Assembly: GCA_027941995.1 (NCBI GenBank)
Contig: CP115966.1
Location: 1,612,001-1,676,000, forward strand
Length of the DNA: 64,000 nucleotides
Reading direction: 5' to 3'
Origin: Erythrobacteraceae bacterium WH01K
Lineage (GTDB): Bacteria; Pseudomonadota; Alphaproteobacteria; Sphingomonadales; Sphingomonadaceae
Made by a program: the position numbers and the translations under genes. A model generated the notes under the pieces. The model was not told the origin of the DNA. It ran no database searches and saw only the letters and a program-made list of their open reading frames with translations. Shown one piece after another: positions 1-64,000 of this stretch; position 1 is the stretch's first letter, and each line of letters opens with the position of its first letter.

Positions 1-300
1 GATGTCCGCATATCGCTGCTGGCAGAGCATTGCGGCGTAGGGGAGGAGGCAATGGGCGAACTGTTCGATACCCTGGGCTCCATGCACGAGGCGATCGGGC
101 GCGTCGGGCAGGATGGCATTCGCCAGCTTCGCCCGTTCGAAGTGCCGGAGAAGAACGAGGTGCAGGACGCTCTGGCGGGATCGCAGATCCTGGACCCGGA
201 AAAGCCGGACGAGATGTTCGAACCGTTCGCCCATGGCGGGCTGTTCCGTGATGGCAGCCGTCTGGGGCGGCTGCGCGACAAGGTGAAAAGGAAGACATGA
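1..300 (+). CDS. 3' end of an unrecognised gene (partial)
   Basis: The frame is open from the first base of the window to a TGA at 298-300, so this is the C-terminal ~99 residues of a gene that begins upstream; the internal ATG at 52 is probably not the start. The visible part is charged and soluble, with no membrane segment, and ends in a basic stretch (RLRDKVKRK). I do not recognise the family. The stop overlaps the folE start (ATGA at 297-300), so the two are probably co-transcribed and translationally coupled. Confidence 0.6.
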   Translation, partial: DVRISLLAEHCGVGEEAMGELFDTLGSMHEAIGRVGQDGIRQLRPFEVPEKNEVQDALAGSQILDPEKPDEMFEPFAHGGLFRDGSRLGRLRDKVKRKT

Positions 301-911
301 TGGGCAGTCTGGTAGGTCCCGACGAAGACAATCCCCTCGGCAAGCCCGATGTGCCGGACGACGTGCAGGACGCGATCCGTACGCTGATCCGCTGGACGGG
401 TGACGATCCCGAAAGGGAGGGGCTGCTCGATACCCCGAAGCGCGTTGCGCGGGCGTGGAAGGAATATTGCCAGGGCTATGCGCACGATCCGGCGATCCAC
501 CTGTCGCGGGTGTTCGAGGAGGTGGGGGGTTACGACGAGATCGTCCTGCTGAAGGACATCCCCTTCCAGAGCCACTGCGAACACCACATGGCCCCCATCC
601 ACGGGAAGGCCGCGATTGCCTACCTGCCGACCGACAAGGTCGTCGGCATCTCCAAACTGGCACGCGTGCTGCACGGATATGCGCGCCGCCTGCAGATTCA
701 GGAGAGACTGACCGCCGAGGTCGCCGAATGCATCTGGGAAAACCTCGAGCCGCGTGGCGTCGCCGTGGTGATCGATGCCAGCCATGCTTGCATGACTGCA
801 CGCGGCGTCCGCACGCCCGGCGTATCGATGGTGACGAGCCGCATGATGGGGACGTTTCTGGAAGACCAGCGCAGCCGGAAGGAAGTGCTGAGCCTGATGG
901 GCTACGGCTGA
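297..911 (+). CDS. folE: GTP cyclohydrolase I
   Basis: Converts GTP to 7,8-dihydroneopterin triphosphate, the first step of tetrahydrofolate (and pterin) synthesis; cytoplasmic homodecamer. The 204-residue product has the family signatures: SHCEHHM at residues 92-98, the SKLARVL..YARRLQIQE helix around 119-136, and SHACMTARGV at 162-171. The expected zinc ligands Cys94, His97 and Cys165 are all present, so this is the zinc-dependent FolE-I form. The start at 297 overlaps the stop of the preceding gene; a second ATG at 300 would give a product one residue shorter. It converges on the TetR gene that follows. Confidence 0.96.
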   Translation: MMGSLVGPDEDNPLGKPDVPDDVQDAIRTLIRWTGDDPEREGLLDTPKRVARAWKEYCQGYAHDPAIHLSRVFEEVGGYDEIVLLKDIPFQSHCEHHMAPIHGKAAIAYLPTDKVVGISKLARVLHGYARRLQIQERLTAEVAECIWENLEPRGVAVVIDASHACMTARGVRTPGVSMVTSRMMGTFLEDQRSRKEVLSLMGYG

Positions 912-927
912 GGCTGTTCGCCTGCGA

Positions 928-1566
928 TTACGTGCCTATTTGCGAACCGATGCCTTTTTCCAGGATGCCGCGCGCAATATCGGCGACGGCATCGGCTTTC
1001 CGGTTCGCTTCTTCGGAAGGGTCTGCCCACACGGCATAGCGTAGGCCGAGAAACACGTTCATCCCCATGATCGCCCAGGCATGGGCTTCTTCCAGGTCTT
1101 CGCGAAATTCAGCCTTGTCCATGCCGGCCTGCAGGCGGGCGTGAATGCGCTTCGCCGTGTTCTCGTAATGCAGGCGATAGCTGGCCGGATCGACGAACTC
1201 CGCCTCGTCGATGATCCGGTAGATTTCCTTATGCTCGCGCGCGAAATCCAGGAACGCGGACAGCGCACGGCGTTCGGTGTCGAGCGCGCTTGCATCCGGA
1301 TCGGCACTGCCCGAGGCAGCATCGCGAACGCCGTTGCTGAAGTCGGTCACCAGCGCCCGGAAGATCGCGTCCTTCGTATCGAAATAGGTGTAGAAGCTGC
1401 CCAGCGCGACGCCGGCGCGGCGCGTGATGCCGCTGATCGAAGCCTCGTGAAAACCATTCTGCCCGAATTCGACCGTTGCGGCGTCCAGAAGCTTGCGGCG
1501 GGTGCGCCGTCCGCGCTCCGTCGCCGGCTCGGTAGCGACCCCAGCATTTTTTTCATCCCGTCCCAT
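928..1566 (-). CDS. TetR/AcrR-family transcriptional regulator
   Basis: A 212-residue one-component repressor. Residues ~19-65 form a typical TetR helix-turn-helix (RRKLLDAAT.EFGQNGF ... GVALGSFYTYFDTKDAIF), followed by an all-helical ligand and dimerisation domain without recognisable specificity. It is divergently oriented to the TonB-dependent receptor, with a 101-bp gap containing inverted repeats. TetR regulators usually repress themselves and their divergent neighbour, so control of the receptor is the natural inference. The ligand is unknown; the neighbourhood offers no catabolic enzymes to suggest one. Confidence 0.88.
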   Translation of the reverse strand: MGRDEKNAGVATEPATERGRRTRRKLLDAATVEFGQNGFHEASISGITRRAGVALGSFYTYFDTKDAIFRALVTDFSNGVRDAASGSADPDASALDTERRALSAFLDFAREHKEIYRIIDEAEFVDPASYRLHYENTAKRIHARLQAGMDKAEFREDLEEAHAWAIMGMNVFLGLRYAVWADPSEEANRKADAVADIARGILEKGIGSQIGT

Positions 1567-1599
1567 GCCCCCCGGTTACGGCGATCTAGCGCTTTCCAC

Positions 1600-1632
1600 A
1601 AGTCTAAACTTGAAAGGTGGTTCAGGTTTCAA
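1600..1632. promoter_or_regulatory. Candidate TetR operator between divergent genes
   Basis: Two overlapping inverted repeats lie in the intergenic region. AAGTCTAAACTT (1600-1611) is palindromic at 10 of 12 positions. TTGAAA (1610-1615) and TTTCAA (1627-1632) form 6-bp arms around an 11-nt spacer. Location and symmetry fit an operator bound by the divergently encoded TetR protein. No clear -35/-10 pair was identified. The assignment is inference. Confidence 0.4.
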
Positions 1633-1667
1633 TATGGGAAAGAAAAAGACTTGTGGGAGAGACAATC

Positions 1668-4037
1668 ATGACAATGCAATCCGCCATCCGCCGTGCGCTC
1701 CTGACCGGCTGCGCCGGCCTCGCGTTCAGCGTCCCGGCATACGCACAGGGCACTGCGGTGGAAGACCCGGTCACCGGCCCGGTCATCGCCGACGATGCGA
1801 GACTATCCGGTACCGACAATGGCGTGATCGTCGTGACAGCCCGTCGCCGGGAAGAAAGCCTTCAGGACGTGCCGATCGCAGTCACCGCATTTTCCGGAGA
1901 CGAGCTTCTTCGCTCGGGTACGCTCGAATTGACCGAACTGACGCAGGAAGTGCCCAACCTGACACTGGAAGTCAGCCGGGGTACCAATACGACGCTGACC
2001 GCCTTCATCCGCGGGGTGGGGCAGCAGGACCCGGTCGCAGGCTTCGAGGCAGGCGTGGGCCTGTATGTCGACGACGTCTATATCAATCGGCCGCAGGCTG
2101 CCGTGCTCGACATCTACGACGTCGAGCGGGTCGAGGTTCTGCGCGGTCCGCAGGGAACGCTTTACGGCCGCAACACGATCGGCGGGGCCATCAAATACGT
2201 GACGGCACGGCTGCCCGACACTGTTTCTGCGAAAGTCCGCGCGACCTATGGATCATATGATCAGGCAGACCTCGTCGTCTCGGCGTCTGCGCCACTCGGC
2301 GACAATCTCCGGATCGGGGCAAGCGGCGCGAGGCTCAGCCGCGGCGGTTTTGGCGATAACCTCGTCCAGCCCGGCGTCGAAAACTACAACAAGGATGTCT
2401 GGGCGGCTCGCGGGACGATCGAATTCGAAAGCGGGCGCCTGTTCGCGCGGCTGTCGGGCGATTACGTGAAGGATGACAGCGACCCCCGGCAGGGTACGCG
2501 CCTCATTCCCAGCCTGCTGACCGGCGCGCCCGTGCTGGACGATGTCTACGATACGCGTGCGGGCCTCGATGTCATCCCGCAGGAGGTGGAGGCCTATGGC
2601 GGCGGACTGAACCTAGAATACGAGGTCAGCGACACTGTCACGCTGAAGTCGATTACCGGTTACCGCGAAGACAAGTCGTCCACGCCTATCGATTTCGACA
2701 GCCTGCCCGCCGCCGATCTGGATGTGCCGGCCATCTACGAAAACGACCAGTTCAGCCAGGAATTGCAGCTGCTGTATGAAGGCGATCGGCTGAGCGGGGT
2801 GCTGGGTGCCTATTATCTCGATGCCAACGCCTTCACCGCGTTCGACGTGGCGCTGTTCACGACCGGCGATTTGATCGGCCTGCCCGGGCTCAATGCCCAG
2901 ACGCTGGGCGATGTCGGAACCAAGACCTGGTCAATCTTCGGCGATTTCACCTATGACCTGACGGACCGGATCAGTCTTTCGCTCGGCGGGCGTTACACCA
3001 GCGACAAGCGGACCAGCCGGGTGCTGAGGACCACCTTCATCGGCGGCTTCTCGGACCTTTTCGGTTCTTCGGACGCCATCCCTGTCGCCGTCACCTCGGA
3101 CTTCAACGGCAGCGAGACGTTCAAGAAGTTCACCCCGCGCGCCTCGATCAGTTTCGAGCCGACGCCTGACCACAATTTCTATTTCTCCTATGCACGCGGC
3201 TTTAAGGGCGGCGGCTTCGACCCTCGGGGCCAGACGACCGGCGCGCCAGACCTGGACGGCGATGGCGACGTCGATTTCGACGACCAGTTCGAATTCCTCC
3301 GGTTCGCCCCCGAAACCGTCGACAGTTTCGAAATCGGCTACAAGGCGTCGCTGATGGACAATCGTCTGAATGTCGCTCTGGCGGTGTTCAAGGGTGACTA
3401 TACCGACGTGCAGATCCCGGGCTCCGTCGGCATTGATACCGATGGGGACGGGGTCAACGACCAGTTCACCGGCGTCACGTCCAATGCCGGCGACGCCGAT
3501 GTGAACGGTATCGAGCTTGAGGCGAATGCGCTGGTCGGGCGAGATTTTGCAGGCGCGGGTAGCCGGCTGAACGTGAATTTCGCGCTCGGCCTGCTGGATG
3601 CGGAATATAACCAGTTCATCGATGCCTTCGGCGTCGACGCCGCCGACCAGCGCGTCTTCCAGAACACGCCGGACGTCACGCTGAGCGCTGGGTTCGACCT
3701 GGGCCTGCCCGTTGGGCCGGGAATGGTCGACCTGATTGGCGGCATCGCCTTCCGTTCCGATGCGAGCCAGTTCGAAACGCCCAATCCCTTCCTCGACCAG
3801 GATGGCTTCGCGCTGGTCAATGCCAGCATCGTTTTCACCGACGACAGCGACCGGTTCTCGATCGGCGTCCACGGGAAGAACCTGTTCGACAAGCGGTACA
3901 TCGTATCGGGATACAATTTCGTCGCTGGGGGAACGAACGGACAGCCTTTCGTCCCGACCCTCGGGCTGGAAGGGACGCTGACCGGCTTCTACGGCGATCC
4001 GCGGCGGGTGTTCGTGACCGGCGAGATCCGCTTCTGA
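1668..4037 (+). CDS. TonB-dependent receptor
   Basis: Outer-membrane active transporter of 789 residues. The ATG at 1668 is chosen because GGGAG lies just upstream and a clean signal peptide follows (basic start, hydrophobic core, AYA-Q cleavage near residue 26); the longer reading from GTG 1617 would bury the signal. Next come a TonB-box-like segment (GVIVVTARRREE), the plug domain with LQDVPIAVTAF, FIRGVGQQDP, VERVEVLRGPQGTLYGRNTIGG, and a beta-barrel ending in a terminal phenylalanine (GEIRF). Such receptors are abundant in sphingomonads and carry siderophores, vitamins or oligosaccharides. The substrate here cannot be read from the sequence. Probably controlled by the adjacent TetR regulator. 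Confidence 0.93.
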   Translation: MTMQSAIRRALLTGCAGLAFSVPAYAQGTAVEDPVTGPVIADDARLSGTDNGVIVVTARRREESLQDVPIAVTAFSGDELLRSGTLELTELTQEVPNLTLEVSRGTNTTLTAFIRGVGQQDPVAGFEAGVGLYVDDVYINRPQAAVLDIYDVERVEVLRGPQGTLYGRNTIGGAIKYVTARLPDTVSAKVRATYGSYDQADLVVSASAPLGDNLRIGASGARLSRGGFGDNLVQPGVENYNKDVWAARGTIEFESGRLFARLSGDYVKDDSDPRQGTRLIPSLLTGAPVLDDVYDTRAGLDVIPQEVEAYGGGLNLEYEVSDTVTLKSITGYREDKSSTPIDFDSLPAADLDVPAIYENDQFSQELQLLYEGDRLSGVLGAYYLDANAFTAFDVALFTTGDLIGLPGLNAQTLGDVGTKTWSIFGDFTYDLTDRISLSLGGRYTSDKRTSRVLRTTFIGGFSDLFGSSDAIPVAVTSDFNGSETFKKFTPRASISFEPTPDHNFYFSYARGFKGGGFDPRGQTTGAPDLDGDGDVDFDDQFEFLRFAPETVDSFEIGYKASLMDNRLNVALAVFKGDYTDVQIPGSVGIDTDGDGVNDQFTGVTSNAGDADVNGIELEANALVGRDFAGAGSRLNVNFALGLLDAEYNQFIDAFGVDAADQRVFQNTPDVTLSAGFDLGLPVGPGMVDLIGGIAFRSDASQFETPNPFLDQDGFALVNASIVFTDDSDRFSIGVHGKNLFDKRYIVSGYNFVAGGTNGQPFVPTLGLEGTLTGFYGDPRRVFVTGEIRF

Positions 4038-4056
4038 GAAACGCGCTGACAAACAG

Positions 4057-4093
4057 AAAAGGGGCGCCCCGCTGGAGGCGCCCCTTTCTTTTT
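4057..4093. terminator. Bidirectional rho-independent terminator
   Basis: A perfect 8-bp stem GGGGCGCC (4061-4068) / GGCGCCCC (4077-4084) with an 8-nt loop is followed by TTTCTTTTT, and preceded by AAAA that gives a short U tract on the other strand. It sits between the convergent receptor and peroxiredoxin genes and can serve both. Confidence 0.88.
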
Positions 4094-4108
4094 GCCAAGT
4101 GGTTAAGC

Positions 4109-4588
4109 CTAGAGCTGGCCGAGCATGTGCTCCGCACTGCTGACCGAGAAATCGCCCGGCGCCTCGACGTTGAGCTCGACGACCTTTCCATCATCGACGA
4201 TCATCGAATAGCGCTGGCTGCGCTCGCCGAGACCGAAGCCGCTGCCGTCCATCGTCAGGCCCAGCGCCTGCGCAAAGTCGCCGTTACCGTCGGCCAGCAT
4301 GGTGATGTCGGGGCTGCCGGCGGACTTCTGCCATGCATCCATCACGAACGGGTCGTTGACCGAAGTGCAGGCGATCTCGTCCACACCCTTGGCCCGCAAT
4401 TCGTCGGCTTTCTCGATGTAACCGGGCAGGTGCTTCGCAGAGCAGGTCGGGGTGAACGCGCCCGGCACGGCAAACAGCGCGACCTTGCGACCGGCGAAGA
4501 AATCTTTCGCCTGGACCTGTTCCGGCCCGGTCTCGGTCGCCTTGACCAGCTTTGCGTCGGGGAGGGTGTCGCCTTTGGAAATCGTCAT
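4109..4588 (-). CDS. Peroxiredoxin (Prx5/redoxin type)
   Basis: Thiol peroxidase that reduces hydrogen and organic peroxides in the cytoplasm. The product is 159 residues, usual for the AhpE/Prx5-like group. The active-site motif PGAFTPTCS (residues 42-50) carries the peroxidatic Cys49, and the region after it (VNDPFVMDAW, MLADGNGDFAQALG) matches the family. The ATG at 4588 is preceded by AAAGGA; upstream in-frame codons extend into unrelated low-similarity sequence and were rejected. It converges on the TonB receptor gene and shares its terminator. The reductant (glutaredoxin or thioredoxin) is not encoded alongside. Confidence 0.93.
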   Translation of the reverse strand: MTISKGDTLPDAKLVKATETGPEQVQAKDFFAGRKVALFAVPGAFTPTCSAKHLPGYIEKADELRAKGVDEIACTSVNDPFVMDAWQKSAGSPDITMLADGNGDFAQALGLTMDGSGFGLGERSQRYSMIVDDGKVVELNVEAPGDFSVSSAEHMLGQL

Positions 4589-4755
4589 GCTCTGGGCATC
4601 CTTTCTGTTTGCCGCGAATATCTGCCTCATCAGATAAGCCGCTCCCGATTGCTTGCAACCATGCACAGGAGAAATTGGCCGGGGTAAGAAAATAACGTCC
4701 GCGGGGCGGGGTTCGCAATGAATTTGCGGGCCGTGGCAGTGAGGCGCAGTTGGCG

Positions 4756-4775
4756 ATATAAAGATATCTTTATAT
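4756..4775. promoter_or_regulatory. Perfect 20-bp palindrome in the ahcY promoter (probable SahR-type operator)
   Basis: ATATAAAGATATCTTTATAT is identical to its reverse complement over all 20 bases. It lies 107 bp upstream of the ahcY start. Its right end overlaps a TATATT -10-like hexamer (4771-4776), and TTGGCG (4750-4755) could be the -35, so a bound protein would block the promoter. ArsR-family SAH-responsive repressors (SahR) control methionine-cycle genes in many Proteobacteria through AT-rich palindromes. That this is such a site is inference; no ArsR gene is in the window. Confidence 0.65.
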
Positions 4776-4881
4776 TTGCCCCGGACCCCCTGCCTCGCTA
4801 TGTCTGCGGCCGATCTTGTCGCAGCTTCTGCCTTGCATTGGCTGCCCCGCATTCAGTGACAATTTTCGAGGAGTTTTCCCA

Positions 4882-6300
<1,419 letters not shown>

Positions 6301-6326
6301 TTTTTCGGGTCAGCCGATAAAGGGAA

Positions 6327-6363
6327 GCCCCCGCCGCCTTCACGAAAGGCAGCGGGGGTTTTT
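6327..6363 (+). terminator. Rho-independent terminator of ahcY
   Basis: Stem CCCCCGC (6328-6334) pairs with GCGGGGG (6352-6358); an inner GCCTT/AAGGC stem is capped by CACG, and TTTTT follows directly. It isolates ahcY from the divL operon downstream. Confidence 0.9.
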
Positions 6364-6413
6364 CGTTTCCGCAGACGTTGCATCGGGCGGCCTGCCCTAA
6401 TAGCTGGAATGCC

Positions 6414-8756
6414 ATGGAATTGTCCTCCACAGCACTGGTCTTCATCGCGCTGTTGCTGGCGGCGTGGACCGCGGCCGCAGCCGGACTGCTGATCGCGGCC
6501 GGTTCGCGCAACCGCGAGGCCGAGGCCAGCCGCCATGCCGCACGTCGCCTCGCCCGCATGATCGACGAGGCGCCGGCAATCCCGCTGCTGGTCCGCAGCG
6601 ATGGCCGGATCGAAGGGTCTGCACGCCTGGCGCACTGGCTCGGCCTGCCGAAAATGCCCGAATTCCTGAGCGAACTGCACCGCGACGAGGAAACCGGCCT
6701 GTCTCCCGAACAGCTGGAGGAGTTGACCGGTCATGTCCGCCGCGCGCAGAAAACGGCGGCTCCGTTCCGGATGGAGCTGAGCGTGCCGGGTTCGCAGCGC
6801 AGCCTTGCCCTCAGGGGCAATCTGGCAGACGCGCAGATTTCGCCGGGCGGGGCGGCCATCGTGTGGGTCTTCGATTTCAGCGAGAGCGAGACAGAGCTTG
6901 CGCGGATGCGTGAAGAGACAAGCCGGGCGAAGGGCGACTTCGCTGCGCTGGTCAATCTGATCGAGGCGGCGCCCATGCCGATGTGGTTCCGCGGGCGCGA
7001 TACGAAGCTCAGGCTGGTGAATGCCTCCTATGTCGAGGCAGTCGATGGCGGCACGGCCGACAATGTGATCGCGCAGCAGATCGAACTGGTGGAAAGCGTG
7101 GACGGGCTCACCGCCGCGCAAATCGCCGGGCAAGCCTCGCAGCAGGCACAGCCGATCGAACGCATCGTCCAGGCGACCATCGACGGGGAGCGACGCGCGC
7201 TGCGTGTCAGCGATCTGCCGGTCCAGGGCGAAGGCATTGCCGGATATGCTGTCGATATCGAGGATATGGAGCAGCAGGCCCGTGGCCACCGCGCCTATTC
7301 CGAAGCGCAGCGATCCATGCTGGACCGGCTGTCCGTCGGGGTGGCGCAGTTCGATGGGGAGCGCAAGCTCGCCTTTGCCAACCAGCCTTTCCGGCGGATT
7401 TTCGGCATCCGGCCCGGCAGCGGAACGCTGGGCATGGCCTTCGACCGCTGGCTGACGGAAGCGCGCGAGGAAAACCGCACGCCGGAGGTCCGTGACTTCC
7501 CTGCCTGGCGCAAGGAGCACCTGGATTGGTTCTCGGTCGACCAGGTGCAGGAAGAAAACTGGCCGCTTTCCGATGGAACGCACCTCGCGATCGTTGCGCA
7601 GCCGATGCCCGATGGCGGCCTGATGCTCATCGCGGAAGACCGGACCGAACAGCTTGCCCTTTCCGCGACCAGGGACACCATGCTGCGCACCCGGACGGCC
7701 ACGTTCGACAGCCTGTTCGAAGCGCTCGCCGTGTTCGCGCCTGACGGGCGTCTGCAGGTCTGGAACCGCTCCTTCGCCGCGACATGGGCGGTCGACGAGG
7801 CCCTGCTGGATACCCATCCCGCTGCCGACGAATTGCTGGACGCGATTGCCCCGGGATTGTCGCGCCCGCCGCGCGTGAAATCTATCGGGGAGACGATCCG
7901 CAGCGCCACCCTCGATCGCAAGCAAACGGCTGGCCGGATTGCCATGGCCGATGGCCGGACGCTGGAATTCGCGGGCGTGCCGCTGCCCGATGGCAACGGA
8001 CTTCTGACAGCGCTCGACGTGACGGCCAACGAACAAGCCGAAACGGCCCTGCGCGAACGCAACCAGGCACTGGAAGCGGCAGACCAGGTGAAGACCCGTT
8101 TCCTCGCCAACATGTCCTACGAATTCCGGACGCCGCTCACCTCGATCGGAGGCTTCGCCGAGCTTCTCGACAGCGGTGTCGCAGGTGATCTTTCGCCGCA
8201 GGGCCGCGAATACACGCAGGCGATCATCGAATCCGTCGGCCGACTGACCGAGCAGGTCGAGAATGTCCTCGACCTGTCGCAGGGCGAGGCGGGCCTTCTC
8301 CCGATTGCCAAGCAGAAACTGGAGCTGCAGAAATTCGTGACCGGCATCGTGCGCGAGCGCGAGCAGGCGATCGTCGGCAAGGGGCTGTCGCTGGACCTGC
8401 GCGGCAGCCAGACCGCGCGGCTGGAAGCGGACCCGCGCCAGCTGGGCCGGGCCGTGGGCCACCTGCTGGACAATGCGATCGAGGCAACGCCCAAAGGCGG
8501 CAAGCTGCTGGTCGATTTGTCGCGAAAGAAGGACGGTGTCCGGATCGTCGTCTCCGACAATGGCCGCGGGATGACAGCAGAGGAATTGTCCCGCGCAATG
8601 GACGGCCTGCGCCCTGCCGAAGACGGCGAAGGACTGGAGCGCCGTCAGGGCCTCGGCATACCGCTCGCCCGGCAATTGGCGGAACTGCATGGCGGTTCGC
8701 TGGAAATCCATTCGGAGCGCGGCGTCGGAACGACGGCGATCATTCACCTCCCGTGA
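6414..8756 (+). CDS. divL: DivL-type PAS sensor pseudokinase (tyrosine H-box)
   Basis: A 780-residue membrane-anchored kinase-like protein. One transmembrane helix lies at residues ~5-28, followed by several PAS-like modules, a dimerisation helix (HisKA) and an HATPase domain with N box (LLDNAIEAT), DNGRGM and GLGIPLA. The H-box reads ANMSYEFRTPL: the phospho-accepting histidine is tyrosine, Tyr569 (codon at 8118-8120). That substitution is the hallmark of Caulobacter DivL, which regulates CckA and thereby CtrA. Gene order with tsaE, amgK, murU and addBA also matches alphaproteobacterial divL loci. The ATG at 6414 has only a weak GGAA ribosome site; a TTG at 6378 was rejected because it precedes the membrane anchor. 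The stop overlaps tsaE. Confidence 0.88.
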   Translation: MELSSTALVFIALLLAAWTAAAAGLLIAAGSRNREAEASRHAARRLARMIDEAPAIPLLVRSDGRIEGSARLAHWLGLPKMPEFLSELHRDEETGLSPEQLEELTGHVRRAQKTAAPFRMELSVPGSQRSLALRGNLADAQISPGGAAIVWVFDFSESETELARMREETSRAKGDFAALVNLIEAAPMPMWFRGRDTKLRLVNASYVEAVDGGTADNVIAQQIELVESVDGLTAAQIAGQASQQAQPIERIVQATIDGERRALRVSDLPVQGEGIAGYAVDIEDMEQQARGHRAYSEAQRSMLDRLSVGVAQFDGERKLAFANQPFRRIFGIRPGSGTLGMAFDRWLTEAREENRTPEVRDFPAWRKEHLDWFSVDQVQEENWPLSDGTHLAIVAQPMPDGGLMLIAEDRTEQLALSATRDTMLRTRTATFDSLFEALAVFAPDGRLQVWNRSFAATWAVDEALLDTHPAADELLDAIAPGLSRPPRVKSIGETIRSATLDRKQTAGRIAMADGRTLEFAGVPLPDGNGLLTALDVTANEQAETALRERNQALEAADQVKTRFLANMSYEFRTPLTSIGGFAELLDSGVAGDLSPQGREYTQAIIESVGRLTEQVENVLDLSQGEAGLLPIAKQKLELQKFVTGIVREREQAIVGKGLSLDLRGSQTARLEADPRQLGRAVGHLLDNAIEATPKGGKLLVDLSRKKDGVRIVVSDNGRGMTAEELSRAMDGLRPAEDGEGLERRQGLGIPLARQLAELHGGSLEIHSERGVGTTAIIHLP

Positions 8757-9190
8757 CTATCGACCTGCCCGATCTGGCCGCGATGGATGCGCTGGGCGCG
8801 CGCATCGCCGCGCTGCTGAAGCCGGGCGATGTCGTCGCGCTCAGTGGCGGGCTGGGCGCTGGCAAGACCACGCTCGCCCGGGCCATCATCCATGCGCTGG
8901 GGCACGAGGGGGAAGTTCCCTCGCCGACCTTCACCATCCTGCAGGAATACGAGAGCACTGTTCCGCCGGTAGTCCATGCCGATTTCTACCGGCTCGAGCA
9001 TCCTGACGAGGTCGATGAGCTCGGGCTGGACGACTACCGCCGCGGCACTGTCCTGCTGGCAGAATGGCCGGATCACGCAGGCGGTTTCGGACACGAGGCG
9101 GGATGCCTCTCTGTGACGCTGGAAAGTGTTGGCGAAGGACGCGCGGCGACTATTGCGCGGGGCCGCGATTGGCTAAAGCGCTTTGCATGA
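8753..9190 (+). CDS. tsaE: tRNA threonylcarbamoyladenosine biosynthesis ATPase TsaE
   Basis: Small P-loop ATPase (145 residues) of the TsaB-TsaD-TsaE complex that makes t6A37 on tRNAs reading ANN codons. Walker A GGLGAGKTT is at residues 32-40, followed by the family-specific SPTFTILQEY and HADFYRL motifs and a conserved LAEWP. The start is GTG at 8753, overlapping the divL TGA (GTGA), so it is translationally coupled to divL. Its own stop overlaps the next start in the same way. Confidence 0.94.
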   Translation: MTIDLPDLAAMDALGARIAALLKPGDVVALSGGLGAGKTTLARAIIHALGHEGEVPSPTFTILQEYESTVPPVVHADFYRLEHPDEVDELGLDDYRRGTVLLAEWPDHAGGFGHEAGCLSVTLESVGEGRAATIARGRDWLKRFA

Positions 9191-10176
9191 GTGAATTGCC
9201 AGACGGAATCGCAGAGTTTCTCGGAAGCGCGGGCTGGACCGGGGCGGATATCGCCCCGCTTGCCGGCGATGCGTCCTTCCGCCGCTATTTCCGCCTTCGC
9301 AGCGGCGATGCGAAAGCCATGCTGATGTATGCCCCGCCGCCGGAGGAAGACCCCGCACCTTTCCTCAAGGCGGGGAAATGGCTGGCCGAGCACGGGCAGC
9401 GAGCCCCGCAGATCATCGCGGAGGATGCGGGTGCGGGCTGGGTGCTGACCGAAGATTTCGGCGACGACCGGATGCGCGACTGGCTGGATGTACACCCCGC
9501 GGGCGAACTCGGTGCTTATGAAGCGGCGATCGACGCGCTTGTCGACCTGCACCGGCGTCCTGCCGGTCCGTTCGATCCTTACGACATGGCGACCTATTTG
9601 CGCGAGGCGCGGCTGTTCACGGAATGGTATTGTCCTGCGGCCGGACTGGACGTGGACGCTGCCGGCTTCGACGCGGCGTGGGAAGAAGCGCTCAACCCCA
9701 TGCTCGAGCGGCAGGAACCCGGTGTTACCGTGCTGCGCGACTACCACGCAGAAAACATCATGCTGCTCGGTCCCGATGAAAAGGGGCATGGCGAGCAGGG
9801 ATTGATAGATTTCCAGGATGCACTGGTCGGCCATCCGGCCTACGACCTGGTTTCCCTGTTGCAGGACGCGCGGCGCGAAGTTCCCCGCGAACTGGAGGCG
9901 AAGATGCTGGAACGCTATGTCGCGGCAAGCGGCGCAGGCGCGCATTTCGCTGGCGATTACGCCCGGCTCGGCGCGCAGCGTAACGCCAAGATCGTCGGCA
10001 TTTTCACCCGCCTTCACCGCCGCGATGGAAAGCCGCGCTATCTCGATTTCATCCCCCGGGTGTGGGATGCGATGGAGCGCGATCTCGCCCATCCGGCGCT
10101 TTCCCCCGTGGCAGCGTGGTTCGACGAGAATATCCCCGGCACGGTCCGGGCCGATCGCGGCGGCAAGCTCGCATGA
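9187..10176 (+). CDS. amgK: N-acetylmuramate/N-acetylglucosamine 1-kinase (AmgK)
   Basis: Aminoglycoside-phosphotransferase-fold sugar kinase of 329 residues. AmgK phosphorylates the anomeric carbon of MurNAc (and GlcNAc) released from the cell wall, opening the recycling route to UDP-MurNAc that bypasses de novo synthesis. The catalytic loop LRDYHAEN has Asp185 and Asn190, and the metal-binding LIDFQDA follows. The adjacent gene encodes MurU, the partner nucleotidyltransferase, which supports this specific call over a generic phosphotransferase. The ATG at 9187 overlaps the tsaE stop (ATGA). The frame is open further upstream, but only inside tsaE. Confidence 0.88.
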   Translation: MSELPDGIAEFLGSAGWTGADIAPLAGDASFRRYFRLRSGDAKAMLMYAPPPEEDPAPFLKAGKWLAEHGQRAPQIIAEDAGAGWVLTEDFGDDRMRDWLDVHPAGELGAYEAAIDALVDLHRRPAGPFDPYDMATYLREARLFTEWYCPAAGLDVDAAGFDAAWEEALNPMLERQEPGVTVLRDYHAENIMLLGPDEKGHGEQGLIDFQDALVGHPAYDLVSLLQDARREVPRELEAKMLERYVAASGAGAHFAGDYARLGAQRNAKIVGIFTRLHRRDGKPRYLDFIPRVWDAMERDLAHPALSPVAAWFDENIPGTVRADRGGKLA

Positions 10177-10889
10177 CCGGTCTTGCCAGCGATACGGCGA
10201 TGGTCATGGCGGCCGGCATGGGCAAGCGGATGCGGCCCCTGACCGCTTCGCAGCCCAAACCGCTGGTGCGGGTCGCGGGTAAACCCCTGATCGATCATAC
10301 GCTGGACCGGCTGGGTGAAGCGGGCATCGCGAAGGCGGTCGTGAATGTCCACTATCTGGCCGACTCGCTGGAGGCGCATCTTGCCGAGCGGGAAGCGCCC
10401 GCCGTCACGATCTCGGACGAGCGCGCGGAACTGCTCGAGACGGGCGGCGGCATGGTGAAGGCGAAGGAACTGCTGCCAGATCCGTTCTTCTGCCTGAATT
10501 CCGACAATATCTGGCTCGACGGCCCGCAAAACGCCTTTGCCGATCTGTCGCAGAGATGGGACCCGGCCATCATGGATGCGCTGCTGCTGGTGGTGCCGCA
10601 TGCGCGCGCGCTCAACTTCAGCGGGGCAGGGGATTTCTATCTCGATCCGAAGGGCCGCGTTTCGCGGCGTAGAGCGGACCGTATTGCACCCTTCATCTAT
10701 ACCGGCATCCAGATCGTATCGCACCGCCTGCTTCGCGACAGCACGATAGAGAAATTCTCGACCAACATCCTGTGGAACCGCGCTCTGGAAGAAGGGCGGC
10801 TTTACGGCCTGCCATTCACCGGTACCTGGTTCGAAGTGGGGACGCCCCAGGCAATCCGCCCGACCGAGGATGCGCTGCAGCGTGGCTGA
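10173..10889 (+). CDS. murU: N-acetylmuramate 1-phosphate uridylyltransferase (MurU)
   Basis: Nucleotidyltransferase of 238 residues that makes UDP-MurNAc from MurNAc-1-phosphate and UTP, completing the recycling shunt begun by AmgK. The N-terminal signature MAAGMGKRMRPLT (residues 12-24) and the KPLVRVAGKPLI segment define the sugar-nucleotidyltransferase fold; FCLNSDNIW carries the metal-binding aspartate. Length matches MurU rather than the longer GlmU or GalU. The ATG at 10173 overlaps the amgK stop by four bases. This shunt is a known basis of intrinsic fosfomycin tolerance in other bacteria. Confidence 0.87.
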   Translation: MTGLASDTAMVMAAGMGKRMRPLTASQPKPLVRVAGKPLIDHTLDRLGEAGIAKAVVNVHYLADSLEAHLAEREAPAVTISDERAELLETGGGMVKAKELLPDPFFCLNSDNIWLDGPQNAFADLSQRWDPAIMDALLLVVPHARALNFSGAGDFYLDPKGRVSRRRADRIAPFIYTGIQIVSHRLLRDSTIEKFSTNILWNRALEEGRLYGLPFTGTWFEVGTPQAIRPTEDALQRG

Positions 10890-13869
10890 TCGCGCCGGGC
10901 CGGACGTCTACTCGATTGCGGCCCATCGCGGCTTCGCCGATGCCCTGGTCGCGGGCCTGCTGCCGCGATATGCGGAAGACGATTTCGGTCTGGCCCGGCT
11001 GACCCTGCTGCTGCCAAGCTCACGTGCCGCGCGCACGGTGACGGAGGCGTTCATCCGGCTGCTCGGCGAGACCGGCCAGCAGGGCATGCTGCTACCGCGC
11101 ATGGTCGTGGTCGGCGATCTCGACCTCGACGACACGCTGGGGCCGCTTCTCGATCCTCTGGACATGCCCGAGATCCCGCCTGCGATCGATCCGGTGCGCC
11201 GCCTGTTCGTACTGGCCGACATCCTGCGGGGCGAGATGGGCCGCGATGCCCCGCCTGCGCCCGCGCTGGTGAAGCTGGCGCGCGATTTCGGCCAGACGAT
11301 GGACCGCTTGCTGGTAGAGGAAGTGACGCCGGACGAATTGCTGTCCGACAGGGTGCTGCAATTGTTCGGCGATCTTGCCGGCCACTGGCAAAAAAGCCTG
11401 CACCGTTTCGCGGTCGTGCAACGCAAATGGCTGGCCGAGCTGGAGCGGCTCTGTGCAGTGGATGCCGGTACGCGGCGTAACCTGTTGTTCGATGCGGCGG
11501 CGCGTTCATGGCGCACCAATGCCCCCGAAACGCCCATCGTGGCAGCGGGTGTGACCAGCGCATCGCCGTCGCTGGCGAGGCTGCTGAAGGTCGTGAGCGA
11601 ATTACCTCAGGGAGCTGTGATCCTGCCCGATCTCGATCTCGGGATGGAGGACGAGGTATGGGATGAATTGGGCAGGGCCGGAGCCCGCCCGGCGCCGGAA
11701 GACGCCCCGTTTGCCAAGGGCGATGCAGCGACCCATCCGCAATATCATCTCAAGCTGCTGCTCAATCGCATGGGCGTGGCGCGGGGCGAAGTCCGGCACT
11801 GGCATCGCCGCGGCATGGGCGCTGCGCCGCCGGAGCGGAGCCATGCCATCGGGGCCCTGTTCCTGCCTCCGGAAGCCAGCATGCGCTGGGTCGACCTTCC
11901 CGCCGATCGCCGCCGCCTCTCGGGGGTGCGGCTGATGGAGAGCGCTTCTCCCGAAGCAGAGGCGCAGGCGATTGCGCTGCTGGCGCGGCAGGCGTTGGAA
12001 ACGCCGGAGAAACGGATCGCCATCGTCACCCCGGACCGTGCCCTCGCGCGGCGCTTGGTCCAGCATTTGCGGCGCTGGAATATCGAAGCCGACGACAGCG
12101 CCGGCCGCCCGCTGTCGCAAACACCCGCCGGGCGTCTGCTGCTTTTGCTGGCTGAGGTCGTTGCAGAGGATGCCGCGCCGGTGCCGCTTGTCGGCTTGCT
12201 CGGCCATCCGCTGGTCCGCCGGGGCGAGGAAAGGCGCGCGCATCTTGCGGCCCTCAGGGCCTTCGATCGCCGCCTTCGCGGACCGCGGCAGGCCCCGGGG
12301 CTCGAACCCCTGGACCCGGTTGCAGCGAAAGCCGGGGTGGCAGAATGGTGGAGCGACATCAAAACCGTTCTCCAGCCGCTGGTCGGTGCCGCGCAGGACA
12401 TGACCCTGTCGGACAGTCTCGACCTGCTGGTGGCGGCAGGCGAGGGGCTATGCGGCGAGGAGCTCTGGGCGCAGGAAGATGGACGGGCGCTTTCCACCTT
12501 CATCGAGGACTGGAGGCTGTGGTCGCGCGAAACCGGTTTCGTCATCGATCCGCGGGACCTTCATACGGTCCTGCTCGACGCGCTGGGAGAAATCGCCGTT
12601 CGCCCACCTTATGGCGGCCATCCCCGTATCGCGGTCTACGGCCTGCTGGAAGCGCGGATGAGCCGCGCCGACATGGTCGTGTGCGCCGGTCTCAACGAAG
12701 GTAGCTGGCCGGCGCGAACCGGCGCGGAGCCGCTTCTCGCACCGGCAGTGCTGCGCGCATTGGGCGTGCCATCGGCAGAGTTCCGCATCGGCCTGTCCGC
12801 CCACGACCTCGCCGGGGCGCTTGGCGCGCCGGAAGTCGTGCTCAGCCGGTCGCAGCGCGATGCGGACGGACCGGCCATCGCCTCGCGGTTCTGGCTACGG
12901 GTGAAGGCCCTGCTTGGCGGCGATCTGCGCGCGTCGCATGAAGAGACGCAAATTCCGCACATCGCCGAAGCGCTGGACAAGCCGGACGAGGTGACGCCGA
13001 CGACCCAGCCAAAACCCGTGCCGTCACACGCGCAGAGGCAGGTTCCGGTTTCCGTCACCGCGCTCGACCGGCTGCGGTCCGATCCCTACCAGTTCTATGC
13101 CGCGCAGATCTTGGGCCTGCGCGACTGGGACAGGCTGGATGCAGAGCCGACGCCTGCCTGGCAGGGCGAGCTGGCGCACGACATCCTCGAGCGCTGGCAT
13201 CTCGGAGAGGGCGAGATGCACGCCATCGCGCAGGAGCGGTTGCAGGAAATGAACGCCCATCCGCTGACGCGGCACCTGTGGGAGCCGCGCCTGCTGCGCG
13301 CTCTGGACTGGGTGCAGCAGACGCTGGATGCTGATGGCGAGCGCGAGCCTGTGCTGTTCGAACGGCGCGGCGAGATCACCTATCGCGGCGTCTCCATCAA
13401 TGGTCGCATCGACCGGCTGGACCGGTTGTCCGATGGCAGTTTTGCGGTCGTCGATTACAAGACGGGCAGCCCGCCATCGGGATCGCAGGTCGAGGCGGGC
13501 TATGCCCTCCAGTTGGGCACACTCGGCATCATGCTGGAAAAAGGCGGCTTCGAGGGGTTCGAAGGTTCTGCCGAAGCCTTCGAATACTGGTCGCTGGCGA
13601 AATCGAAGTCGAGCGAGACCGGGTTCGGCTATATCGAGACATCTCTCAAGACCGGCAACAAGCGCAGCGGCATCCCGCCGGAGGAGTTCCTGCCCAAGGC
13701 GCTGTCCTTCCTCGAGAATGCGCTGGACGACTACATTCTCGGTAGCGCCCCGTTCACGGCGCGCCTCAACCCCGACGCACCGGGATACGATACGTATGAC
13801 CAGCTCATGCGGCTGGAGGAATGGCTGGGTCGGGACCAGGACCAACCTGCCGGGGGAGAACGCGCATGA
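10882..13869 (+). CDS. addB: Double-strand-break repair protein AddB
   Basis: Non-motor subunit of the AddAB helicase-nuclease, the alphaproteobacterial equivalent of RecBCD, which resects double-strand ends for RecA. The ~995-residue product has a degenerate helicase-like body and a C-terminal PD-(D/E)XK nuclease domain (GRIDRLDRL ... AVVDYKTGSPPSG). The GTG at 10882 is preferred, giving VADRAGPDVYSIAAHRG and an 8-base overlap with murU. An ATG at 10870 would add four residues and cannot be excluded. The stop overlaps addA (ATGA). Confidence 0.92.
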   Translation: MADRAGPDVYSIAAHRGFADALVAGLLPRYAEDDFGLARLTLLLPSSRAARTVTEAFIRLLGETGQQGMLLPRMVVVGDLDLDDTLGPLLDPLDMPEIPPAIDPVRRLFVLADILRGEMGRDAPPAPALVKLARDFGQTMDRLLVEEVTPDELLSDRVLQLFGDLAGHWQKSLHRFAVVQRKWLAELERLCAVDAGTRRNLLFDAAARSWRTNAPETPIVAAGVTSASPSLARLLKVVSELPQGAVILPDLDLGMEDEVWDELGRAGARPAPEDAPFAKGDAATHPQYHLKLLLNRMGVARGEVRHWHRRGMGAAPPERSHAIGALFLPPEASMRWVDLPADRRRLSGVRLMESASPEAEAQAIALLARQALETPEKRIAIVTPDRALARRLVQHLRRWNIEADDSAGRPLSQTPAGRLLLLLAEVVAEDAAPVPLVGLLGHPLVRRGEERRAHLAALRAFDRRLRGPRQAPGLEPLDPVAAKAGVAEWWSDIKTVLQPLVGAAQDMTLSDSLDLLVAAGEGLCGEELWAQEDGRALSTFIEDWRLWSRETGFVIDPRDLHTVLLDALGEIAVRPPYGGHPRIAVYGLLEARMSRADMVVCAGLNEGSWPARTGAEPLLAPAVLRALGVPSAEFRIGLSAHDLAGALGAPEVVLSRSQRDADGPAIASRFWLRVKALLGGDLRASHEETQIPHIAEALDKPDEVTPTTQPKPVPSHAQRQVPVSVTALDRLRSDPYQFYAAQILGLRDWDRLDAEPTPAWQGELAHDILERWHLGEGEMHAIAQERLQEMNAHPLTRHLWEPRLLRALDWVQQTLDADGEREPVLFERRGEITYRGVSINGRIDRLDRLSDGSFAVVDYKTGSPPSGSQVEAGYALQLGTLGIMLEKGGFEGFEGSAEAFEYWSLAKSKSSETGFGYIETSLKTGNKRSGIPPEEFLPKALSFLENALDDYILGSAPFTARLNPDAPGYDTYDQLMRLEEWLGRDQDQPAGGERA

Positions 13870-16800
13870 GCGGCGAAGTCCATGCGCTGAAGGGCGCGCA
13901 GGCCGATGCGGTGAACCCGGGGGACAGCGTATGGCTGTCGGCCAGCGCCGGGACCGGCAAGACACAGGTACTGTCCGCCCGCGTCCTGCGCCTGCTGCTG
14001 CAAGAGGATTGCCGTCCGGAAACCTTGCTCTGCCTGACATTCACCAAGGCGGGTGCGGCCGAGATGGCGACCCGGGTGAACGACGTGCTGGCGCGCTGGG
14101 TCCGGCTGGACGAGGTGAAGCTGGCGGGGGAGCTCAGCGCCATCGGCGCACCGACCGACAGGGAAACGCTTCGGCGCGCGCGGACCCTGTTTGCGCAGGT
14201 GCTCGATTGCCCGGGCGGCGGCCTGCGGATCGATACGATCCATGCCTTCTCGCAATATCTCCTAGCGGCGTTCCCCGAAGAGGCGGACCTCCTGCCCGGC
14301 ACCCGGGCCATGGAAGACCGCGACCGCGTCCTGCTTTCCCGCGAGGTCCTGACCCGTGTGATCGCCGACGGCACCGACGCAGAAAGGGATGCGCTGGCCG
14401 ATCTCAGCGTGCGTCTCGGCCCCGACGGAGCGCTGGGCTGGCTGATGCAATGCGCAGCTGCACGCGAGGCCTGGTTCGGCCCTGCCGCATGGCAACCGCC
14501 GATGCGAGGGAGGCTGCTCCAGCTGTTCGGCCTTCCGGCGGATATCGATGAAACGGCCATAGCCGATTTGTGCAGCGACGAGCGGTTCGACATCGCCTCC
14601 CTGCTTCGTTGCAGGCAGACCCTGGCGGACTGGGATACGAAGACTGGGCGCGAGGCGACCGAGTTCATCGACGGCTGGCTGTCGTCCGCCAGCGCCGATC
14701 GCTATCGCACGCTCGACGGTTTTGCCGGAACGCTGTTCACGATGACCGGCACGCCGAAGGGCCTGTCCAACATTCTGAAGCGCGATCCCGACTATGCCGA
14801 ACCGGTCGAGCGCGTTCGGGAAAATCTTGCCGCGATTGAGCAACAGGCGCGCTTGCTGGCGCTGGCCGAATGGCTGGCGCCCGCCCTCGCGCTGGGGCGC
14901 TCGTTTGCCCTCGCGTGGGAAGAGGCGAAGACCCGTGAAGGTCTGATCGACTTCGACGACCAGATCCGACGCGCTGCGCAATTGCTGTCCGACAAGGATA
15001 TGGCCGGCTGGATCCGATACAAGCTCGATCGCCAGTTCGATCATATCCTGGTGGACGAGGCACAGGACACGAATGCAGCCCAGTGGTCGATTATCGACGC
15101 CCTGACGGAAGATTTCTTCACCGGTATCGGCCAGCAGGGCGACAAGCTGCGCACCATTTTCGTGGTCGGCGATTACAAGCAGGCGATCTTCCGCTTCCAG
15201 GGAACCAGCCCGGAAAACTTCGCCATCGCGAAACAGGCCTACGCGACCCGAATTGCCGAGGCAGCAGCGGCCGCTCGCGAGTTTGCGCGCGAAAATCGCA
15301 GCGCGCCGCCACTGGCCCTGCGCGATCTCCAGGACCTCGACCTCGATCGCAGCTTCCGGACCACGCAGCCTGTTCTCGATTTCGTGGACGAGGCGGTGGA
15401 AGCGATTGGGTGGGAGCAGCTGGGGCTGAAAGAGCCGCCTTCGAAACATCGCGGCGCACCGCAGGCGGGCTATGTCGAATTGTGGCGGCCGGTCAGCGCG
15501 AAGGAGGAGGACAGGCAGGACGAGGGCGAACAGGCCGACGATAGCTGGTTGCCCGGACCCGAACGCCGCATGGCCGACCGGATCGCGGCACAAATTCGCG
15601 AATGGCTCGACGAAGGGCACCCGCTTGCAAAGGGGAGCGAGCGCATGGCGGGTCCGGGCGACATCATGGTGCTGGTTCGGAAGCGCAAGGAACTGGCCGG
15701 CCTTGTCGTTGCCCGTCTTCATGCAGCCGGCGTGCCGGTTGCAGGGGTGGACCGGCTGAGGCTGGGTGCACCGCTGGTCGTGAAGGACCTCGTCGCGGCG
15801 CTGCGTTTCGGGGTGAACCCGCTTGACGATCTCAACCTGGCCCATGTCCTCGTTTCCCCGCTTGGCGGTTGGACGCAGGACGACCTGCTGCGCCATGGCT
15901 ATCGTCCGCGCGGCGTCGCCCTGTGGGACCACTTGCGCCGTTCGGAAGACCGGCTGGTAGTCGCCTCTGTCGCGAAATTGCGCGATCTTCTTGCCAGGAT
16001 GGATTTCGAACCGCCGGAAGCGCTGCTGCACTGGATGCTGGCAGGGCCGTGGAACGGGCGGCGCAAGCTGGTCGGCAGGCTGGGCAGCGAAGCGAACGAC
16101 CCGATAGACGAACTGGTCAACGCAGCTTTCGCCTATTCCGCGGCGCACGTGGCCAGCACAGCGGGCTTCCTCCAATGGTTCGACGCGGGCGAGGGCGAGG
16201 TCAAGCGCGAGGCTGGTGGCAGCGGCGGCCTCGTCCGCGTCATGACGGTGCACGGTTCGAAAGGATTGCAGGCTCCCATAGTCATTCTTGCCGATGCTAC
16301 CGGTAATCCGCACGCATCGCGCCATTCGGGCCTGTCGCTGGCCGCCGATGATACCGGCGATGCCCGGCTTCCGCTTCCCCCGATCGGGAAGGACGACCGG
16401 CTCGGCCCGCTCGCCGAAGAGGACGAGAGGCGGAAGAAAGAGGAATTGGAGGAGCACTGGCGCCTGCTCTACGTCGCAATGACCCGCGCCGAAGAAGCGC
16501 TGTATGTCGGCGGTGCGCTGGGGCTGAGGGAGGACGAGCCGAACGAGGATAGCTGGTACGCCCGCCTTGCGCCGCTGGTGGATGGCACGTTCTATGAAGA
16601 CCCGATCTGGGGCGGAACCGCGGGCTATGGCATGATGCCCGAGGTGGAACCGCAGCCGGTCGGTGCACCGAACGCGGGCGCCGGGCTGATTGAAATGCCC
16701 GAATGGGCGACCCGGCCGATCGGTCCCGAACCGCGTCCGCCCCGTCCGCTCGCACCGTCTTCCGCCGGGGACGACCGCGGGGCCGACCCGCCGCTTCCGC

Positions 16801-17375
16801 CGGAAGTCGCGGCACAGGCCGCGCGGCGCGGAACCGTCATTCATGGCTTGCTGGAAAGACTGCCCGACATGGCGAGGGAAAAACGCGCGGAGGCGGGGCA
16901 GCGCTGGCTTGCCCGGCAGGCCGCCGACTTCGACGAGGAAGCACGTGGAGGGATGTTGCAAGCTGCCCTGTCCGTCCTGGACGAGGCAGGCTTTGCCGAC
17001 CTGTTCACCCAGCGCTCGCTTGCGGAAGTGCCGCTGACGGCCGTTGTCAGTGGGCAGGTGATCAGCGGCACGGCGGATCGCCTGCTGGTGACGCCCGGCC
17101 GTGTCCTGGTGGTCGATTACAAGACCGCGCGCCGCCCGCCGGAACGTCTCGAGGATATTTCACGGTCGATCTTGTCGCAGATGGCAGCCTATGTCGCGGT
17201 GCTGGAAGCGATCTATCCCGGCCGGACGGTAGAGGCCGCTGTCCTCTTCACCCAGACGCCGCAATTGTTGGTCCTTCCGGATGACGTTCTCGCCCCGCAC
17301 AAAGCCGCGTTGCAGGGGCAGCAGGAAAGGTTTGCAGGGCCGGGCGTTGATGAGGCGCAGGCACCGCCTAGGTAG
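13866..17375 (+). CDS. addA: Double-strand-break repair helicase-nuclease AddA
   Basis: UvrD-like SF1 helicase and nuclease, 1169 residues, partner of AddB. Walker A SAGTGKT is at residues 27-33. The Walker B HILVDEAQDTNAAQW, the motif V block RVMTVHGSKGLQAPIV and motif VI LLYVAMTRAEEALYV follow. The C-terminal RecB-type nuclease core reads GTADRLLV....VLVVDYKTARRPPE. The ATG at 13866 overlaps the addB stop, so AddA and AddB are made in a coupled fashion. Confidence 0.95.
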   Translation: MSGEVHALKGAQADAVNPGDSVWLSASAGTGKTQVLSARVLRLLLQEDCRPETLLCLTFTKAGAAEMATRVNDVLARWVRLDEVKLAGELSAIGAPTDRETLRRARTLFAQVLDCPGGGLRIDTIHAFSQYLLAAFPEEADLLPGTRAMEDRDRVLLSREVLTRVIADGTDAERDALADLSVRLGPDGALGWLMQCAAAREAWFGPAAWQPPMRGRLLQLFGLPADIDETAIADLCSDERFDIASLLRCRQTLADWDTKTGREATEFIDGWLSSASADRYRTLDGFAGTLFTMTGTPKGLSNILKRDPDYAEPVERVRENLAAIEQQARLLALAEWLAPALALGRSFALAWEEAKTREGLIDFDDQIRRAAQLLSDKDMAGWIRYKLDRQFDHILVDEAQDTNAAQWSIIDALTEDFFTGIGQQGDKLRTIFVVGDYKQAIFRFQGTSPENFAIAKQAYATRIAEAAAAAREFARENRSAPPLALRDLQDLDLDRSFRTTQPVLDFVDEAVEAIGWEQLGLKEPPSKHRGAPQAGYVELWRPVSAKEEDRQDEGEQADDSWLPGPERRMADRIAAQIREWLDEGHPLAKGSERMAGPGDIMVLVRKRKELAGLVVARLHAAGVPVAGVDRLRLGAPLVVKDLVAALRFGVNPLDDLNLAHVLVSPLGGWTQDDLLRHGYRPRGVALWDHLRRSEDRLVVASVAKLRDLLARMDFEPPEALLHWMLAGPWNGRRKLVGRLGSEANDPIDELVNAAFAYSAAHVASTAGFLQWFDAGEGEVKREAGGSGGLVRVMTVHGSKGLQAPIVILADATGNPHASRHSGLSLAADDTGDARLPLPPIGKDDRLGPLAEEDERRKKEELEEHWRLLYVAMTRAEEALYVGGALGLREDEPNEDSWYARLAPLVDGTFYEDPIWGGTAGYGMMPEVEPQPVGAPNAGAGLIEMPEWATRPIGPEPRPPRPLAPSSAGDDRGADPPLPPEVAAQAARRGTVIHGLLERLPDMAREKRAEAGQRWLARQAADFDEEARGGMLQAALSVLDEAGFADLFTQRSLAEVPLTAVVSGQVISGTADRLLVTPGRVLVVDYKTARRPPERLEDISRSILSQMAAYVAVLEAIYPGRTVEAAVLFTQTPQLLVLPDDVLAPHKAALQGQQERFAGPGVDEAQAPPR

Positions 17376-17401
17376 GGTGCAACACTGATTGGAGATTCCC
17401 C

Positions 17402-17722
17402 ATGGCAACCACCGCCGTAACCGATGCAAGTTTCAAGTCCGACGTCCTTGAAAGCGACACGCCCGTGCTGGTCGATTTTTGGGCCGAATGGTGCGGCCCG
17501 TGCAAGATGATCGGCCCCTCGCTGGAGGAAATCAGCGACGAACTGGGTGATCGGATCAAGATTACGAAGTTGGACATCATGGAAAACACCGACACGCCCA
17601 GCCAGCTCGGCGTGCGCGGCATTCCTTATCTCGCGCTCTACAAGGGCGGCGAGAAGGTGGCCGAAATGACCGGAGCCGCGCCGAAGAGCCAGCTGAAGTC
17701 CTGGATCGAAGAGCAGCTGTAA
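17402..17722 (+). CDS. trxA: Thioredoxin 1
   Basis: General protein disulfide reductase, 106 residues, full length for the family. The active site WCGPCK is at residues 30-35, with the conserved cis-proline region RGIPYLALYKGG later. GGAGA precedes the ATG. It follows addA by 26 bp on the same strand, a neighbourhood that recurs in alphaproteobacteria; it may be transcribed with the upstream operon or from its own promoter. It converges on the IMPase-family gene. Confidence 0.96.
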   Translation: MATTAVTDASFKSDVLESDTPVLVDFWAEWCGPCKMIGPSLEEISDELGDRIKITKLDIMENTDTPSQLGVRGIPYLALYKGGEKVAEMTGAAPKSQLKSWIEEQL

Positions 17723-17729
17723 GGTTCTC

Positions 17730-18545
17730 TTACCGGGTCCCTTCACGCAGCTTTGCGACGAAGGCGTCCCACATCTCCGGTGACGATGCACCGACGAGCC
17801 CGGCTTTCCGGCCGGCTTTGTCGGTGTCGTCCACACGGTAAGCCGATCCGTCGCCCCGGGCCGCCTTTCCTCCGGCTTCATTCAGGAACAGTACGCCAGC
17901 GGCATGGTCCCACGGCAAAGTCCGTTTGAAGCTGGAGACGTCGTTCTGCCCCAGCGCCAGACGCGGATATTGTTCTGCCGCGCAGCGGGGTATCTCGACC
18001 ATTTCGTAATGCGGCGCCACCTTGCGCTTGGCAAACTCCTGCTGCTCCGGCGTCAGGAACATCATCGACATGGCGGCGACGGGTTTGTCCCGTCCAGCAG
18101 GCCGGGCATGGATCCGTTCCCCATCGACGAAGGCGCCAGAGCCGCTATGCGCATGGCAGAACCGGCCTGTCAGGCAGTCCAGGATCCAGCCAGAGCGGCA
18201 CAATCCGCCCTCGCTGCGAGCGATGATGATGCCGAAGGGCGGCTGGCCGTGAGCGAAATTGTGTGTTCCGTCGATAGGATCGATGATCCAGCAATCGCCG
18301 GACAGCGCATCCATGATGGACGGGTCGGCGTGAACGGCTTCCTCGCCGACAATGGCGGGACCGGCATCGATTGCCGCAAGGCCCTCTGCCAACATGATTT
18401 CCGCCTCGCGGTCGGCAATCGTGACGAGGTCGTCGGCCGCCTTTTCGACGATCTGGCTGTCCGACAGGTTGCGATAGCGCGGCAGGATGACCTGCTCGGT
18501 CACGCGGCGCATCAGCGCCTCTATCTGGGCGTCCAAGGCGCTCAC
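17730..18545 (-). CDS. Inositol-monophosphatase-family phosphatase
   Basis: Metal-dependent sugar-phosphate phosphatase of 271 residues. Metal-binding motifs of the IMPase fold are clear: GEEAV (first acidic site), WIIDPIDGTHNFAHG and PWDHAAGVLFLNEAGG. Members act on inositol phosphate, histidinol phosphate or 3'-phosphoadenosine phosphates, and the substrate cannot be decided here. The start is taken as GTG 18545, which overlaps the argJ stop (GTGA); the longer upstream reading lies inside argJ. Coupling to argJ makes a histidinol-phosphatase or other amino-acid role conceivable but unproven. A second family member (suhB) lies at 63128. Confidence 0.85.
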   Translation of the reverse strand: MSALDAQIEALMRRVTEQVILPRYRNLSDSQIVEKAADDLVTIADREAEIMLAEGLAAIDAGPAIVGEEAVHADPSIMDALSGDCWIIDPIDGTHNFAHGQPPFGIIIARSEGGLCRSGWILDCLTGRFCHAHSGSGAFVDGERIHARPAGRDKPVAAMSMMFLTPEQQEFAKRKVAPHYEMVEIPRCAAEQYPRLALGQNDVSSFKRTLPWDHAAGVLFLNEAGGKAARGDGSAYRVDDTDKAGRKAGLVGASSPEMWDAFVAKLREGTR

Positions 18546-19768
18546 GAGCGATAGTCGGCGTTGATGGCGATGTAGCCGTTGGTGAGATCGCACGTCCAGA
18601 CGGTGGACCGGCCATCACCGATGCCCAGATCGACTTCGACCGTGATCTCGTCGCCCTTCAGGTGCCGCGCCAGGGGCGTCTCGTCGAAGTCGTCGACCGG
18701 CTGGCCATTACGGGCAGCCCAGTGGCCCCCGAACCCGATCGACAGCTTGTCGCGGTCCGCCGGTTCGCCCGCCTTTCCGACAGCCATGACCACGCGGCCC
18801 CAATTGGCATCCTCGCCGGCAATCGCAGTCTTGACGAGCGGCGAATTGGCAATCGAGAGCCCGACTATGCGCGCGCTCTCGTCGCTGCTGGCACCTGTGA
18901 CCGAGATCGCGATGAATTTCGACGCCCCTTCGCCGTCTCGCACGACGGCCTGCGCCATGTCGCGGCATACCGCTTCCAGTGCGGCGACGAAGGCATCTGC
19001 GCCTGCATCCTCCCAGCCGGCAATCGTGGCATTTCCCGCCTTGCCGGTGGCATACACCATGACCGTATCGCTGGTGGACGTGTCGCCGTCGACCGTGATG
19101 CAGGAATAGGTGCGCGAATTGATGGCTTCCAGCGCCTGTTGCAGGAAGGCCGGGGCGACTGCCGCGTCGGTAAAGACATATCCCAGCATCGTCGCCATGT
19201 CGGGAGCGATCATCCCGCTGCCCTTGATGATCCCGCACAGTTCCACGCGGGCTTCGCCAATCATCGCGGACGCATGCGATCCCTTCGCAAATGTATCGGT
19301 GGTCGAAATCGCGAGCGCCGCGTCTTCCCAGCTGCACGGAGGCGCATCGAAGACCGCCTCGAGACCGGCGTCCGCCACGTCGATAGGGAGGGGAACGCCG
19401 ATGACCCCGGTGGAAGACACGAACACTTGTTCGGCGGCGCAGCCGAGGTGGGTGGCGACCTTCGCGGCGATCCGCTCCACCGCTTCGCGGCCCCTGTATC
19501 CGGTGAAGGCGTTGGAATTGCCCGCATTCACGATCAGGGCCCGCGCGGCCCCTTGCGCGACCTGTGCACGGCCCAGTTCCACCTCGGTGGATGCGCAGGC
19601 GCTTTTCGTAAAGACCCCTGCAACGCTGGTCCCTTCGGCCAGTTCGGCAAAGGTCAGGTCGGCACGGTCCCAGTCCTTGTACCCCGCACGCACGGTGCGC
19701 AGCGTCACCCCGCCGATCGGCAGCATATCGGGGAAGGGAAGGGCGAGCGGGGAGCGTTCCAGGTCCAT
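18542..19768 (-). CDS. argJ: Bifunctional ornithine acetyltransferase / N-acetylglutamate synthase ArgJ
   Basis: Recycles the acetyl group from N-acetylornithine to glutamate in arginine biosynthesis. The 408-residue precursor is self-cleaved at the conserved ATML site: MATMLGY is at residues 191-197, with Thr193 becoming the N-terminal nucleophile of the beta chain. The oxyanion-hole region SSTGVIG (119-125) and N-terminal motifs (GVFTKSACAS, NAGNSNAFTG) are intact. Whether it is mono- or bifunctional cannot be read from sequence alone. It is followed by the overlapping IMPase-family gene and is divergent from a small secreted protein and secA. Confidence 0.95.
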   Translation of the reverse strand: MDLERSPLALPFPDMLPIGGVTLRTVRAGYKDWDRADLTFAELAEGTSVAGVFTKSACASTEVELGRAQVAQGAARALIVNAGNSNAFTGYRGREAVERIAAKVATHLGCAAEQVFVSSTGVIGVPLPIDVADAGLEAVFDAPPCSWEDAALAISTTDTFAKGSHASAMIGEARVELCGIIKGSGMIAPDMATMLGYVFTDAAVAPAFLQQALEAINSRTYSCITVDGDTSTSDTVMVYATGKAGNATIAGWEDAGADAFVAALEAVCRDMAQAVVRDGEGASKFIAISVTGASSDESARIVGLSIANSPLVKTAIAGEDANWGRVVMAVGKAGEPADRDKLSIGFGGHWAARNGQPVDDFDETPLARHLKGDEITVEVDLGIGDGRSTVWTCDLTNGYIAINADYRS

Positions 19769-19865
19769 GATGCAGCCGCGTTATGCCAGCCGTGGCCAAG
19801 TTTCCAGAGCGCAGGCGGCATGACACATGGACTTGCAACCATTCCATGCCTATCTGGACCGCACC

Positions 19866-20135
19866 ATGCTTCGCCGCTTTCTGACCCTGCTTGCAATGCT
19901 GACCGGTTTCGCGGTTCTGGCTGCGCCTGTGCAGGCCCGGCAAGCTCCGGAAGCGGCCGCTGCGTGCGAGGCGGTTGAAGCGGCCATGGCGACGGACGTC
20001 GCTGCGACGTACGGCCTTGAAATTCCGAGCGTTACTGCCGGACGGGGTGCTCCGATCGCGCTTCCGCTTCCGGTAATCGACACGCTGCGGCTCGCGCCCA
20101 CGGTGGCGCTACGGATCGACCGCTCCCGCGAATAG
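19866..20135 (+). CDS. Small secreted protein of unknown function
   Basis: An 89-residue product. Starting at ATG 19866 it has a clear signal peptide (MLRRFLTLLAMLTG, hydrophobic core, PVQA-RQ cleavage near residue 25), leaving a mature peptide of about 64 residues with two alanine-rich and proline-rich stretches. An upstream ATG at 19827 would hide the signal and is less likely. I recognise no family. It lies between argJ (divergent) and secA (same strand, 100 bp downstream). Coding status rests on the signal peptide and on the sequence staying open in a GC-rich region. Confidence 0.55.
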   Translation: MLRRFLTLLAMLTGFAVLAAPVQARQAPEAAAACEAVEAAMATDVAATYGLEIPSVTAGRGAPIALPLPVIDTLRLAPTVALRIDRSRE

Positions 20136-20235
20136 ACTGGCCGTTCGCTTTTTCCAGCGAGACCCCCCGCGCGTCTGCCCCATGGCGCGCACCTTCATCC
20201 CGTTTCCATACAGATTTCACGCCAGGTAGGCTCTC

Positions 20236-22977
<2,742 letters not shown>

Positions 22978-23015
22978 TCCTGCCTGTTTGCAAGATGCAG
23001 CGGTAGGGCCGGACG

Positions 23016-23753
23016 ATGCTCTGGCTCGCCGCTGCTTTCTTCCTGACGGCCCTGCTGTATGCATCCGTCGGCTTCGGCGGAGGCTCGACCTATAGCGCGC
23101 TGCTTGCACTGGCAGGTTTCGATTTCCGGCTGCTTCCGGTCCTTTCCCTGCTCTGCAACCTTGTCGTGGTTGTCGGCAGTTTGATCCGTTTTGCTCGCGC
23201 AGAAGTAACACCGTGGAAGGGCGCACTGCTGCTGACGGGCCTGGCCGCTCCCGCGGCGTTTCTCGGTGGATTGACGCCGATCCGTGAGGGGGCATTTTTC
23301 CTGCTGCTCGGGGTCAGCCTGATCCTTGCGGGGCTGCTGTTGTTCGTTCCACGAAGCGGCACCGAGGGAGAGGCAACGAAGGTCGGCCGTTTCGTTCCGC
23401 TTGCAGCGATCCCGCTCGGCTACCTGTCCGGTCTCGTCGGTATCGGGGGAGGAATTTTTCTCGCGCCGCTATTGCACCTGGTTCGGTGGAATTCGGCGCG
23501 GGCGATTGCCGCGACGGCCAGCCTCTTCATTCTCGTCAATTCGGCCTTCGGGCTTGCCGGTCAGCTCCTGAAAAATGGAAACGCATTGCTGGTTGAGGCT
23601 GCGGGGTTCGGGCTACCCCTGATGGTCGCGGTGGTCATAGGCGGGCAGATCGGCAGCCTGCTGGCCCTTCGGCTGTTCCCGGCCGCCACGATCCGCGCCC
23701 TGACGGCCATTCTCACGATATGGGTGGGCATACGGCTCCTTCTTGCAGGTTAG
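23016..23753 (+). CDS. TauE/SafE (TSUP) family membrane transporter
   Basis: Integral inner-membrane protein of 245 residues with about seven or eight hydrophobic helices and the two family repeats: GFGGGSTYSALLAL near the N-terminus and GYLSGLVGIGGGIFLAPLL in the middle. TSUP proteins export sulfite or sulfoacetate or move other sulfur-containing and organic anions; the substrate here is unknown. The ATG at 23016 lies 38 bp after secA on the same strand with a weak ribosome site. It converges with the PilZ gene. Confidence 0.85.
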   Translation: MLWLAAAFFLTALLYASVGFGGGSTYSALLALAGFDFRLLPVLSLLCNLVVVVGSLIRFARAEVTPWKGALLLTGLAAPAAFLGGLTPIREGAFFLLLGVSLILAGLLLFVPRSGTEGEATKVGRFVPLAAIPLGYLSGLVGIGGGIFLAPLLHLVRWNSARAIAATASLFILVNSAFGLAGQLLKNGNALLVEAAGFGLPLMVAVVIGGQIGSLLALRLFPAATIRALTAILTIWVGIRLLLAG

Positions 23754-23773
23754 GCCAGGCGCCATGCACAGCG

Positions 23774-24112
23774 TTACCAGTTGCTGAGACCACCGCCGAG
23801 CGAGTTCTCTGCCGTTTCGGACTGCGACCGCTTCAAATGGTCGAACACTGCCACGTGGATCGCGTCGCGAAATTCGACCCCGACATGGAACTGGTTGGTC
23901 CAGCGTACGATCGCCGCAATCGGGCCAACGCTGCCGAGCTTGAGAAGAAGGTTCTCTCCCACTTCCAGCCGGCAGAACTTGTCGAAAAACTGGCAACCCT
24001 GGAGGTTCAGATCCTTGAAATGGACATCGCGGGAGCTTCCCCGTCCATTTCGATAGGAACCCCATAGGCTGATCGGCTCGCGAGCAAGCTCGCGCCGTCC
24101 TATGTCTGTCAT
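23774..24112 (-). CDS. PilZ-domain protein, putative c-di-GMP receptor
   Basis: A 112-residue single-domain protein. RRELAREP near the N-terminus corresponds to the RxxxR half, and the later DLNLQGCQF corresponds to the D/NxSxxG half, of the PilZ c-di-GMP-binding site; the second half has Asn in place of the usual Ser. The beta-barrel body (GENLLLKLGSVGPIAAIVRW) fits. The gene is monocistronic with an AT-richer leader of about 266 bp. An EAL-domain gene lies 1.3 kb away, which hints at, but does not show, a shared signalling role. Confidence 0.72.
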   Translation of the reverse strand: MTDIGRRELAREPISLWGSYRNGRGSSRDVHFKDLNLQGCQFFDKFCRLEVGENLLLKLGSVGPIAAIVRWTNQFHVGVEFRDAIHVAVFDHLKRSQSETAENSLGGGLSNW

Positions 24113-24378
24113 ACGATACCCGGTTCTTTTTCGTTTTGTTTTATGGGTACGCTTTAGCTGCCATAGGCGGCCGGAAAAACCACATATGATAAGAATCAGT
24201 TTAATTCTGTAACTTAACCGTATCCGGCATCCCGTGGTCGCGGAGGGACAGTCAGGAAACGCAGGGAAGGTCGGCTTTCACGGGTAAACCGCGGGTCGCT
24301 TGATGATGAGGGAGAGAACTTCCGCCGATCAGCGAAACCGCACCGCACAGGGATCGCTGTTCAGAAGGCTGGAAAAAG

Positions 24379-24453
24379 TGGCTCCCCGAGTTGGATTCGA
24401 ACCAACGACCAAGTGATTAACAGTCACCTACTCTACCGCTGAGCTATCGGGGA
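24379..24453 (-). tRNA. tRNA-Asn (GTT)
   Basis: Read on the minus strand, the 7-bp acceptor stem TCCCCGA/TCGGGGA, the D arm (AGCTCAGCGGTAGAG), anticodon loop CTGTTAA with GTT, and the T arm GGTTCGAATCC all fit. Discriminator G and an encoded CCA end (24379-24381) complete the gene. Confidence 0.96.
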
Positions 24454-24558
24454 GCAGCCCGACAGGCAGACGGGGCCTATATGGGGCGGGGATTCCTTTG
24501 GCAAGGGGGCTTTGCCGGGAAAATGCACTTGTTTTCGTGGATGCCCCGGATGCGGCGT

Positions 24559-25347
24559 TCAGGTCACGAATTGCTCGGCGACGATCCGTTCGTCGAGAGA
24601 GTGTCCGCGGTCGAACAGCAGGGTCAGTTCCTGCTCTCGCGAGATGGAGATACACACCTGTGCCACGTCGCGAAACTCCGTCTGGTCCGCGACCACGGCA
24701 ACGGGGCGTTTGTCCGGTTCCCGGACCCGGAAGATGACGTCGTTGCGTTCCGGCAGCACGGCCCCGCGCCACCTGCGGGGCCTGAAGGCGCTGATGGGGG
24801 TGAGGGCGATGAGCTGGGAATCGAGCGGCAGGATCGGGCCGTTGGCCGAGAGATTGTAGGCTGTCGAACCCGCGGGCGTCGCGACGAGCACCCCGTCGCA
24901 AACCAGTTCCTGTATCCGGACCTTGCCGCTGACCTCGACCTCGATTTTCGCGGTCTGGCGCGTTTCGCGCAGCAGCGAGACTTCGTTGATCGCAAAGCGG
25001 GTCTGTATGCTGCCGTCCTGACCGGTGGCCTCCATGCGCAAGGGCGCGATTGCGCGTGCGCTTGCCCTGTTCACCGCGGCGAGCAGGTCGGGGCGCTTGC
25101 GGGACTTGTTCATAAGGAACCCGACTGTGCCCATATTGATGCCATATACCGGCTTCACATCGCCCGCATCGAGCATCTGGTGAAGCGTTTGCAGCATGAA
25201 GCCGTCGCCGCCCAGCACGACGATCGCATCGGCTTCGTCCGAGGAAACGAAATCGTATATCCCGGAAAGCTCCGAAGCTGCCTCGCGCGCACGCTCGGAA
25301 TCCACGGCAAGCAGTGTCAGCCGTGTAAACTCATGCGAACCGCTCAT
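24559..25347 (-). CDS. nadK: NAD kinase
   Basis: Phosphorylates NAD to NADP using ATP. The 262-residue product has the GGDG motif in IVVLGGDGFMLQTLH, the NMGTVGFLMN segment and the family signature PAGSTAYNLSANGPI. The ATG at 25347 is preceded by GGAGAGAGAG, a good ribosome site; an ATG 39 bases further upstream lacks one. Divergent from the EAL-domain gene, with about 100 bp between. Confidence 0.95.
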   Translation of the reverse strand: MSGSHEFTRLTLLAVDSERAREAASELSGIYDFVSSDEADAIVVLGGDGFMLQTLHQMLDAGDVKPVYGINMGTVGFLMNKSRKRPDLLAAVNRASARAIAPLRMEATGQDGSIQTRFAINEVSLLRETRQTAKIEVEVSGKVRIQELVCDGVLVATPAGSTAYNLSANGPILPLDSQLIALTPISAFRPRRWRGAVLPERNDVIFRVREPDKRPVAVVADQTEFRDVAQVCISISREQELTLLFDRGHSLDERIVAEQFVT

Positions 25348-25447
25348 CTCTCTCTCCGAATTCCAAAATCTGTTGCGCCGTCCCATAAGATGACGCCCGC
25401 GTCAAAGACCAGAGATTTGCCGCCGGACCGTCGCTAGGGCTAGGCAG

Positions 25448-26740
25448 ATGAACGAGATGGCCGCAATCGAGAGAGATATGCTGACAGGCCTGCCTGGCCG
25501 GGCAGCGTCGCTGGCGCGGCTCGACGAATGGCTGGCGGGATCGGGGCCGCCCGTTCACGCGATGGTCCTGAGCCTGGGGCGCTTCGAAACCGTCAATCTC
25601 GCATTTGGCGAAGCCGCAGGTGACGGAGCGCTCGCCGAGATCGCGCGCCGCCTCGTGCACTTTGCAGAAGACGAGTTCGAGCTGTCCAACTGGATCGCCG
25701 CGCGGCTCGGCGGGGGGAAGTTCCTTCTCGCCCTGCGGGAAGAATGCACGCGCGAGCGCTGGCAATGGCTTGGCGAGGCACTGGCCGATGCCGTCGCGCT
25801 GCCGATTGCTGCTGTCGAGGCGGATGTGAGCCTTCGTCTTTGGCCACGCATTGCCCTGATCCGCGCGGCGGGCGGTGAGGATGCACAGGCAGTCCTGGAC
25901 CGGCTCGCGGAAGCTCTCGGGCAGATGAAGGGTGATCCCGGACGCCGCATCACATGGATCGACCGGTCGCACGTCCCCATCGGCATCAGCGGCGCGCAGC
26001 TCGAAGCGGACCTGATCGGCGCAATGGCTCGCAACGAAATAGAGCTTCGCTTCCAGCCGCAATATTCACTGCCCGACGACAGGCTGGTCGGGGCGGAGGC
26101 GCTCGCCCGCTGGAATCATCCGGCGCTCGGTCAGATCGGTGCGGGGACGCTGTTTGCCATCGCGCAGCTGGCGGACCAGACCTCGGCCCTGTCACGCCAT
26201 GTCGCCGAGCGCGCGCTGGAACACGCGGGCCGCTGGCCGGAGGCGATGAAGCTCTCGCTCAACGTGACACCGTCCGACGTGGCTGCCGCCGGTTTCGCTT
26301 CGGAGTTTCTCGCGCTGGTGGCAAAGACCGGCCTCGATCCGTCGCGGTTGACGCTGGAAATCACGGAGCAGGTCCTGCTGGGCGACGTGGATGCAGCTGC
26401 GAAGGTCCTGGCCCGGCTCGATGCTGCGGGGATCGCGATTGCGCTGGATGATTTCGGGGCGGGTTTCTGCAACTTCCGGTACCTGAAAGTCCTGCCCTTG
26501 CGATTGTTGAAGCTGGACCGCGCGATGGTGGACGGGATAGCCGACGATCCTCGCGATGTAGAGGTCTTGAAAGCCATCATCGCCATGGCGCGCGCGCTCG
26601 ATCTGACCGTGGTCGCCGAAGGGATCGATAGCGCGGACAAGCGCACCATCGCCGAGCGGGAAGGCTGTGCGATCTACCAGGGGTTCCTGAAAAGCCGGCC
26701 CATCAGGCCGGACGATTTCCTGACTCTCTCTCGCCGATAG
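25448..26740 (+). CDS. Degenerate-GGDEF/EAL protein, probable c-di-GMP phosphodiesterase
   Basis: A cytoplasmic protein of 430 residues with no membrane segment. The N-terminal GGDEF-type domain (DMLTGLPGR onward) is degenerate: LGGGKF stands where the GGDEF signature should be, so cyclase activity is unlikely. The C-terminal EAL domain keeps the expected catalytic set: GAEALAR, the SLNV asparagine, EITE, ALDDFGAG, the KLDR lysine, AEGID and the QGF glutamine. That predicts hydrolysis of c-di-GMP to pGpG. No sensory domain is visible, so the degenerate half may be the regulatory (GTP-binding) module. It converges with mfd. Confidence 0.85.
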   Translation: MNEMAAIERDMLTGLPGRAASLARLDEWLAGSGPPVHAMVLSLGRFETVNLAFGEAAGDGALAEIARRLVHFAEDEFELSNWIAARLGGGKFLLALREECTRERWQWLGEALADAVALPIAAVEADVSLRLWPRIALIRAAGGEDAQAVLDRLAEALGQMKGDPGRRITWIDRSHVPIGISGAQLEADLIGAMARNEIELRFQPQYSLPDDRLVGAEALARWNHPALGQIGAGTLFAIAQLADQTSALSRHVAERALEHAGRWPEAMKLSLNVTPSDVAAAGFASEFLALVAKTGLDPSRLTLEITEQVLLGDVDAAAKVLARLDAAGIAIALDDFGAGFCNFRYLKVLPLRLLKLDRAMVDGIADDPRDVEVLKAIIAMARALDLTVVAEGIDSADKRTIAEREGCAIYQGFLKSRPIRPDDFLTLSRR

Positions 26741-26749
26741 CCGCTACGG

Positions 26750-29700
26750 TCAAGCCGCGGTTTTTTCAGATGCCTTGCGCTTCTTGCGGGCGATCCCGCT
26801 CAGGCCCTTCGTCAACTGGAACAGGCCGTTCAGGCGGCTCTGCGGATCGCCCCATGCGCGGTTGATCACCAGCTTCATGTCGGGGCGCAGCTTCGCCGTA
26901 CCTTTCAGGCGATCGACATAGGCGATGAGCCCCGGCCCGTCGGGGAAGTTGTCCTCGTGGAACGTAACCAGCGTGCCGCGCGCGCCGACATCGATCTTCG
27001 CAATGTTTGCCTCGATCGCCTGATGCTTGATTTCGAGCAGGCGGACGAGGTTCCGCGTCGCATCGGGCAGGGGGCCGAACCGGTCGATCATCTCTGCCGC
27101 CATGCTCTCGATCTCGGCCTTGTCCTGCGCCTGATTCAGGCGGCGATAAAGCGCCATGCGCACGGCAAGGTCCGGGACGTAGTCTTCCGGGATCATGATA
27201 GGGGCATCGACGGTGATCTGCGGGCTGAGGTCGCGCGTGTCCTTCTCCAGCCCGGCTTCGCCGGCCTTGGCCGCCAGAATCGCGTCTTCCAGCATCGACT
27301 GGTAGAGTTCGAACCCGACTTCCCGGATATGGCCGGATTGCTCGTCCCCGACCAGATTGCCTGCGCCGCGTATGTCCAGGTCGTGGCTGGCAAGCTGGAA
27401 ACCTGCGCCCAGCGAGTCGAGATCGCCAAGCACTTTCAGGCGTTTTTCGGCCACTTCCGACAGTTGCATGTCCTGCGCATAGGTCAGGTAGGCGTAGGCG
27501 CGCAGCTTGGCCCGTCCGACGCGGCCGCGCAGCTGGTAAAGCTGGGCCAGCCCGAAGCGGTCCGCGCGGTGGATGATGATCGTGTTAGCGCTGGGAATGT
27601 CTAGCCCGCTTTCGACGATGGTCGTCGAGAGGAGGATATCGTATTTCTTCTCGTAGAACGCGCTCATGCGTTCTTCGACCTCGCTTGCGCCCATCTGGCC
27701 ATGGGCCGTCACGACCTTCACCTCGGGCACGGTTTCGCGCAGCCATTCCTCCAGCGGCTCCATGTCCGAAATGCGCGGCACCACGATGAAGCTTTGCCCG
27801 CCGCGATGATGTTCGCGCAGCAAGGCCTCGCGCATGACCATGTCGTCCCATTCCATGACGTAGGTCCGCACCGCGAGACGGTCGACCGGCGGCGTCTGGA
27901 TGGTGCTGAGTTCGCGCAGCCCGGTCATGGCCATCTGCAGCGTCCGCGGGATTGGCGTGGCGGTCAGGGTCAACATGTGCACGTCGGCGCGCAACTGCTT
28001 CAGTTTCTCCTTGTGGGTCACGCCGAAGCGCTGTTCCTCGTCGACAATGACGAGGCCGAGGTTCTTGAAGCTGGTCGATTTCGACAGGATGGCGTGCGTG
28101 CCCACGACGATGTCGATGTCGCCGCTCGCGAGGCCCTCACGCGTGTCCTTCATTTCGGCCGAAGGGACGAGGCGCGACAGGCGTCCGACTTTCAGCGGGA
28201 AACCGGCAAACCGGTCCGAGAAGTTCTGGAAATGCTGGCGCGCCAGCAGCGTGGTCGGGGCGACCACGGCAACCTGCTGGCCGTTCATCGCGGCAACGAA
28301 GGCAGCCCTGAGCGCAACCTCGGTCTTCCCGAACCCGACATCGCCGCAAACGAGGCGGTCCATCGGGCGCCCGCTTTCCAGGTCCCGCAGGACGTCGGCA
28401 ATCGCGCGTTCCTGGTCGTCCGTTTCTTCCCATGGGAAGCGGTCGAGGAACTGGTTGTAGCCGGCCTCCTCGACTTCCAGGACAGGCGCCTTGCGCAGGG
28501 CGCGTGCGGCGGCGGTCTTCATCAGTTCGCCGGCAATCGCCTGGATGCGTTCGCGCAGCTTTGCGCGGCGGCGCTGCCATGCCTCGCCGCCCAGGCGGTC
28601 CAGTTGCACCGCCTGTTCGCTGCTCCCGTATCGGGTCAGGACGTCGATATTCTCGACCGGGATGTAGAGTTTGTCGCCGCCGGCATATTCCAGCATCACG
28701 CAATCGTGCTGGCTCTTGCCCGCGGCAATGGGTTCCAGGCCCAGATACTTGCCGATGCCGTGCTCCACATGGACCACCAGGTCGCCGCGGTTCAGGGCCT
28801 GCAATTCGGCAAGGAAGGCGTCGCTGTCCTTGCGCTTCTTCTTGCGGCGCACCAGCCGATCGCCGAGCATGTCCTGCTCCGTCAGCAGGTGCATCTCGTC
28901 ATTGGCGAAGCCGGTTTCGATCGGCAGCACGACGGCGACAGGCTTGCCCTTGGCGGATTTGCCCAGTGCATCCTGCCAGCTTTCCGCAAGCAGCGTTTCC
29001 GATCCCGCCTCCGAAAGGATGGAGGCGATGCGGCTGCGCGACCCTTCCGAATAGGTGGCGAGGATCGGCCGTTTTCCGGCCTTGGTCAGGCTGGCGAGAT
29101 GTTTTGATGCGGCCTCGTACACATTGTCGCCGCGCGCCCGTTCCGGCGCGAAATCCCGGGCGGAGGTAAAGCCGAAATCGACGACGGCATCGCTTTCGGG
29201 TTCGGCGAAGATGACGCTGCGATGGACCGGCGCGTCGACGAGCGCCTGCTGCCACTCGTCCGCTGCGAGATACAGCGCCTCTGTCTCCAGCGGTCGATAG
29301 CCGCCCTTGGCCTGTCCCGTCGCGTTGGCCCGGGATTCGCGGTAATCGGCAATGTCGGAAAGACGCTCGTCCCCTGCCTGCAGCACCGCATTGTCCGCGA
29401 CGACCGTATCGTCGTCTCCAAGATGATCGAACAGCGTGACCAGACGTTCCTCGAACAGGGGGAGCCAATGCTCCATGCCCGCCTGGCGGCGACCTTCGCT
29501 GACAGCCTCGTAAAGCGGGTCCTGCGTGGCTGCGGCGCCGAATTTCTCGCGATACCGGCTGCGGAAACGCTTGATACTCTCGTCATCGAGCAACGCTTCG
29601 CTGGCCGGCAGCAGCAGGAAGCTGTCGAGCGTTCCCGTGGTGCGCTGCGTCGCAGGGTCGAACAGGCGCAGCGATTCCAGTTCGTCACCGAAGAAGTCGA

Positions 29701-30244
29701 GCCGCAGGCCTTGGTCGAGGCCCGAGGGGAAGATGTCGACGATCGAGCCGCGCATCGCGTATTCGCCGTGATCGACCACGGTATCGGACCGGGTGTAACC
29801 TTGCTTGCGCAGCAGCGCGGACAGGGTTTCATGACCGATTTCGAAGCCGGGCTTCAGCTCCCGTACGCTTTCCCGGATACGAAAAGGAGTGAGCACGCGT
29901 TGCAGGACCGCATTGACGGTCGTGACGAGCAATTGCGAGCCGACCTTGCCGCGCTGCAGGCTGTGCAGGGTGGCGAGCCGCTGGGCGCTTATCGATAGCG
30001 CGGGACTCGCGCGGTCGTAGGGCAGGCAGTCCCATGCCGGAAACTCCAGCACTTCCAGTTCCGGCGCGAAAAAACGAGCGGCATCGGCGACGGACCGCAT
30101 GGCCGCTTCGTCGGGCGCGATGAAGACGCCGCGCCCCGTCGCCGCACGCGCCATATCCGCCATGACCAGCGGCTGCGCCCCGCGGGCCACGCTTGCAAGC
30201 GTGAGCGGCTTGTCAGCCTTCAGGATGCGGGAGAGGTCGGGCAT
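26750..30244 (-). CDS. mfd: Transcription-repair coupling factor
   Basis: A 1164-residue SF2 translocase that removes RNA polymerase stalled at lesions and recruits UvrA. Visible in order are the UvrB-like N-terminal module, the RNA-polymerase-interacting domain (FVVHVEHGIGKYLGLEPI-type sequence), and the RecG-like motor with Walker A GDVGFGKTEVALRAAF and the box VIVDEEQRFGV. The TRG motif region (RGVGRAKLRAYAYL) and the C-terminal UvrA-binding domain follow. The ATG at 30244 follows AAGGCCAGAGA. It is followed by the convergent EAL gene and preceded by sdhE on the same strand. Confidence 0.97.
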   Translation of the reverse strand: MPDLSRILKADKPLTLASVARGAQPLVMADMARAATGRGVFIAPDEAAMRSVADAARFFAPELEVLEFPAWDCLPYDRASPALSISAQRLATLHSLQRGKVGSQLLVTTVNAVLQRVLTPFRIRESVRELKPGFEIGHETLSALLRKQGYTRSDTVVDHGEYAMRGSIVDIFPSGLDQGLRLDFFGDELESLRLFDPATQRTTGTLDSFLLLPASEALLDDESIKRFRSRYREKFGAAATQDPLYEAVSEGRRQAGMEHWLPLFEERLVTLFDHLGDDDTVVADNAVLQAGDERLSDIADYRESRANATGQAKGGYRPLETEALYLAADEWQQALVDAPVHRSVIFAEPESDAVVDFGFTSARDFAPERARGDNVYEAASKHLASLTKAGKRPILATYSEGSRSRIASILSEAGSETLLAESWQDALGKSAKGKPVAVVLPIETGFANDEMHLLTEQDMLGDRLVRRKKKRKDSDAFLAELQALNRGDLVVHVEHGIGKYLGLEPIAAGKSQHDCVMLEYAGGDKLYIPVENIDVLTRYGSSEQAVQLDRLGGEAWQRRRAKLRERIQAIAGELMKTAAARALRKAPVLEVEEAGYNQFLDRFPWEETDDQERAIADVLRDLESGRPMDRLVCGDVGFGKTEVALRAAFVAAMNGQQVAVVAPTTLLARQHFQNFSDRFAGFPLKVGRLSRLVPSAEMKDTREGLASGDIDIVVGTHAILSKSTSFKNLGLVIVDEEQRFGVTHKEKLKQLRADVHMLTLTATPIPRTLQMAMTGLRELSTIQTPPVDRLAVRTYVMEWDDMVMREALLREHHRGGQSFIVVPRISDMEPLEEWLRETVPEVKVVTAHGQMGASEVEERMSAFYEKKYDILLSTTIVESGLDIPSANTIIIHRADRFGLAQLYQLRGRVGRAKLRAYAYLTYAQDMQLSEVAEKRLKVLGDLDSLGAGFQLASHDLDIRGAGNLVGDEQSGHIREVGFELYQSMLEDAILAAKAGEAGLEKDTRDLSPQITVDAPIMIPEDYVPDLAVRMALYRRLNQAQDKAEIESMAAEMIDRFGPLPDATRNLVRLLEIKHQAIEANIAKIDVGARGTLVTFHEDNFPDGPGLIAYVDRLKGTAKLRPDMKLVINRAWGDPQSRLNGLFQLTKGLSGIARKKRKASEKTAA

Positions 30245-30309
30245 TCTCTGGCCTTAGCGTCGCAAGGGGCAGGGCGTTCCCGTGCCGCGATGTTTTGCGC
30301 TGATTCTTC

Positions 30310-30588
30310 TCAGCGGGGAATATCCACGTAGTCGAGCTTGCGCATGGTATCCATCAGCGTGCCGGCAAATTCGGCAGGTATGGCCTGCGTGCCGAGCGCC
30401 CATGCCATGATGTCTACATCGTCCTCATCCAGCAGCCGCTCGAACCAGCGAAGCTCCGCTTCTTCCCATGTGGAGGAATACCGGTCGAGGAAACCCCCGA
30501 TCATGAAATCCGCTTCGCGTGTGCCGCGGTGCCATGCGCGAAACCGCGCGCGGGCGAGCCGACCTTCGAAAGAGAGTGCTTCAGGCAT
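30310..30588 (-). CDS. sdhE: Succinate dehydrogenase assembly factor SdhE
   Basis: A 92-residue all-helical protein of the SdhE/YgfY (DUF339) family that promotes covalent FAD attachment to succinate dehydrogenase SdhA. The family signature RGTREADFMIGGF (the RGxxE motif) is present, followed by the WFERLLDEDDVDIMAW region. The start at ATG 30588 is set by family length; the frame is open far upstream but only antisense into recG. Divergent from recG with a 57-bp gap. This sdhE/recG/mfd neighbourhood is common in alphaproteobacteria. Confidence 0.92.
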   Translation of the reverse strand: MPEALSFEGRLARARFRAWHRGTREADFMIGGFLDRYSSTWEEAELRWFERLLDEDDVDIMAWALGTQAIPAEFAGTLMDTMRKLDYVDIPR

Positions 30589-30645
30589 GGATGGGCGGTT
30601 AGGCCACTCGAAATCGGCGTGCAAGCGGCTATAGGTCCGTGTCAG

Positions 30646-32709
30646 ATGCGCCCCGAGATTCTCAATCCCCTGTTTGCCGAGATAGAGACGCTGGACGGCG
30701 TCGGCCCCAAGCTGATGAAACCGCTCGCGCGGCTTGGCCTGAACCGGGTGCGGGACGTAGCCTATCACCTGCCCGAACGCTTCGTGACCCGTCGCGCGGT
30801 GCAGAACGTGGACGAGGCTGGCGAGGGCGAGCAGATCGTCGTCCAGCTGACGGCGACGGAGCACCGCGCGCCGCGTAATCCCGGGCGGGGCCCCTACCGC
30901 GTGCTTGCGCAGGACAGTGCGGGCAATATCATCGCCATCACCTATTTCGGGCGCGCGTCCTATACCGGCAAGAAATTGCTACCTGTCGGGGAGCCGCGCT
31001 GGGTCGCCGGAAGGCTCGACCGGTATGGCGACATGCTGCAGATCGTCCATCCCGACCACGTGGTCGAGGATGGCGGCGAAACGCTGAAGCGTTTGTGCGA
31101 ACCCGTCTATGCCCTCGCGGAAGGCCTGACCCAGCCAAAGGTTGCGGGCCTCGTCGCACAATCCTTGGTCAAGCTGCCCGAACTTCCCGAATGGATCGAT
31201 CCCGCCCTGTTCGAGAAAGAAGGCTGGCCGGACTGGGCCGATGCGCTGAAACTGGCGCACAAGAGAGAGAACGCGAAGGCGCGGGAGCGTCTTGCCTACG
31301 ACGAGTTGCTTGCCAACAGCCTCGCCCTGATGCTGGTCAGGGCCGATAACCGGCAGCGCCGGGGGCGTGCACTGGTCGGCGATGGCTCATTGCTGGGGAA
31401 GCTGGAACTGCCCTTTCCGCTGACGGGCGCGCAGGATCGGTCCGTCCGGGAAATCACCGGCGACATGGCGCAGGCGACGCCCATGCTGCGCCTGCTGCAG
31501 GGCGATGTCGGCGCGGGCAAGACCGTCGTCGCGCTGGAAGCGATGCTGGTGGCGGTTGAGGCAGGGGCGCAGGCCGCCTTGCTGGCTCCGACGGAAATCC
31601 TCGCTCGCCAGCATTTCGAGACGCTGCGTGCGATGGCACGTCCGACGGGGGTAGAGATCGCCCTGCTGACCGGCCGGGACAAGGGCAAGGCACGTACCAG
31701 CATCCTGATGGGTCTGCTCGACGGCAGCATCGACATGGTCGTGGGAACCCATGCGATTTTCCAGGACAGCGTCGGATACAGGGATCTGGGCCTTGTCGTG
31801 ATTGACGAACAGCACCGCTTCGGCGTTGCCCAGCGATTGATGCTGGCGAGCAAGGGCCGCGTCACGCCGCACACGCTGGCGATGACGGCAACCCCGATCC
31901 CCCGCACGCTGACGCTGGCCCAGTACGGCGAAATGGAAGTCAGCAGGCTCGACGAATTGCCACCGGGCAGGCAGGCAATCGATACGCGGGTGTTTCCGCA
32001 GGCGCGGATGGACGAGGTGGTGGACGGCATTGCGCGGCATATCGCGGGCGGGCAGCAGGCCTATTGGGTGTGCCCGATGGTCCGCGACAGCGAGACGGTG
32101 GACATTGCCGCAGCCGAGGCGCGCTATGCAGGGCTGAAGGAACGGTTCGGCGACGATGTCGTGCTGGTCCACGGGCAGCTCGCACCCGAAGAGAAGGACG
32201 CGGCCATGACCCGCTTCGCCAGCGGCGAGGCAAAGCTGCTGGTCGCGACGACCGTTATCGAGGTTGGTGTCGACGTGCCGTCGTCCACACTGATGGTCAT
32301 CGAACAGGCAGAGCGTTTCGGCCTTGCACAGCTTCACCAGTTGAGGGGGCGTGTGGGGCGCGGGAGCGAGAAATCGGTCTGCCTTCTGCTGCGCGGCGAG
32401 ACCCTGTCGGAAACGGGCAAGAAACGCCTCGCCCTGATGCGAGAGACGCAGGACGGATTCCGTATCGCTGAGGAAGACCTCGAACTGAGGGGAGGGGGCG
32501 AGCTTCTCGGCACGCGGCAGTCCGGTGACACCCCGTTCCGCATTGCCACGCTGGAGCAGATCCAGAAATGGCTGCCGGTCGCACATGACGACGCCCGCAT
32601 CCTGGTAGAGCGGGACGGGGGGCTGGCGAGCGACAGGGGACAGGCGGCCCGCACGCTCCTCTACCTGATGGAGCGTGATTACGGCGTGCAGCTCCTGCGC
32701 GGCGGTTAG
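30646..32709 (+). CDS. recG: ATP-dependent DNA helicase RecG
   Basis: Branch-migration helicase that remodels stalled forks and Holliday junctions. The 687-residue product shows an N-terminal wedge/OB region (TLDGVGPKLMKPLARLGL, then RVVQ-type beta strands), Walker A GDVGAGKTVVALEAM, DEQH box VIDEQHRFGVAQ, and motif VI QLRGRVGRG. The ATG at 30646 is chosen because the conserved N-terminus begins there; longer readings overlap sdhE antisense. Confidence 0.96.
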   Translation: MRPEILNPLFAEIETLDGVGPKLMKPLARLGLNRVRDVAYHLPERFVTRRAVQNVDEAGEGEQIVVQLTATEHRAPRNPGRGPYRVLAQDSAGNIIAITYFGRASYTGKKLLPVGEPRWVAGRLDRYGDMLQIVHPDHVVEDGGETLKRLCEPVYALAEGLTQPKVAGLVAQSLVKLPELPEWIDPALFEKEGWPDWADALKLAHKRENAKARERLAYDELLANSLALMLVRADNRQRRGRALVGDGSLLGKLELPFPLTGAQDRSVREITGDMAQATPMLRLLQGDVGAGKTVVALEAMLVAVEAGAQAALLAPTEILARQHFETLRAMARPTGVEIALLTGRDKGKARTSILMGLLDGSIDMVVGTHAIFQDSVGYRDLGLVVIDEQHRFGVAQRLMLASKGRVTPHTLAMTATPIPRTLTLAQYGEMEVSRLDELPPGRQAIDTRVFPQARMDEVVDGIARHIAGGQQAYWVCPMVRDSETVDIAAAEARYAGLKERFGDDVVLVHGQLAPEEKDAAMTRFASGEAKLLVATTVIEVGVDVPSSTLMVIEQAERFGLAQLHQLRGRVGRGSEKSVCLLLRGETLSETGKKRLALMRETQDGFRIAEEDLELRGGGELLGTRQSGDTPFRIATLEQIQKWLPVAHDDARILVERDGGLASDRGQAARTLLYLMERDYGVQLLRGG

Positions 32710-32727
32710 GCAATCGGCGCCCGGCCC

Positions 32728-33201
32728 TCAGGCGCGGTCGGTAAACCTCTCGACCAGCGCTTTTGCCGCCGCGTCCACATCCTCCCACGTATCGCGAAAG
32801 TTTTCCTCCCCGCCGTAATACGGATCGGCGACGGCCGCGCCTTCCCGGCCCGGAACGGCATCCATCAGCAGGCCCACGCGGGCGGTTGCGTCAGGCGGGG
32901 CGAGCCGTTGCAGGTTTTCGAGATTCGAATGGTCGAGCGCGAGGATATGGGTGAAGCGCATGAAATCGCGCATATGCACCTGCCGCCCCTTGTAGTTCGC
33001 AATGTCGATACCGTGACGTGCCGCTTCGGCGACACTGCGTTCGTCCGGCGGCGAACCGACATGGTAATCGGCGGTGCCGGCACTGTCCGCATCGGCGCAC
33101 AGCCCCGCTTCTGCGGCGCGCCTGCGAAAGGCGGCCTCCGCCAGCGGGGAGCGGCAGATATTGCCGAGGCATACGAACAGGACGGCGGGGCGTGGTTCCA
33201 T
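32728..33201 (-). CDS. Low-molecular-weight protein-tyrosine phosphatase
   Basis: A 157-residue phosphatase of the LMW-PTP family. The P-loop CLGNICRSP puts the nucleophile at Cys11 and the arginine at Arg17, and the acid loop VADPYYGG supplies the general-acid aspartate. In bacteria these enzymes dephosphorylate tyrosine kinases of polysaccharide export or other targets. No tyrosine kinase or capsule gene is next to it, so the substrate is open. It converges with recG and is divergent from the DUF885 gene. Confidence 0.92.
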   Translation of the reverse strand: MEPRPAVLFVCLGNICRSPLAEAAFRRRAAEAGLCADADSAGTADYHVGSPPDERSVAEAARHGIDIANYKGRQVHMRDFMRFTHILALDHSNLENLQRLAPPDATARVGLLMDAVPGREGAAVADPYYGGEENFRDTWEDVDAAAKALVERFTDRA

Positions 33202-33275
33202 GGTTCCAGCGATACTGGACCGGACCCCTCGCGCGCAATAGGACGGTAACGAACGAACACGGGAGGATACCGATC

Positions 33276-35027
33276 ATGCGCAGTTTCATCGCAGCCCTCG
33301 CCATTAGCACGGCGCTGGTTTCGCCGGCCCATGCCGGACCGGCCGAGGATTACACAGATCTCCGCGAGGAAATCTGGCAGGCAACCCTCGATTCCTCGCC
33401 CCAGCTCGCAACCAGCGTCGGCGACCGACGGGGCGACGGGAAGCTGGGCGATCTCTCGCTAGAGGAATATGATCGGCAGGTGGAGGAGAACCGCGCGTTT
33501 CTGGCCCGGCTGAATGCCATCGACGAGAGCGCTCTGCCCGAAGATCTGCGGATCGATTACGCGATCCTGAAGCGCAGCTTCGAAGACAATATCGAAGGGG
33601 CGGCTTTCGACCAGAACCGCTATGTCATCTTCACCAACAGGGGCGGCTGGTTCACGTGGTTCGCATCGCTCCCCTATCGCTCGCCCTTGTTCACCGCGGC
33701 GGATTACGAAAGCTACGTCTCGCGGCTGGAAGCGTTTGCCGCGGTCAATGCCGACGGCATCGCGCGCAGCCGGGAAGCGGTGACGCGCGGCCTGACGCAG
33801 CCCTGCGGCCCGATGGAGGGACTGGAGGACCGCATATCCCAGCAGATTGTGGACGATTACACGCAGTCTCCGTTCTGGAGCCCGTTCGCGGAAAAGCCGT
33901 CCACCATCGGCGATGACGAATGGGAGGCTTTCAAGGACCGGGCAAGCGTCGCGCTGGAAGATGCGGTCTTCCCGTCCTACCGCGACTTCCGCGATTTCTA
34001 TGTCGAGGAATACCTGCCCGAATGCCGCACCGGTACGCCGGGCATCCTGGCGACGCCGGGCGGCGAGGACTACTACGCCTACCGCGTACGCAGTTTCACG
34101 ACCACCGACATGACGCCTGACGAGGTGCACGAGCTCGGTCTGTCGGAAGTTGCACGCATCCGGTCCGAAATGGCGGAGGTGGCAGCCAGCGCCGGCTTCG
34201 ACAGCCGCGAGGCCTATATCGAGCACCTGCGCACCGACCCGCAATATTACATGACCGACGCGGACGAGTATGTCCGATACGTGCAGGCGCTGGCGAAGGA
34301 GATCGACGGCTGGATGCCGAAGCTGTTCGGCACGCTGCCCCGCCAGCCCTATACCGTCTCGCCGATCCCCGCTGCGCAGGCGCCGGGCAACACGACCGCC
34401 TATTACGAATCCGGCTCGCTCGATACCGGGGCCGCCGGCATTTACCGGATCAATACGACCGAGCTCGACCAGCGTCCGCTGTGGGAACTCCCCGCCCTCG
34501 GCGTGCACGAAGCCGTGCCCGGCCATCACCACCAGATCGCATTGCAGCAGGAACTCGACATCCATCCGCTGCGGGCCAATGGCACGTTCTTCACGGCCTT
34601 CGTCGAGGGCTGGGGCCTCTATTCGGAACGTCTCGGCATCGAGATGGGGCTATACGACACGCCGGCGAAGGAAATGGGCCGGCTGAGCTACGAGATGTGG
34701 CGTGCAGCGCGGCTGGTCGTCGATACCGGCATCCATGCGAAGGGCTGGAGCAAGCAGGAGGCGGTCGACTTCATGCTCGACAATACCGCACTCAGCCCCG
34801 GCAATATCGATGCCGAGGTCAATCGCTACATCACATGGCCGGGACAGGCGCTCGCCTACAAGATCGGCGAACTCAAAATCCGCGAACTACGCACCCGCGC
34901 CGAGGAGGCGCTGGGTTCGGATTTCGACCTGCGATCGTTCCACGATGCCGTTCTGGAAAACGGATCGGTCCCGCTCAGCGTGCTCGATGCGCATATCGAT
35001 CGCTGGATCGAATCGCAGCAAGGCTGA
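33276..35027 (+). CDS. Secreted DUF885-family putative metallopeptidase
   Basis: A 583-residue exported protein. The signal peptide (MRSFIAALAISTALVSPAHA-GP) is clear from ATG 33276, which follows GGGAGGAT. The conserved DUF885 block HEAVPGHHHQIALQQEL begins at residue 411 and resembles a zinc-metallopeptidase HExxH-like centre; FVEGWGLYSERLGIEMG and YITWPGQALAYKIGELKI are further family signatures. Members are usually large, helical, periplasmic or lipoprotein enzymes of unsettled substrate. Probably a single-gene transcript. Confidence 0.88.
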   Translation: MRSFIAALAISTALVSPAHAGPAEDYTDLREEIWQATLDSSPQLATSVGDRRGDGKLGDLSLEEYDRQVEENRAFLARLNAIDESALPEDLRIDYAILKRSFEDNIEGAAFDQNRYVIFTNRGGWFTWFASLPYRSPLFTAADYESYVSRLEAFAAVNADGIARSREAVTRGLTQPCGPMEGLEDRISQQIVDDYTQSPFWSPFAEKPSTIGDDEWEAFKDRASVALEDAVFPSYRDFRDFYVEEYLPECRTGTPGILATPGGEDYYAYRVRSFTTTDMTPDEVHELGLSEVARIRSEMAEVAASAGFDSREAYIEHLRTDPQYYMTDADEYVRYVQALAKEIDGWMPKLFGTLPRQPYTVSPIPAAQAPGNTTAYYESGSLDTGAAGIYRINTTELDQRPLWELPALGVHEAVPGHHHQIALQQELDIHPLRANGTFFTAFVEGWGLYSERLGIEMGLYDTPAKEMGRLSYEMWRAARLVVDTGIHAKGWSKQEAVDFMLDNTALSPGNIDAEVNRYITWPGQALAYKIGELKIRELRTRAEEALGSDFDLRSFHDAVLENGSVPLSVLDAHIDRWIESQQG

Positions 35028-35047
35028 GCTTGGCGTGGTGGCCGTGC

Positions 35048-35194
35048 CTAGATCGCGCGGTCACCCGCTTCGCCGACGGATTCGATATCCCGGCCGAGGC
35101 CCTTGACCGTATTGCAGGCGGTCAGCGTCACGACGACCGCGCCGAGCGCGAGCGCGGCAACGGTCTTGCGGGCGAAATTTGTCTTGGAATGCAT
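35048..35194 (-). CDS. Entericidin A/B-family small lipoprotein
   Basis: A 48-residue product read from ATG 35194 to TAG 35048. It has a basic N-terminus (MHSKTNFARK), a hydrophobic helix and the lipobox LTAC, giving lipidation at Cys27. The mature part NTVKGLGRDIESVGEAGDRAI is the classic entericidin tail. AAGGATCC precedes the start. Entericidins are tiny membrane lipoproteins; in E. coli EcnA/EcnB form an antidote/toxin pair, but single copies are common in alphaproteobacteria and their role is unclear. Confidence 0.85.
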   Translation of the reverse strand: MHSKTNFARKTVAALALGAVVVTLTACNTVKGLGRDIESVGEAGDRAI

Positions 35195-35251
35195 GGGTCG
35201 GATCCTTGGGTAGCTTGTGCTGCGCGGTAGCGCGCGCGCCTGACCGGCAGA

Positions 35252-36607
35252 TTAATCACCGCCTTCCGTCTTCGCCAGCGTCTCCTCGACGACGCGCCTG
35301 ACATTGACCCTGGCGCCGAGCCGCGCACCCAGGAGGGCCGTGCCGCTGACCTTGCGTTGGACGAACAGCGTTTCGGCGGGAGGCAGGTGCCAGGTTTGAC
35401 GGTCTTTCGCTATTTCCATGCCTTCGTCCCTCAGCAGCGGTACGAAGGAGCGATCGCCGAAGTCGAAGGGCGCATCCTCGCTCATCTCGCCGACGATGAT
35501 CGCGATCATGCGTTCGACACGCTCGGAATGCCGTTCGATGACCGCAGGGCTCATGAAGCCGGCAGCGATGGCCTCCGCCTTGATCTTATCCGAATCCCCG
35601 GCGAGCCCTGCCTCCAATAGCCTGCGATAGGCGCGCCCCACATCCGGGGCGACGGCGCGGGTCGCACCGAAGTCGAGCAGGACGACCTGTCCTGCCTCCC
35701 CGTCATCTGCGCGCCGGTACCGGAAATTGGCGAAGTTGGGATCGGTCTGCATGACGCCGAATTCGAAGAGTTCGCGTGCGACGAGGCGGATGCAGCGCTC
35801 GAACACGATATCGCGAAGGTCCTGTGGCTCCGACGCGAGGCTCTCGATCGGGATGCCGTCCTCGAAGCTCATCGCAAGGATGCGGTCCCGCGTCAGTTCG
35901 TCGTCCAGTTCCGGTACGACAAACCCGTCCGTCCCGGCCAGAAGCCGGGCATAGAGCTGCATCTGTTCGCCCTCGCGGCCGTAATCCGCTTCCTCGTGCA
36001 ACTGCTCCTTCGCCGCGGTCAGCAGCGGCGCGATGTCCAGTTCCTTCGGCAGCAGTCCCGATAATTTCAGCAGGCTCGCCACATTGTCGACATCGCTGTC
36101 GATGCTCTGCGCGACGCCGGGATATTGCACCTTGATCGCCAGTATACGCCCGTCGCGCGTCAGGGCCCGGTGGACCTGACCGATACTGGCCGCGGCAATC
36201 GGCCTCGGTTCGAACCGGCGGAACATGGTGCGCCAGTCCTTGCCCCATTCCTGCGCCAGGACGGTGTCGAGCTGGCGCGGAGGCATGAAATTGGCGCGGT
36301 CGCGCAACGTGGCGAGAATGTCGGCCAGTTCCGGCGGAAGCATGTCGCCCGCATCCATGCTGATCATCTGGCCCAGCTTCATGGCGGCGCCGCGCAGATG
36401 CGACAGGCGGTCCGCCAGCCGCGCGGCGTTCCCCGGGGTCAGCAGCAGGTCTTCCATCCGGGGCCGCTGTCCCGATGCAAGCTGCCGCGCCCCTTGCCCG
36501 ATGACCGAACCGGCGACGCCGCCGGCCAGCCTGCCGAACCCGGCGAGACGGGCTATGCGCCCGCTGGGCACGGCGCGGTGGCGGTCTGTGTCTTCACGAT
36601 TTGCCAA
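35252..36607 (-). CDS. ABC1/AarF (UbiB-type) atypical kinase
   Basis: A 451-residue protein-kinase-like protein of the ABC1/UbiB family, linked in other organisms to ubiquinone biosynthesis or lipid handling. Family motifs are evident: the KxGQ helix AAMKLGQMIS, the atypical alanine-rich loop PIAAASIGQVHRA, the lysine AIKVQYPG, and the metal site VLLDFGATR. The start is taken as TTG 36607, because AGGAGA lies upstream at good spacing. The longer open frame above it runs into the gmd-fcl remnant, and the next ATG would truncate the N-terminus. It lacks the C-terminal membrane helices of true UbiB. Confidence 0.84.
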   Translation of the reverse strand: MANREDTDRHRAVPSGRIARLAGFGRLAGGVAGSVIGQGARQLASGQRPRMEDLLLTPGNAARLADRLSHLRGAAMKLGQMISMDAGDMLPPELADILATLRDRANFMPPRQLDTVLAQEWGKDWRTMFRRFEPRPIAAASIGQVHRALTRDGRILAIKVQYPGVAQSIDSDVDNVASLLKLSGLLPKELDIAPLLTAAKEQLHEEADYGREGEQMQLYARLLAGTDGFVVPELDDELTRDRILAMSFEDGIPIESLASEPQDLRDIVFERCIRLVARELFEFGVMQTDPNFANFRYRRADDGEAGQVVLLDFGATRAVAPDVGRAYRRLLEAGLAGDSDKIKAEAIAAGFMSPAVIERHSERVERMIAIIVGEMSEDAPFDFGDRSFVPLLRDEGMEIAKDRQTWHLPPAETLFVQRKVSGTALLGARLGARVNVRRVVEETLAKTEGGD

Positions 36608-36620
36608 GGGGCGGGGTCTC

Positions 36621-38423
<1,803 letters not shown>

Positions 38424-38639
38424 ATCACTTCTCTTCGCAAAACGGCTTGGACGGTTCTGCAAAGGGGGTGAGGATTAGCAAGCCCAAGCGCAAGGTATGA
38501 ATCGTACTGGATTGGGATGAGGTAATCCGCGTTCGATGGGCGACGCTCAATACGAAAGCAAACTAAAGCCGGAGCCTGTCATGCAGCGCACGTAAAGGCT
38601 CGGCAGGCGGTTCGCTTATATCGTTCGCAAAAAATAAAT

Positions 38640-38716
38640 TGGTCGGGGAGAGAGGATTCGAACCTCCGGCCCCTGCCTCCCGAAGACAGTGCTCTACCAG
38701 GCTGAGCTACTCCCCG
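38640..38716 (-). tRNA. tRNA-Pro (CGG)
   Basis: On the minus strand the acceptor stem CGGGGAG/CTCCCCG, D arm TAGCTCAGCCTGGTAGAG, anticodon stem CTGTC/GGCAG with loop TTCGGGA (anticodon CGG), and T arm GGTTCGAATCC are complete. Discriminator A and an encoded CCA (38640-38642) end the gene. The 177 bases between it and the gmd remnant hold nothing I recognise; I saw no duplicated tRNA 3' end there. Confidence 0.96.
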
Positions 38717-38829
38717 ACCGTGTCGGTCCCGTCCAGCGCGGTGGCTGTGCGGGTCGAGGCAAGGCGCGTGCCTATAGGTGGGGGCGTGCAGGGTGGCAAG
38801 CAGGCATTTTGCCGCTAAGGCATTTCGCG

Positions 38830-39777
38830 ATGGAAAATCGCGCAGACCCGCACCCCGAACAGCAATATCTCGACCTCATGCGCCGCATCTGGCGCGAGGG
38901 AGACGAGCGGATCGATCGCACGGGCATCGGAACGCGCTCGATCTTCGGGACGCAATTGCGATTCGACCTTGGCGGCGGGGCCATGCCGCTGCTGACGACG
39001 AAGCGCGTCTACTGGAAGACCGCAACGCGCGAGATGCTGTGGTTCCTGACCGGGGAGACCAATATCCGGCCGCTGGTCCTGCAGGGCGTGAAGATATGGA
39101 ACGAATGGCCCCATGCCCGCTACGTGCGTGAAACCGGGGACAGCATCGCGCTCGATGACTTCGTGGCCCGTATTGCCGAAGATGAATCGTTTGCGCGCCG
39201 CTGGGGCGACCTTGGCCCTGTATACGGCAAGCAATGGGTCGACTGGCCCACCTGGCGATATCGCAAGGACGGCCTCTACGAGCCGGGCGAAGGCATCAAC
39301 CAGGTGGCTCAGGTCGTTGCCTCGCTGAGGGACAATCCCGGCAGTCGCCGCCACATCATCGAAGGCTGGAACGTCGCGGAGCTCGACCGGATGGCCCTGC
39401 CGCCGTGTCACAAGACCTACCAGTTCCATGTCGCCGGGCAGGGCGCCGATGCCCGCCTGAATTGCCTGCTCTACCAGCGCAGCTGCGACGTGGCGCTGGG
39501 TCTGCCTTTCAACCTGTGGTCCGCAGCATTGCTGCAACGAATGTTGGCACAGCAGGCCGACCTGCTGCCGGGCGAACTGGTCTGGATGGGCGGGGACACG
39601 CATCTCTACCTCAATCACGCCGACCTGATCGAGGAACAGCTGGGGCGGGAACCGCAGGGTCGCCCGACGCTTGAGATTACGCGGCGTCCGGAAACGATAT
39701 TCGACTATGCAATCGAGGATTTCGAGGTTCACGGCTACGCGCCGCACGGTCCGTTGAAGGCGCCGGTGGCCGTGTGA
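38830..39777 (+). CDS. thyA: Thymidylate synthase
   Basis: Methylates dUMP to dTMP with methylene-tetrahydrofolate. The 315-residue product has the catalytic motif PPCHKTYQF with nucleophile Cys193, the folate and dUMP sites (RSCDVALGLPFNLWSAALL, MGGDTHLYLNHADL) and the N-terminal DRTGIGTRSIFG loop. The insert between WPHARYVRETGD and LGPVYGKQW makes it longer than the 264-residue E. coli enzyme, as in many alphaproteobacteria. The start at ATG 38830 is set by family alignment; the frame is open upstream into the tRNA region. Confidence 0.96.
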   Translation: MENRADPHPEQQYLDLMRRIWREGDERIDRTGIGTRSIFGTQLRFDLGGGAMPLLTTKRVYWKTATREMLWFLTGETNIRPLVLQGVKIWNEWPHARYVRETGDSIALDDFVARIAEDESFARRWGDLGPVYGKQWVDWPTWRYRKDGLYEPGEGINQVAQVVASLRDNPGSRRHIIEGWNVAELDRMALPPCHKTYQFHVAGQGADARLNCLLYQRSCDVALGLPFNLWSAALLQRMLAQQADLLPGELVWMGGDTHLYLNHADLIEEQLGREPQGRPTLEITRRPETIFDYAIEDFEVHGYAPHGPLKAPVAV

Positions 39778-39799
39778 TGCGCGGGTTCCGGCGGGGACC

Positions 39800-39837
39800 T
39801 TGACCGAAGGCTTCGCGCGAAATAAAAATACGCGCGA
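39800..39837 (+). promoter_or_regulatory. Putative bkd promoter with inverted repeat
   Basis: TTGACC (39800-39805) and TAAAAA (39823-39828) are spaced 17 bp, a plausible -35/-10 pair. The inverted repeat TCGCGCG (39813-39819) / CGCGCGA (39831-39837) brackets the AT-rich -10 and could be an operator. Seen in sequence; function is inference. Confidence 0.35.
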
Positions 39838-39884
39838 TTGAAATTATACGTCTGGCAATTCTGCCGGTCAGCGGGAGAGAACCT

Positions 39885-41201
39885 ATGGCCGACAGGCCTG
39901 AAGCCGAAGCGGGAGCGGGGCGTAACAAGCCCGCGTTGTCCCTGCACGTGCCCGAACCCAATTTCCGTCCCGGCGATACCGTCGACTACAGCCATCTGAA
40001 GATCCCCGATGCGGGCCAGCAGATGCGCCCGGACGAGGCCTGCGATGCGATGGAAACCGCGCCGCTGGCACATGACCTGATCCGGGTGCTGGGCGATGAC
40101 GACCAGGCGCACGGCCCATGGGATCCGAAGCTTTCGCCCGACACCCTGCGCGAAATGATGCGGCATTTCGCTCTCGTGCGCGCTTTCGATGAGCGGATGT
40201 TCCGCGGCCAGCGTCAGGGCAAGACCAGCTTCTACATGAAGTGTACCGGCGAAGAGGCAACCAGCGTCGCCACCGCCATGGCGCTCGCCAGCGATGACAT
40301 GGTATTCCCCAGCTATCGCCAGCAGGGTGTCCTGATCGCGCGCGATTACCCGCTGATCGAGATGATCAACCAGATCTACTCGAACAAGGGCGACAAGCTG
40401 AAGGGCCGCCAGCTGCCGATCATGTATTCCAGCCGCGAGAAAAGCTTTTTCAGCATTTCCGGCAACCTCGCCACACAGACGCCGCAGGCGGTGGGCTGGG
40501 CAATGGCCAGTGCCATCAAGGGCGACAGCCGCATCGCCGCGACTTGGGTCGGCGAAGGCAGCACGGCAGAGGGAGACTTCCATTCCGCCTGTACATTCGC
40601 GACCGTCTACAACGCGCCGGTCATCCTGAACGTCATCAACAACCAGTGGGCGATCTCGAGTTTCAGCGGGTTCGCCGGCGGTGAGCGCACGACCTTTGCC
40701 GCGCGCGGCCTCGGCTATGGCCTCGCCAGCCTGCGTGTCGACGGAAACGACCCGCTTGCCTGCTATGCGGCCGAGAAATGGGCGGCCGACCGGGCGCGCT
40801 CCAATGCCGGGCCGACGCTCATCGAATTCTTCACCTACCGTGCGGAAGGGCATTCGACCTCCGACGATCCCAGTGGCTATCGCAGCGCGCAGGAACGCGA
40901 GGAATGGCCGCTGGGCGATCCGATCAACCGGCTGAAGAAGCACCTGATAGCCATCGGCGAATGGGACGAGGAACGGCAGGAGGCACTCGACGCCGAATGC
41001 GTCGACCTGGTGAAGAAGACGACCAAGGAAGCCGAGAAGAACGGTATCCTTGGCCACGGTCTCCACCACCCGTTCCGCACCATGTTCGAAGACGTGTTCG
41101 AGGAATTGCCCTGGCATCTGAAGGAACAGGCCGAACAGGCGATCCACGAACGGGAGACCAAGTTTCCCGAAGGACTACCGGCCAGGGGAGGGCAGGGCTG
41201 A
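39885..41201 (+). CDS. bkdA1: Branched-chain 2-oxoacid dehydrogenase E1 component, alpha subunit
   Basis: Thiamine-diphosphate-dependent decarboxylase subunit for the 2-oxoacids of leucine, isoleucine and valine. The 438-residue product has the ThDP/Mg motif GEGSTAEGDFHSA ... NNQWAIS and the phosphorylation-loop region YRAEGHSTSDDPSGYR typical of the BCKDH type. The long N-terminal extension (LHVPEPNFRPGDTVDYSHL) separates it from pyruvate dehydrogenase E1 alpha. GGGAGAG precedes the ATG at 39885. First gene of a three-gene operon with E1 beta and E2; no E3 (lipoamide dehydrogenase) gene follows, so E3 must be supplied from elsewhere. Confidence 0.93.
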   Translation: MADRPEAEAGAGRNKPALSLHVPEPNFRPGDTVDYSHLKIPDAGQQMRPDEACDAMETAPLAHDLIRVLGDDDQAHGPWDPKLSPDTLREMMRHFALVRAFDERMFRGQRQGKTSFYMKCTGEEATSVATAMALASDDMVFPSYRQQGVLIARDYPLIEMINQIYSNKGDKLKGRQLPIMYSSREKSFFSISGNLATQTPQAVGWAMASAIKGDSRIAATWVGEGSTAEGDFHSACTFATVYNAPVILNVINNQWAISSFSGFAGGERTTFAARGLGYGLASLRVDGNDPLACYAAEKWAADRARSNAGPTLIEFFTYRAEGHSTSDDPSGYRSAQEREEWPLGDPINRLKKHLIAIGEWDEERQEALDAECVDLVKKTTKEAEKNGILGHGLHHPFRTMFEDVFEELPWHLKEQAEQAIHERETKFPEGLPARGGQG

Positions 41202-42274
41202 TGAGCGAGGCTGCAACCACCGAAGCGCCGCATGACACAGCCCCGGCCGAAGCGGGCGCGGAACGCCGCCTCAACATGATCGAGGCGATTAACGAAGCGC
41301 TCGACATCATGTTGGAGCGGGACAAGGACACCGTCGTCTTCGGCGAGGATGTCGGCTATTTCGGCGGCGTTTTCCGCTGTACGGCCGGCTTGCAGGAAAA
41401 ACACGGCAAGACGCGTGTGTTCGATACGCCCATCAACGAATGCGGCATCATCGGCGTGGCAGTCGGCATGGGCGCCTACGGCCTGCGGCCGATCCCGGAA
41501 ATCCAGTTTGCCGATTACATCTATCCCGGGCTCGACCAGCTCATCAGCGAAGCGGCGCGGCTGCGCTATCGCTCGGCGGCGGAATATATCGCCCCGCTGA
41601 CCGTTCGCAGCCCCTTCGGCGGCGGCATTTTCGGTGGGCAGACCCACAGCCAGAGCCCCGAATCGCTGTTCACCCACGTGTCCGGCCTGAAGACGGTCAT
41701 CCCGTCCACGCCTTACGACGCGAAGGGCCTGCTGATCAGCGCGATCGAGGATAACGACCCGGTCATCTTCTTCGAGCCGAAGCGGATCTATAACGGGCCC
41801 TTCAGCGGCTATTACGACAAGCCGGTCGAGCCGTGGAAGAAGCACGCGCAAAGCGTCGTTCCCGAAGGGTATTACAAGATCCCGCTCGGCAAGGCGCGGC
41901 AGGTCACGCAAGGCGAGCAACTGACCGTGCTGGCTTACGGAACGATGGTCCACGTGGCCGAGGCCGTTTGCCGCGAGAAGGGCGTGGAGGCCGACATTCT
42001 CGACCTGCGAACCATGGTCCCGCTCGACATCGAGGCGATCGAGGCTTCGGTGAAGCGAACGGGCCGCTGCATGATCGTGCACGAGGCGACCCGCACATCG
42101 GGTTTCGGCGCGGAGCTTTCGGCTCTGGTGCAGGAACGCTGCTTCTACCATCTCGAGGCCCCGATCGAGCGCGTGACCGGTTTCGACACGCCCTATCCGC
42201 ATAGTCTCGAATGGGCCTATTTCCCCGGTCCCGTCCGTATCGGCGAGGCCATCGACAAGATCCTGAAGGACTGA
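41201..42274 (+). CDS. bkdA2: Branched-chain 2-oxoacid dehydrogenase E1 component, beta subunit
   Basis: Partner of BkdA1 forming the alpha2beta2 E1. The 357-residue product shows the transketolase-like pyrimidine-binding domain (VFGEDVGYFGGVFRCTAGL, FDTPINECGIIGVAVGMG, EIQFADYIYPGLDQL) and the C-terminal transketolase domain (DLRTMVPLDIEAI). The ATG at 41201 shares one base with the E1 alpha stop (TGATG), so the subunits are translationally coupled. An alanine/glutamate-rich N-terminal leader of about 22 residues precedes the conserved core. Confidence 0.94.
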   Translation: MSEAATTEAPHDTAPAEAGAERRLNMIEAINEALDIMLERDKDTVVFGEDVGYFGGVFRCTAGLQEKHGKTRVFDTPINECGIIGVAVGMGAYGLRPIPEIQFADYIYPGLDQLISEAARLRYRSAAEYIAPLTVRSPFGGGIFGGQTHSQSPESLFTHVSGLKTVIPSTPYDAKGLLISAIEDNDPVIFFEPKRIYNGPFSGYYDKPVEPWKKHAQSVVPEGYYKIPLGKARQVTQGEQLTVLAYGTMVHVAEAVCREKGVEADILDLRTMVPLDIEAIEASVKRTGRCMIVHEATRTSGFGAELSALVQERCFYHLEAPIERVTGFDTPYPHSLEWAYFPGPVRIGEAIDKILKD

Positions 42275-42279
42275 CCGCC

Positions 42280-43593
42280 ATGGCGAAATTCATCTTCAAC
42301 ATGCCCGATGTGGGCGAAGGCGTGGCCGAGGCGGAAATCGTCGAATGGCACGTGAAGGTCGGCGACACCGTGTCCGAAGACCAGCACCTGGTCGACGTGA
42401 TGACCGACAAGGCGACGATCGACATCGAAAGCCCTGTCGATGGTAAGGTGATCGAAGTCGCTGGCGAGGTGGGCGACATCATCGCCGTCGGCTCCATGCT
42501 GATCACGGTCGAAGTCGAAGGCGAGGTGCCCGACCAGCATGAGGACGAGGAGCAACCGGACAATGCCGGGGATCCGGCTCCGGCCCCAGCGCCGAAGGAT
42601 GAAGAGGTCGAGGAGCGGATCGAGGTCGAGACTTCCGATCCCTCGGACGCCGACGATGCCATGGCGGCCGACCCGCAGCCGGCCCCGAAACAGGAAACTG
42701 CTCCTGCGCCTGAGCCCACCCAGGCGTCGAAGGTCCTCGCTACCCCGGCCGTGCGCAAACGCGCGAAGGAGCTCGGGATCGACCTGGGGCAGGTCAAACC
42801 TGCCGAGGACGGCCGCGTGCGTCACGGCGATCTCGACCAGTTCCTGACCTATAATTCGGGCTATTCCGCCGCCACTCCGGCGCGCGAGGACGAGGAAAAG
42901 AAGGTCATCGGCATGCGGCGGAAGATCGCCGAGAACATGGCCGCATCGAAGCGCAACATCCCGCATTTCTCCTACGTCGAGGAAGTCGACGTGACCGATC
43001 TCGAAGAAATGCGCGCGCAGCTGAACGCCAATCGCGGCGAGAAGTCGAAACTGACGATCCTGCCGCTGTTAATCACGGCCATCTGCAAGACATTGCCGGA
43101 TTTCCCGATGATCAATGCCCGCTATGACGATGAGGCAGGCGTTGTGACCCGTCACGGTGCCGTGCACATGGGGATGGCGGCACAGACCGATGCGGGGCTG
43201 ATGGTCCCTGTCCTGAAGAATGCGCAGGCGAAGAACGTCTGGCAGCTGGCGAACGAGATTTCCCGCCTCGCAGAGGCTGCTCGCACCGGCAAGGCGACGA
43301 AGGACGAACTGACCGGCGGCACGCTGACGGTCACATCGCTCGGCCCGCTCGGCGGGATTGCCACGACGCCGGTCATCAATCGTCCCGAAGTCGCTATCAT
43401 CGGCCCGAACAAGATCGTCGAGCGTCCGATGTATGTCGGCGACGGGCAGGGGGGCGAGCGGATCGAGAAACGCAAGCTGATGAATATCTCGATCAGCTGT
43501 GATCACCGCGTGGTCGATGGCTGGGACGCGGCAAGCTTCGTCCAGGCGCTGAAGAAGCTGCTGGAAACGCCGGTCCTGATCGTTTCGAACTAG
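42280..43593 (+). CDS. bkdB: Branched-chain 2-oxoacid dehydrogenase E2 (dihydrolipoyl acyltransferase)
   Basis: Core subunit that carries acyl groups on lipoyl-lysine to CoA. The 437-residue product has one N-terminal lipoyl domain with Lys44 in VMTDKATIDIES, then a flexible Ala/Pro/Glu-rich linker (residues ~85-150) and a peripheral-subunit-binding domain (LATPAVRKRAKELGIDLGQV). The C-terminal catalytic domain has the HRVVDGWDAA active-site histidine. The single lipoyl domain and neighbours support the branched-chain assignment. It starts 5 bp after the E1 beta stop. Confidence 0.93.
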   Translation: MAKFIFNMPDVGEGVAEAEIVEWHVKVGDTVSEDQHLVDVMTDKATIDIESPVDGKVIEVAGEVGDIIAVGSMLITVEVEGEVPDQHEDEEQPDNAGDPAPAPAPKDEEVEERIEVETSDPSDADDAMAADPQPAPKQETAPAPEPTQASKVLATPAVRKRAKELGIDLGQVKPAEDGRVRHGDLDQFLTYNSGYSAATPAREDEEKKVIGMRRKIAENMAASKRNIPHFSYVEEVDVTDLEEMRAQLNANRGEKSKLTILPLLITAICKTLPDFPMINARYDDEAGVVTRHGAVHMGMAAQTDAGLMVPVLKNAQAKNVWQLANEISRLAEAARTGKATKDELTGGTLTVTSLGPLGGIATTPVINRPEVAIIGPNKIVERPMYVGDGQGGERIEKRKLMNISISCDHRVVDGWDAASFVQALKKLLETPVLIVSN

Positions 43594-43596
43594 GCG

Positions 43597-44040
43597 CTAC
43601 CGAACGACGGCAGCGAAACTGACGGTCCCGCTGCCTAGCGCGGCTTCGGCATCGCTGACATACCAGCGCAGGTGGGTGACGTCCTCGCGCGTTGCGCGCC
43701 TGTTGCCTGCGCGCAGCTCCTCCAGCCGGCCCCAGCTCTTGCCGCCGTCGATCGACACGCGCGCATCGCGGCCGCCGCTGCGGCGGAAGGCGAGATCGCG
43801 TGGCAGCTTGCTGGAGACGACGAAATCGCGGTCGCGTCCCGGCGCCTTCCAGTGCAGCATCAGGACTACGCGGTCGCCCTTTCGCAAGGTCGTGGCCGGT
43901 TGCAATTCGCGCACGGCCTGACCGCCGCGCATTTCCGCCTGTTCGACGAAGACGGAACGTTCGATGGCTACGGTGCCCTGGGCGGCTACTGTCGATGCTG
44001 CGAGCAATGCCAGCGAACCGGCGACATAAAATCGGCGCAT
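43597..44040 (-). CDS. Secreted protein of unknown function
   Basis: A 147-residue product with a signal peptide (MRRFYVAGSLALLAASTVAAQG, cleavage near residue 21-22 at VAA-QG). The mature part is beta-rich and soluble; it contains GDRVVLMLHWKAPGRDRDFVVSSKLP and VSIDGGKSWGRLEEL, resembling surface or repeat-domain proteins with an immunoglobulin-like strand pattern. I do not recognise a named family. The ATG at 44040 is chosen because the signal starts there; the open frame extends to 44103. It converges with bkdB. Confidence 0.7.
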   Translation of the reverse strand: MRRFYVAGSLALLAASTVAAQGTVAIERSVFVEQAEMRGGQAVRELQPATTLRKGDRVVLMLHWKAPGRDRDFVVSSKLPRDLAFRRSGGRDARVSIDGGKSWGRLEELRAGNRRATREDVTHLRWYVSDAEAALGSGTVSFAAVVR

Positions 44041-44228
44041 GAATTTCCCCCGAAACAGGCCGGCAGGGAGGTGTCCGACCGGCCGGGAGGGGAGTGACGG
44101 CAAAGCGCCAAGATATGGTTAATTTCCACTCAATCGGAAAAGGTTCATTTTTCCCGCAGACAGCGATTGACAGCCACGGGAGGCTGGCCTAATTGCGCCG
44201 CTCCCAAGAGGCGCTGCCGCTTGAATGC

Positions 44229-44305
44229 GCGGGTGTAGCTCAGTTGGTTAGAGTATCGGCCTGTCACGCCGAGGGTCGCGGGTTCGAGTCCCGTCACTCG
44301 CGCCA
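44229..44305 (+). tRNA. tRNA-Asp (GTC)
   Basis: Acceptor stem GCGGGTG/CACTCGC (one G-T pair), D arm TAGCTCAGTTGGTTAGAG, anticodon loop CTGTCAC with GTC, T arm GGGTTCGAGTCCC, discriminator G and an encoded CCA (44303-44305) are all present. Confidence 0.96.
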
Positions 44306-44337
44306 CTTGGGACTTTTCTTCTGAAAATGATGACGAG

Positions 44338-44369
44338 AGACGGGTGCCCCTGGCACCTGTCGCCCGTCT
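44338..44369. repeat. Nested hairpin downstream of tRNA-Asp
   Basis: AGACGGG (44338-44344) pairs with CCCGTCT (44363-44369), and an inner GGTGCC-CCT-GGCACC (44343-44357) can form an alternative hairpin. No U tract follows, so it is not a textbook terminator. It may end the tRNA transcript or lie in the leader of the next gene. Confidence 0.4.
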
Positions 44370-44502
44370 GCGTGTGACGCCCGCGCGATAGTTTTCATTT
44401 CCCCCGCCAAGACGTTTCGATTTGAAATCGATGATTGAGCTTTGCGCGCGGCTCGGCAAGGGTTCGCCCCGGATTCGATAAACCGGGAAGGAACCTGCAA
44501 TC

Positions 44503-45480
44503 ATGAAAACCGCCATCACCGAAATGTTCGGCATTCAGCACCCCATCATCCAGGGCGGAATGCATTATGTCGGATTTGCTGAAATGGCAGCGGCGGTTTC
44601 CAATGCCGGGGGTCTGGGCATCATTACCGGCCTGACGCAGGGCACGCCGGAGAAGCTGGCGAACGAAATCGCCAAGTGCCGCGACATGACGGACAAGCCC
44701 TTCGGCGTGAACCTGACGCTGCTTCCCACCCTGACGCCGCCCGATTACCCCGGCCTGGTGAAAGCCATCATCGAAGGCGGGGTGAAGGTGGTCGAGACCG
44801 CCGGACGCAACCCTTCCGAACTGCTTCCGCCGCTGAAGGATGCCGGGATCAGGGTCATCCACAAATGCACCAGCGTGCGACACTCCCTGAAAGCGCAGGA
44901 TATCGGCTGCGACGCGGTGTCTGTCGACGGCTTCGAATGCGGTGGCCATCCGGGCGAGGACGATGTGCCGAACTTCATCCTCCTGCCGCGGGCGGCCGAT
45001 GAACTCGACATCCCCTTCGTATCGAGCGGCGGCATGGCCGACGGGCGCAGTCTCGTCGCCAGCCTCGCCATGGGGGCAGAGGGCATGAACATGGGCACGC
45101 GATTCATCGCGACGAAGGAAGCGCCGGTGCACGAGAACGTGAAGAAGGCCATCGTCGCGGCGAGCGAGCTGGACACCCGGCTCGTCATGCGGCCCCTCCG
45201 CAACACGGAGCGCGTGATGACGAACGAAGCTGTAGAACGCCTGCTGGAGAAGGAAAAGCGCCTCGGCGACGACATAAAGTTCGAAGACATCATCGAGGAA
45301 GTCGCGGGCGTCTATCCCAAGATCATGATGGAAGGCGACATGGACAAGGGTGCATGGAGCTGCGGCATGGTGGCTGGCCTTATTAAAGACATTCCCACCT
45401 GCCAGGAACTGATCGACGGTATCATGCAGCAGGCGGAAGATATTCTCTCGCGCATGAACGGTCTCGCCAAGGCAGGCTGA
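44503..45480 (+). CDS. Nitronate monooxygenase (2-nitropropane dioxygenase family)
   Basis: FMN-dependent TIM-barrel enzyme of 325 residues. Family motifs: HPIIQGGMHYVGFAEMAAAVSNAGGLGIIT at the start, NLTLLPTLTPPDY, the glycine-rich GFECGGHPGED, and SSGGMADGRSLVASLAMGAEGMNMGTRF for FMN phosphate binding. Proteins of this type oxidise alkyl nitronates, sometimes as detoxification; some relatives are enoyl-ACP reductases (FabK) instead. No fatty-acid gene is nearby, which favours the oxidase call. GGGAAGGA precedes the ATG. Confidence 0.88.
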   Translation: MKTAITEMFGIQHPIIQGGMHYVGFAEMAAAVSNAGGLGIITGLTQGTPEKLANEIAKCRDMTDKPFGVNLTLLPTLTPPDYPGLVKAIIEGGVKVVETAGRNPSELLPPLKDAGIRVIHKCTSVRHSLKAQDIGCDAVSVDGFECGGHPGEDDVPNFILLPRAADELDIPFVSSGGMADGRSLVASLAMGAEGMNMGTRFIATKEAPVHENVKKAIVAASELDTRLVMRPLRNTERVMTNEAVERLLEKEKRLGDDIKFEDIIEEVAGVYPKIMMEGDMDKGAWSCGMVAGLIKDIPTCQELIDGIMQQAEDILSRMNGLAKAG

Positions 45481-45546
45481 TTGGGACGCGGCGCCGGGCG
45501 GCCGAAGACGTGCGTAGCAGGATGCCGGTCCGGCACCCGCGCTGCG

Positions 45547-47049
45547 TCAGCCGCCCCGGCGTTCCTGCAGGCGGCGCAGGTTCGCCTCGTGCGTCGCTTC
45601 GTCGATGCGATAGCGTGACACGGCCCCCAGCATTCCCATCCAGAGGATGAACAGCGCCGGGGCGTAAAGCGCGCCCAGCGTGAACAGCTTGTCCTCTGCG
45701 ACGCTGGACGGGTCCGCGCCGTCGGGAATGGCCACGGCCGACAGGATCAGGCCGCCGATCAGCGCCCCGATACCGACCACGGTTTTGCGGGTGAAGGTGA
45801 TGGCGGAATAATACACGCCTTCCGAGCGCCTGCCGGTCCGCAATTCCCCGCCTTCCACCAGGTCGGCGACCATCGAGTAGATGACGATCTGCGCAGCGAT
45901 GACCAGCGCCATGTCGATGACGTAGATGACCGCGACCGTGGGGAAGAGGGCGGAGTCCCCGTTCTCCGGCAGAAGTCCCGCCAGCCTGAGCGCGACGATC
46001 CCCGGAAGGACGGTGAAGGCGACGATCCCCAGCCGGATCACCGCGCGCTTCTTGCCCCAGACACGCACCGCCAGGGGGGCGAGCAGGAAAGCGACCAGCA
46101 CGGACAGGAACACGAACGCTGTCAGCAGGAACCGTTCGCCCTCGTCGAAGCCCCAGAAATAGGTCCACATGATGAAGGTGAGCGAAGTGGACACGCCGGT
46201 TGCGGTCGATCCCAGCACGGCGGTCCAGAAAATCGCCAGGAAGCTCTTGTCGGCGAGCGATTCGTAGATTTCGCGGAAGATTTCCCGGATGCTCAGGCGT
46301 CGATCCCGCACCGGCGGGTCGCGAAAACCGGCGATTTCGCTGTGCGTGCCGATACCGCTGATCACGATGCTGAGGAACATCAGGATCGAAGCGACGAAAC
46401 CATAGGTGGAATAGGCATCGCGGTTGAGAATGCCGTCACCGAATTCCTCTGTCGGCACCAGCCATACGCCGAACATCAGCGCTGCAAGGGACGCACCGCC
46501 CAGCCAGCCGAAGAAAACCCGGTACGCCTCCAGCCGCGTACGCTCCCGGTAATTGGACGAAAGTTCGGGCAGCATGGCGGAACTGGGCGTCTGGTAGAAC
46601 GTGATGGCCGTGCGGATTATGATCGCCACCACCAGCAGGTAGGCGAACAGCTGGGCGTCGCTCCACCCGTCAGGCGGATTCCAGAGGAACCAGAAACTGA
46701 CCGCACAGGGCAGGGCAGAGGCATAGATGAAGGGGTGGCGACGCCCCCATCGGGAGCGGAAATTGTCGGACCAGTATCCGACCAGCGGATCGCTCAGCGC
46801 ATCGACGAACAGGGCAATGAAAATGGCAAGGCCGACGAGGCCGGGCTCCAGTCCGACGACCGTGCCGTAGAACAGCAGCAGGAAATAGTTGAAGCCCCCG
46901 TCCTTCACGCCGAAGGCCACCGCGCCGAGGCCGAAGGATATGCTGGTTCGCCATGAAGGCCTGTCGGAAGGGTCTCCTCCCGCGCCGTTGGCAGTTTTCG
47001 TTATGTCCTGTTCGGAAGGTCGATTTGACAGACAGCTTCCCCTCTCCAC
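45547..47049 (-). CDS. MFS transporter (GPH/MelB-like sugar-cation symporter family)
   Basis: About 500 residues with twelve predicted membrane helices. Motifs include FVDALSDPLVGYWSD (the DALxDPxxG cation-site region of glycoside-pentoside-hexuronide symporters) and FRSRWGRRHPFIYASA. The substrate is unknown. The N-terminus is uncertain: GTG 47049 gives the longest protein, whereas the best ribosome-like sequence (GAGGGGAAG) lies inside that reading, just upstream of a CTG at 47031; no ATG occurs near the start of the conserved region. It follows DUF2842 on the same strand and converges with the nitronate monooxygenase gene. Confidence 0.82.
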   Translation of the reverse strand: MERGSCLSNRPSEQDITKTANGAGGDPSDRPSWRTSISFGLGAVAFGVKDGGFNYFLLLFYGTVVGLEPGLVGLAIFIALFVDALSDPLVGYWSDNFRSRWGRRHPFIYASALPCAVSFWFLWNPPDGWSDAQLFAYLLVVAIIIRTAITFYQTPSSAMLPELSSNYRERTRLEAYRVFFGWLGGASLAALMFGVWLVPTEEFGDGILNRDAYSTYGFVASILMFLSIVISGIGTHSEIAGFRDPPVRDRRLSIREIFREIYESLADKSFLAIFWTAVLGSTATGVSTSLTFIMWTYFWGFDEGERFLLTAFVFLSVLVAFLLAPLAVRVWGKKRAVIRLGIVAFTVLPGIVALRLAGLLPENGDSALFPTVAVIYVIDMALVIAAQIVIYSMVADLVEGGELRTGRRSEGVYYSAITFTRKTVVGIGALIGGLILSAVAIPDGADPSSVAEDKLFTLGALYAPALFILWMGMLGAVSRYRIDEATHEANLRRLQERRGG

Positions 47050-47085
47050 TTTCCATGGAGTACCTTGCGGAAGCGCCGAGTCAAT

Positions 47086-47301
47086 TCAACGCGGCCTGCC
47101 CGATTCCATCCAGACCAGCAGGCGCCGCAGCGGCAACAGCCAGACGAGACCGAAGAAGAGATAGACGACCGTCTGCAGCACGGCATGCCAGTCCCCGACC
47201 ACATCCGGCACGTAACGGGCGACGACGAGCGCGTAGACGATCAGGCCGAGTATCAGACCCAATATGCCCACGGGCACCCGCCAGGTCGGTTCTTCACTCA
47301 T
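47086..47301 (-). CDS. DUF2842 small membrane protein
   Basis: A 71-residue protein with two hydrophobic helices (ILGLILGLIVYALVVARYVPDVV and LQTVVYLFFGLVWLLPL) and a basic tail (RRLLVWMESGRPR), matching the DUF2842 family found in alphaproteobacteria. Function unknown. The ATG at 47301 overlaps the 5-FCL stop (ATGA), so it is translationally coupled to the folate gene. Confidence 0.85.
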   Translation of the reverse strand: MSEEPTWRVPVGILGLILGLIVYALVVARYVPDVVGDWHAVLQTVVYLFFGLVWLLPLRRLLVWMESGRPR

Positions 47302-47885
47302 GCGTTTTCCCTCACGAAGGGGCCATGGAAACGGGTGGGGGTGACGATGGCAGCCATCAGCCGGTCGTGTGGTTCTGTGGGCAGGGTGCCGGCCTGCTGC
47401 ACATCCCACGCCATGCCGATGGGCAGCACATCCGGGTGGCCTGCCAGCCAGCGATCGTAATGACCGCCGCCCTGACCCAGCCGCGCCCCTTCATCCGTGA
47501 ACGCGACAAGGGGAACGAACACGGCAACGGGTACGACCGTTTCCGCGCCCGCTGCCGGTTGCCGGATACCGAACGGCCCTTCGACCAGCGCGTCCTCCTC
47601 ATACGGATCGGCGAAGGTCGCGAAATGCATCGCTTCCGCCCCGCCTGCGAAACGGGGGAGAGCGAGGGGATGGCCCTGCTCGTGAAAATATCTGGCGTAG
47701 CCCATGGTGGGCGCTTCGGCATCGGTCGCTGCGTAAAGACCGATGGTCGCGCCTGCCGGGATCATCGGGATCAGCGGCGCGGGGGGGCGATGGAACAGCA
47801 GGGCCCTGATCCGGTCCGGCTGTGCGGCGACATGGTCGCGCCGTTCCTGCCGGAAGCGTTCTCTCAAGACCGTCTTTGCTTCCAC
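47298..47885 (-). CDS. 5-formyltetrahydrofolate cyclo-ligase
   Basis: Returns 5-formyl-THF to 5,10-methenyl-THF using ATP (YgfA/FAU1 family). The C-terminal signature GARLGQGGGHYDRWLA and the earlier GATIGLYAATDAE are diagnostic. The start is placed at GTG 47885 (VEAKTVLRERFRQERR), because AAGGAA lies at good spacing and the family begins with this basic helix. An ATG at 47915 would add ten residues encoded partly by a tandem repeat. Product about 195 residues. Position next to 6S RNA and zapA is a deeply conserved proteobacterial arrangement. Confidence 0.93.
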   Translation of the reverse strand: MEAKTVLRERFRQERRDHVAAQPDRIRALLFHRPPAPLIPMIPAGATIGLYAATDAEAPTMGYARYFHEQGHPLALPRFAGGAEAMHFATFADPYEEDALVEGPFGIRQPAAGAETVVPVAVFVPLVAFTDEGARLGQGGGHYDRWLAGHPDVLPIGMAWDVQQAGTLPTEPHDRLMAAIVTPTRFHGPFVRENA

Positions 47886-47901
47886 GTTGGTTCCTTGCCG
47901 T

Positions 47902-47943
47902 GAAGATTGCGCCATGAAGATTGCGCCAAGAAGATTGCCGCGT
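47902..47943. repeat. 14-bp tandem repeat (about three copies)
   Basis: GAAGATTGCGCCAT (47902-47915), GAAGATTGCGCCAA (47916-47929) and a third copy that keeps GAAGATTGC and then diverges (47930-47943). It lies between the 6S RNA and the 5-FCL start and duplicates the codon region of the possible ATG at 47915 out of frame. Confidence 0.85.
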
Positions 47944-47966
47944 ATCGCCGCCGGGGCGAAAGGGGT

Positions 47967-48160
47967 GGCGGAACCACCATGGGTCGTTTGCCGGGAAATC
48001 CTCTGACGCCTAAACGTCAGGTGGGTGCCGTATACCCCGGTTCCCGGGTTCCGCTCGCGAAGCGAACGCAGGGGCCCATGTTCCAGGGTAGGGACAGCTC
48101 CCTAGGATTGCTTATAGCCTCAGGGATATTCCAATCGGGCTCGTGCCGGGCAGTTCCGCC
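47967..48160 (-). ncRNA. ssrS: 6S RNA (ends approximate)
   Basis: Regulatory RNA that mimics an open promoter and sequesters sigma-70 RNA polymerase. Read on the minus strand, GGCGGAAC (48160-48153) pairs perfectly with GTTCCGCC (47974-47967) to close the molecule. Inside, GGAATATCCCTGAGGC can pair with GCGTCAGAGGATTTCC at 12 of 16 positions. The apex contains a CGC-TTCG-type hairpin near 48050-48067. A long rod with internal loops of about 190 nt between zapA and 5-FCL, transcribed in their direction, is what 6S RNA looks like in many proteobacteria. Exact ends cannot be fixed by eye. Confidence 0.82.
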
Positions 48161-48191
48161 GCGTCCTATTTAGGAAGCGATCCTGCCGACC

Positions 48192-48848
48192 TCAAGCGCC
48201 GCGCGCTTCCAGCTTGTCGGCGGTTTCTTCCAGCAATTGGGCAAATCTCTCCAGTGCCGGGGGAAGATCGGCCTCGTCCGGTCCGGACGGCGCTCCGCCA
48301 AGGGCCTGCCTCAGGGTAGCTTCCGGCGGTGTGCGAGATCTTGCCTGCTGCGCTTCGGCACGTTGCTGTTCGAGATCCGCAATCCGGGCGCGCAGCGTGT
48401 TTTCCTCTGCTTCCCAGCCCAGCTCCTTCTCGCGCAGGTCGTTCAATTCCTGGCGAATGCCGGCCGTTTCTTCCGAAGTGCTCTGCTGTGCCGACTGCAT
48501 CCGACCCAGTTCTTCTTCCAACTCGACGATTTTCGCCTTCAGCTGGTCACGCTGGCCGAGGGCGGTGTCGGCGTCCCGCTGGCGGTCCTGCATTTCGGCG
48601 CGATAGGAATCGAACGAGTCGGCGATGACTTTCTTGTCCGCGTTCGCCATCCGGGTCGCCTTGCGCGCCTCGTGCAGTTCGTCGGCCAGCTGGAGCGATG
48701 CGAACAGCAGGTTCTGCGCGAATTGCGGGGCCATGGGCTGGAATTTTTCGTCGATCGACGCGCCCAGCGCCTGGACGTGCTCTTCCTGCCCTTCGGGACA
48801 GGAGATCGAGAAAGACTGTCCGCCAACGCGCAGTTCGATCGTTTTCAT
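48192..48848 (-). CDS. zapA: Cell division protein ZapA with extended coiled coil
   Basis: FtsZ-ring-associated protein that cross-links protofilaments. The N-terminal ~90 residues are a standard ZapA globular domain (VGGQSFSISCPEGQEEHVQALGASIDEKF and LLFASLQLADELHE). It continues into a heptad-rich coiled coil (DQLKAKIVELEEELGRM ... LRARIADLEQQRAEAQQ) to about residue 170, then a short acidic/proline tail. At 218 residues it is about twice the length of E. coli ZapA. It starts at ATG 48848, overlapping the stop of the upstream 85-residue gene, and is followed by 6S RNA. Confidence 0.9.
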   Translation of the reverse strand: MKTIELRVGGQSFSISCPEGQEEHVQALGASIDEKFQPMAPQFAQNLLFASLQLADELHEARKATRMANADKKVIADSFDSYRAEMQDRQRDADTALGQRDQLKAKIVELEEELGRMQSAQQSTSEETAGIRQELNDLREKELGWEAEENTLRARIADLEQQRAEAQQARSRTPPEATLRQALGGAPSGPDEADLPPALERFAQLLEETADKLEARGA

Positions 48849-49102
48849 TGCTCGAATTTCCCGACCAGTTCGTCGATCCGGCGGATCTGGCTCGCGACTT
48901 CCTCGCGCAGGGCCTCGTGCCGGACGACCAGTTGCGAGACGGATGGTGGCACTTCCGCGGTGCCGGTAGCGGGCGGCGAAGCCATGCTGTCTGTTTCGGC
49001 CTGCGTGGGGCCTTGCGCGGGAAGGGCTTCGGCCGCCCGCGCGATGCGCGCCAGCGCGGCCTCGATCCGCTGGATGGCCTGTTCGGTGCGATTATCGTCC
49101 AT
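48845..49102 (-). CDS. Small coiled-coil protein upstream of zapA
   Basis: An 85-residue soluble protein: two short amphipathic helices (TEQAIQRIEAALARIARAAEAL and VVRHEALREEVASQIRRIDELVGKFEQ) separated by a low-complexity Thr/Ala/Pro/Ser linker. I recognise no named family beyond its position in front of zapA. The overlap with the zapA start (ATGA) implies coupled translation, so a division-related role or partner function is possible; that is inference. The start is placed at ATG 49102; an ATG 39 bases further upstream is less likely. Confidence 0.65.
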   Translation of the reverse strand: MDDNRTEQAIQRIEAALARIARAAEALPAQGPTQAETDSMASPPATGTAEVPPSVSQLVVRHEALREEVASQIRRIDELVGKFEQ

Positions 49103-49314
49103 GGTGCGCGTGAATTTACCGCCAGATGGCAGGAAGGGCAAAGGGTTGCCGCCTCCTGTTGATAAAATGCCCGAAGGCAGGCCTGTTGCCTTTGCCAGGG
49201 CCTGCCTGACCTAGCTGTGCCTTGACCTCGGGCGGGTGCGCGGCAATGGCTTCGCGACAAGGACGAATCGCGCCCGCTGCGAGGCGCGGACCTGATGCAG
49301 GAGCTGCCCTTCCG

Positions 49315-51327
49315 ATGAGCCCCCATTCCGCCGGGTTTGATAACGACCGCCTCGTTCCCATGGCGAATGCCATCCGCGCGCTGTCCATGGATGCCGTGCA
49401 GGCCGCCAATTCGGGGCATCCCGGCATGCCGATGGGCATGGCCGACGTGGCCGCGGTGTTGTGGTCGAAGTTCCTGAAATTCGATCCCTCTACGCCCGAC
49501 TGGGCCGACCGCGACCGTTTCGTGCTGAGCGCAGGTCACGGCTCGATGCTGATCTACAGCCTGCTCCACCTCTCGGGCTATGCAGCGCCGACGATGGAGG
49601 ACATCCGAAATTTCCGGCAGCTGGGAAGCCCGTGTGCCGGACATCCGGAGAATTTCCTCCTGCCGGGCGTGGAAGCGACGACCGGCCCGTTGGGTCAGGG
49701 CGTGGCGATGGCCGTCGGCATGGCAATGGCGGAGCGGCATCTTAACGCAGAGTTCGGGGATGACCTCGTCGATCACAAGACCTGGGTCATCGCAGGCGAC
49801 GGCTGCCTGATGGAAGGCATCAACCACGAGGCGATCGGCCTGGCGGGTCATTTGAAGCTGGGCCGCCTGAACGTGTTGTGGGACGACAACAACATCACCA
49901 TCGACGGGGCGGCAGATCTGTCGACCAGCGAAAACATTCTCGCCCGTTACGAGGCGACGGGTTGGCATATCGTCCGCTGCGACGGACATGATTTCAAGGA
50001 CATAGAGCGCGCTCTTGCCGAGGCGGAGGAGAGCGAGCGTCCCTCCATCGTCGCCTGCCGCACGGTGATCGGCCGCGGCGCTCCGAACAAGCAGGGGACC
50101 AGCGCAACCCATGGCGCGCCGCTGGGGCCGGAGGAAATCGCAGCCGCCCGCGAGACGCTGGGCTGGGAACACGATCCCTTCGTCGTGCCGGACGATATCC
50201 TGGGCGACTGGTCCGAAACGGCGAAATACGGCCGCGAGGCACACGCCGCATGGGCGGGCCGCCTGTCGGATTCCGGGCGCAAGGCGGATTTCGAGAACCG
50301 GATGGCTTCGGTCGCCGATCTTGCCGGTCCCGCGCTTGAAGAGCACATTGCGGCATTGGCAAAGGAACCGCAGAAGGTCGCCACCCGCAAGGCATCGGAA
50401 TTGGCACTGGGCCCGCTGACAGCGAAGATCCCGCACATGATCGGCGGTTCGGCCGACCTCACCGGCTCCAACAACACCAAGACCGCCAGCACCGCGCCGT
50501 TCACCGCCGACAATTACGATGGCCGCTATGTCTATTACGGCATCCGCGAGTTTGGCATGGCTGCGGCCATGAACGGCATGATGCTGCATGGCGGCATCGT
50601 ACCTTACGGCGGTACGTTCCTGATTTTCAGCGATTATTGCCGCAATGCGATACGCCTGTCGGCTCTGCAGCAGGTGGGGGCCGTCTATGTCCTGACGCAT
50701 GATTCCATCGGCCTTGGAGAAGACGGCCCGACCCACCAGCCGATCGAGCAGGTAATGAGCCTGCGCCTGATCCCCAATCTCAACGTCTATCGTCCCTGCG
50801 ATACGATCGAGACGGCGGAATGCTGGGCGCTGGCACTGCAGACGCCCGAAACGCCTTCGGTCCTCGCGCTATCCCGCCAGGGCCTGCCGCAGCTGCGCGG
50901 CGAGGGCGACGAAGACTGGTCGGCTGCGAACAACCGCAGCGCGAAGGGCGCCTACCGCCTCCGCGAAGCCGGTGCGGCGCGCAAGGTCGTCATTGTCGCC
51001 ACCGGTTCCGAAGTCGCGCTGGCAATGGAATGTGCCGAGCGGCTCGAGGCGGACGGGACCGGCTGCGATGTCGTGTCCATGCCTTGCATGGACCTGTTCG
51101 AACAGCAGGACGATGCCTACCGCACTGACCTGCTGCCGGAGGATGCGCTTATCGTCTCGATCGAGGCGGGCAGCACGCTGGGCTGGGAACGCTATACCGG
51201 GCGCAGCGGCCTCAATATCGGGCTCGACCGGTTCGGGGCGAGTGCGCCGGCGGGCGATCTGTTCGAAAAATTCGGCTTTACCGCGGACGCCATCGTTCCG
51301 CAGATCACCAACAAACTCAACGCTTAA
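49315..51327 (+). CDS. tkt: Transketolase
   Basis: Thiamine-diphosphate enzyme moving two-carbon units in the pentose-phosphate pathway. The 670-residue product has family landmarks: [28 protein letters not shown], the ThDP motif [13 protein letters not shown] ... DDNNITIDG, and [16 protein letters not shown] in the second domain. The start is placed at ATG 49315 by alignment; the frame stays open to 49222 without similarity. First gene of a carbon-metabolism block with gap and pgk. Confidence 0.96.
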
Positions 51328-51343
51328 GCAGGAGCTTTTCATC

Positions 51344-52348
51344 ATGGCTACCAAAGTCGCAATCAACGGTTTCGGCCGCATCGGACGCCTCGTGGCGCGC
51401 GCCCTGCTGGAGCGGGACGATCACGATCTGGAACTGGTCGCGATCAACGACCTTGCGGATACCAAGTCGAACGCCCTGCTGTTCGGCTTCGACTCGACCC
51501 ATGGCCGCTTCCCCGGCACGATCGAGCACGACGACGGCGAGATGACCGTCAACGGCAAGACAATCGCCGTCACGTCGGAGCGCGAGCCGGGCAATCTGCC
51601 CCACGAGGAGATGGGCATCGACCTGGTGCTGGAGTGCACAGGCTTCTTCCAGAGCGACGAAGCCTGCCGCCCGCACCTGGAAGCTGGCGCGAAGAAGGTC
51701 CTGATTTCCGCCCCGGCCAAGGGCGTGTCGAAGACCGTCGTCTTCGGCGTCAACCAGGACACGCTGACGGCGGAGGACGTCATCGTCTCCAACGCCAGCT
51801 GCACCACCAACTGCCTGGCCCCGGTGGCCAAGGTGCTGAACGACACGGTGGGCATCGAGCGCGGTTTCATGACCACGATCCACAGCTACACCAACGACCA
51901 GCGGATGCTCGACCAGATGCATTCCGACATGCGCCGTGCACGTGGCGGGGCGCAGAACATGATCCCGACCACGACCGGCGCCGCCCGCGCGGTGGGCCTC
52001 GTCCTGCCGGAACTCAACGGCAAGCTCGACGGATCGAGCGTGCGTGTCCCGACCCCGAACGTGTCGCTGATCGACCTCGTCTTCACGCCCAAGCGCGACA
52101 CCAGCGCAGAGGAACTGAACGCTGCGCTGAAGGCTGCGGCCGATGGCGCGATGAAGGGCGTTCTGGACTACACCGACCTGCCCCTGGTGTCGGGTGACTT
52201 CAATCACCACCCGGCCAGCTCGACCGTCGACAGCCTGGAAACCAGCGTCATGGAAGGCAAGCTGGCCCGCGTCGTCAGCTGGTACGACAACGAGTGGGGC
52301 TTCTCCAATCGCATGATCGACACCGCCGGGGTCATGGCCTCGCTGTGA
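51344..52348 (+). CDS. gap: Glyceraldehyde-3-phosphate dehydrogenase (type I)
   Basis: Glycolytic/gluconeogenic enzyme of 334 residues. The N-terminal Rossmann motif [15 protein letters not shown], the catalytic [13 protein letters not shown] with Cys153, and [14 protein letters not shown] near the C-terminus are conserved. GCAGGAGC precedes the ATG at 51344, 16 bp after tkt. The stop overlaps the pgk GTG start. Confidence 0.97.
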
Positions 52349-53547
52349 GCAGTTTTCGCACCCTCGACGACTTGCCGGAGGATCTTTCCGGCAAGGTCGC
52401 GCTCGTCCGTGTCGATCTGAACCTGCCGATGCAGGACGGTTCGGCCACCGATGTCACCCGCGTGGAGGCGGCGAAGCCGACCATCCTGGAACTGTCGCGC
52501 AAGGGTGCGAAAGTCCTGCTGCTGGCCCATTTCGGGCGGCCGAAAGGCCAGCGCAATTCCATGATGAGCACCAGCTTCGTGCAGGGCGACGTCGAGGAAG
52601 TGCTGGGCAAGGAAATCATGTTCGTGCCCGAGGTTTCGGGACCGGTGGTCGAGCAGTCGATCGGCATCCTCGGCGATGGCGATATCGGCCTGCTCGACAA
52701 TGTGCGGTTCTGGCCGGGGGAGGAGGCGAACGACGCCGATTTCGCCAAGGCCATCGCCGCGCATGGCGATATCTACGTGAACGACGCGTTTTCCGCCGCG
52801 CACCGGGCCCATGCCTCGACCGAAGGGCTGGCGCGCCTGCTGCCGGCCTATGCCGGACGCGCCATGGAAGCCGAGCTGAAGGCGCTGGACGCCGCCCTCG
52901 GCAATCCGGAAACGCCGCTGGCCGCCGTCGTCGGCGGGGCGAAGGTTTCGACCAAGCTCGACGTGTTGCAAAACCTCGTCGGCAAGGTGCAGCACCTAAT
53001 CATCGGCGGCGGCATGGCCAACACCTTCCTCGCCGCGCGCGGGGTCGATGTCGGCAATTCGCTGTGCGAGCATGACCTGACCGCCACGGCGAACCAGATC
53101 ATGGATACTGCCGATCACGCGGGCTGCACGGTGCACCTGCCTTATGACGTGGTGGTGGCGAAGGAATTTGCCGCCAATCCCGCGTCCCTGCGAACCTGCA
53201 ACGTCCACGAAGTCGCTTCCGACGAAATGATCCTCGATATCGGTCCGCAGGCGACGGAGGCGCTGGCCGATGTGCTCAAGACCTGCCGCACGCTGGTCTG
53301 GAACGGACCGCTGGGCGCATTCGAGACGCAACCCTTCGACGAAGCGACGGTGGCGCTCGCGAAGACCGCCGGCGCGCTGACGCAGGACGGTTCGCTCATT
53401 TCCGTGGCCGGCGGCGGCGATACCGTGGCGGCGCTCAACCATGCGGGCGTGGCGGATGACTTCACATTCGTCTCCACCGCAGGCGGTGCGTTTCTCGAAT
53501 GGATGGAAGGCAAGGACCTGCCGGGCGTCGCGGCACTGAAAGCATGA
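52345..53547 (+). CDS. pgk: Phosphoglycerate kinase
   Basis: Makes ATP from 1,3-bisphosphoglycerate. The 400-residue product has the N-terminal [16 protein letters not shown] and [11 protein letters not shown], the [13 protein letters not shown] and [14 protein letters not shown] segments, and the C-terminal nucleotide loop [11 protein letters not shown] with [18 protein letters not shown]. It starts at GTG 52345, overlapping the gap TGA, so it is coupled to gap. It overlaps the next gene in turn. Confidence 0.96.
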
Positions 53548-53990
53548 GCGACGCTGTTTTTCCCGGCGGTCACATCGCCGAAGACGGAGAGTTCGCTGGC
53601 TGGTCCTACTGGCAGGGCGACCCGTACGAAACGCGCAGCGGACCGTTCTATACGCAGCGCGAAGAGGACGGGAGCTACGTGTGCGCCTTCCGCGCGGAAG
53701 AGCGGCACATGAACGGCGCAGGCTTCATGCATGGCGGCTGCCTGCTGACCTTCGCCGATTACGCGCTGTTCTCCATCGCGACCGACGAACTGGCAGGCGA
53801 CATGGCAGTCACCATGAACCTGTCCGGGGATTTCCTCGATTCCGCGCAGAACGGGCAGCTGATCGAAGCGCGGGGCGAGGTGACGCGCGCCGGGGGGCGG
53901 ACGATCTATGTCCGCGGCCTTGTGACGGCAGACGGTAAGTCCGTTCTCAGCTTTACCGGCATCATCGCAAAGGTCCGCAGGAAGGGATAA
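53544..53990 (+). CDS. Hotdog-fold thioesterase (PaaI-like)
   Basis: A 148-residue acyl-CoA thioesterase-type protein. The hotdog signature [19 protein letters not shown] is present, with the conserved glycine-rich turn and acidic residue of the PaaI/4-hydroxybenzoyl-CoA group. Substrate unknown. The ATG at 53544 overlaps the pgk stop (ATGA), so it is made with the glycolytic genes; why a thioesterase should be coupled to pgk is unclear. The halogenase-like gene follows by 7 bp. Confidence 0.85.
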
Positions 53991-53997
53991 TGTTCGG

Positions 53998-55518
53998 GTG
54001 ACGACGGGGCGGATCGGGCGTGTCGTGATCGTCGGCGGGGGAACCGCCGGATGGATGACGGCGGCAGGCCTGTCCCGCGCCCTCGGGCAGTCGGACCTGT
54101 CCATCACGCTGGTGGAATCCGATGCCATCGGAACCGTCGGTGTGGGTGAGGCGACCCTGCCGCAAATCCGCGACTTCAATCGCCTTGCCGGAATAAACGA
54201 GCGCGAGATGATGGCGCGCACGGCTGCCACCATCAAGCTGGGCATCGAGTTCTGCGACTGGGGCGAGCCGGGCACTCGCTACATCCACCCGTTCGGAACC
54301 TATGGCGAGGCCATCGGGCCCGCGCCGTTCCATCACTACTGGCTCGCGGAAAAGGCGGACGGCAATGCGCGAGCTTTCGGGGAATATTCGCTCCCCATCG
54401 TAGCGGCACGCGCAGGCCGCTTCGAACCGCCTGCCGACGAGGAAGGGCTTGGCGCCTACAATTACGCGTTCCAGTTCGATGCCGGCCTGTATGCGGCATA
54501 CCTGTCGGACGTGGCGCAGCGATCGGGTGTCCGGCGTCATGAGGGGCGGATCGTCGAGATCGAAAGCAATGGCGAAACGGGCGAAGTGGCAGCCGTCGTC
54601 ATGGAAAAAGGGGAGCGGATCGAGGGCGATCTGTTCATCGACTGCTCCGGCTTTCGCGCATTGCTGATCGAGCAGGAATTGCAGACCGGCTTCGAAGACT
54701 GGAGCCATTGGCTGCCCTGCAACCGCGCGTGGGCGGTGCCGTGCGCGACAAGCGCGGAGACGGCGCCTTATACACGGGCGACGGCGCGCGAGGCCGGATG
54801 GCAGTGGCGCATTCCGCTGCAGCACCGGGTGGGCAACGGGCACGTGTACTGCGACCGCTACATCAGCGACGAAGCCGCCGTCGAAACCCTGCTCGCCAAT
54901 CTCGAGGCCGAGCCTATCGCCGAGCCGCGCCAGCTGCGCTTCACGACCGGAAAGCGGCGGCGGATGTGGAGCCGCAATGTGGTTGCCATCGGTTTGTCGG
55001 GCGGTTTCCTGGAGCCACTGGAATCGACCAGCATAGACCTGATCCAGAGCGGCATCCTGAACCTCGTGACGCTGTTTCCGGCAGGCGCGATCGACGAGGC
55101 GGACGTGTCGGAATACAACCGCCTGATGGACCTCGAATATGATCGCATCCGCGATTTCCTGATGCTGCATTATGTCCTGAACGCGCGCCATGGCCAGCGC
55201 TTCTGGGACGACATGCGGGAGATGGAATTACCCGCCAGCCTCGCAGAAAAGATCGACGCGTTTCGCCGGCGCGGACTGACGCCGGACTATCAGGAAGGTT
55301 TGTTCCTGCAGCAAAGCTGGCTGTCGGTGTTCATCGGGCAGGGCGCCGTGCCGGAAGCCTTCGACCCGCGGGTGACAGCGATGAGCGTATCCGACCGGCA
55401 CGCGCGGATGGAGCGCATTCATTCCGCCATCGCGGGGCGGGCCGAGCCGTTGGAGCCGCATCTCTCCTTCATCGGGAAATACGGTGCGGTCTATCGCGGG
55501 GAGGGTATCGGACGGTGA
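53998..55518 (+). CDS. Flavin-dependent (tryptophan-)halogenase-family protein, catalytic residues intact
   Basis: A 506-residue FAD protein of the tryptophan halogenase family. It has the N-terminal dinucleotide motif VGGGTAGWMTA, Lys80 in ATIKLGIEF (the position of the chloramine-forming lysine of PrnA), the WQWRIP motif at 268-273 that is the family's WxWxIP fingerprint, and EPLESTS with Glu342. Such enzymes halogenate tryptophan, other indoles or phenols using FADH2 supplied by a separate reductase; sphingomonad homologues often have no known substrate. The GTG at 53998 follows GGAAGGGA. It is coupled to a degenerate paralogue by a GTGA overlap. Confidence 0.88.
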   Translation: MTTGRIGRVVIVGGGTAGWMTAAGLSRALGQSDLSITLVESDAIGTVGVGEATLPQIRDFNRLAGINEREMMARTAATIKLGIEFCDWGEPGTRYIHPFGTYGEAIGPAPFHHYWLAEKADGNARAFGEYSLPIVAARAGRFEPPADEEGLGAYNYAFQFDAGLYAAYLSDVAQRSGVRRHEGRIVEIESNGETGEVAAVVMEKGERIEGDLFIDCSGFRALLIEQELQTGFEDWSHWLPCNRAWAVPCATSAETAPYTRATAREAGWQWRIPLQHRVGNGHVYCDRYISDEAAVETLLANLEAEPIAEPRQLRFTTGKRRRMWSRNVVAIGLSGGFLEPLESTSIDLIQSGILNLVTLFPAGAIDEADVSEYNRLMDLEYDRIRDFLMLHYVLNARHGQRFWDDMREMELPASLAEKIDAFRRRGLTPDYQEGLFLQQSWLSVFIGQGAVPEAFDPRVTAMSVSDRHARMERIHSAIAGRAEPLEPHLSFIGKYGAVYRGEGIGR

Positions 55519-56978
55519 CGGCCAAGCCTTCACAAACAGTCCGTTCCGTTTTGCTCGCCGGCTTGTCGCGGGACGTATGGCTGGTTGCCGCGCTGCTCGC
55601 GCGCGAATTGCCCGAATGTACCGCGCTGACCGTGGTCGTGGACGAAACGCCCGTACCCCCGGCCGGCGCAGTCGTCCCGCTGGCCAGTCGCTATCACGAA
55701 CGGTTGGGGCTGGATCTTGCGGCCCTCGTCCGGGATTGCGGGGCGATCCCTTCGCTCGGAAACGTGCTGCAGGGTTTTGCGGGGGAGGGCCATTCGCTCG
55801 TCATTGCAGCGTCGGGCGATTTGCCTGCCATTGCGGGTGCATCGCTGCACCAGTTCCTGCTCCGCGCGCAAGCTGACGAGGGTGAAGGTGCGGACTTTCT
55901 GCCCTTCCTTGCGCCTTTTCGCTTCGCGGCCCGCGCGGCGGAGGGGGGCAAGTTCGCCTTGCCGGGCGACGCACCGGATTCGCCGCTTGCCATGCTCGGC
56001 CCGCAAGTCGGTTTCGACCGCGATCGCTATGCTCGGATGCTGCGTGAGGAATGTGCCGCGCGATGCAAAGTGAAGTCGGGAACGGTCGCGGGCGGCGTGC
56101 CGGGACCGGACGGGCATGTGAAGTCCGTCGCTTTGGAAGGCGGCGAGGCTGTCGAGGCGGATTTCTTCGTCGACTGCTCGGGCCGGATCGCTACGTTGCT
56201 GGATGCCTCGCCGGAACGGATCGACAGCCCGGCTTCCATATTCGGCAAGATCACCTGCGCTGTGGAGCCACTTCGGGGCGACCCACCGCTCCCGACATGG
56301 ACAGCGGATGCTCACGGGATCGCAGCGCGCATTCCCACCGAGGACGGCGACATCGTTTCCTACCGGCACACCGGCGAGGTGGCGGAAGAGCACCTCGCGA
56401 ACATTGCGGGCTCCGATGCAGTGACGCAGGACGCGCCAGCAGCTCTGGTTGCCGCGGCATGGCGGGGCAATTGCGTCCGGCTCGGCGAAGCGGTTGGCTC
56501 TCCGGGCAGCGTCCTGTGCGGGGATGCGGCGCTGCTCGCGGAAATGGCGCTCCATCTCGCCGAGTGCCTCCCGGCGCGAGCGGCGATGGCGGCAGAGGCG
56601 AAGGCCTTCAATCGCAGATACCGCGAAACCCAGGCGGCGCTCAGCGATTTCGCGAATGCGCCGCTCCATCTCAACAGGCGAAGCGAAGGGCCGTGGCAGA
56701 CCCTGGCGCGCGGAGCCCCGTCCGCCACGCTGCGCACACGCATCGAGCAGTTTGCCAGCCGGGGACATATCCCCTCGTTCGAGCGGGAATATGCCGACCG
56801 GCAGACATGGACCGAGATGCTGGCAGGGCTGGGCATCAGGCCCAGGACTTATGATCGCCGCGTAGACACCGTTCCGGAGCAGCAGGCAGCGCAGATCCTC
56901 CTGACGATACGGCGGCAGCTGGAAAGCTCGCTCGCCGCCATGACGTCACGCAAAGCCTATCTGGCGCAGCTCGGCTAG
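55515..56978 (+). CDS. Degenerate halogenase-family paralogue (probably non-catalytic)
   Basis: A 487-residue protein alignable with the preceding halogenase through its FAD-domain core (VEADFFVDCSGRIATLLD against IEGDLFIDCSGFRALLIE) and its C-terminal helical end. It lacks the hallmarks. The dinucleotide glycines are replaced (LLAGLSRDVW at ~13-22), there is no counterpart of the catalytic lysine or of the CDWG...HPFG region, WxWxIP is reduced to AARIPT, and EPLEST is absent. The frame is intact over 1.46 kb, so it is not obviously a pseudogene. The GTG start overlaps the upstream stop (GTGA), suggesting stoichiometric production and possibly a heteromeric partner. Confidence 0.75.
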   Translation: MTAKPSQTVRSVLLAGLSRDVWLVAALLARELPECTALTVVVDETPVPPAGAVVPLASRYHERLGLDLAALVRDCGAIPSLGNVLQGFAGEGHSLVIAASGDLPAIAGASLHQFLLRAQADEGEGADFLPFLAPFRFAARAAEGGKFALPGDAPDSPLAMLGPQVGFDRDRYARMLREECAARCKVKSGTVAGGVPGPDGHVKSVALEGGEAVEADFFVDCSGRIATLLDASPERIDSPASIFGKITCAVEPLRGDPPLPTWTADAHGIAARIPTEDGDIVSYRHTGEVAEEHLANIAGSDAVTQDAPAALVAAAWRGNCVRLGEAVGSPGSVLCGDAALLAEMALHLAECLPARAAMAAEAKAFNRRYRETQAALSDFANAPLHLNRRSEGPWQTLARGAPSATLRTRIEQFASRGHIPSFEREYADRQTWTEMLAGLGIRPRTYDRRVDTVPEQQAAQILLTIRRQLESSLAAMTSRKAYLAQLG

Positions 56979-56983
56979 CGCCC

Positions 56984-57748
56984 TCAATCGCGGCGATGTT
57001 CCGGGTTCGGCCATCCCGGCTTGCTCCCGTCGTCCCATTCGCTGCGAACGTTGCCGACCGGCGGGTAACCGCCAGCATCTTTCAGCATCCGCGCGGCATG
57101 GAGCAGGTTGAACGCCATGAAAGTGGTGTTGCGCTGGGTAAATTCGTTGTCGAAACCGGCGCGGCTGCCATCGTCCTGCTCGTCGCCATAGGATGGCCCC
57201 GGTCCCGCTTCGCCGATCCAGCCGCAATCGGCCTGTGGCGGGATGGTCATGCCGACATGCTGCATCGAATACAGCACGCTCATCCCGACATGCTTTATGC
57301 CGTCCTCGTTGCCGGTCACCACGCATCCGCCAACCTTGCCGTAGAAGGCATATTGCCCGGCATCGTTGGTCTGTCCCGAATGGGCGTAGAGTTTCTCGAT
57401 GAAGGACTGCGCGACCGAACTTTTCTGGCTCAGCCAGATCGGGGTGCCGAGAACCACGATGTCGGCATCGAAGACGTCGGGCGAGAGCCTCGGCCAGTCG
57501 TCTTCCGGCCAGCCGTGCTCGGTCATGTCCGGATAGACACCCGGCGCCAGCCTGTAGTCGGTCAGACGATGCCGCTTCACTGCGACGCGCTGCGTTTCGA
57601 AGATCTCGGCCACGACGTCCAGCAACGTATCGGTGTGCGAGGCCTCCCCGGGCGGCTTCAGCGTGGCGTTGAACAGGACGGCCTTCAGGTCAGAGAAATC
57701 GATCTCGCTCCCTTCGCAGATGGAGGTCTGGGTATCGCTGAGGGCCAT
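56984..57748 (-). CDS. Flavodoxin-like NAD(P)H-dependent oxidoreductase
   Basis: A 254-residue protein of the NADPH-dependent FMN-reductase/flavodoxin-fold group. Visible landmarks are the first-strand phosphate loop VLFNATLKPPGEASHTDTLL, the DIVVLGTPIWLSQKSS loop and the GKVGGCVVTGNEDG segment. AAAGGACA precedes the ATG. It is convergent with the halogenase pair (5 bp apart) and could supply reduced flavin to it, but the opposite orientation gives no operon support; a general quinone or flavin reductase is equally possible. Confidence 0.82.
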   Translation of the reverse strand: MALSDTQTSICEGSEIDFSDLKAVLFNATLKPPGEASHTDTLLDVVAEIFETQRVAVKRHRLTDYRLAPGVYPDMTEHGWPEDDWPRLSPDVFDADIVVLGTPIWLSQKSSVAQSFIEKLYAHSGQTNDAGQYAFYGKVGGCVVTGNEDGIKHVGMSVLYSMQHVGMTIPPQADCGWIGEAGPGPSYGDEQDDGSRAGFDNEFTQRNTTFMAFNLLHAARMLKDAGGYPPVGNVRSEWDDGSKPGWPNPEHRRD

Positions 57749-57821
57749 GCTGTGTCCTTTCGTGAACTGCCTGAGACACCCTTGTTGAGGGCGTCTGTGC
57801 GCAGGGTGTGTTGCGGGACTT

Positions 57822-57861
57822 CGAATGCGTAGCTAAGGCGCTGGCGATGCATTCGTATGCA
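57822..57861. promoter_or_regulatory. Inverted repeats upstream of class I aldolase
   Basis: CGAATGC (57822-57828) and GCATTCG (57849-57855) form 7-bp arms 20 bp apart. Overlapping the right arm is the tighter repeat TGCAT-TCGT-ATGCA (57848-57861). They lie in the divergent gap between the reductase gene and fba. A regulatory role is inference. Confidence 0.35.
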
Positions 57862-57899
57862 ACCCAGTCCTGACACCTGATAGCCCGAGGAACCCACCG

Positions 57900-58796
57900 A
57901 TGAATTTCGACGAGATGAAAGCCAAGATTGCCGCAGGCGACGGCTTTATTGCAGCGCTTGACCAGTCCGGTGGTTCCACGCCCAAGGCGCTGGCAGGCTA
58001 CGGCGTCGGCGAAGACGAATGGTCGGGCGACGAGGAAATGTTCGCCAAGATCCACGAAATGCGCTGCCGCATCGTGGAAAGCAACGCATTCACCGGCGAC
58101 AAGGTCGTGGGCGCGATCCTGTTCGAAAAGACGATGGAAGGCTGCAACCCCGAAGGTATGCCGATCCCGGAACGCCTTGCCGGCAAGGGCATCGTTCCGT
58201 TCCTGAAAGTCGACAAGGGCATGCACGATACCGAAAACGGTGTGCAGCTGATGAAGGAAATGCCCGAGCTCGACGCAAATTGCGCGCGGGCGAAGGAACT
58301 GGGTGTCTTCGGCACGAAAATGCGCAGTGTCATCCACGAGGCGGACGAGAAGGGCATTGCCGACAATGTCCGCCAGCAGATGGATTTCGGCCTCCAGATC
58401 CTGAGCAACGGCCTGGTCCCCATCCTCGAGCCGGAAGTGAGCCTGAAGAGCGAGAGCCGCCCGCAGACCGAAGCCCTGTTGCTGGCAGCCATGCTCGACG
58501 AACTGAACCGCGTGCCCGAAGGCCAGCAGGTGATGCTGAAGCTGACCATTCCCAGCCAGCCCGACCTCTACAAGCCGCTGACCGAGCATCCCAAGGTCCT
58601 GCGCGTCGTGGCGCTTTCGGGCGGGTATTCGCGCGACGAAGCGTGCACCGAACTGGCCAAGAACCACGGCATGATCGCCAGCTTCAGCCGCGCTCTGCTG
58701 CAGGAGCTGCGCGCCCAGATGGACGAGGCCCGCTTCGACGAAGCGCTCGAGAACGCGATCGACGCGATCTATACCGCGAGCAAGCAGCCGGGCTGA
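57900..58796 (+). CDS. Fructose-bisphosphate aldolase, class I
   Basis: Schiff-base aldolase of 298 residues cleaving fructose-1,6-bisphosphate. The N-terminal AALDQSGGSTPKAL, ILFEKTME and the catalytic strand QVMLKLTIPSQ (Schiff-base lysine) with ALSGGYSRDEA are those of the class I bacterial enzyme; no class II metal motif is present. It lies downstream of the tkt-gap-pgk block but is separated from it by the halogenase pair and an opposing gene, so it has its own promoter region (57749-57899). Confidence 0.93.
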   Translation: MNFDEMKAKIAAGDGFIAALDQSGGSTPKALAGYGVGEDEWSGDEEMFAKIHEMRCRIVESNAFTGDKVVGAILFEKTMEGCNPEGMPIPERLAGKGIVPFLKVDKGMHDTENGVQLMKEMPELDANCARAKELGVFGTKMRSVIHEADEKGIADNVRQQMDFGLQILSNGLVPILEPEVSLKSESRPQTEALLLAAMLDELNRVPEGQQVMLKLTIPSQPDLYKPLTEHPKVLRVVALSGGYSRDEACTELAKNHGMIASFSRALLQELRAQMDEARFDEALENAIDAIYTASKQPG

Positions 58797-58803
58797 CTTA
58801 GCT

Positions 58804-59208
58804 TCAGGAGCCCGTAAACGCGAAGCGGTATCGCGTTTCGTCTGGCTCCGAATCCGTTGTCCGTTCGGGCGTTGCACTGACGAGGCGCACGGGAACACCG
58901 TGCGTCTCGTAAAGCTCGCCCAGCGTCAAATCCGTCGTATCGCGCCAGCCGTCGCCGTCGATCTGTGTCCGCACGATGACGCGTCCGGCCCAGACGCACC
59001 GCGCATTGACCGGGCAGCGGCTGTCCTCGACCAGTTTGCGAGGCGTAACGACGACGCTGCCGACCTGGACCGGGCGTCCGATGCCGACCTGGTATCCCTC
59101 GGGCGCGGCGGCCAGCGGCACCTGTCCACCATCCGGTATTACGGCACATCCGCCCAGCGAGAGCAGAGCGGCAAGGGCAAGAGCGAGAGCGGGGGCGCTT
59201 TTCTTCAT
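58804..59208 (-). CDS. Putative lipoprotein of unknown function
   Basis: A 134-residue product. The N-terminus MKKSAPALALALAALLSLGG-CA is a lipoprotein signal with a lipobox, Cys near residue 21. The mature domain is beta-rich, with a disulfide candidate (SRCPVNARCVWAG) and GRVIVRTQIDGDGWRDTTDLTLGE, a pattern seen in small periplasmic proteins with an RCPxxxxCxWAG motif. No named function. It converges with fba (7 bp) and is divergent from thiE. The ATG at 59208 is set by the signal peptide; a longer frame upstream is antisense to thiE. Confidence 0.75.
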   Translation of the reverse strand: MKKSAPALALALAALLSLGGCAVIPDGGQVPLAAAPEGYQVGIGRPVQVGSVVVTPRKLVEDSRCPVNARCVWAGRVIVRTQIDGDGWRDTTDLTLGELYETHGVPVRLVSATPERTTDSEPDETRYRFAFTGS

Positions 59209-59286
59209 GACCGCGAAACTGCTCCGGCCGCTATTGCCGCCACGTGAATGGTGACGCGCGCGCTTTCGCCCGTTAGGGCGCGGGCC

Positions 59287-59922
59287 ATGTCCGAAGAACG
59301 CGAACCCTGCCAGCTCTACCTCATCTCCCCGCTCGAGACCGGGGGTGACTTTCCCGGCCGGTTGGAACGGGCGCTGGAGGCCGGACAGGACATCGCGACG
59401 GCATTCCAGTTCCGGGTGAAGGGGCTGGACCAGCACGAGGCGGCGTCTCTGGCGGCCCCGCTGCAGGAAATCTGCGCCGCGCGCGACGTGGCATTCATCG
59501 TCAATGACAGCGTGTCGCTGGCGAAAAGGCTGGGCGCGGACGGGGTTCATCTGGGTCAGGGCGATGGCGACCCGAAGGAGGCGCGCGAAGTGCTGGGCCG
59601 CGAGGCGCAGATCGGCGTCACCTGCCATGACAGCCGCCACCTCGCGATGGAAGCAGGCGAGGCCGGGGCGGATTACGTGGCCTTCGGGGCTTTCTTTCCC
59701 AGCACGACGAAGCAGAGCGACCACAGGCCGGAACCCGAATTGCTGGAATGGTGGAGCGGCCTGTTCGAGATTCCCTGCGTGGCGATCGGCGGCATCACGC
59801 CGGACAATGGAAAGCCGCTGGTGGATGCCGGGGCCGATTTCCTAGCGGTGTCGGGGGCCATCTGGGGCGGGGACGAGGTCGTAGCGATGAAGGCGTTCGC
59901 CGCGATTTTGCGCGACAAGTAA
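59287..59922 (+). CDS. thiE: Thiamine-phosphate synthase
   Basis: TIM-barrel enzyme (211 residues) coupling the pyrimidine and thiazole halves of thiamine. Motifs: YLISP at the start, QFRVKGLDQHEA, VNDSVSLAKRLGADGVHLGQGD (phosphate and Mg site), GVTCHDSRHLAMEAGEAGADYVAFGAFFPS and AIGGITPDN. QFRVKG stands where most relatives have QxRxK, still with the basic pair. The ATG at 59287 is preferred to GTG or ATG codons further upstream by family length. No THI-box riboswitch is visible upstream. Confidence 0.9.
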   Translation: MSEEREPCQLYLISPLETGGDFPGRLERALEAGQDIATAFQFRVKGLDQHEAASLAAPLQEICAARDVAFIVNDSVSLAKRLGADGVHLGQGDGDPKEAREVLGREAQIGVTCHDSRHLAMEAGEAGADYVAFGAFFPSTTKQSDHRPEPELLEWWSGLFEIPCVAIGGITPDNGKPLVDAGADFLAVSGAIWGGDEVVAMKAFAAILRDK

Positions 59923-59978
59923 CGGACATATTTCGCTTCTCACGCGTTAAGTGCGCATATCTTTATCGGAGAATCCGC

Positions 59979-61268
59979 ATGCGCACCCTGAACATCCGCC
60001 CGCTCCTCGCCGCCGCCTCCATCCTTGCTCTGACTGCCTGCGGGCTGGAAGGCACGGACAGTCAGGAACAGGAAACGGCGCAGAGCTCGTCCGATACGTC
60101 GAACGATTACGGCTACCAGACCTATAGCGACGACAATCTCGCCGACAGCATGGCGTCGAATGACGACGCGGCGGACAATGCTGCCACCCGCTCCGGCGAA
60201 GGCGTGTCCGGCGATGCCAGCAATATGGGCGCGGACAATGCCATTCCCGACAGCGAGGAACGCCCGACCATGCAATTGCAGGTCGTGCTGGACCGCCAGG
60301 GCTTCGGCCCCGGCGTCGTCGATGGCAAGATGGGTATGAGCACGCGCCACGCGCTGAGCGGGTTCCAGGAAGCCAACGACCTCGAGGTGACCGGAGAACA
60401 TGACGAGGCGACGAAGGAAGCGCTGGCGCAGTATGACGGCATTGCTGCCACGCGGGTCGTCACCATCCCGGACAACTGGGGCGATCTTGAATTTACCGAC
60501 ATGCCGGAAAGCACGGCCGACAAGGCGGAAATGGAAAGGCTGGGTTATACTTCGCTCGACGAGAAGCTGGCCGAGCGTTTCCATACGACCGTTGCCGTGC
60601 TGAAGGAACTGAACCCCGGCGGGAAGCCTGCGGGCATGGAAAACGATCCGGCCGACGGCGCGGGTGAAGACGCCTCGCCTGAAGGGGAAAACGCGTCTTC
60701 CGGAGAAGGATCCGCCGATACCTCCAAGTCGTTTTTCACCGCAGGCCAGCAGATTCGCGTTCCCAATGTCGGGGCCGACCGGATCGAGCCGGGTGCGATA
60801 CAGGATCGCGGATGGCAGATGACGCTCGCCAGCCTTGGCGTGGGAACAGAGCAGCCGCAAGTCGACCGCATCGTCGTCAGCAAGGAAGGCCAGACTCTGA
60901 AGGCCTATGAAGGCGAGACACTGGTCGCGATCTTCACGGTCAGTTCTGGCTCGTCGGAATTCCCGCTCCCGCTGGGAGAATGGGACATCGTGGGCGAGGC
61001 GTACAACCCGCCTTATTCCTACGACCCCGAAGTGCTGGGGAATGACGATCCCGACGGAAAGACCTACACGCTCCCGCCCGGGCCGAACGGTCCCGTCGGC
61101 ATCGTGTGGATCGACCTGAGCAAGGAACATTACGGCATCCACGGCACGCCGGAGCCGGAAACCATCGGACGCGCGCAGAGCAGCGGGTGTGTCCGCCTGA
61201 CGAACTGGGATGCGGCGCGCCTGGCGCAGATGGTCGATACCGAAACGCAGGTGATTTTCGAGACATGA
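59979..61268 (+). CDS. L,D-transpeptidase lipoprotein with peptidoglycan-binding and LysM-like domains
   Basis: A 429-residue exported lipoprotein (lipobox ALTAC, Cys21). An acidic Ser/Asp-rich linker (22-92) is followed by a peptidoglycan_binding_1 domain (95-150), then a LysM-like module (YTSLDEKLAERFHTTVAVLKELNPG ... AGQQIRVPN, 190-262). That module is interrupted by a ~38-residue acidic Gly/Ser/Glu insert (215-252). The YkuD catalytic domain (295-428) has His388 and Cys404 in GRAQSSGCVRL. These enzymes make 3-3 crosslinks or attach proteins to peptidoglycan in the periplasm. CGGAGAA precedes the ATG. An M23 peptidase gene follows by 17 bp. Confidence 0.9.
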   Translation: MRTLNIRPLLAAASILALTACGLEGTDSQEQETAQSSSDTSNDYGYQTYSDDNLADSMASNDDAADNAATRSGEGVSGDASNMGADNAIPDSEERPTMQLQVVLDRQGFGPGVVDGKMGMSTRHALSGFQEANDLEVTGEHDEATKEALAQYDGIAATRVVTIPDNWGDLEFTDMPESTADKAEMERLGYTSLDEKLAERFHTTVAVLKELNPGGKPAGMENDPADGAGEDASPEGENASSGEGSADTSKSFFTAGQQIRVPNVGADRIEPGAIQDRGWQMTLASLGVGTEQPQVDRIVVSKEGQTLKAYEGETLVAIFTVSSGSSEFPLPLGEWDIVGEAYNPPYSYDPEVLGNDDPDGKTYTLPPGPNGPVGIVWIDLSKEHYGIHGTPEPETIGRAQSSGCVRLTNWDAARLAQMVDTETQVIFET

Positions 61269-61285
61269 TGGGCTAGGCTGCCGGC

Positions 61286-61996
61286 ATGAAGTTTCTCGAC
61301 CGCCTGCTGACCATCGTGGTCACCGCCACCCTGACATCGGCCGTGTGGATCGTAGCGGGCGGCAGCCTGATCGAGAATGCGACCGGTTCAAGCCAGCGCG
61401 ATACCGTCCGCCCGGCAGAGGCAGCGCCCAGTCCTTCGGCCACCGACACCTCTGCCGGGGTCGATCCTGCAGACGGGGGCGTGGGGGATGACGGGGTAGC
61501 CCCTCCGCTGGGCGGGAACGACGTGTCGACACCTTCGGCTCAGGAGCGGGCGCAATTGCTCGTGCCCGTGCTCAATGTCCGCCCCTCCGACCTCAGCGAT
61601 ACCTATAGCGACGAGCGTGCCGGCGGGGAGCGACTGCACGAGGCGATCGACATCATGGCGCCCGAAGGCACTTCGGTCATCGCGGCGGCCGCGGGCGAGG
61701 TGGAAAAACTGTTCCGGTCCGATGCCGGTGGGCTGACGATCTATGTCCGCTCGGGCGACCGGCAGACGATCCATTATTACGCCCACCTGTCGGAATATGC
61801 GCCCGGCCTTCGCGAAGGGATGCGCATTCGCCGGGGACAGCGTCTGGGTTCTGTCGGCAGCACGGGCAATGCCGATCCCGAGGCACCGCATCTGCATTTC
61901 GCCATCCTGCGCACGACGCCGGATGCCGAGTGGTGGGAACCGGCCAATGCGGTCAATCCGTTTCCGCTACTGGCGGATCGCGGGCGCGCGGAGTGA
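61286..61996 (+). CDS. M23-family peptidase (LytM/lysostaphin domain)
   Basis: A 236-residue protein with an N-terminal membrane anchor or signal (RLLTIVVTATLTSAVWIVAGG, residues 6-27) and a low-complexity linker. The LytM domain includes HEAIDIMAPEGTSVIAAAAG (zinc His and Asp), IHYYAHLSEYAPGLREG and the HLHFAIL zinc/catalytic histidine pair. All metal ligands of an active endopeptidase are present, in contrast to the degenerate LytM of EnvC-type regulators. It lies 17 bp after the L,D-transpeptidase and is probably co-transcribed, suggesting joint peptidoglycan remodelling. Confidence 0.9.
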   Translation: MKFLDRLLTIVVTATLTSAVWIVAGGSLIENATGSSQRDTVRPAEAAPSPSATDTSAGVDPADGGVGDDGVAPPLGGNDVSTPSAQERAQLLVPVLNVRPSDLSDTYSDERAGGERLHEAIDIMAPEGTSVIAAAAGEVEKLFRSDAGGLTIYVRSGDRQTIHYYAHLSEYAPGLREGMRIRRGQRLGSVGSTGNADPEAPHLHFAILRTTPDAEWWEPANAVNPFPLLADRGRAE

Positions 61997-62018
61997 CGCC
62001 GCAGCGACGGTCCGGCGC

Positions 62019-62411
62019 CTAGCGCTGGGTCCGCACGCAGCGCAGCCTGCCTGGGGGACCGTCCGCGTTCATTTCCTGCAGCATGCTGGGACCGCGACGC
62101 AGGAACTTCGCGCCTTTCAGCGGCCCGCGCGTGAAGGTCACGGTGCGGTCGGTCGCCAGATAGGTCCCGCTGCCGCGTGTAGAAAAATAGCTCGACGCAT
62201 TGCCGATGGCGAAGTCCTTCTCGTGCACTGGCACCCAGGCCGCACCGTCCGCGCTGCCGGGCAGGGAGCACCGGTACTGGCCAAGAGGCAGGGTCTCCAG
62301 CCGGCCCTCCGCCTGCGCCATCGCCTGCGTGCCGCCGGACGTCGCAGAGGCCACGCAGACAAGCGTGCCGAGCGCGAGGGCGCCGAGCTTCGGGCGGATG
62401 CTCCTGAACAT
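62019..62411 (-). CDS. Secreted protein of unknown function
   Basis: A 130-residue product with a signal peptide (MFRSIRPKLGALALGTLVCVASATSGG, with QAMA-QA a likely cleavage). The ATG at 62411 is chosen because AGGAA lies upstream. The mature part has two cysteines (YRCSLPGS near the start, LRCVRTQR at the end) likely bridged, and TGPLKGAKFLRRGPSMLQEM-type beta strands. No recognised family. It converges with the M23 peptidase gene. Confidence 0.7.
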   Translation of the reverse strand: MFRSIRPKLGALALGTLVCVASATSGGTQAMAQAEGRLETLPLGQYRCSLPGSADGAAWVPVHEKDFAIGNASSYFSTRGSGTYLATDRTVTFTRGPLKGAKFLRRGPSMLQEMNADGPPGRLRCVRTQR

Positions 62412-62541
62412 GGTTCGTGTTCCTATCATCTGACGCGCCATACCGCCACACTCCTTGCCGCCGGCTTACCAAGCGGCTAAGCGCAGGCCATGTTCCGGCG
62501 GGCCTTCGACGGCCTTGTCGCCATTCCCAAGAGGCAAACCC

Positions 62542-63105
62542 ATGAAAATCAGCGGCGTGGACATCCGTCCCGGCAACATCATCGAATATGAAAACGGCAT
62601 CTGGAAAGTTGCCAAGATCCAGCACACCCAGCCGGGCAAGGGCGGGGCGTACATGCAGGTCGAGATGAAGAACCTGCAGGATGGCCGCAAGACCAATGTC
62701 CGCTTCCGCAGCGCCGATACGGTCGAGAAAGTGCGTCTGGAAACGCAGGAATACCAGTTCCTGTACGAAGACGGCGACATGCTGGTCTTCATGGACCAGA
62801 ACACGTTCGAACAGATCAACCTGCCGAGCGACCTGCTGGGCGATGCCCGCCCGTTCCTGACCGACGGCATGACCGTGACGCTCGAACTGTGGGAGGAAAA
62901 GCCGATCTCCGTCGCGCTGCCCGAACAGGTCGAGGCGACCATTGTCGAGGCGGACGCAGTGGTGAAGGGGCAGACCGCTTCCTCCAGCTACAAGCCGGCC
63001 GTGCTCGAAAACGGTGTGCGCGTGATGGTCCCGCCGCATATCGAGAGCGGCACCCGGATCGTCGTCGACGTCTACGAACAGACCTATGTCGGCAAGGCGA
63101 GCTGA
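62542..63105 (+). CDS. efp: Elongation factor P
   Basis: tRNA-shaped translation factor that rescues ribosomes stalled at polyproline stretches. The 187-residue product has the three beta domains. The loop QPGKGGAYM (residues 30-38) carries Lys33, the position of the modified lysine in E. coli (Lys34), so EpmA-type beta-lysylation is expected rather than EarP rhamnosylation of arginine. The ATG at 62542 is preceded by GAGGCAAAC. suhB follows by 22 bp. Confidence 0.96.
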
Positions 63106-63127
63106 GCGCATTTAGAAGGTTTCTGGC

Positions 63128-63946
63128 ATGTCTATGTATTCAGGCCTGATCCGCGTCATGGAACGCGCCGCGCGCAAGGCCGGGGGCAAGCTGCGCCGCG
63201 ATTTCGGCGAGGTCGAGCACCTGCAGGTGAGCCGCAAGGGCCCGGCCGATTTCGTGTCGAAGGCCGACCGGATTGCCGAGCGCACGCTGTATGACGAACT
63301 GATCGCGGCGCGGCCCGACTGGGGTTTCGTGCTGGAAGAAGGCGGCATCATCGAAGGCGACCCGGACAAGCCGCGCTGGATCGTCGACCCGCTCGACGGG
63401 ACGAGCAACTTCCTCCACGCCATCCCGCATTTCGCGATCTCCATCGCGGTGCAGGAGCCCAAGCTCGGCGGCGGCGGATGGGGCGATGTGACCGCCGGGG
63501 TCATCTACCAGCCGATCCTCGACGAAACCTACTGGGCGGAAAAATCGCGCGGTGCATGGTTGCATGACGGGCGCCTGCGAGTGTCTTCGCGCCGCAGCCT
63601 GCCCGACGCGCTGATCGCCACCGGCATCCCGTTCCAGGGCCATGGCGACTTTGCCGAATGGGGCCGCATCTTCGGGGCCATCGGTCCCGAAGTCGCCGGG
63701 ATCCGCCGCTTCGGCGCAGCCTCGCTCGACCTCGCCTGGCTAGCTGCCGGACGCTTCGACGGTTTCTGGGAAAGCGGTCTCAACGACTGGGACACTGCCG
63801 CTGGTTGCCTGCTGGTGCGCGAGGCGGGCGGTTTCGTGTCCGATTTCCGCGGCCGTTCGCAGCCGATCCATTCGAAGCAGGTGCTGGCAGCCAATGACGC
63901 GCTGCATTCCCGCCTGCACAAACTCTTGGCAAATGCACTGAAGTAA
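63128..63946 (+). CDS. suhB: Inositol monophosphatase (SuhB-like)
   Basis: Mg-dependent phosphatase of 272 residues. Motifs: DFVSKADRIAERTL, LEEGG, the canonical WIVDPLDGTSNFLHAIPHFAISIAV, and ESGLNDWDTAAGCLLVREAGG. In E. coli, SuhB also associates with the antitermination complex of rRNA operons. This is the second IMPase-family gene in the window; the motif spacing here is the classical SuhB one. It lies 22 bp downstream of efp. Confidence 0.93.
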   Translation: MSMYSGLIRVMERAARKAGGKLRRDFGEVEHLQVSRKGPADFVSKADRIAERTLYDELIAARPDWGFVLEEGGIIEGDPDKPRWIVDPLDGTSNFLHAIPHFAISIAVQEPKLGGGGWGDVTAGVIYQPILDETYWAEKSRGAWLHDGRLRVSSRRSLPDALIATGIPFQGHGDFAEWGRIFGAIGPEVAGIRRFGAASLDLAWLAAGRFDGFWESGLNDWDTAAGCLLVREAGGFVSDFRGRSQPIHSKQVLAANDALHSRLHKLLANALK

Positions 63947-63959
63947 CGCTATCCGCGCG

Positions 63960-63974
63960 GCCTGCCTCGCAGGC
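63960..63974. repeat. Small perfect hairpin before tRNA-Leu
   Basis: GCCTGC (63960-63965) and GCAGGC (63969-63974) form a 6-bp stem with a CTC loop in the gap between suhB and the tRNA. No U tract follows, so it may be a weak terminator or a processing signal. Confidence 0.35.
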
Positions 63975-63976
63975 GT

Positions 63977-64000
63977 GCCCCTGTGGTGGAATTGGTAGAC
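63977..64000 (+). tRNA. tRNA-Leu, 5' part (cut by window end)
   Basis: The last 24 bases, beginning GCCCCTGTGGTGG and ending GGTAGAC, are the acceptor strand and D arm of a class II tRNA, with the wording typical of bacterial leucine tRNAs. The anticodon lies outside the window. Confidence 0.8.

Follow-up and report, generated by a model that had tools for sequence, protein, structure and literature searches.

A degenerate halogenase paralogue, co-inherited with an intact flavin-dependent halogenase, as a probable non-catalytic partner subunit

Flavin-dependent halogenases are recognised by their GxGxxG and WxWxIP motifs, and by a catalytic lysine (K79 in RebH, K83 in BrvH) and a catalytic glutamate (E357 in RebH, E349 in BrvH), the roles of which are described in PMC7336383 and PMC5945002. 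The substrate site is reported to sit between two parts of the fold, the box and the pyramid (PMC7336383). BrvH and Xcc4156 are described as having an open substrate site with a solvent-exposed lysine and as acting on indole and not on tryptophan in its free form; proposals for both have named a peptide or a larger molecule as substrate, and their natural substrates are given as unknown (PMC7336383, PMC5945002). BrvH elutes as a dimer and has a second halogenase, ‘gene 13’, encoded upstream of it (PMC5945002), Xcc4156 may be a monomer (PMC7336383), and AbeH, which is monomeric in solution, forms a crystal dimer in which the two pyramids nest, an arrangement that its authors equate with that of other halogenase structures (PMC11840605). 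In the armeniaspirol cluster, the catalytic lysine of Ams8 is replaced and the protein is predicted to dimerise with the intact halogenase Ams9 (ipTM 0.86); deletion of ams8 abolishes the product, as cited in the same paper (PMC13311259). StaK is a further halogenase homologue that has been called inactive (PMC11727664).

Here we describe a pair of overlapping halogenase genes, A and B, in a 64,000-nucleotide stretch of contig CP115966.1 of Erythrobacteraceae bacterium WH01K (the window). The features of the pair are the following:

53998–55518, plus strand: gene A, an intact flavin-dependent halogenase of 506 amino acids (PF04820, 606 bits; motifs; ‘p1’ group in the trees)
55515–56978, plus strand: gene B, a degenerate halogenase paralogue of 487 amino acids with a GTG start (PF04820, 148 bits; predicted model)
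55515–55518, plus strand: GTGA, the 4-nt overlap of the B start with the A stop (read from the sequence)
55560–55580, plus strand: B counterpart of GxGxxG(W), GLSRDVW, in which the first Gly alone is kept (alignments)
55752–55754, plus strand: Ser80 of B, aligned with the catalytic Lys80 of A (alignments)
55803–56003, plus strand: first pyramid (dimer/substrate) segment of B, retained (BrvH box limits of PMC5945002 mapped via alignments; conservation)
56319–56336, plus strand: B counterpart of WxWxIP, IAARIP, with both Trp lost (alignments)
56505–56522, plus strand: B counterpart of EPLEST, GSVLCG, with both Glu lost (alignments)
56715–56945, plus strand: second pyramid segment of B (C-terminal helices), retained (alignment, conservation)

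Gene A contains all the motifs of a competent halogenase (GGGTAGW, GVGEAT, K80, WQWRIP and EPLEST). The frame of B is uninterrupted along all 487 codons, and PF04820 matches its residues 13–455 (E = 4.8e-43) well above the gathering cut-off of 21 bits, which makes B a member of the tryptophan halogenase superfamily by profile; its homology to tryptophan halogenases is far above chance. An earlier note on this DNA held that B had lost every catalytic landmark. In the alignments GxGxxG, GVGEAT (a place that is partly gapped), the catalytic Lys, WxWxIP, and EPLEST with the catalytic Glu are indeed gone, and the claim goes too far only for the first glycine and the RIP tail, which remain. The note was also right that B keeps DCSG. 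The profile match is full-length, and a model computed from an 18-row alignment (pLDDT 91.1, pTM 0.90) has a predicted halogenase fold, with Xcc4156 (6y1w) as best solved match (Z 39.1, rmsd 2.4 over 466 residues, 21% identity), followed by BrvH (6frl; Z 38.2), and with TM scores of 0.86–0.88 to both by query length. At the level of motifs the FAD site of B appears to be absent, and the protein is probably catalytically inactive.

We examined the occurrence of the two genes in 397 genomes of the family. B orthologues were found in at least 19 of them (17 matches of at least 186 bits, plus G146 and G197, split in pieces), all directly 3′ of A; identity to the B of the window ranges from 45% down to 28% among the 17 aligned orthologues. 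A orthologues with 60–100% identity were present in at least 18 genomes (the next matches have at most 56%), all of which belong to the at least 19 genomes with B, so every intact A found has its B. In the nineteenth genome with B (G389), A lies on a contig of 4.1 kb and is split over two frames. Adding one genome (G480) from a 396-genome sample of the order and four from named records gives 24 A–B loci, in none of which B is broken (in L046 it is cut by the contig end), and in one of which (L093) A is split across two frames and B is open. An apparent internal stop in the B of L051 (genome G388) was rejected, because position 8492 is where the frame ends, with the match extending a few residues beyond. 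Named carriers are Parasphingopyxis marina, P. lamellibrachiae, Parasphingorhabdus flavimaris, Sphingorhabdus sp. 109 and several metagenome-assembled genomes; Parasphingopyxis belongs to the Sphingomonadales, Pseudomonadota. In the window, pgk and a fructose-bisphosphate aldolase gene, both named by reading their translations, flank the pair. By rough gene calls the pair occurs in several differing neighbourhoods in which A and B are the sole constants. A pathway reading from the adjacent thioesterase and FMN reductase was dropped, since these vary among relatives.

The earlier note had proposed that selection holds the frame of B open, and our estimates agree with it. Over ten pairs (Nei–Gojobori), which are partly non-independent because L099, L039, L040, L102 and the window recur, dN/dS is 0.11–0.42 for B and 0.05–0.26 for A; the ratio is rough in the four pairs in which dS of B exceeds 1.5 (maximum 3.2), and for the six pairs with a B dS of about 1 or less it is 0.13–0.42. 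A pseudogene would have broken frames or a dN/dS near 1, and B has neither: it is not decaying and is under purifying selection. It evolves faster than A in 10 of the 10 pairs, which is also compatible with weak constraint. The A/B junction was measured in 55 pairs and is a 4-nt overlap in 45, a 1-nt overlap in 4, an 11-nt overlap in 2 and a gap of 1–8 nt in 4, with a bias toward 4 because part of the measurements chose the start nearest to a 4-nt overlap. The predominance of this overlap points to production of A and B in fixed ratios and to assembly during translation.

Degenerate halogenase-like neighbours also stand beside intact halogenases in other genera. In 16 cluster regions (L099–L114) a degenerate gene follows an intact one, and 1–2 further intact genes adjoin (on the opposite strand in L110); these regions were chosen for a known degenerate neighbour and are kept outside the regional count given below and inside the residue, conservation and deletion counts. 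A family of proteins of about 1100 amino acids is present in 15 of the 18 loci compared, and the one member scanned proved to be a TonB-dependent receptor; in neighbouring families, single members were assigned to GH3, GH9, GH43, GH26, ROK, MFS, Cupin_8 and DUF6445. To lessen selection bias we hand-picked 57 regions of 48 genomes among the high-ranking intact hits: 20 from the family, 10 from other families of the order, 11 from the class (385-genome sample) and 16 from the phylum (398-genome sample). The choice followed no strict rule: some high hits were skipped, G092, G197, G232 and G244 were omitted as already among the 16, close relatives are included (L148 and L150 are of one genus), and in G793 and G1205 the spacing of hits had hinted at an intervening gene before the region was inspected. 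Considering open reading frames of at least 150 amino acids in these regions around intact hits, we found a degenerate gene in 24 of the 57 (15 in the family, 2 in the order, 2 in the class and 5 in the phylum), in every case immediately behind its partner and in the same orientation. In the other 33 regions around intact halogenases a degenerate neighbour was sought and none was found, although L127 says little because its contig ends 1.1 kb past the halogenase. A genome-wide separation of degenerate from intact genes by profile was abandoned, as the B-family profile gives ordinary halogenases up to 280 bits; A itself has a match at E ≤ 1e-140 in 217 of the 397 family genomes.

The partners of the degenerate genes are of one type. 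Profile scores assign 23 of the 24 upstream partners to the same type as A (‘p1’), and no p1-typed gene without a degenerate neighbour was found among the regions examined. The remaining partner, L174, scores 15 bits nearer to the other type, a point against the explanation proposed below, though it falls with the partners in the tree. Of these 24 partners, 10 were placed in the tree and 14 were typed by profile alone. Carriers of the pair belong to five families (f1, f5, f58, f195 and f217), the last two of which lie outside the class. A tree of 62 rows sets 22 partners, L174 among them, apart by one branch (support 92) and 22 degenerate rows apart by another (support 100), and places the 18 other intact rows outside both groups. 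In an 85-row tree the A–B partners are sister to the partners of L111 and L112 (98), and B is sister to the degenerate proteins found at those two loci (92). The two trees come from quick searches and contain long branches among the degenerate rows (up to 6.8 changes per column), along which placement is unsure. They are consistent with one origin for all the degenerate genes.

Residue losses were counted in 57 degenerate proteins (24 A–B, 33 cluster) and 55 intact partners, two broken A proteins being excluded. The catalytic Lys is present in 55/55 partners and 0/57 degenerate proteins, a complete loss that is partly by choice because 16 of the 57 were picked for lost landmarks; in seven degenerate proteins added later, the position holds S (four times), L, C or is unaligned. 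The first and second Trp of WxWxIP remain in 26 and 3 of the 57, E339 and E342 of EPLEST (A numbering) in 18 and 5, and the third Gly of GxGxxG in 17, all of them being present in 55/55 partners. Some relatives, L099, L101, L102, L103 and L118 among them, keep GGGVxGW and parts of GxGE; together with the third Gly in 17/57, this means that loss of flavin binding is not universal.

The losses are concentrated in the box. We carried the BrvH box limits, as given in PMC5945002, onto A by alignment, which places the pyramid at 97–156 and 410–486 (137 pyramid and 356 box columns). Mean pairwise identity is 0.224 in the box and 0.293 in the pyramid for the degenerate proteins, against 0.612 and 0.430 for the partners, and circular shifts of the labels matched this difference in 1 of 492 cases. 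The pyramid/box identity ratio is 1.31 in degenerate proteins, 0.70 in partners and 0.72 in other intact halogenases; the degenerate/partner ratio is 0.448 for the box and 0.956 for the pyramid in the A–B set, and 0.370 and 0.606 in the cluster set. Of the columns common to both intact types, 99/224 are lost from the degenerate proteins in the box and 5/48 in the pyramid. Intact enzymes conserve the pyramid less well than the box, so that it has less to lose; yet the mean frequency of the partner residue in degenerate proteins is higher in the pyramid than in the box in all three bins of partner conservation. Internal deletions of at least 15 residues affect the box in 24/57 and the pyramid in 1/57, where length alone predicts about 2.6 to 1. 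In each of seven relatives one continuous deletion removes 90–99 residues of the box sheet, WxWxIP included, and the predicted model of one of these (368 amino acids, pLDDT 84) still matches BrvH with a TM of 0.85 of the query. In five columns the degenerate proteins keep a residue of the other intact halogenases that the partners have lost: A134, A150 and A434 in the pyramid, A331 in the box, and the N-terminal Met. At A434, Gly occurs in 55/55 partners, and Glu occupies the position in 83% of the 29 other intact halogenases and in 77% of the 57 degenerate proteins. Such columns are a hint that substrate recognition may be split between the two proteins. Only 3 columns are fixed differently in partners and other intact halogenases (70% level), a number that falls short of proving that the interface has changed, and a type-specific interface in A was not retained as a candidate.

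The explanation that we consider probable is that B is a non-catalytic pseudo-halogenase and the obligate partner subunit of an A:B heterodimer, joined through the retained pyramid. A would carry out the flavin-dependent halogenation; B would bind A directly and fill the second place of the halogenase dimer, docked by its pyramid, its own FAD box decaying meanwhile. The overlapping genes would supply the two proteins in a fixed ratio, and the service of B would most likely be the docking of substrate or the stabilisation and regulation of A. Adjacency, overlap, matching history and retention of the pyramid speak for a heterodimer, with B in the place of a second copy of A, and the presence of live-plus-dead pairs side by side in several families suggests that two proteins make up the working unit of these enzymes. 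The earlier note's interpretation of B as a probable non-enzymatic partner is supported by the checks of that note that were run: co-occurrence, the open frame with its dN/dS, and the loss of the FAD-site motifs. Dimerisation of A is not certain, because its closest solved relatives are of the unpaired type, AbeH is reported as a monomer and Xcc4156 possibly is one. Retention of the pyramid is not specific evidence for dimerisation, since this part of the fold shapes the substrate site as well.

This last point suits a free-standing B that would bind substrate and hand it to A with no stable heterodimer, the pyramid being kept for its pocket. The reported position of the substrate site between box and pyramid (PMC7336383) agrees with it, as do A134, A150 and, most clearly, A434, at which the degenerate proteins retain what their partners have lost; we nevertheless judge it unlikely, given that the 4-nt overlap in 45/55 pairs indicates fixed ratios and assembly during translation and that the pattern is limited to five columns, three of them in the pyramid. 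It is less likely again that B is an enzyme of a different chemistry, perhaps still nucleotide-binding in some lineages. Its predicted fold is intact, a few relatives keep GGGVxGW, and the acidic residue past the second strand (E40 in A, Val in the B of the window) is Glu in at least 90% of 18 aligned B proteins. Yet the 11 degenerate-specific columns (at least 60%) reveal, in our judgement, no plausible new active site, and the box-sheet deletions in seven relatives also argue against such an enzyme. Slightly more improbable still is a helper for the folding or stability of A that stays outside the reaction: the genomic evidence for it is identical to that for the heterodimer, and nothing discriminates it, but other intact halogenases manage without such a neighbour, as in the 33 regions that have none. 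Least expected by far is a decaying relic retained by chance. The lost landmarks and fast evolution would fit one, but dN/dS in the ten pairs, the open frame in 24/24 A–B loci, pyramid identity within B close to that within A (ratio 0.956, A–B set) and recurrence across five families all speak against it.

If the heterodimer is correct, the pair would be a clear case of duplicates that have divided their labour, with the chemistry kept in one and the docking part in the other. A broader proposal, which we put forward tentatively and with less than even confidence, is that a halogenase subclade of the phylum, often found in TonB-receptor/glycoside-hydrolase loci, is heteromeric, that its live subunit never occurs unaccompanied by a dead one, and that the dead subunit would give part of the substrate site (for example the Glu at A434) for a large substrate (peptide, receptor or glycan-linked) that is beyond the live subunit alone. 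Members assayed singly would then resemble weak, promiscuous indole halogenases, and if two subunits are obligatory in the subclade, assays of a single gene would test half an enzyme.

The nearest solved structures to A and B are BrvH (6frl), Xcc4156 (6y1w) and the Pseudoalteromonas L11 halogenase (9luq). The unpaired-type profile gives 9luq, 6y1w and 6frl 710, 685 and 684 bits, and the partner-type profile 643, 618 and 624, so all three are of the unpaired type; for the paired type, no solved structure is known to us. The earlier note considered a paired active/inactive halogenase to be uncharacterised. For the tryptophan type this agrees with our search of the open-access literature in PMC, in which none of the papers listed describes such a pair; the claim does not extend to the published prediction of an Ams9–Ams8 heterodimer (PMC13311259). 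In principle, the joining of a dead paralogue to a live enzyme is also described for ketosynthase and chain length factor, and for the trypanosomatid AdoMetDC–prozyme and deoxyhypusine synthase pairs; these have unrelated folds and were established by experiment, whereas the pairing is inferred here. StaK resembles B as an inactive halogenase homologue and differs in being an antibiotic-cluster gene that is not described as an obligate partner (PMC11727664). The closest likeness is to Ams8–Ams9, as both have a replaced catalytic Lys and an intact paralogue in the same cluster. That system is, as described, one secondary-metabolite cluster known by prediction only, whereas the pairs studied here occupy 64 loci, TonB-receptor-linked or solitary, and, by description, differ in their BrvH/Xcc4156-type sequences, direct adjacency and far deeper degeneration. 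The pair is a new and widespread variant of an active/inactive principle for which the predicted Ams8–Ams9 dimer is the nearest precedent.

The pair formed by the intact flavin-dependent halogenase gene (A) and its degenerate paralogue (B) is bordered in the window by the following genes:

53544-53990, + strand: hotdog thioesterase (4HBT), directly 5' of A
56984-57748, - strand: gene resembling NADPH-dependent FMN reductases (PF03358), in convergent orientation to B

In the window sequence, the likely ATG of the thioesterase gene overlaps the stop codon of the upstream gene, named pgk from a reading of its translation, and pgk, the thioesterase gene, A and B may be expressed as a single transcript. 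The FMN reductase-like gene is a possible flavin supplier; among the loci compared that carry orthologues of A and B, its family adjoins the pair also in the fetched regions L039, L040 and L055 and is absent beside it in the others. A is split across frames while B is open in L046 (the same as L096) and L093, two short MAG contigs, which may reflect an assembly error or a real loss.

Halogenase genes in other arrangements were located as follows:

L115:7078-8610 and L115:13600-15657 (genome of the window): further locus with one ordinary and one divergent halogenase
L053:2671-8839 and L054:2897-9065: run of four halogenases, A-B and then two further intact ones

The divergent halogenase of L115 has an open frame of 686 aa with GVGEGS, WRWSIP and EPLEAT motifs. 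In a different family of the same order (L143, L144 and L146, the letters of L146 being partly masked), two intact-looking halogenases face each other with the ends of their open frames overlapping. In L128, from another genus, the intact partner and the degenerate gene lie side by side, and no further halogenase was found beyond them within the 18 kb fetched. The four-halogenase run is a possible bridge between the solitary A-B pair and the clusters linked to TonB-dependent receptor genes.
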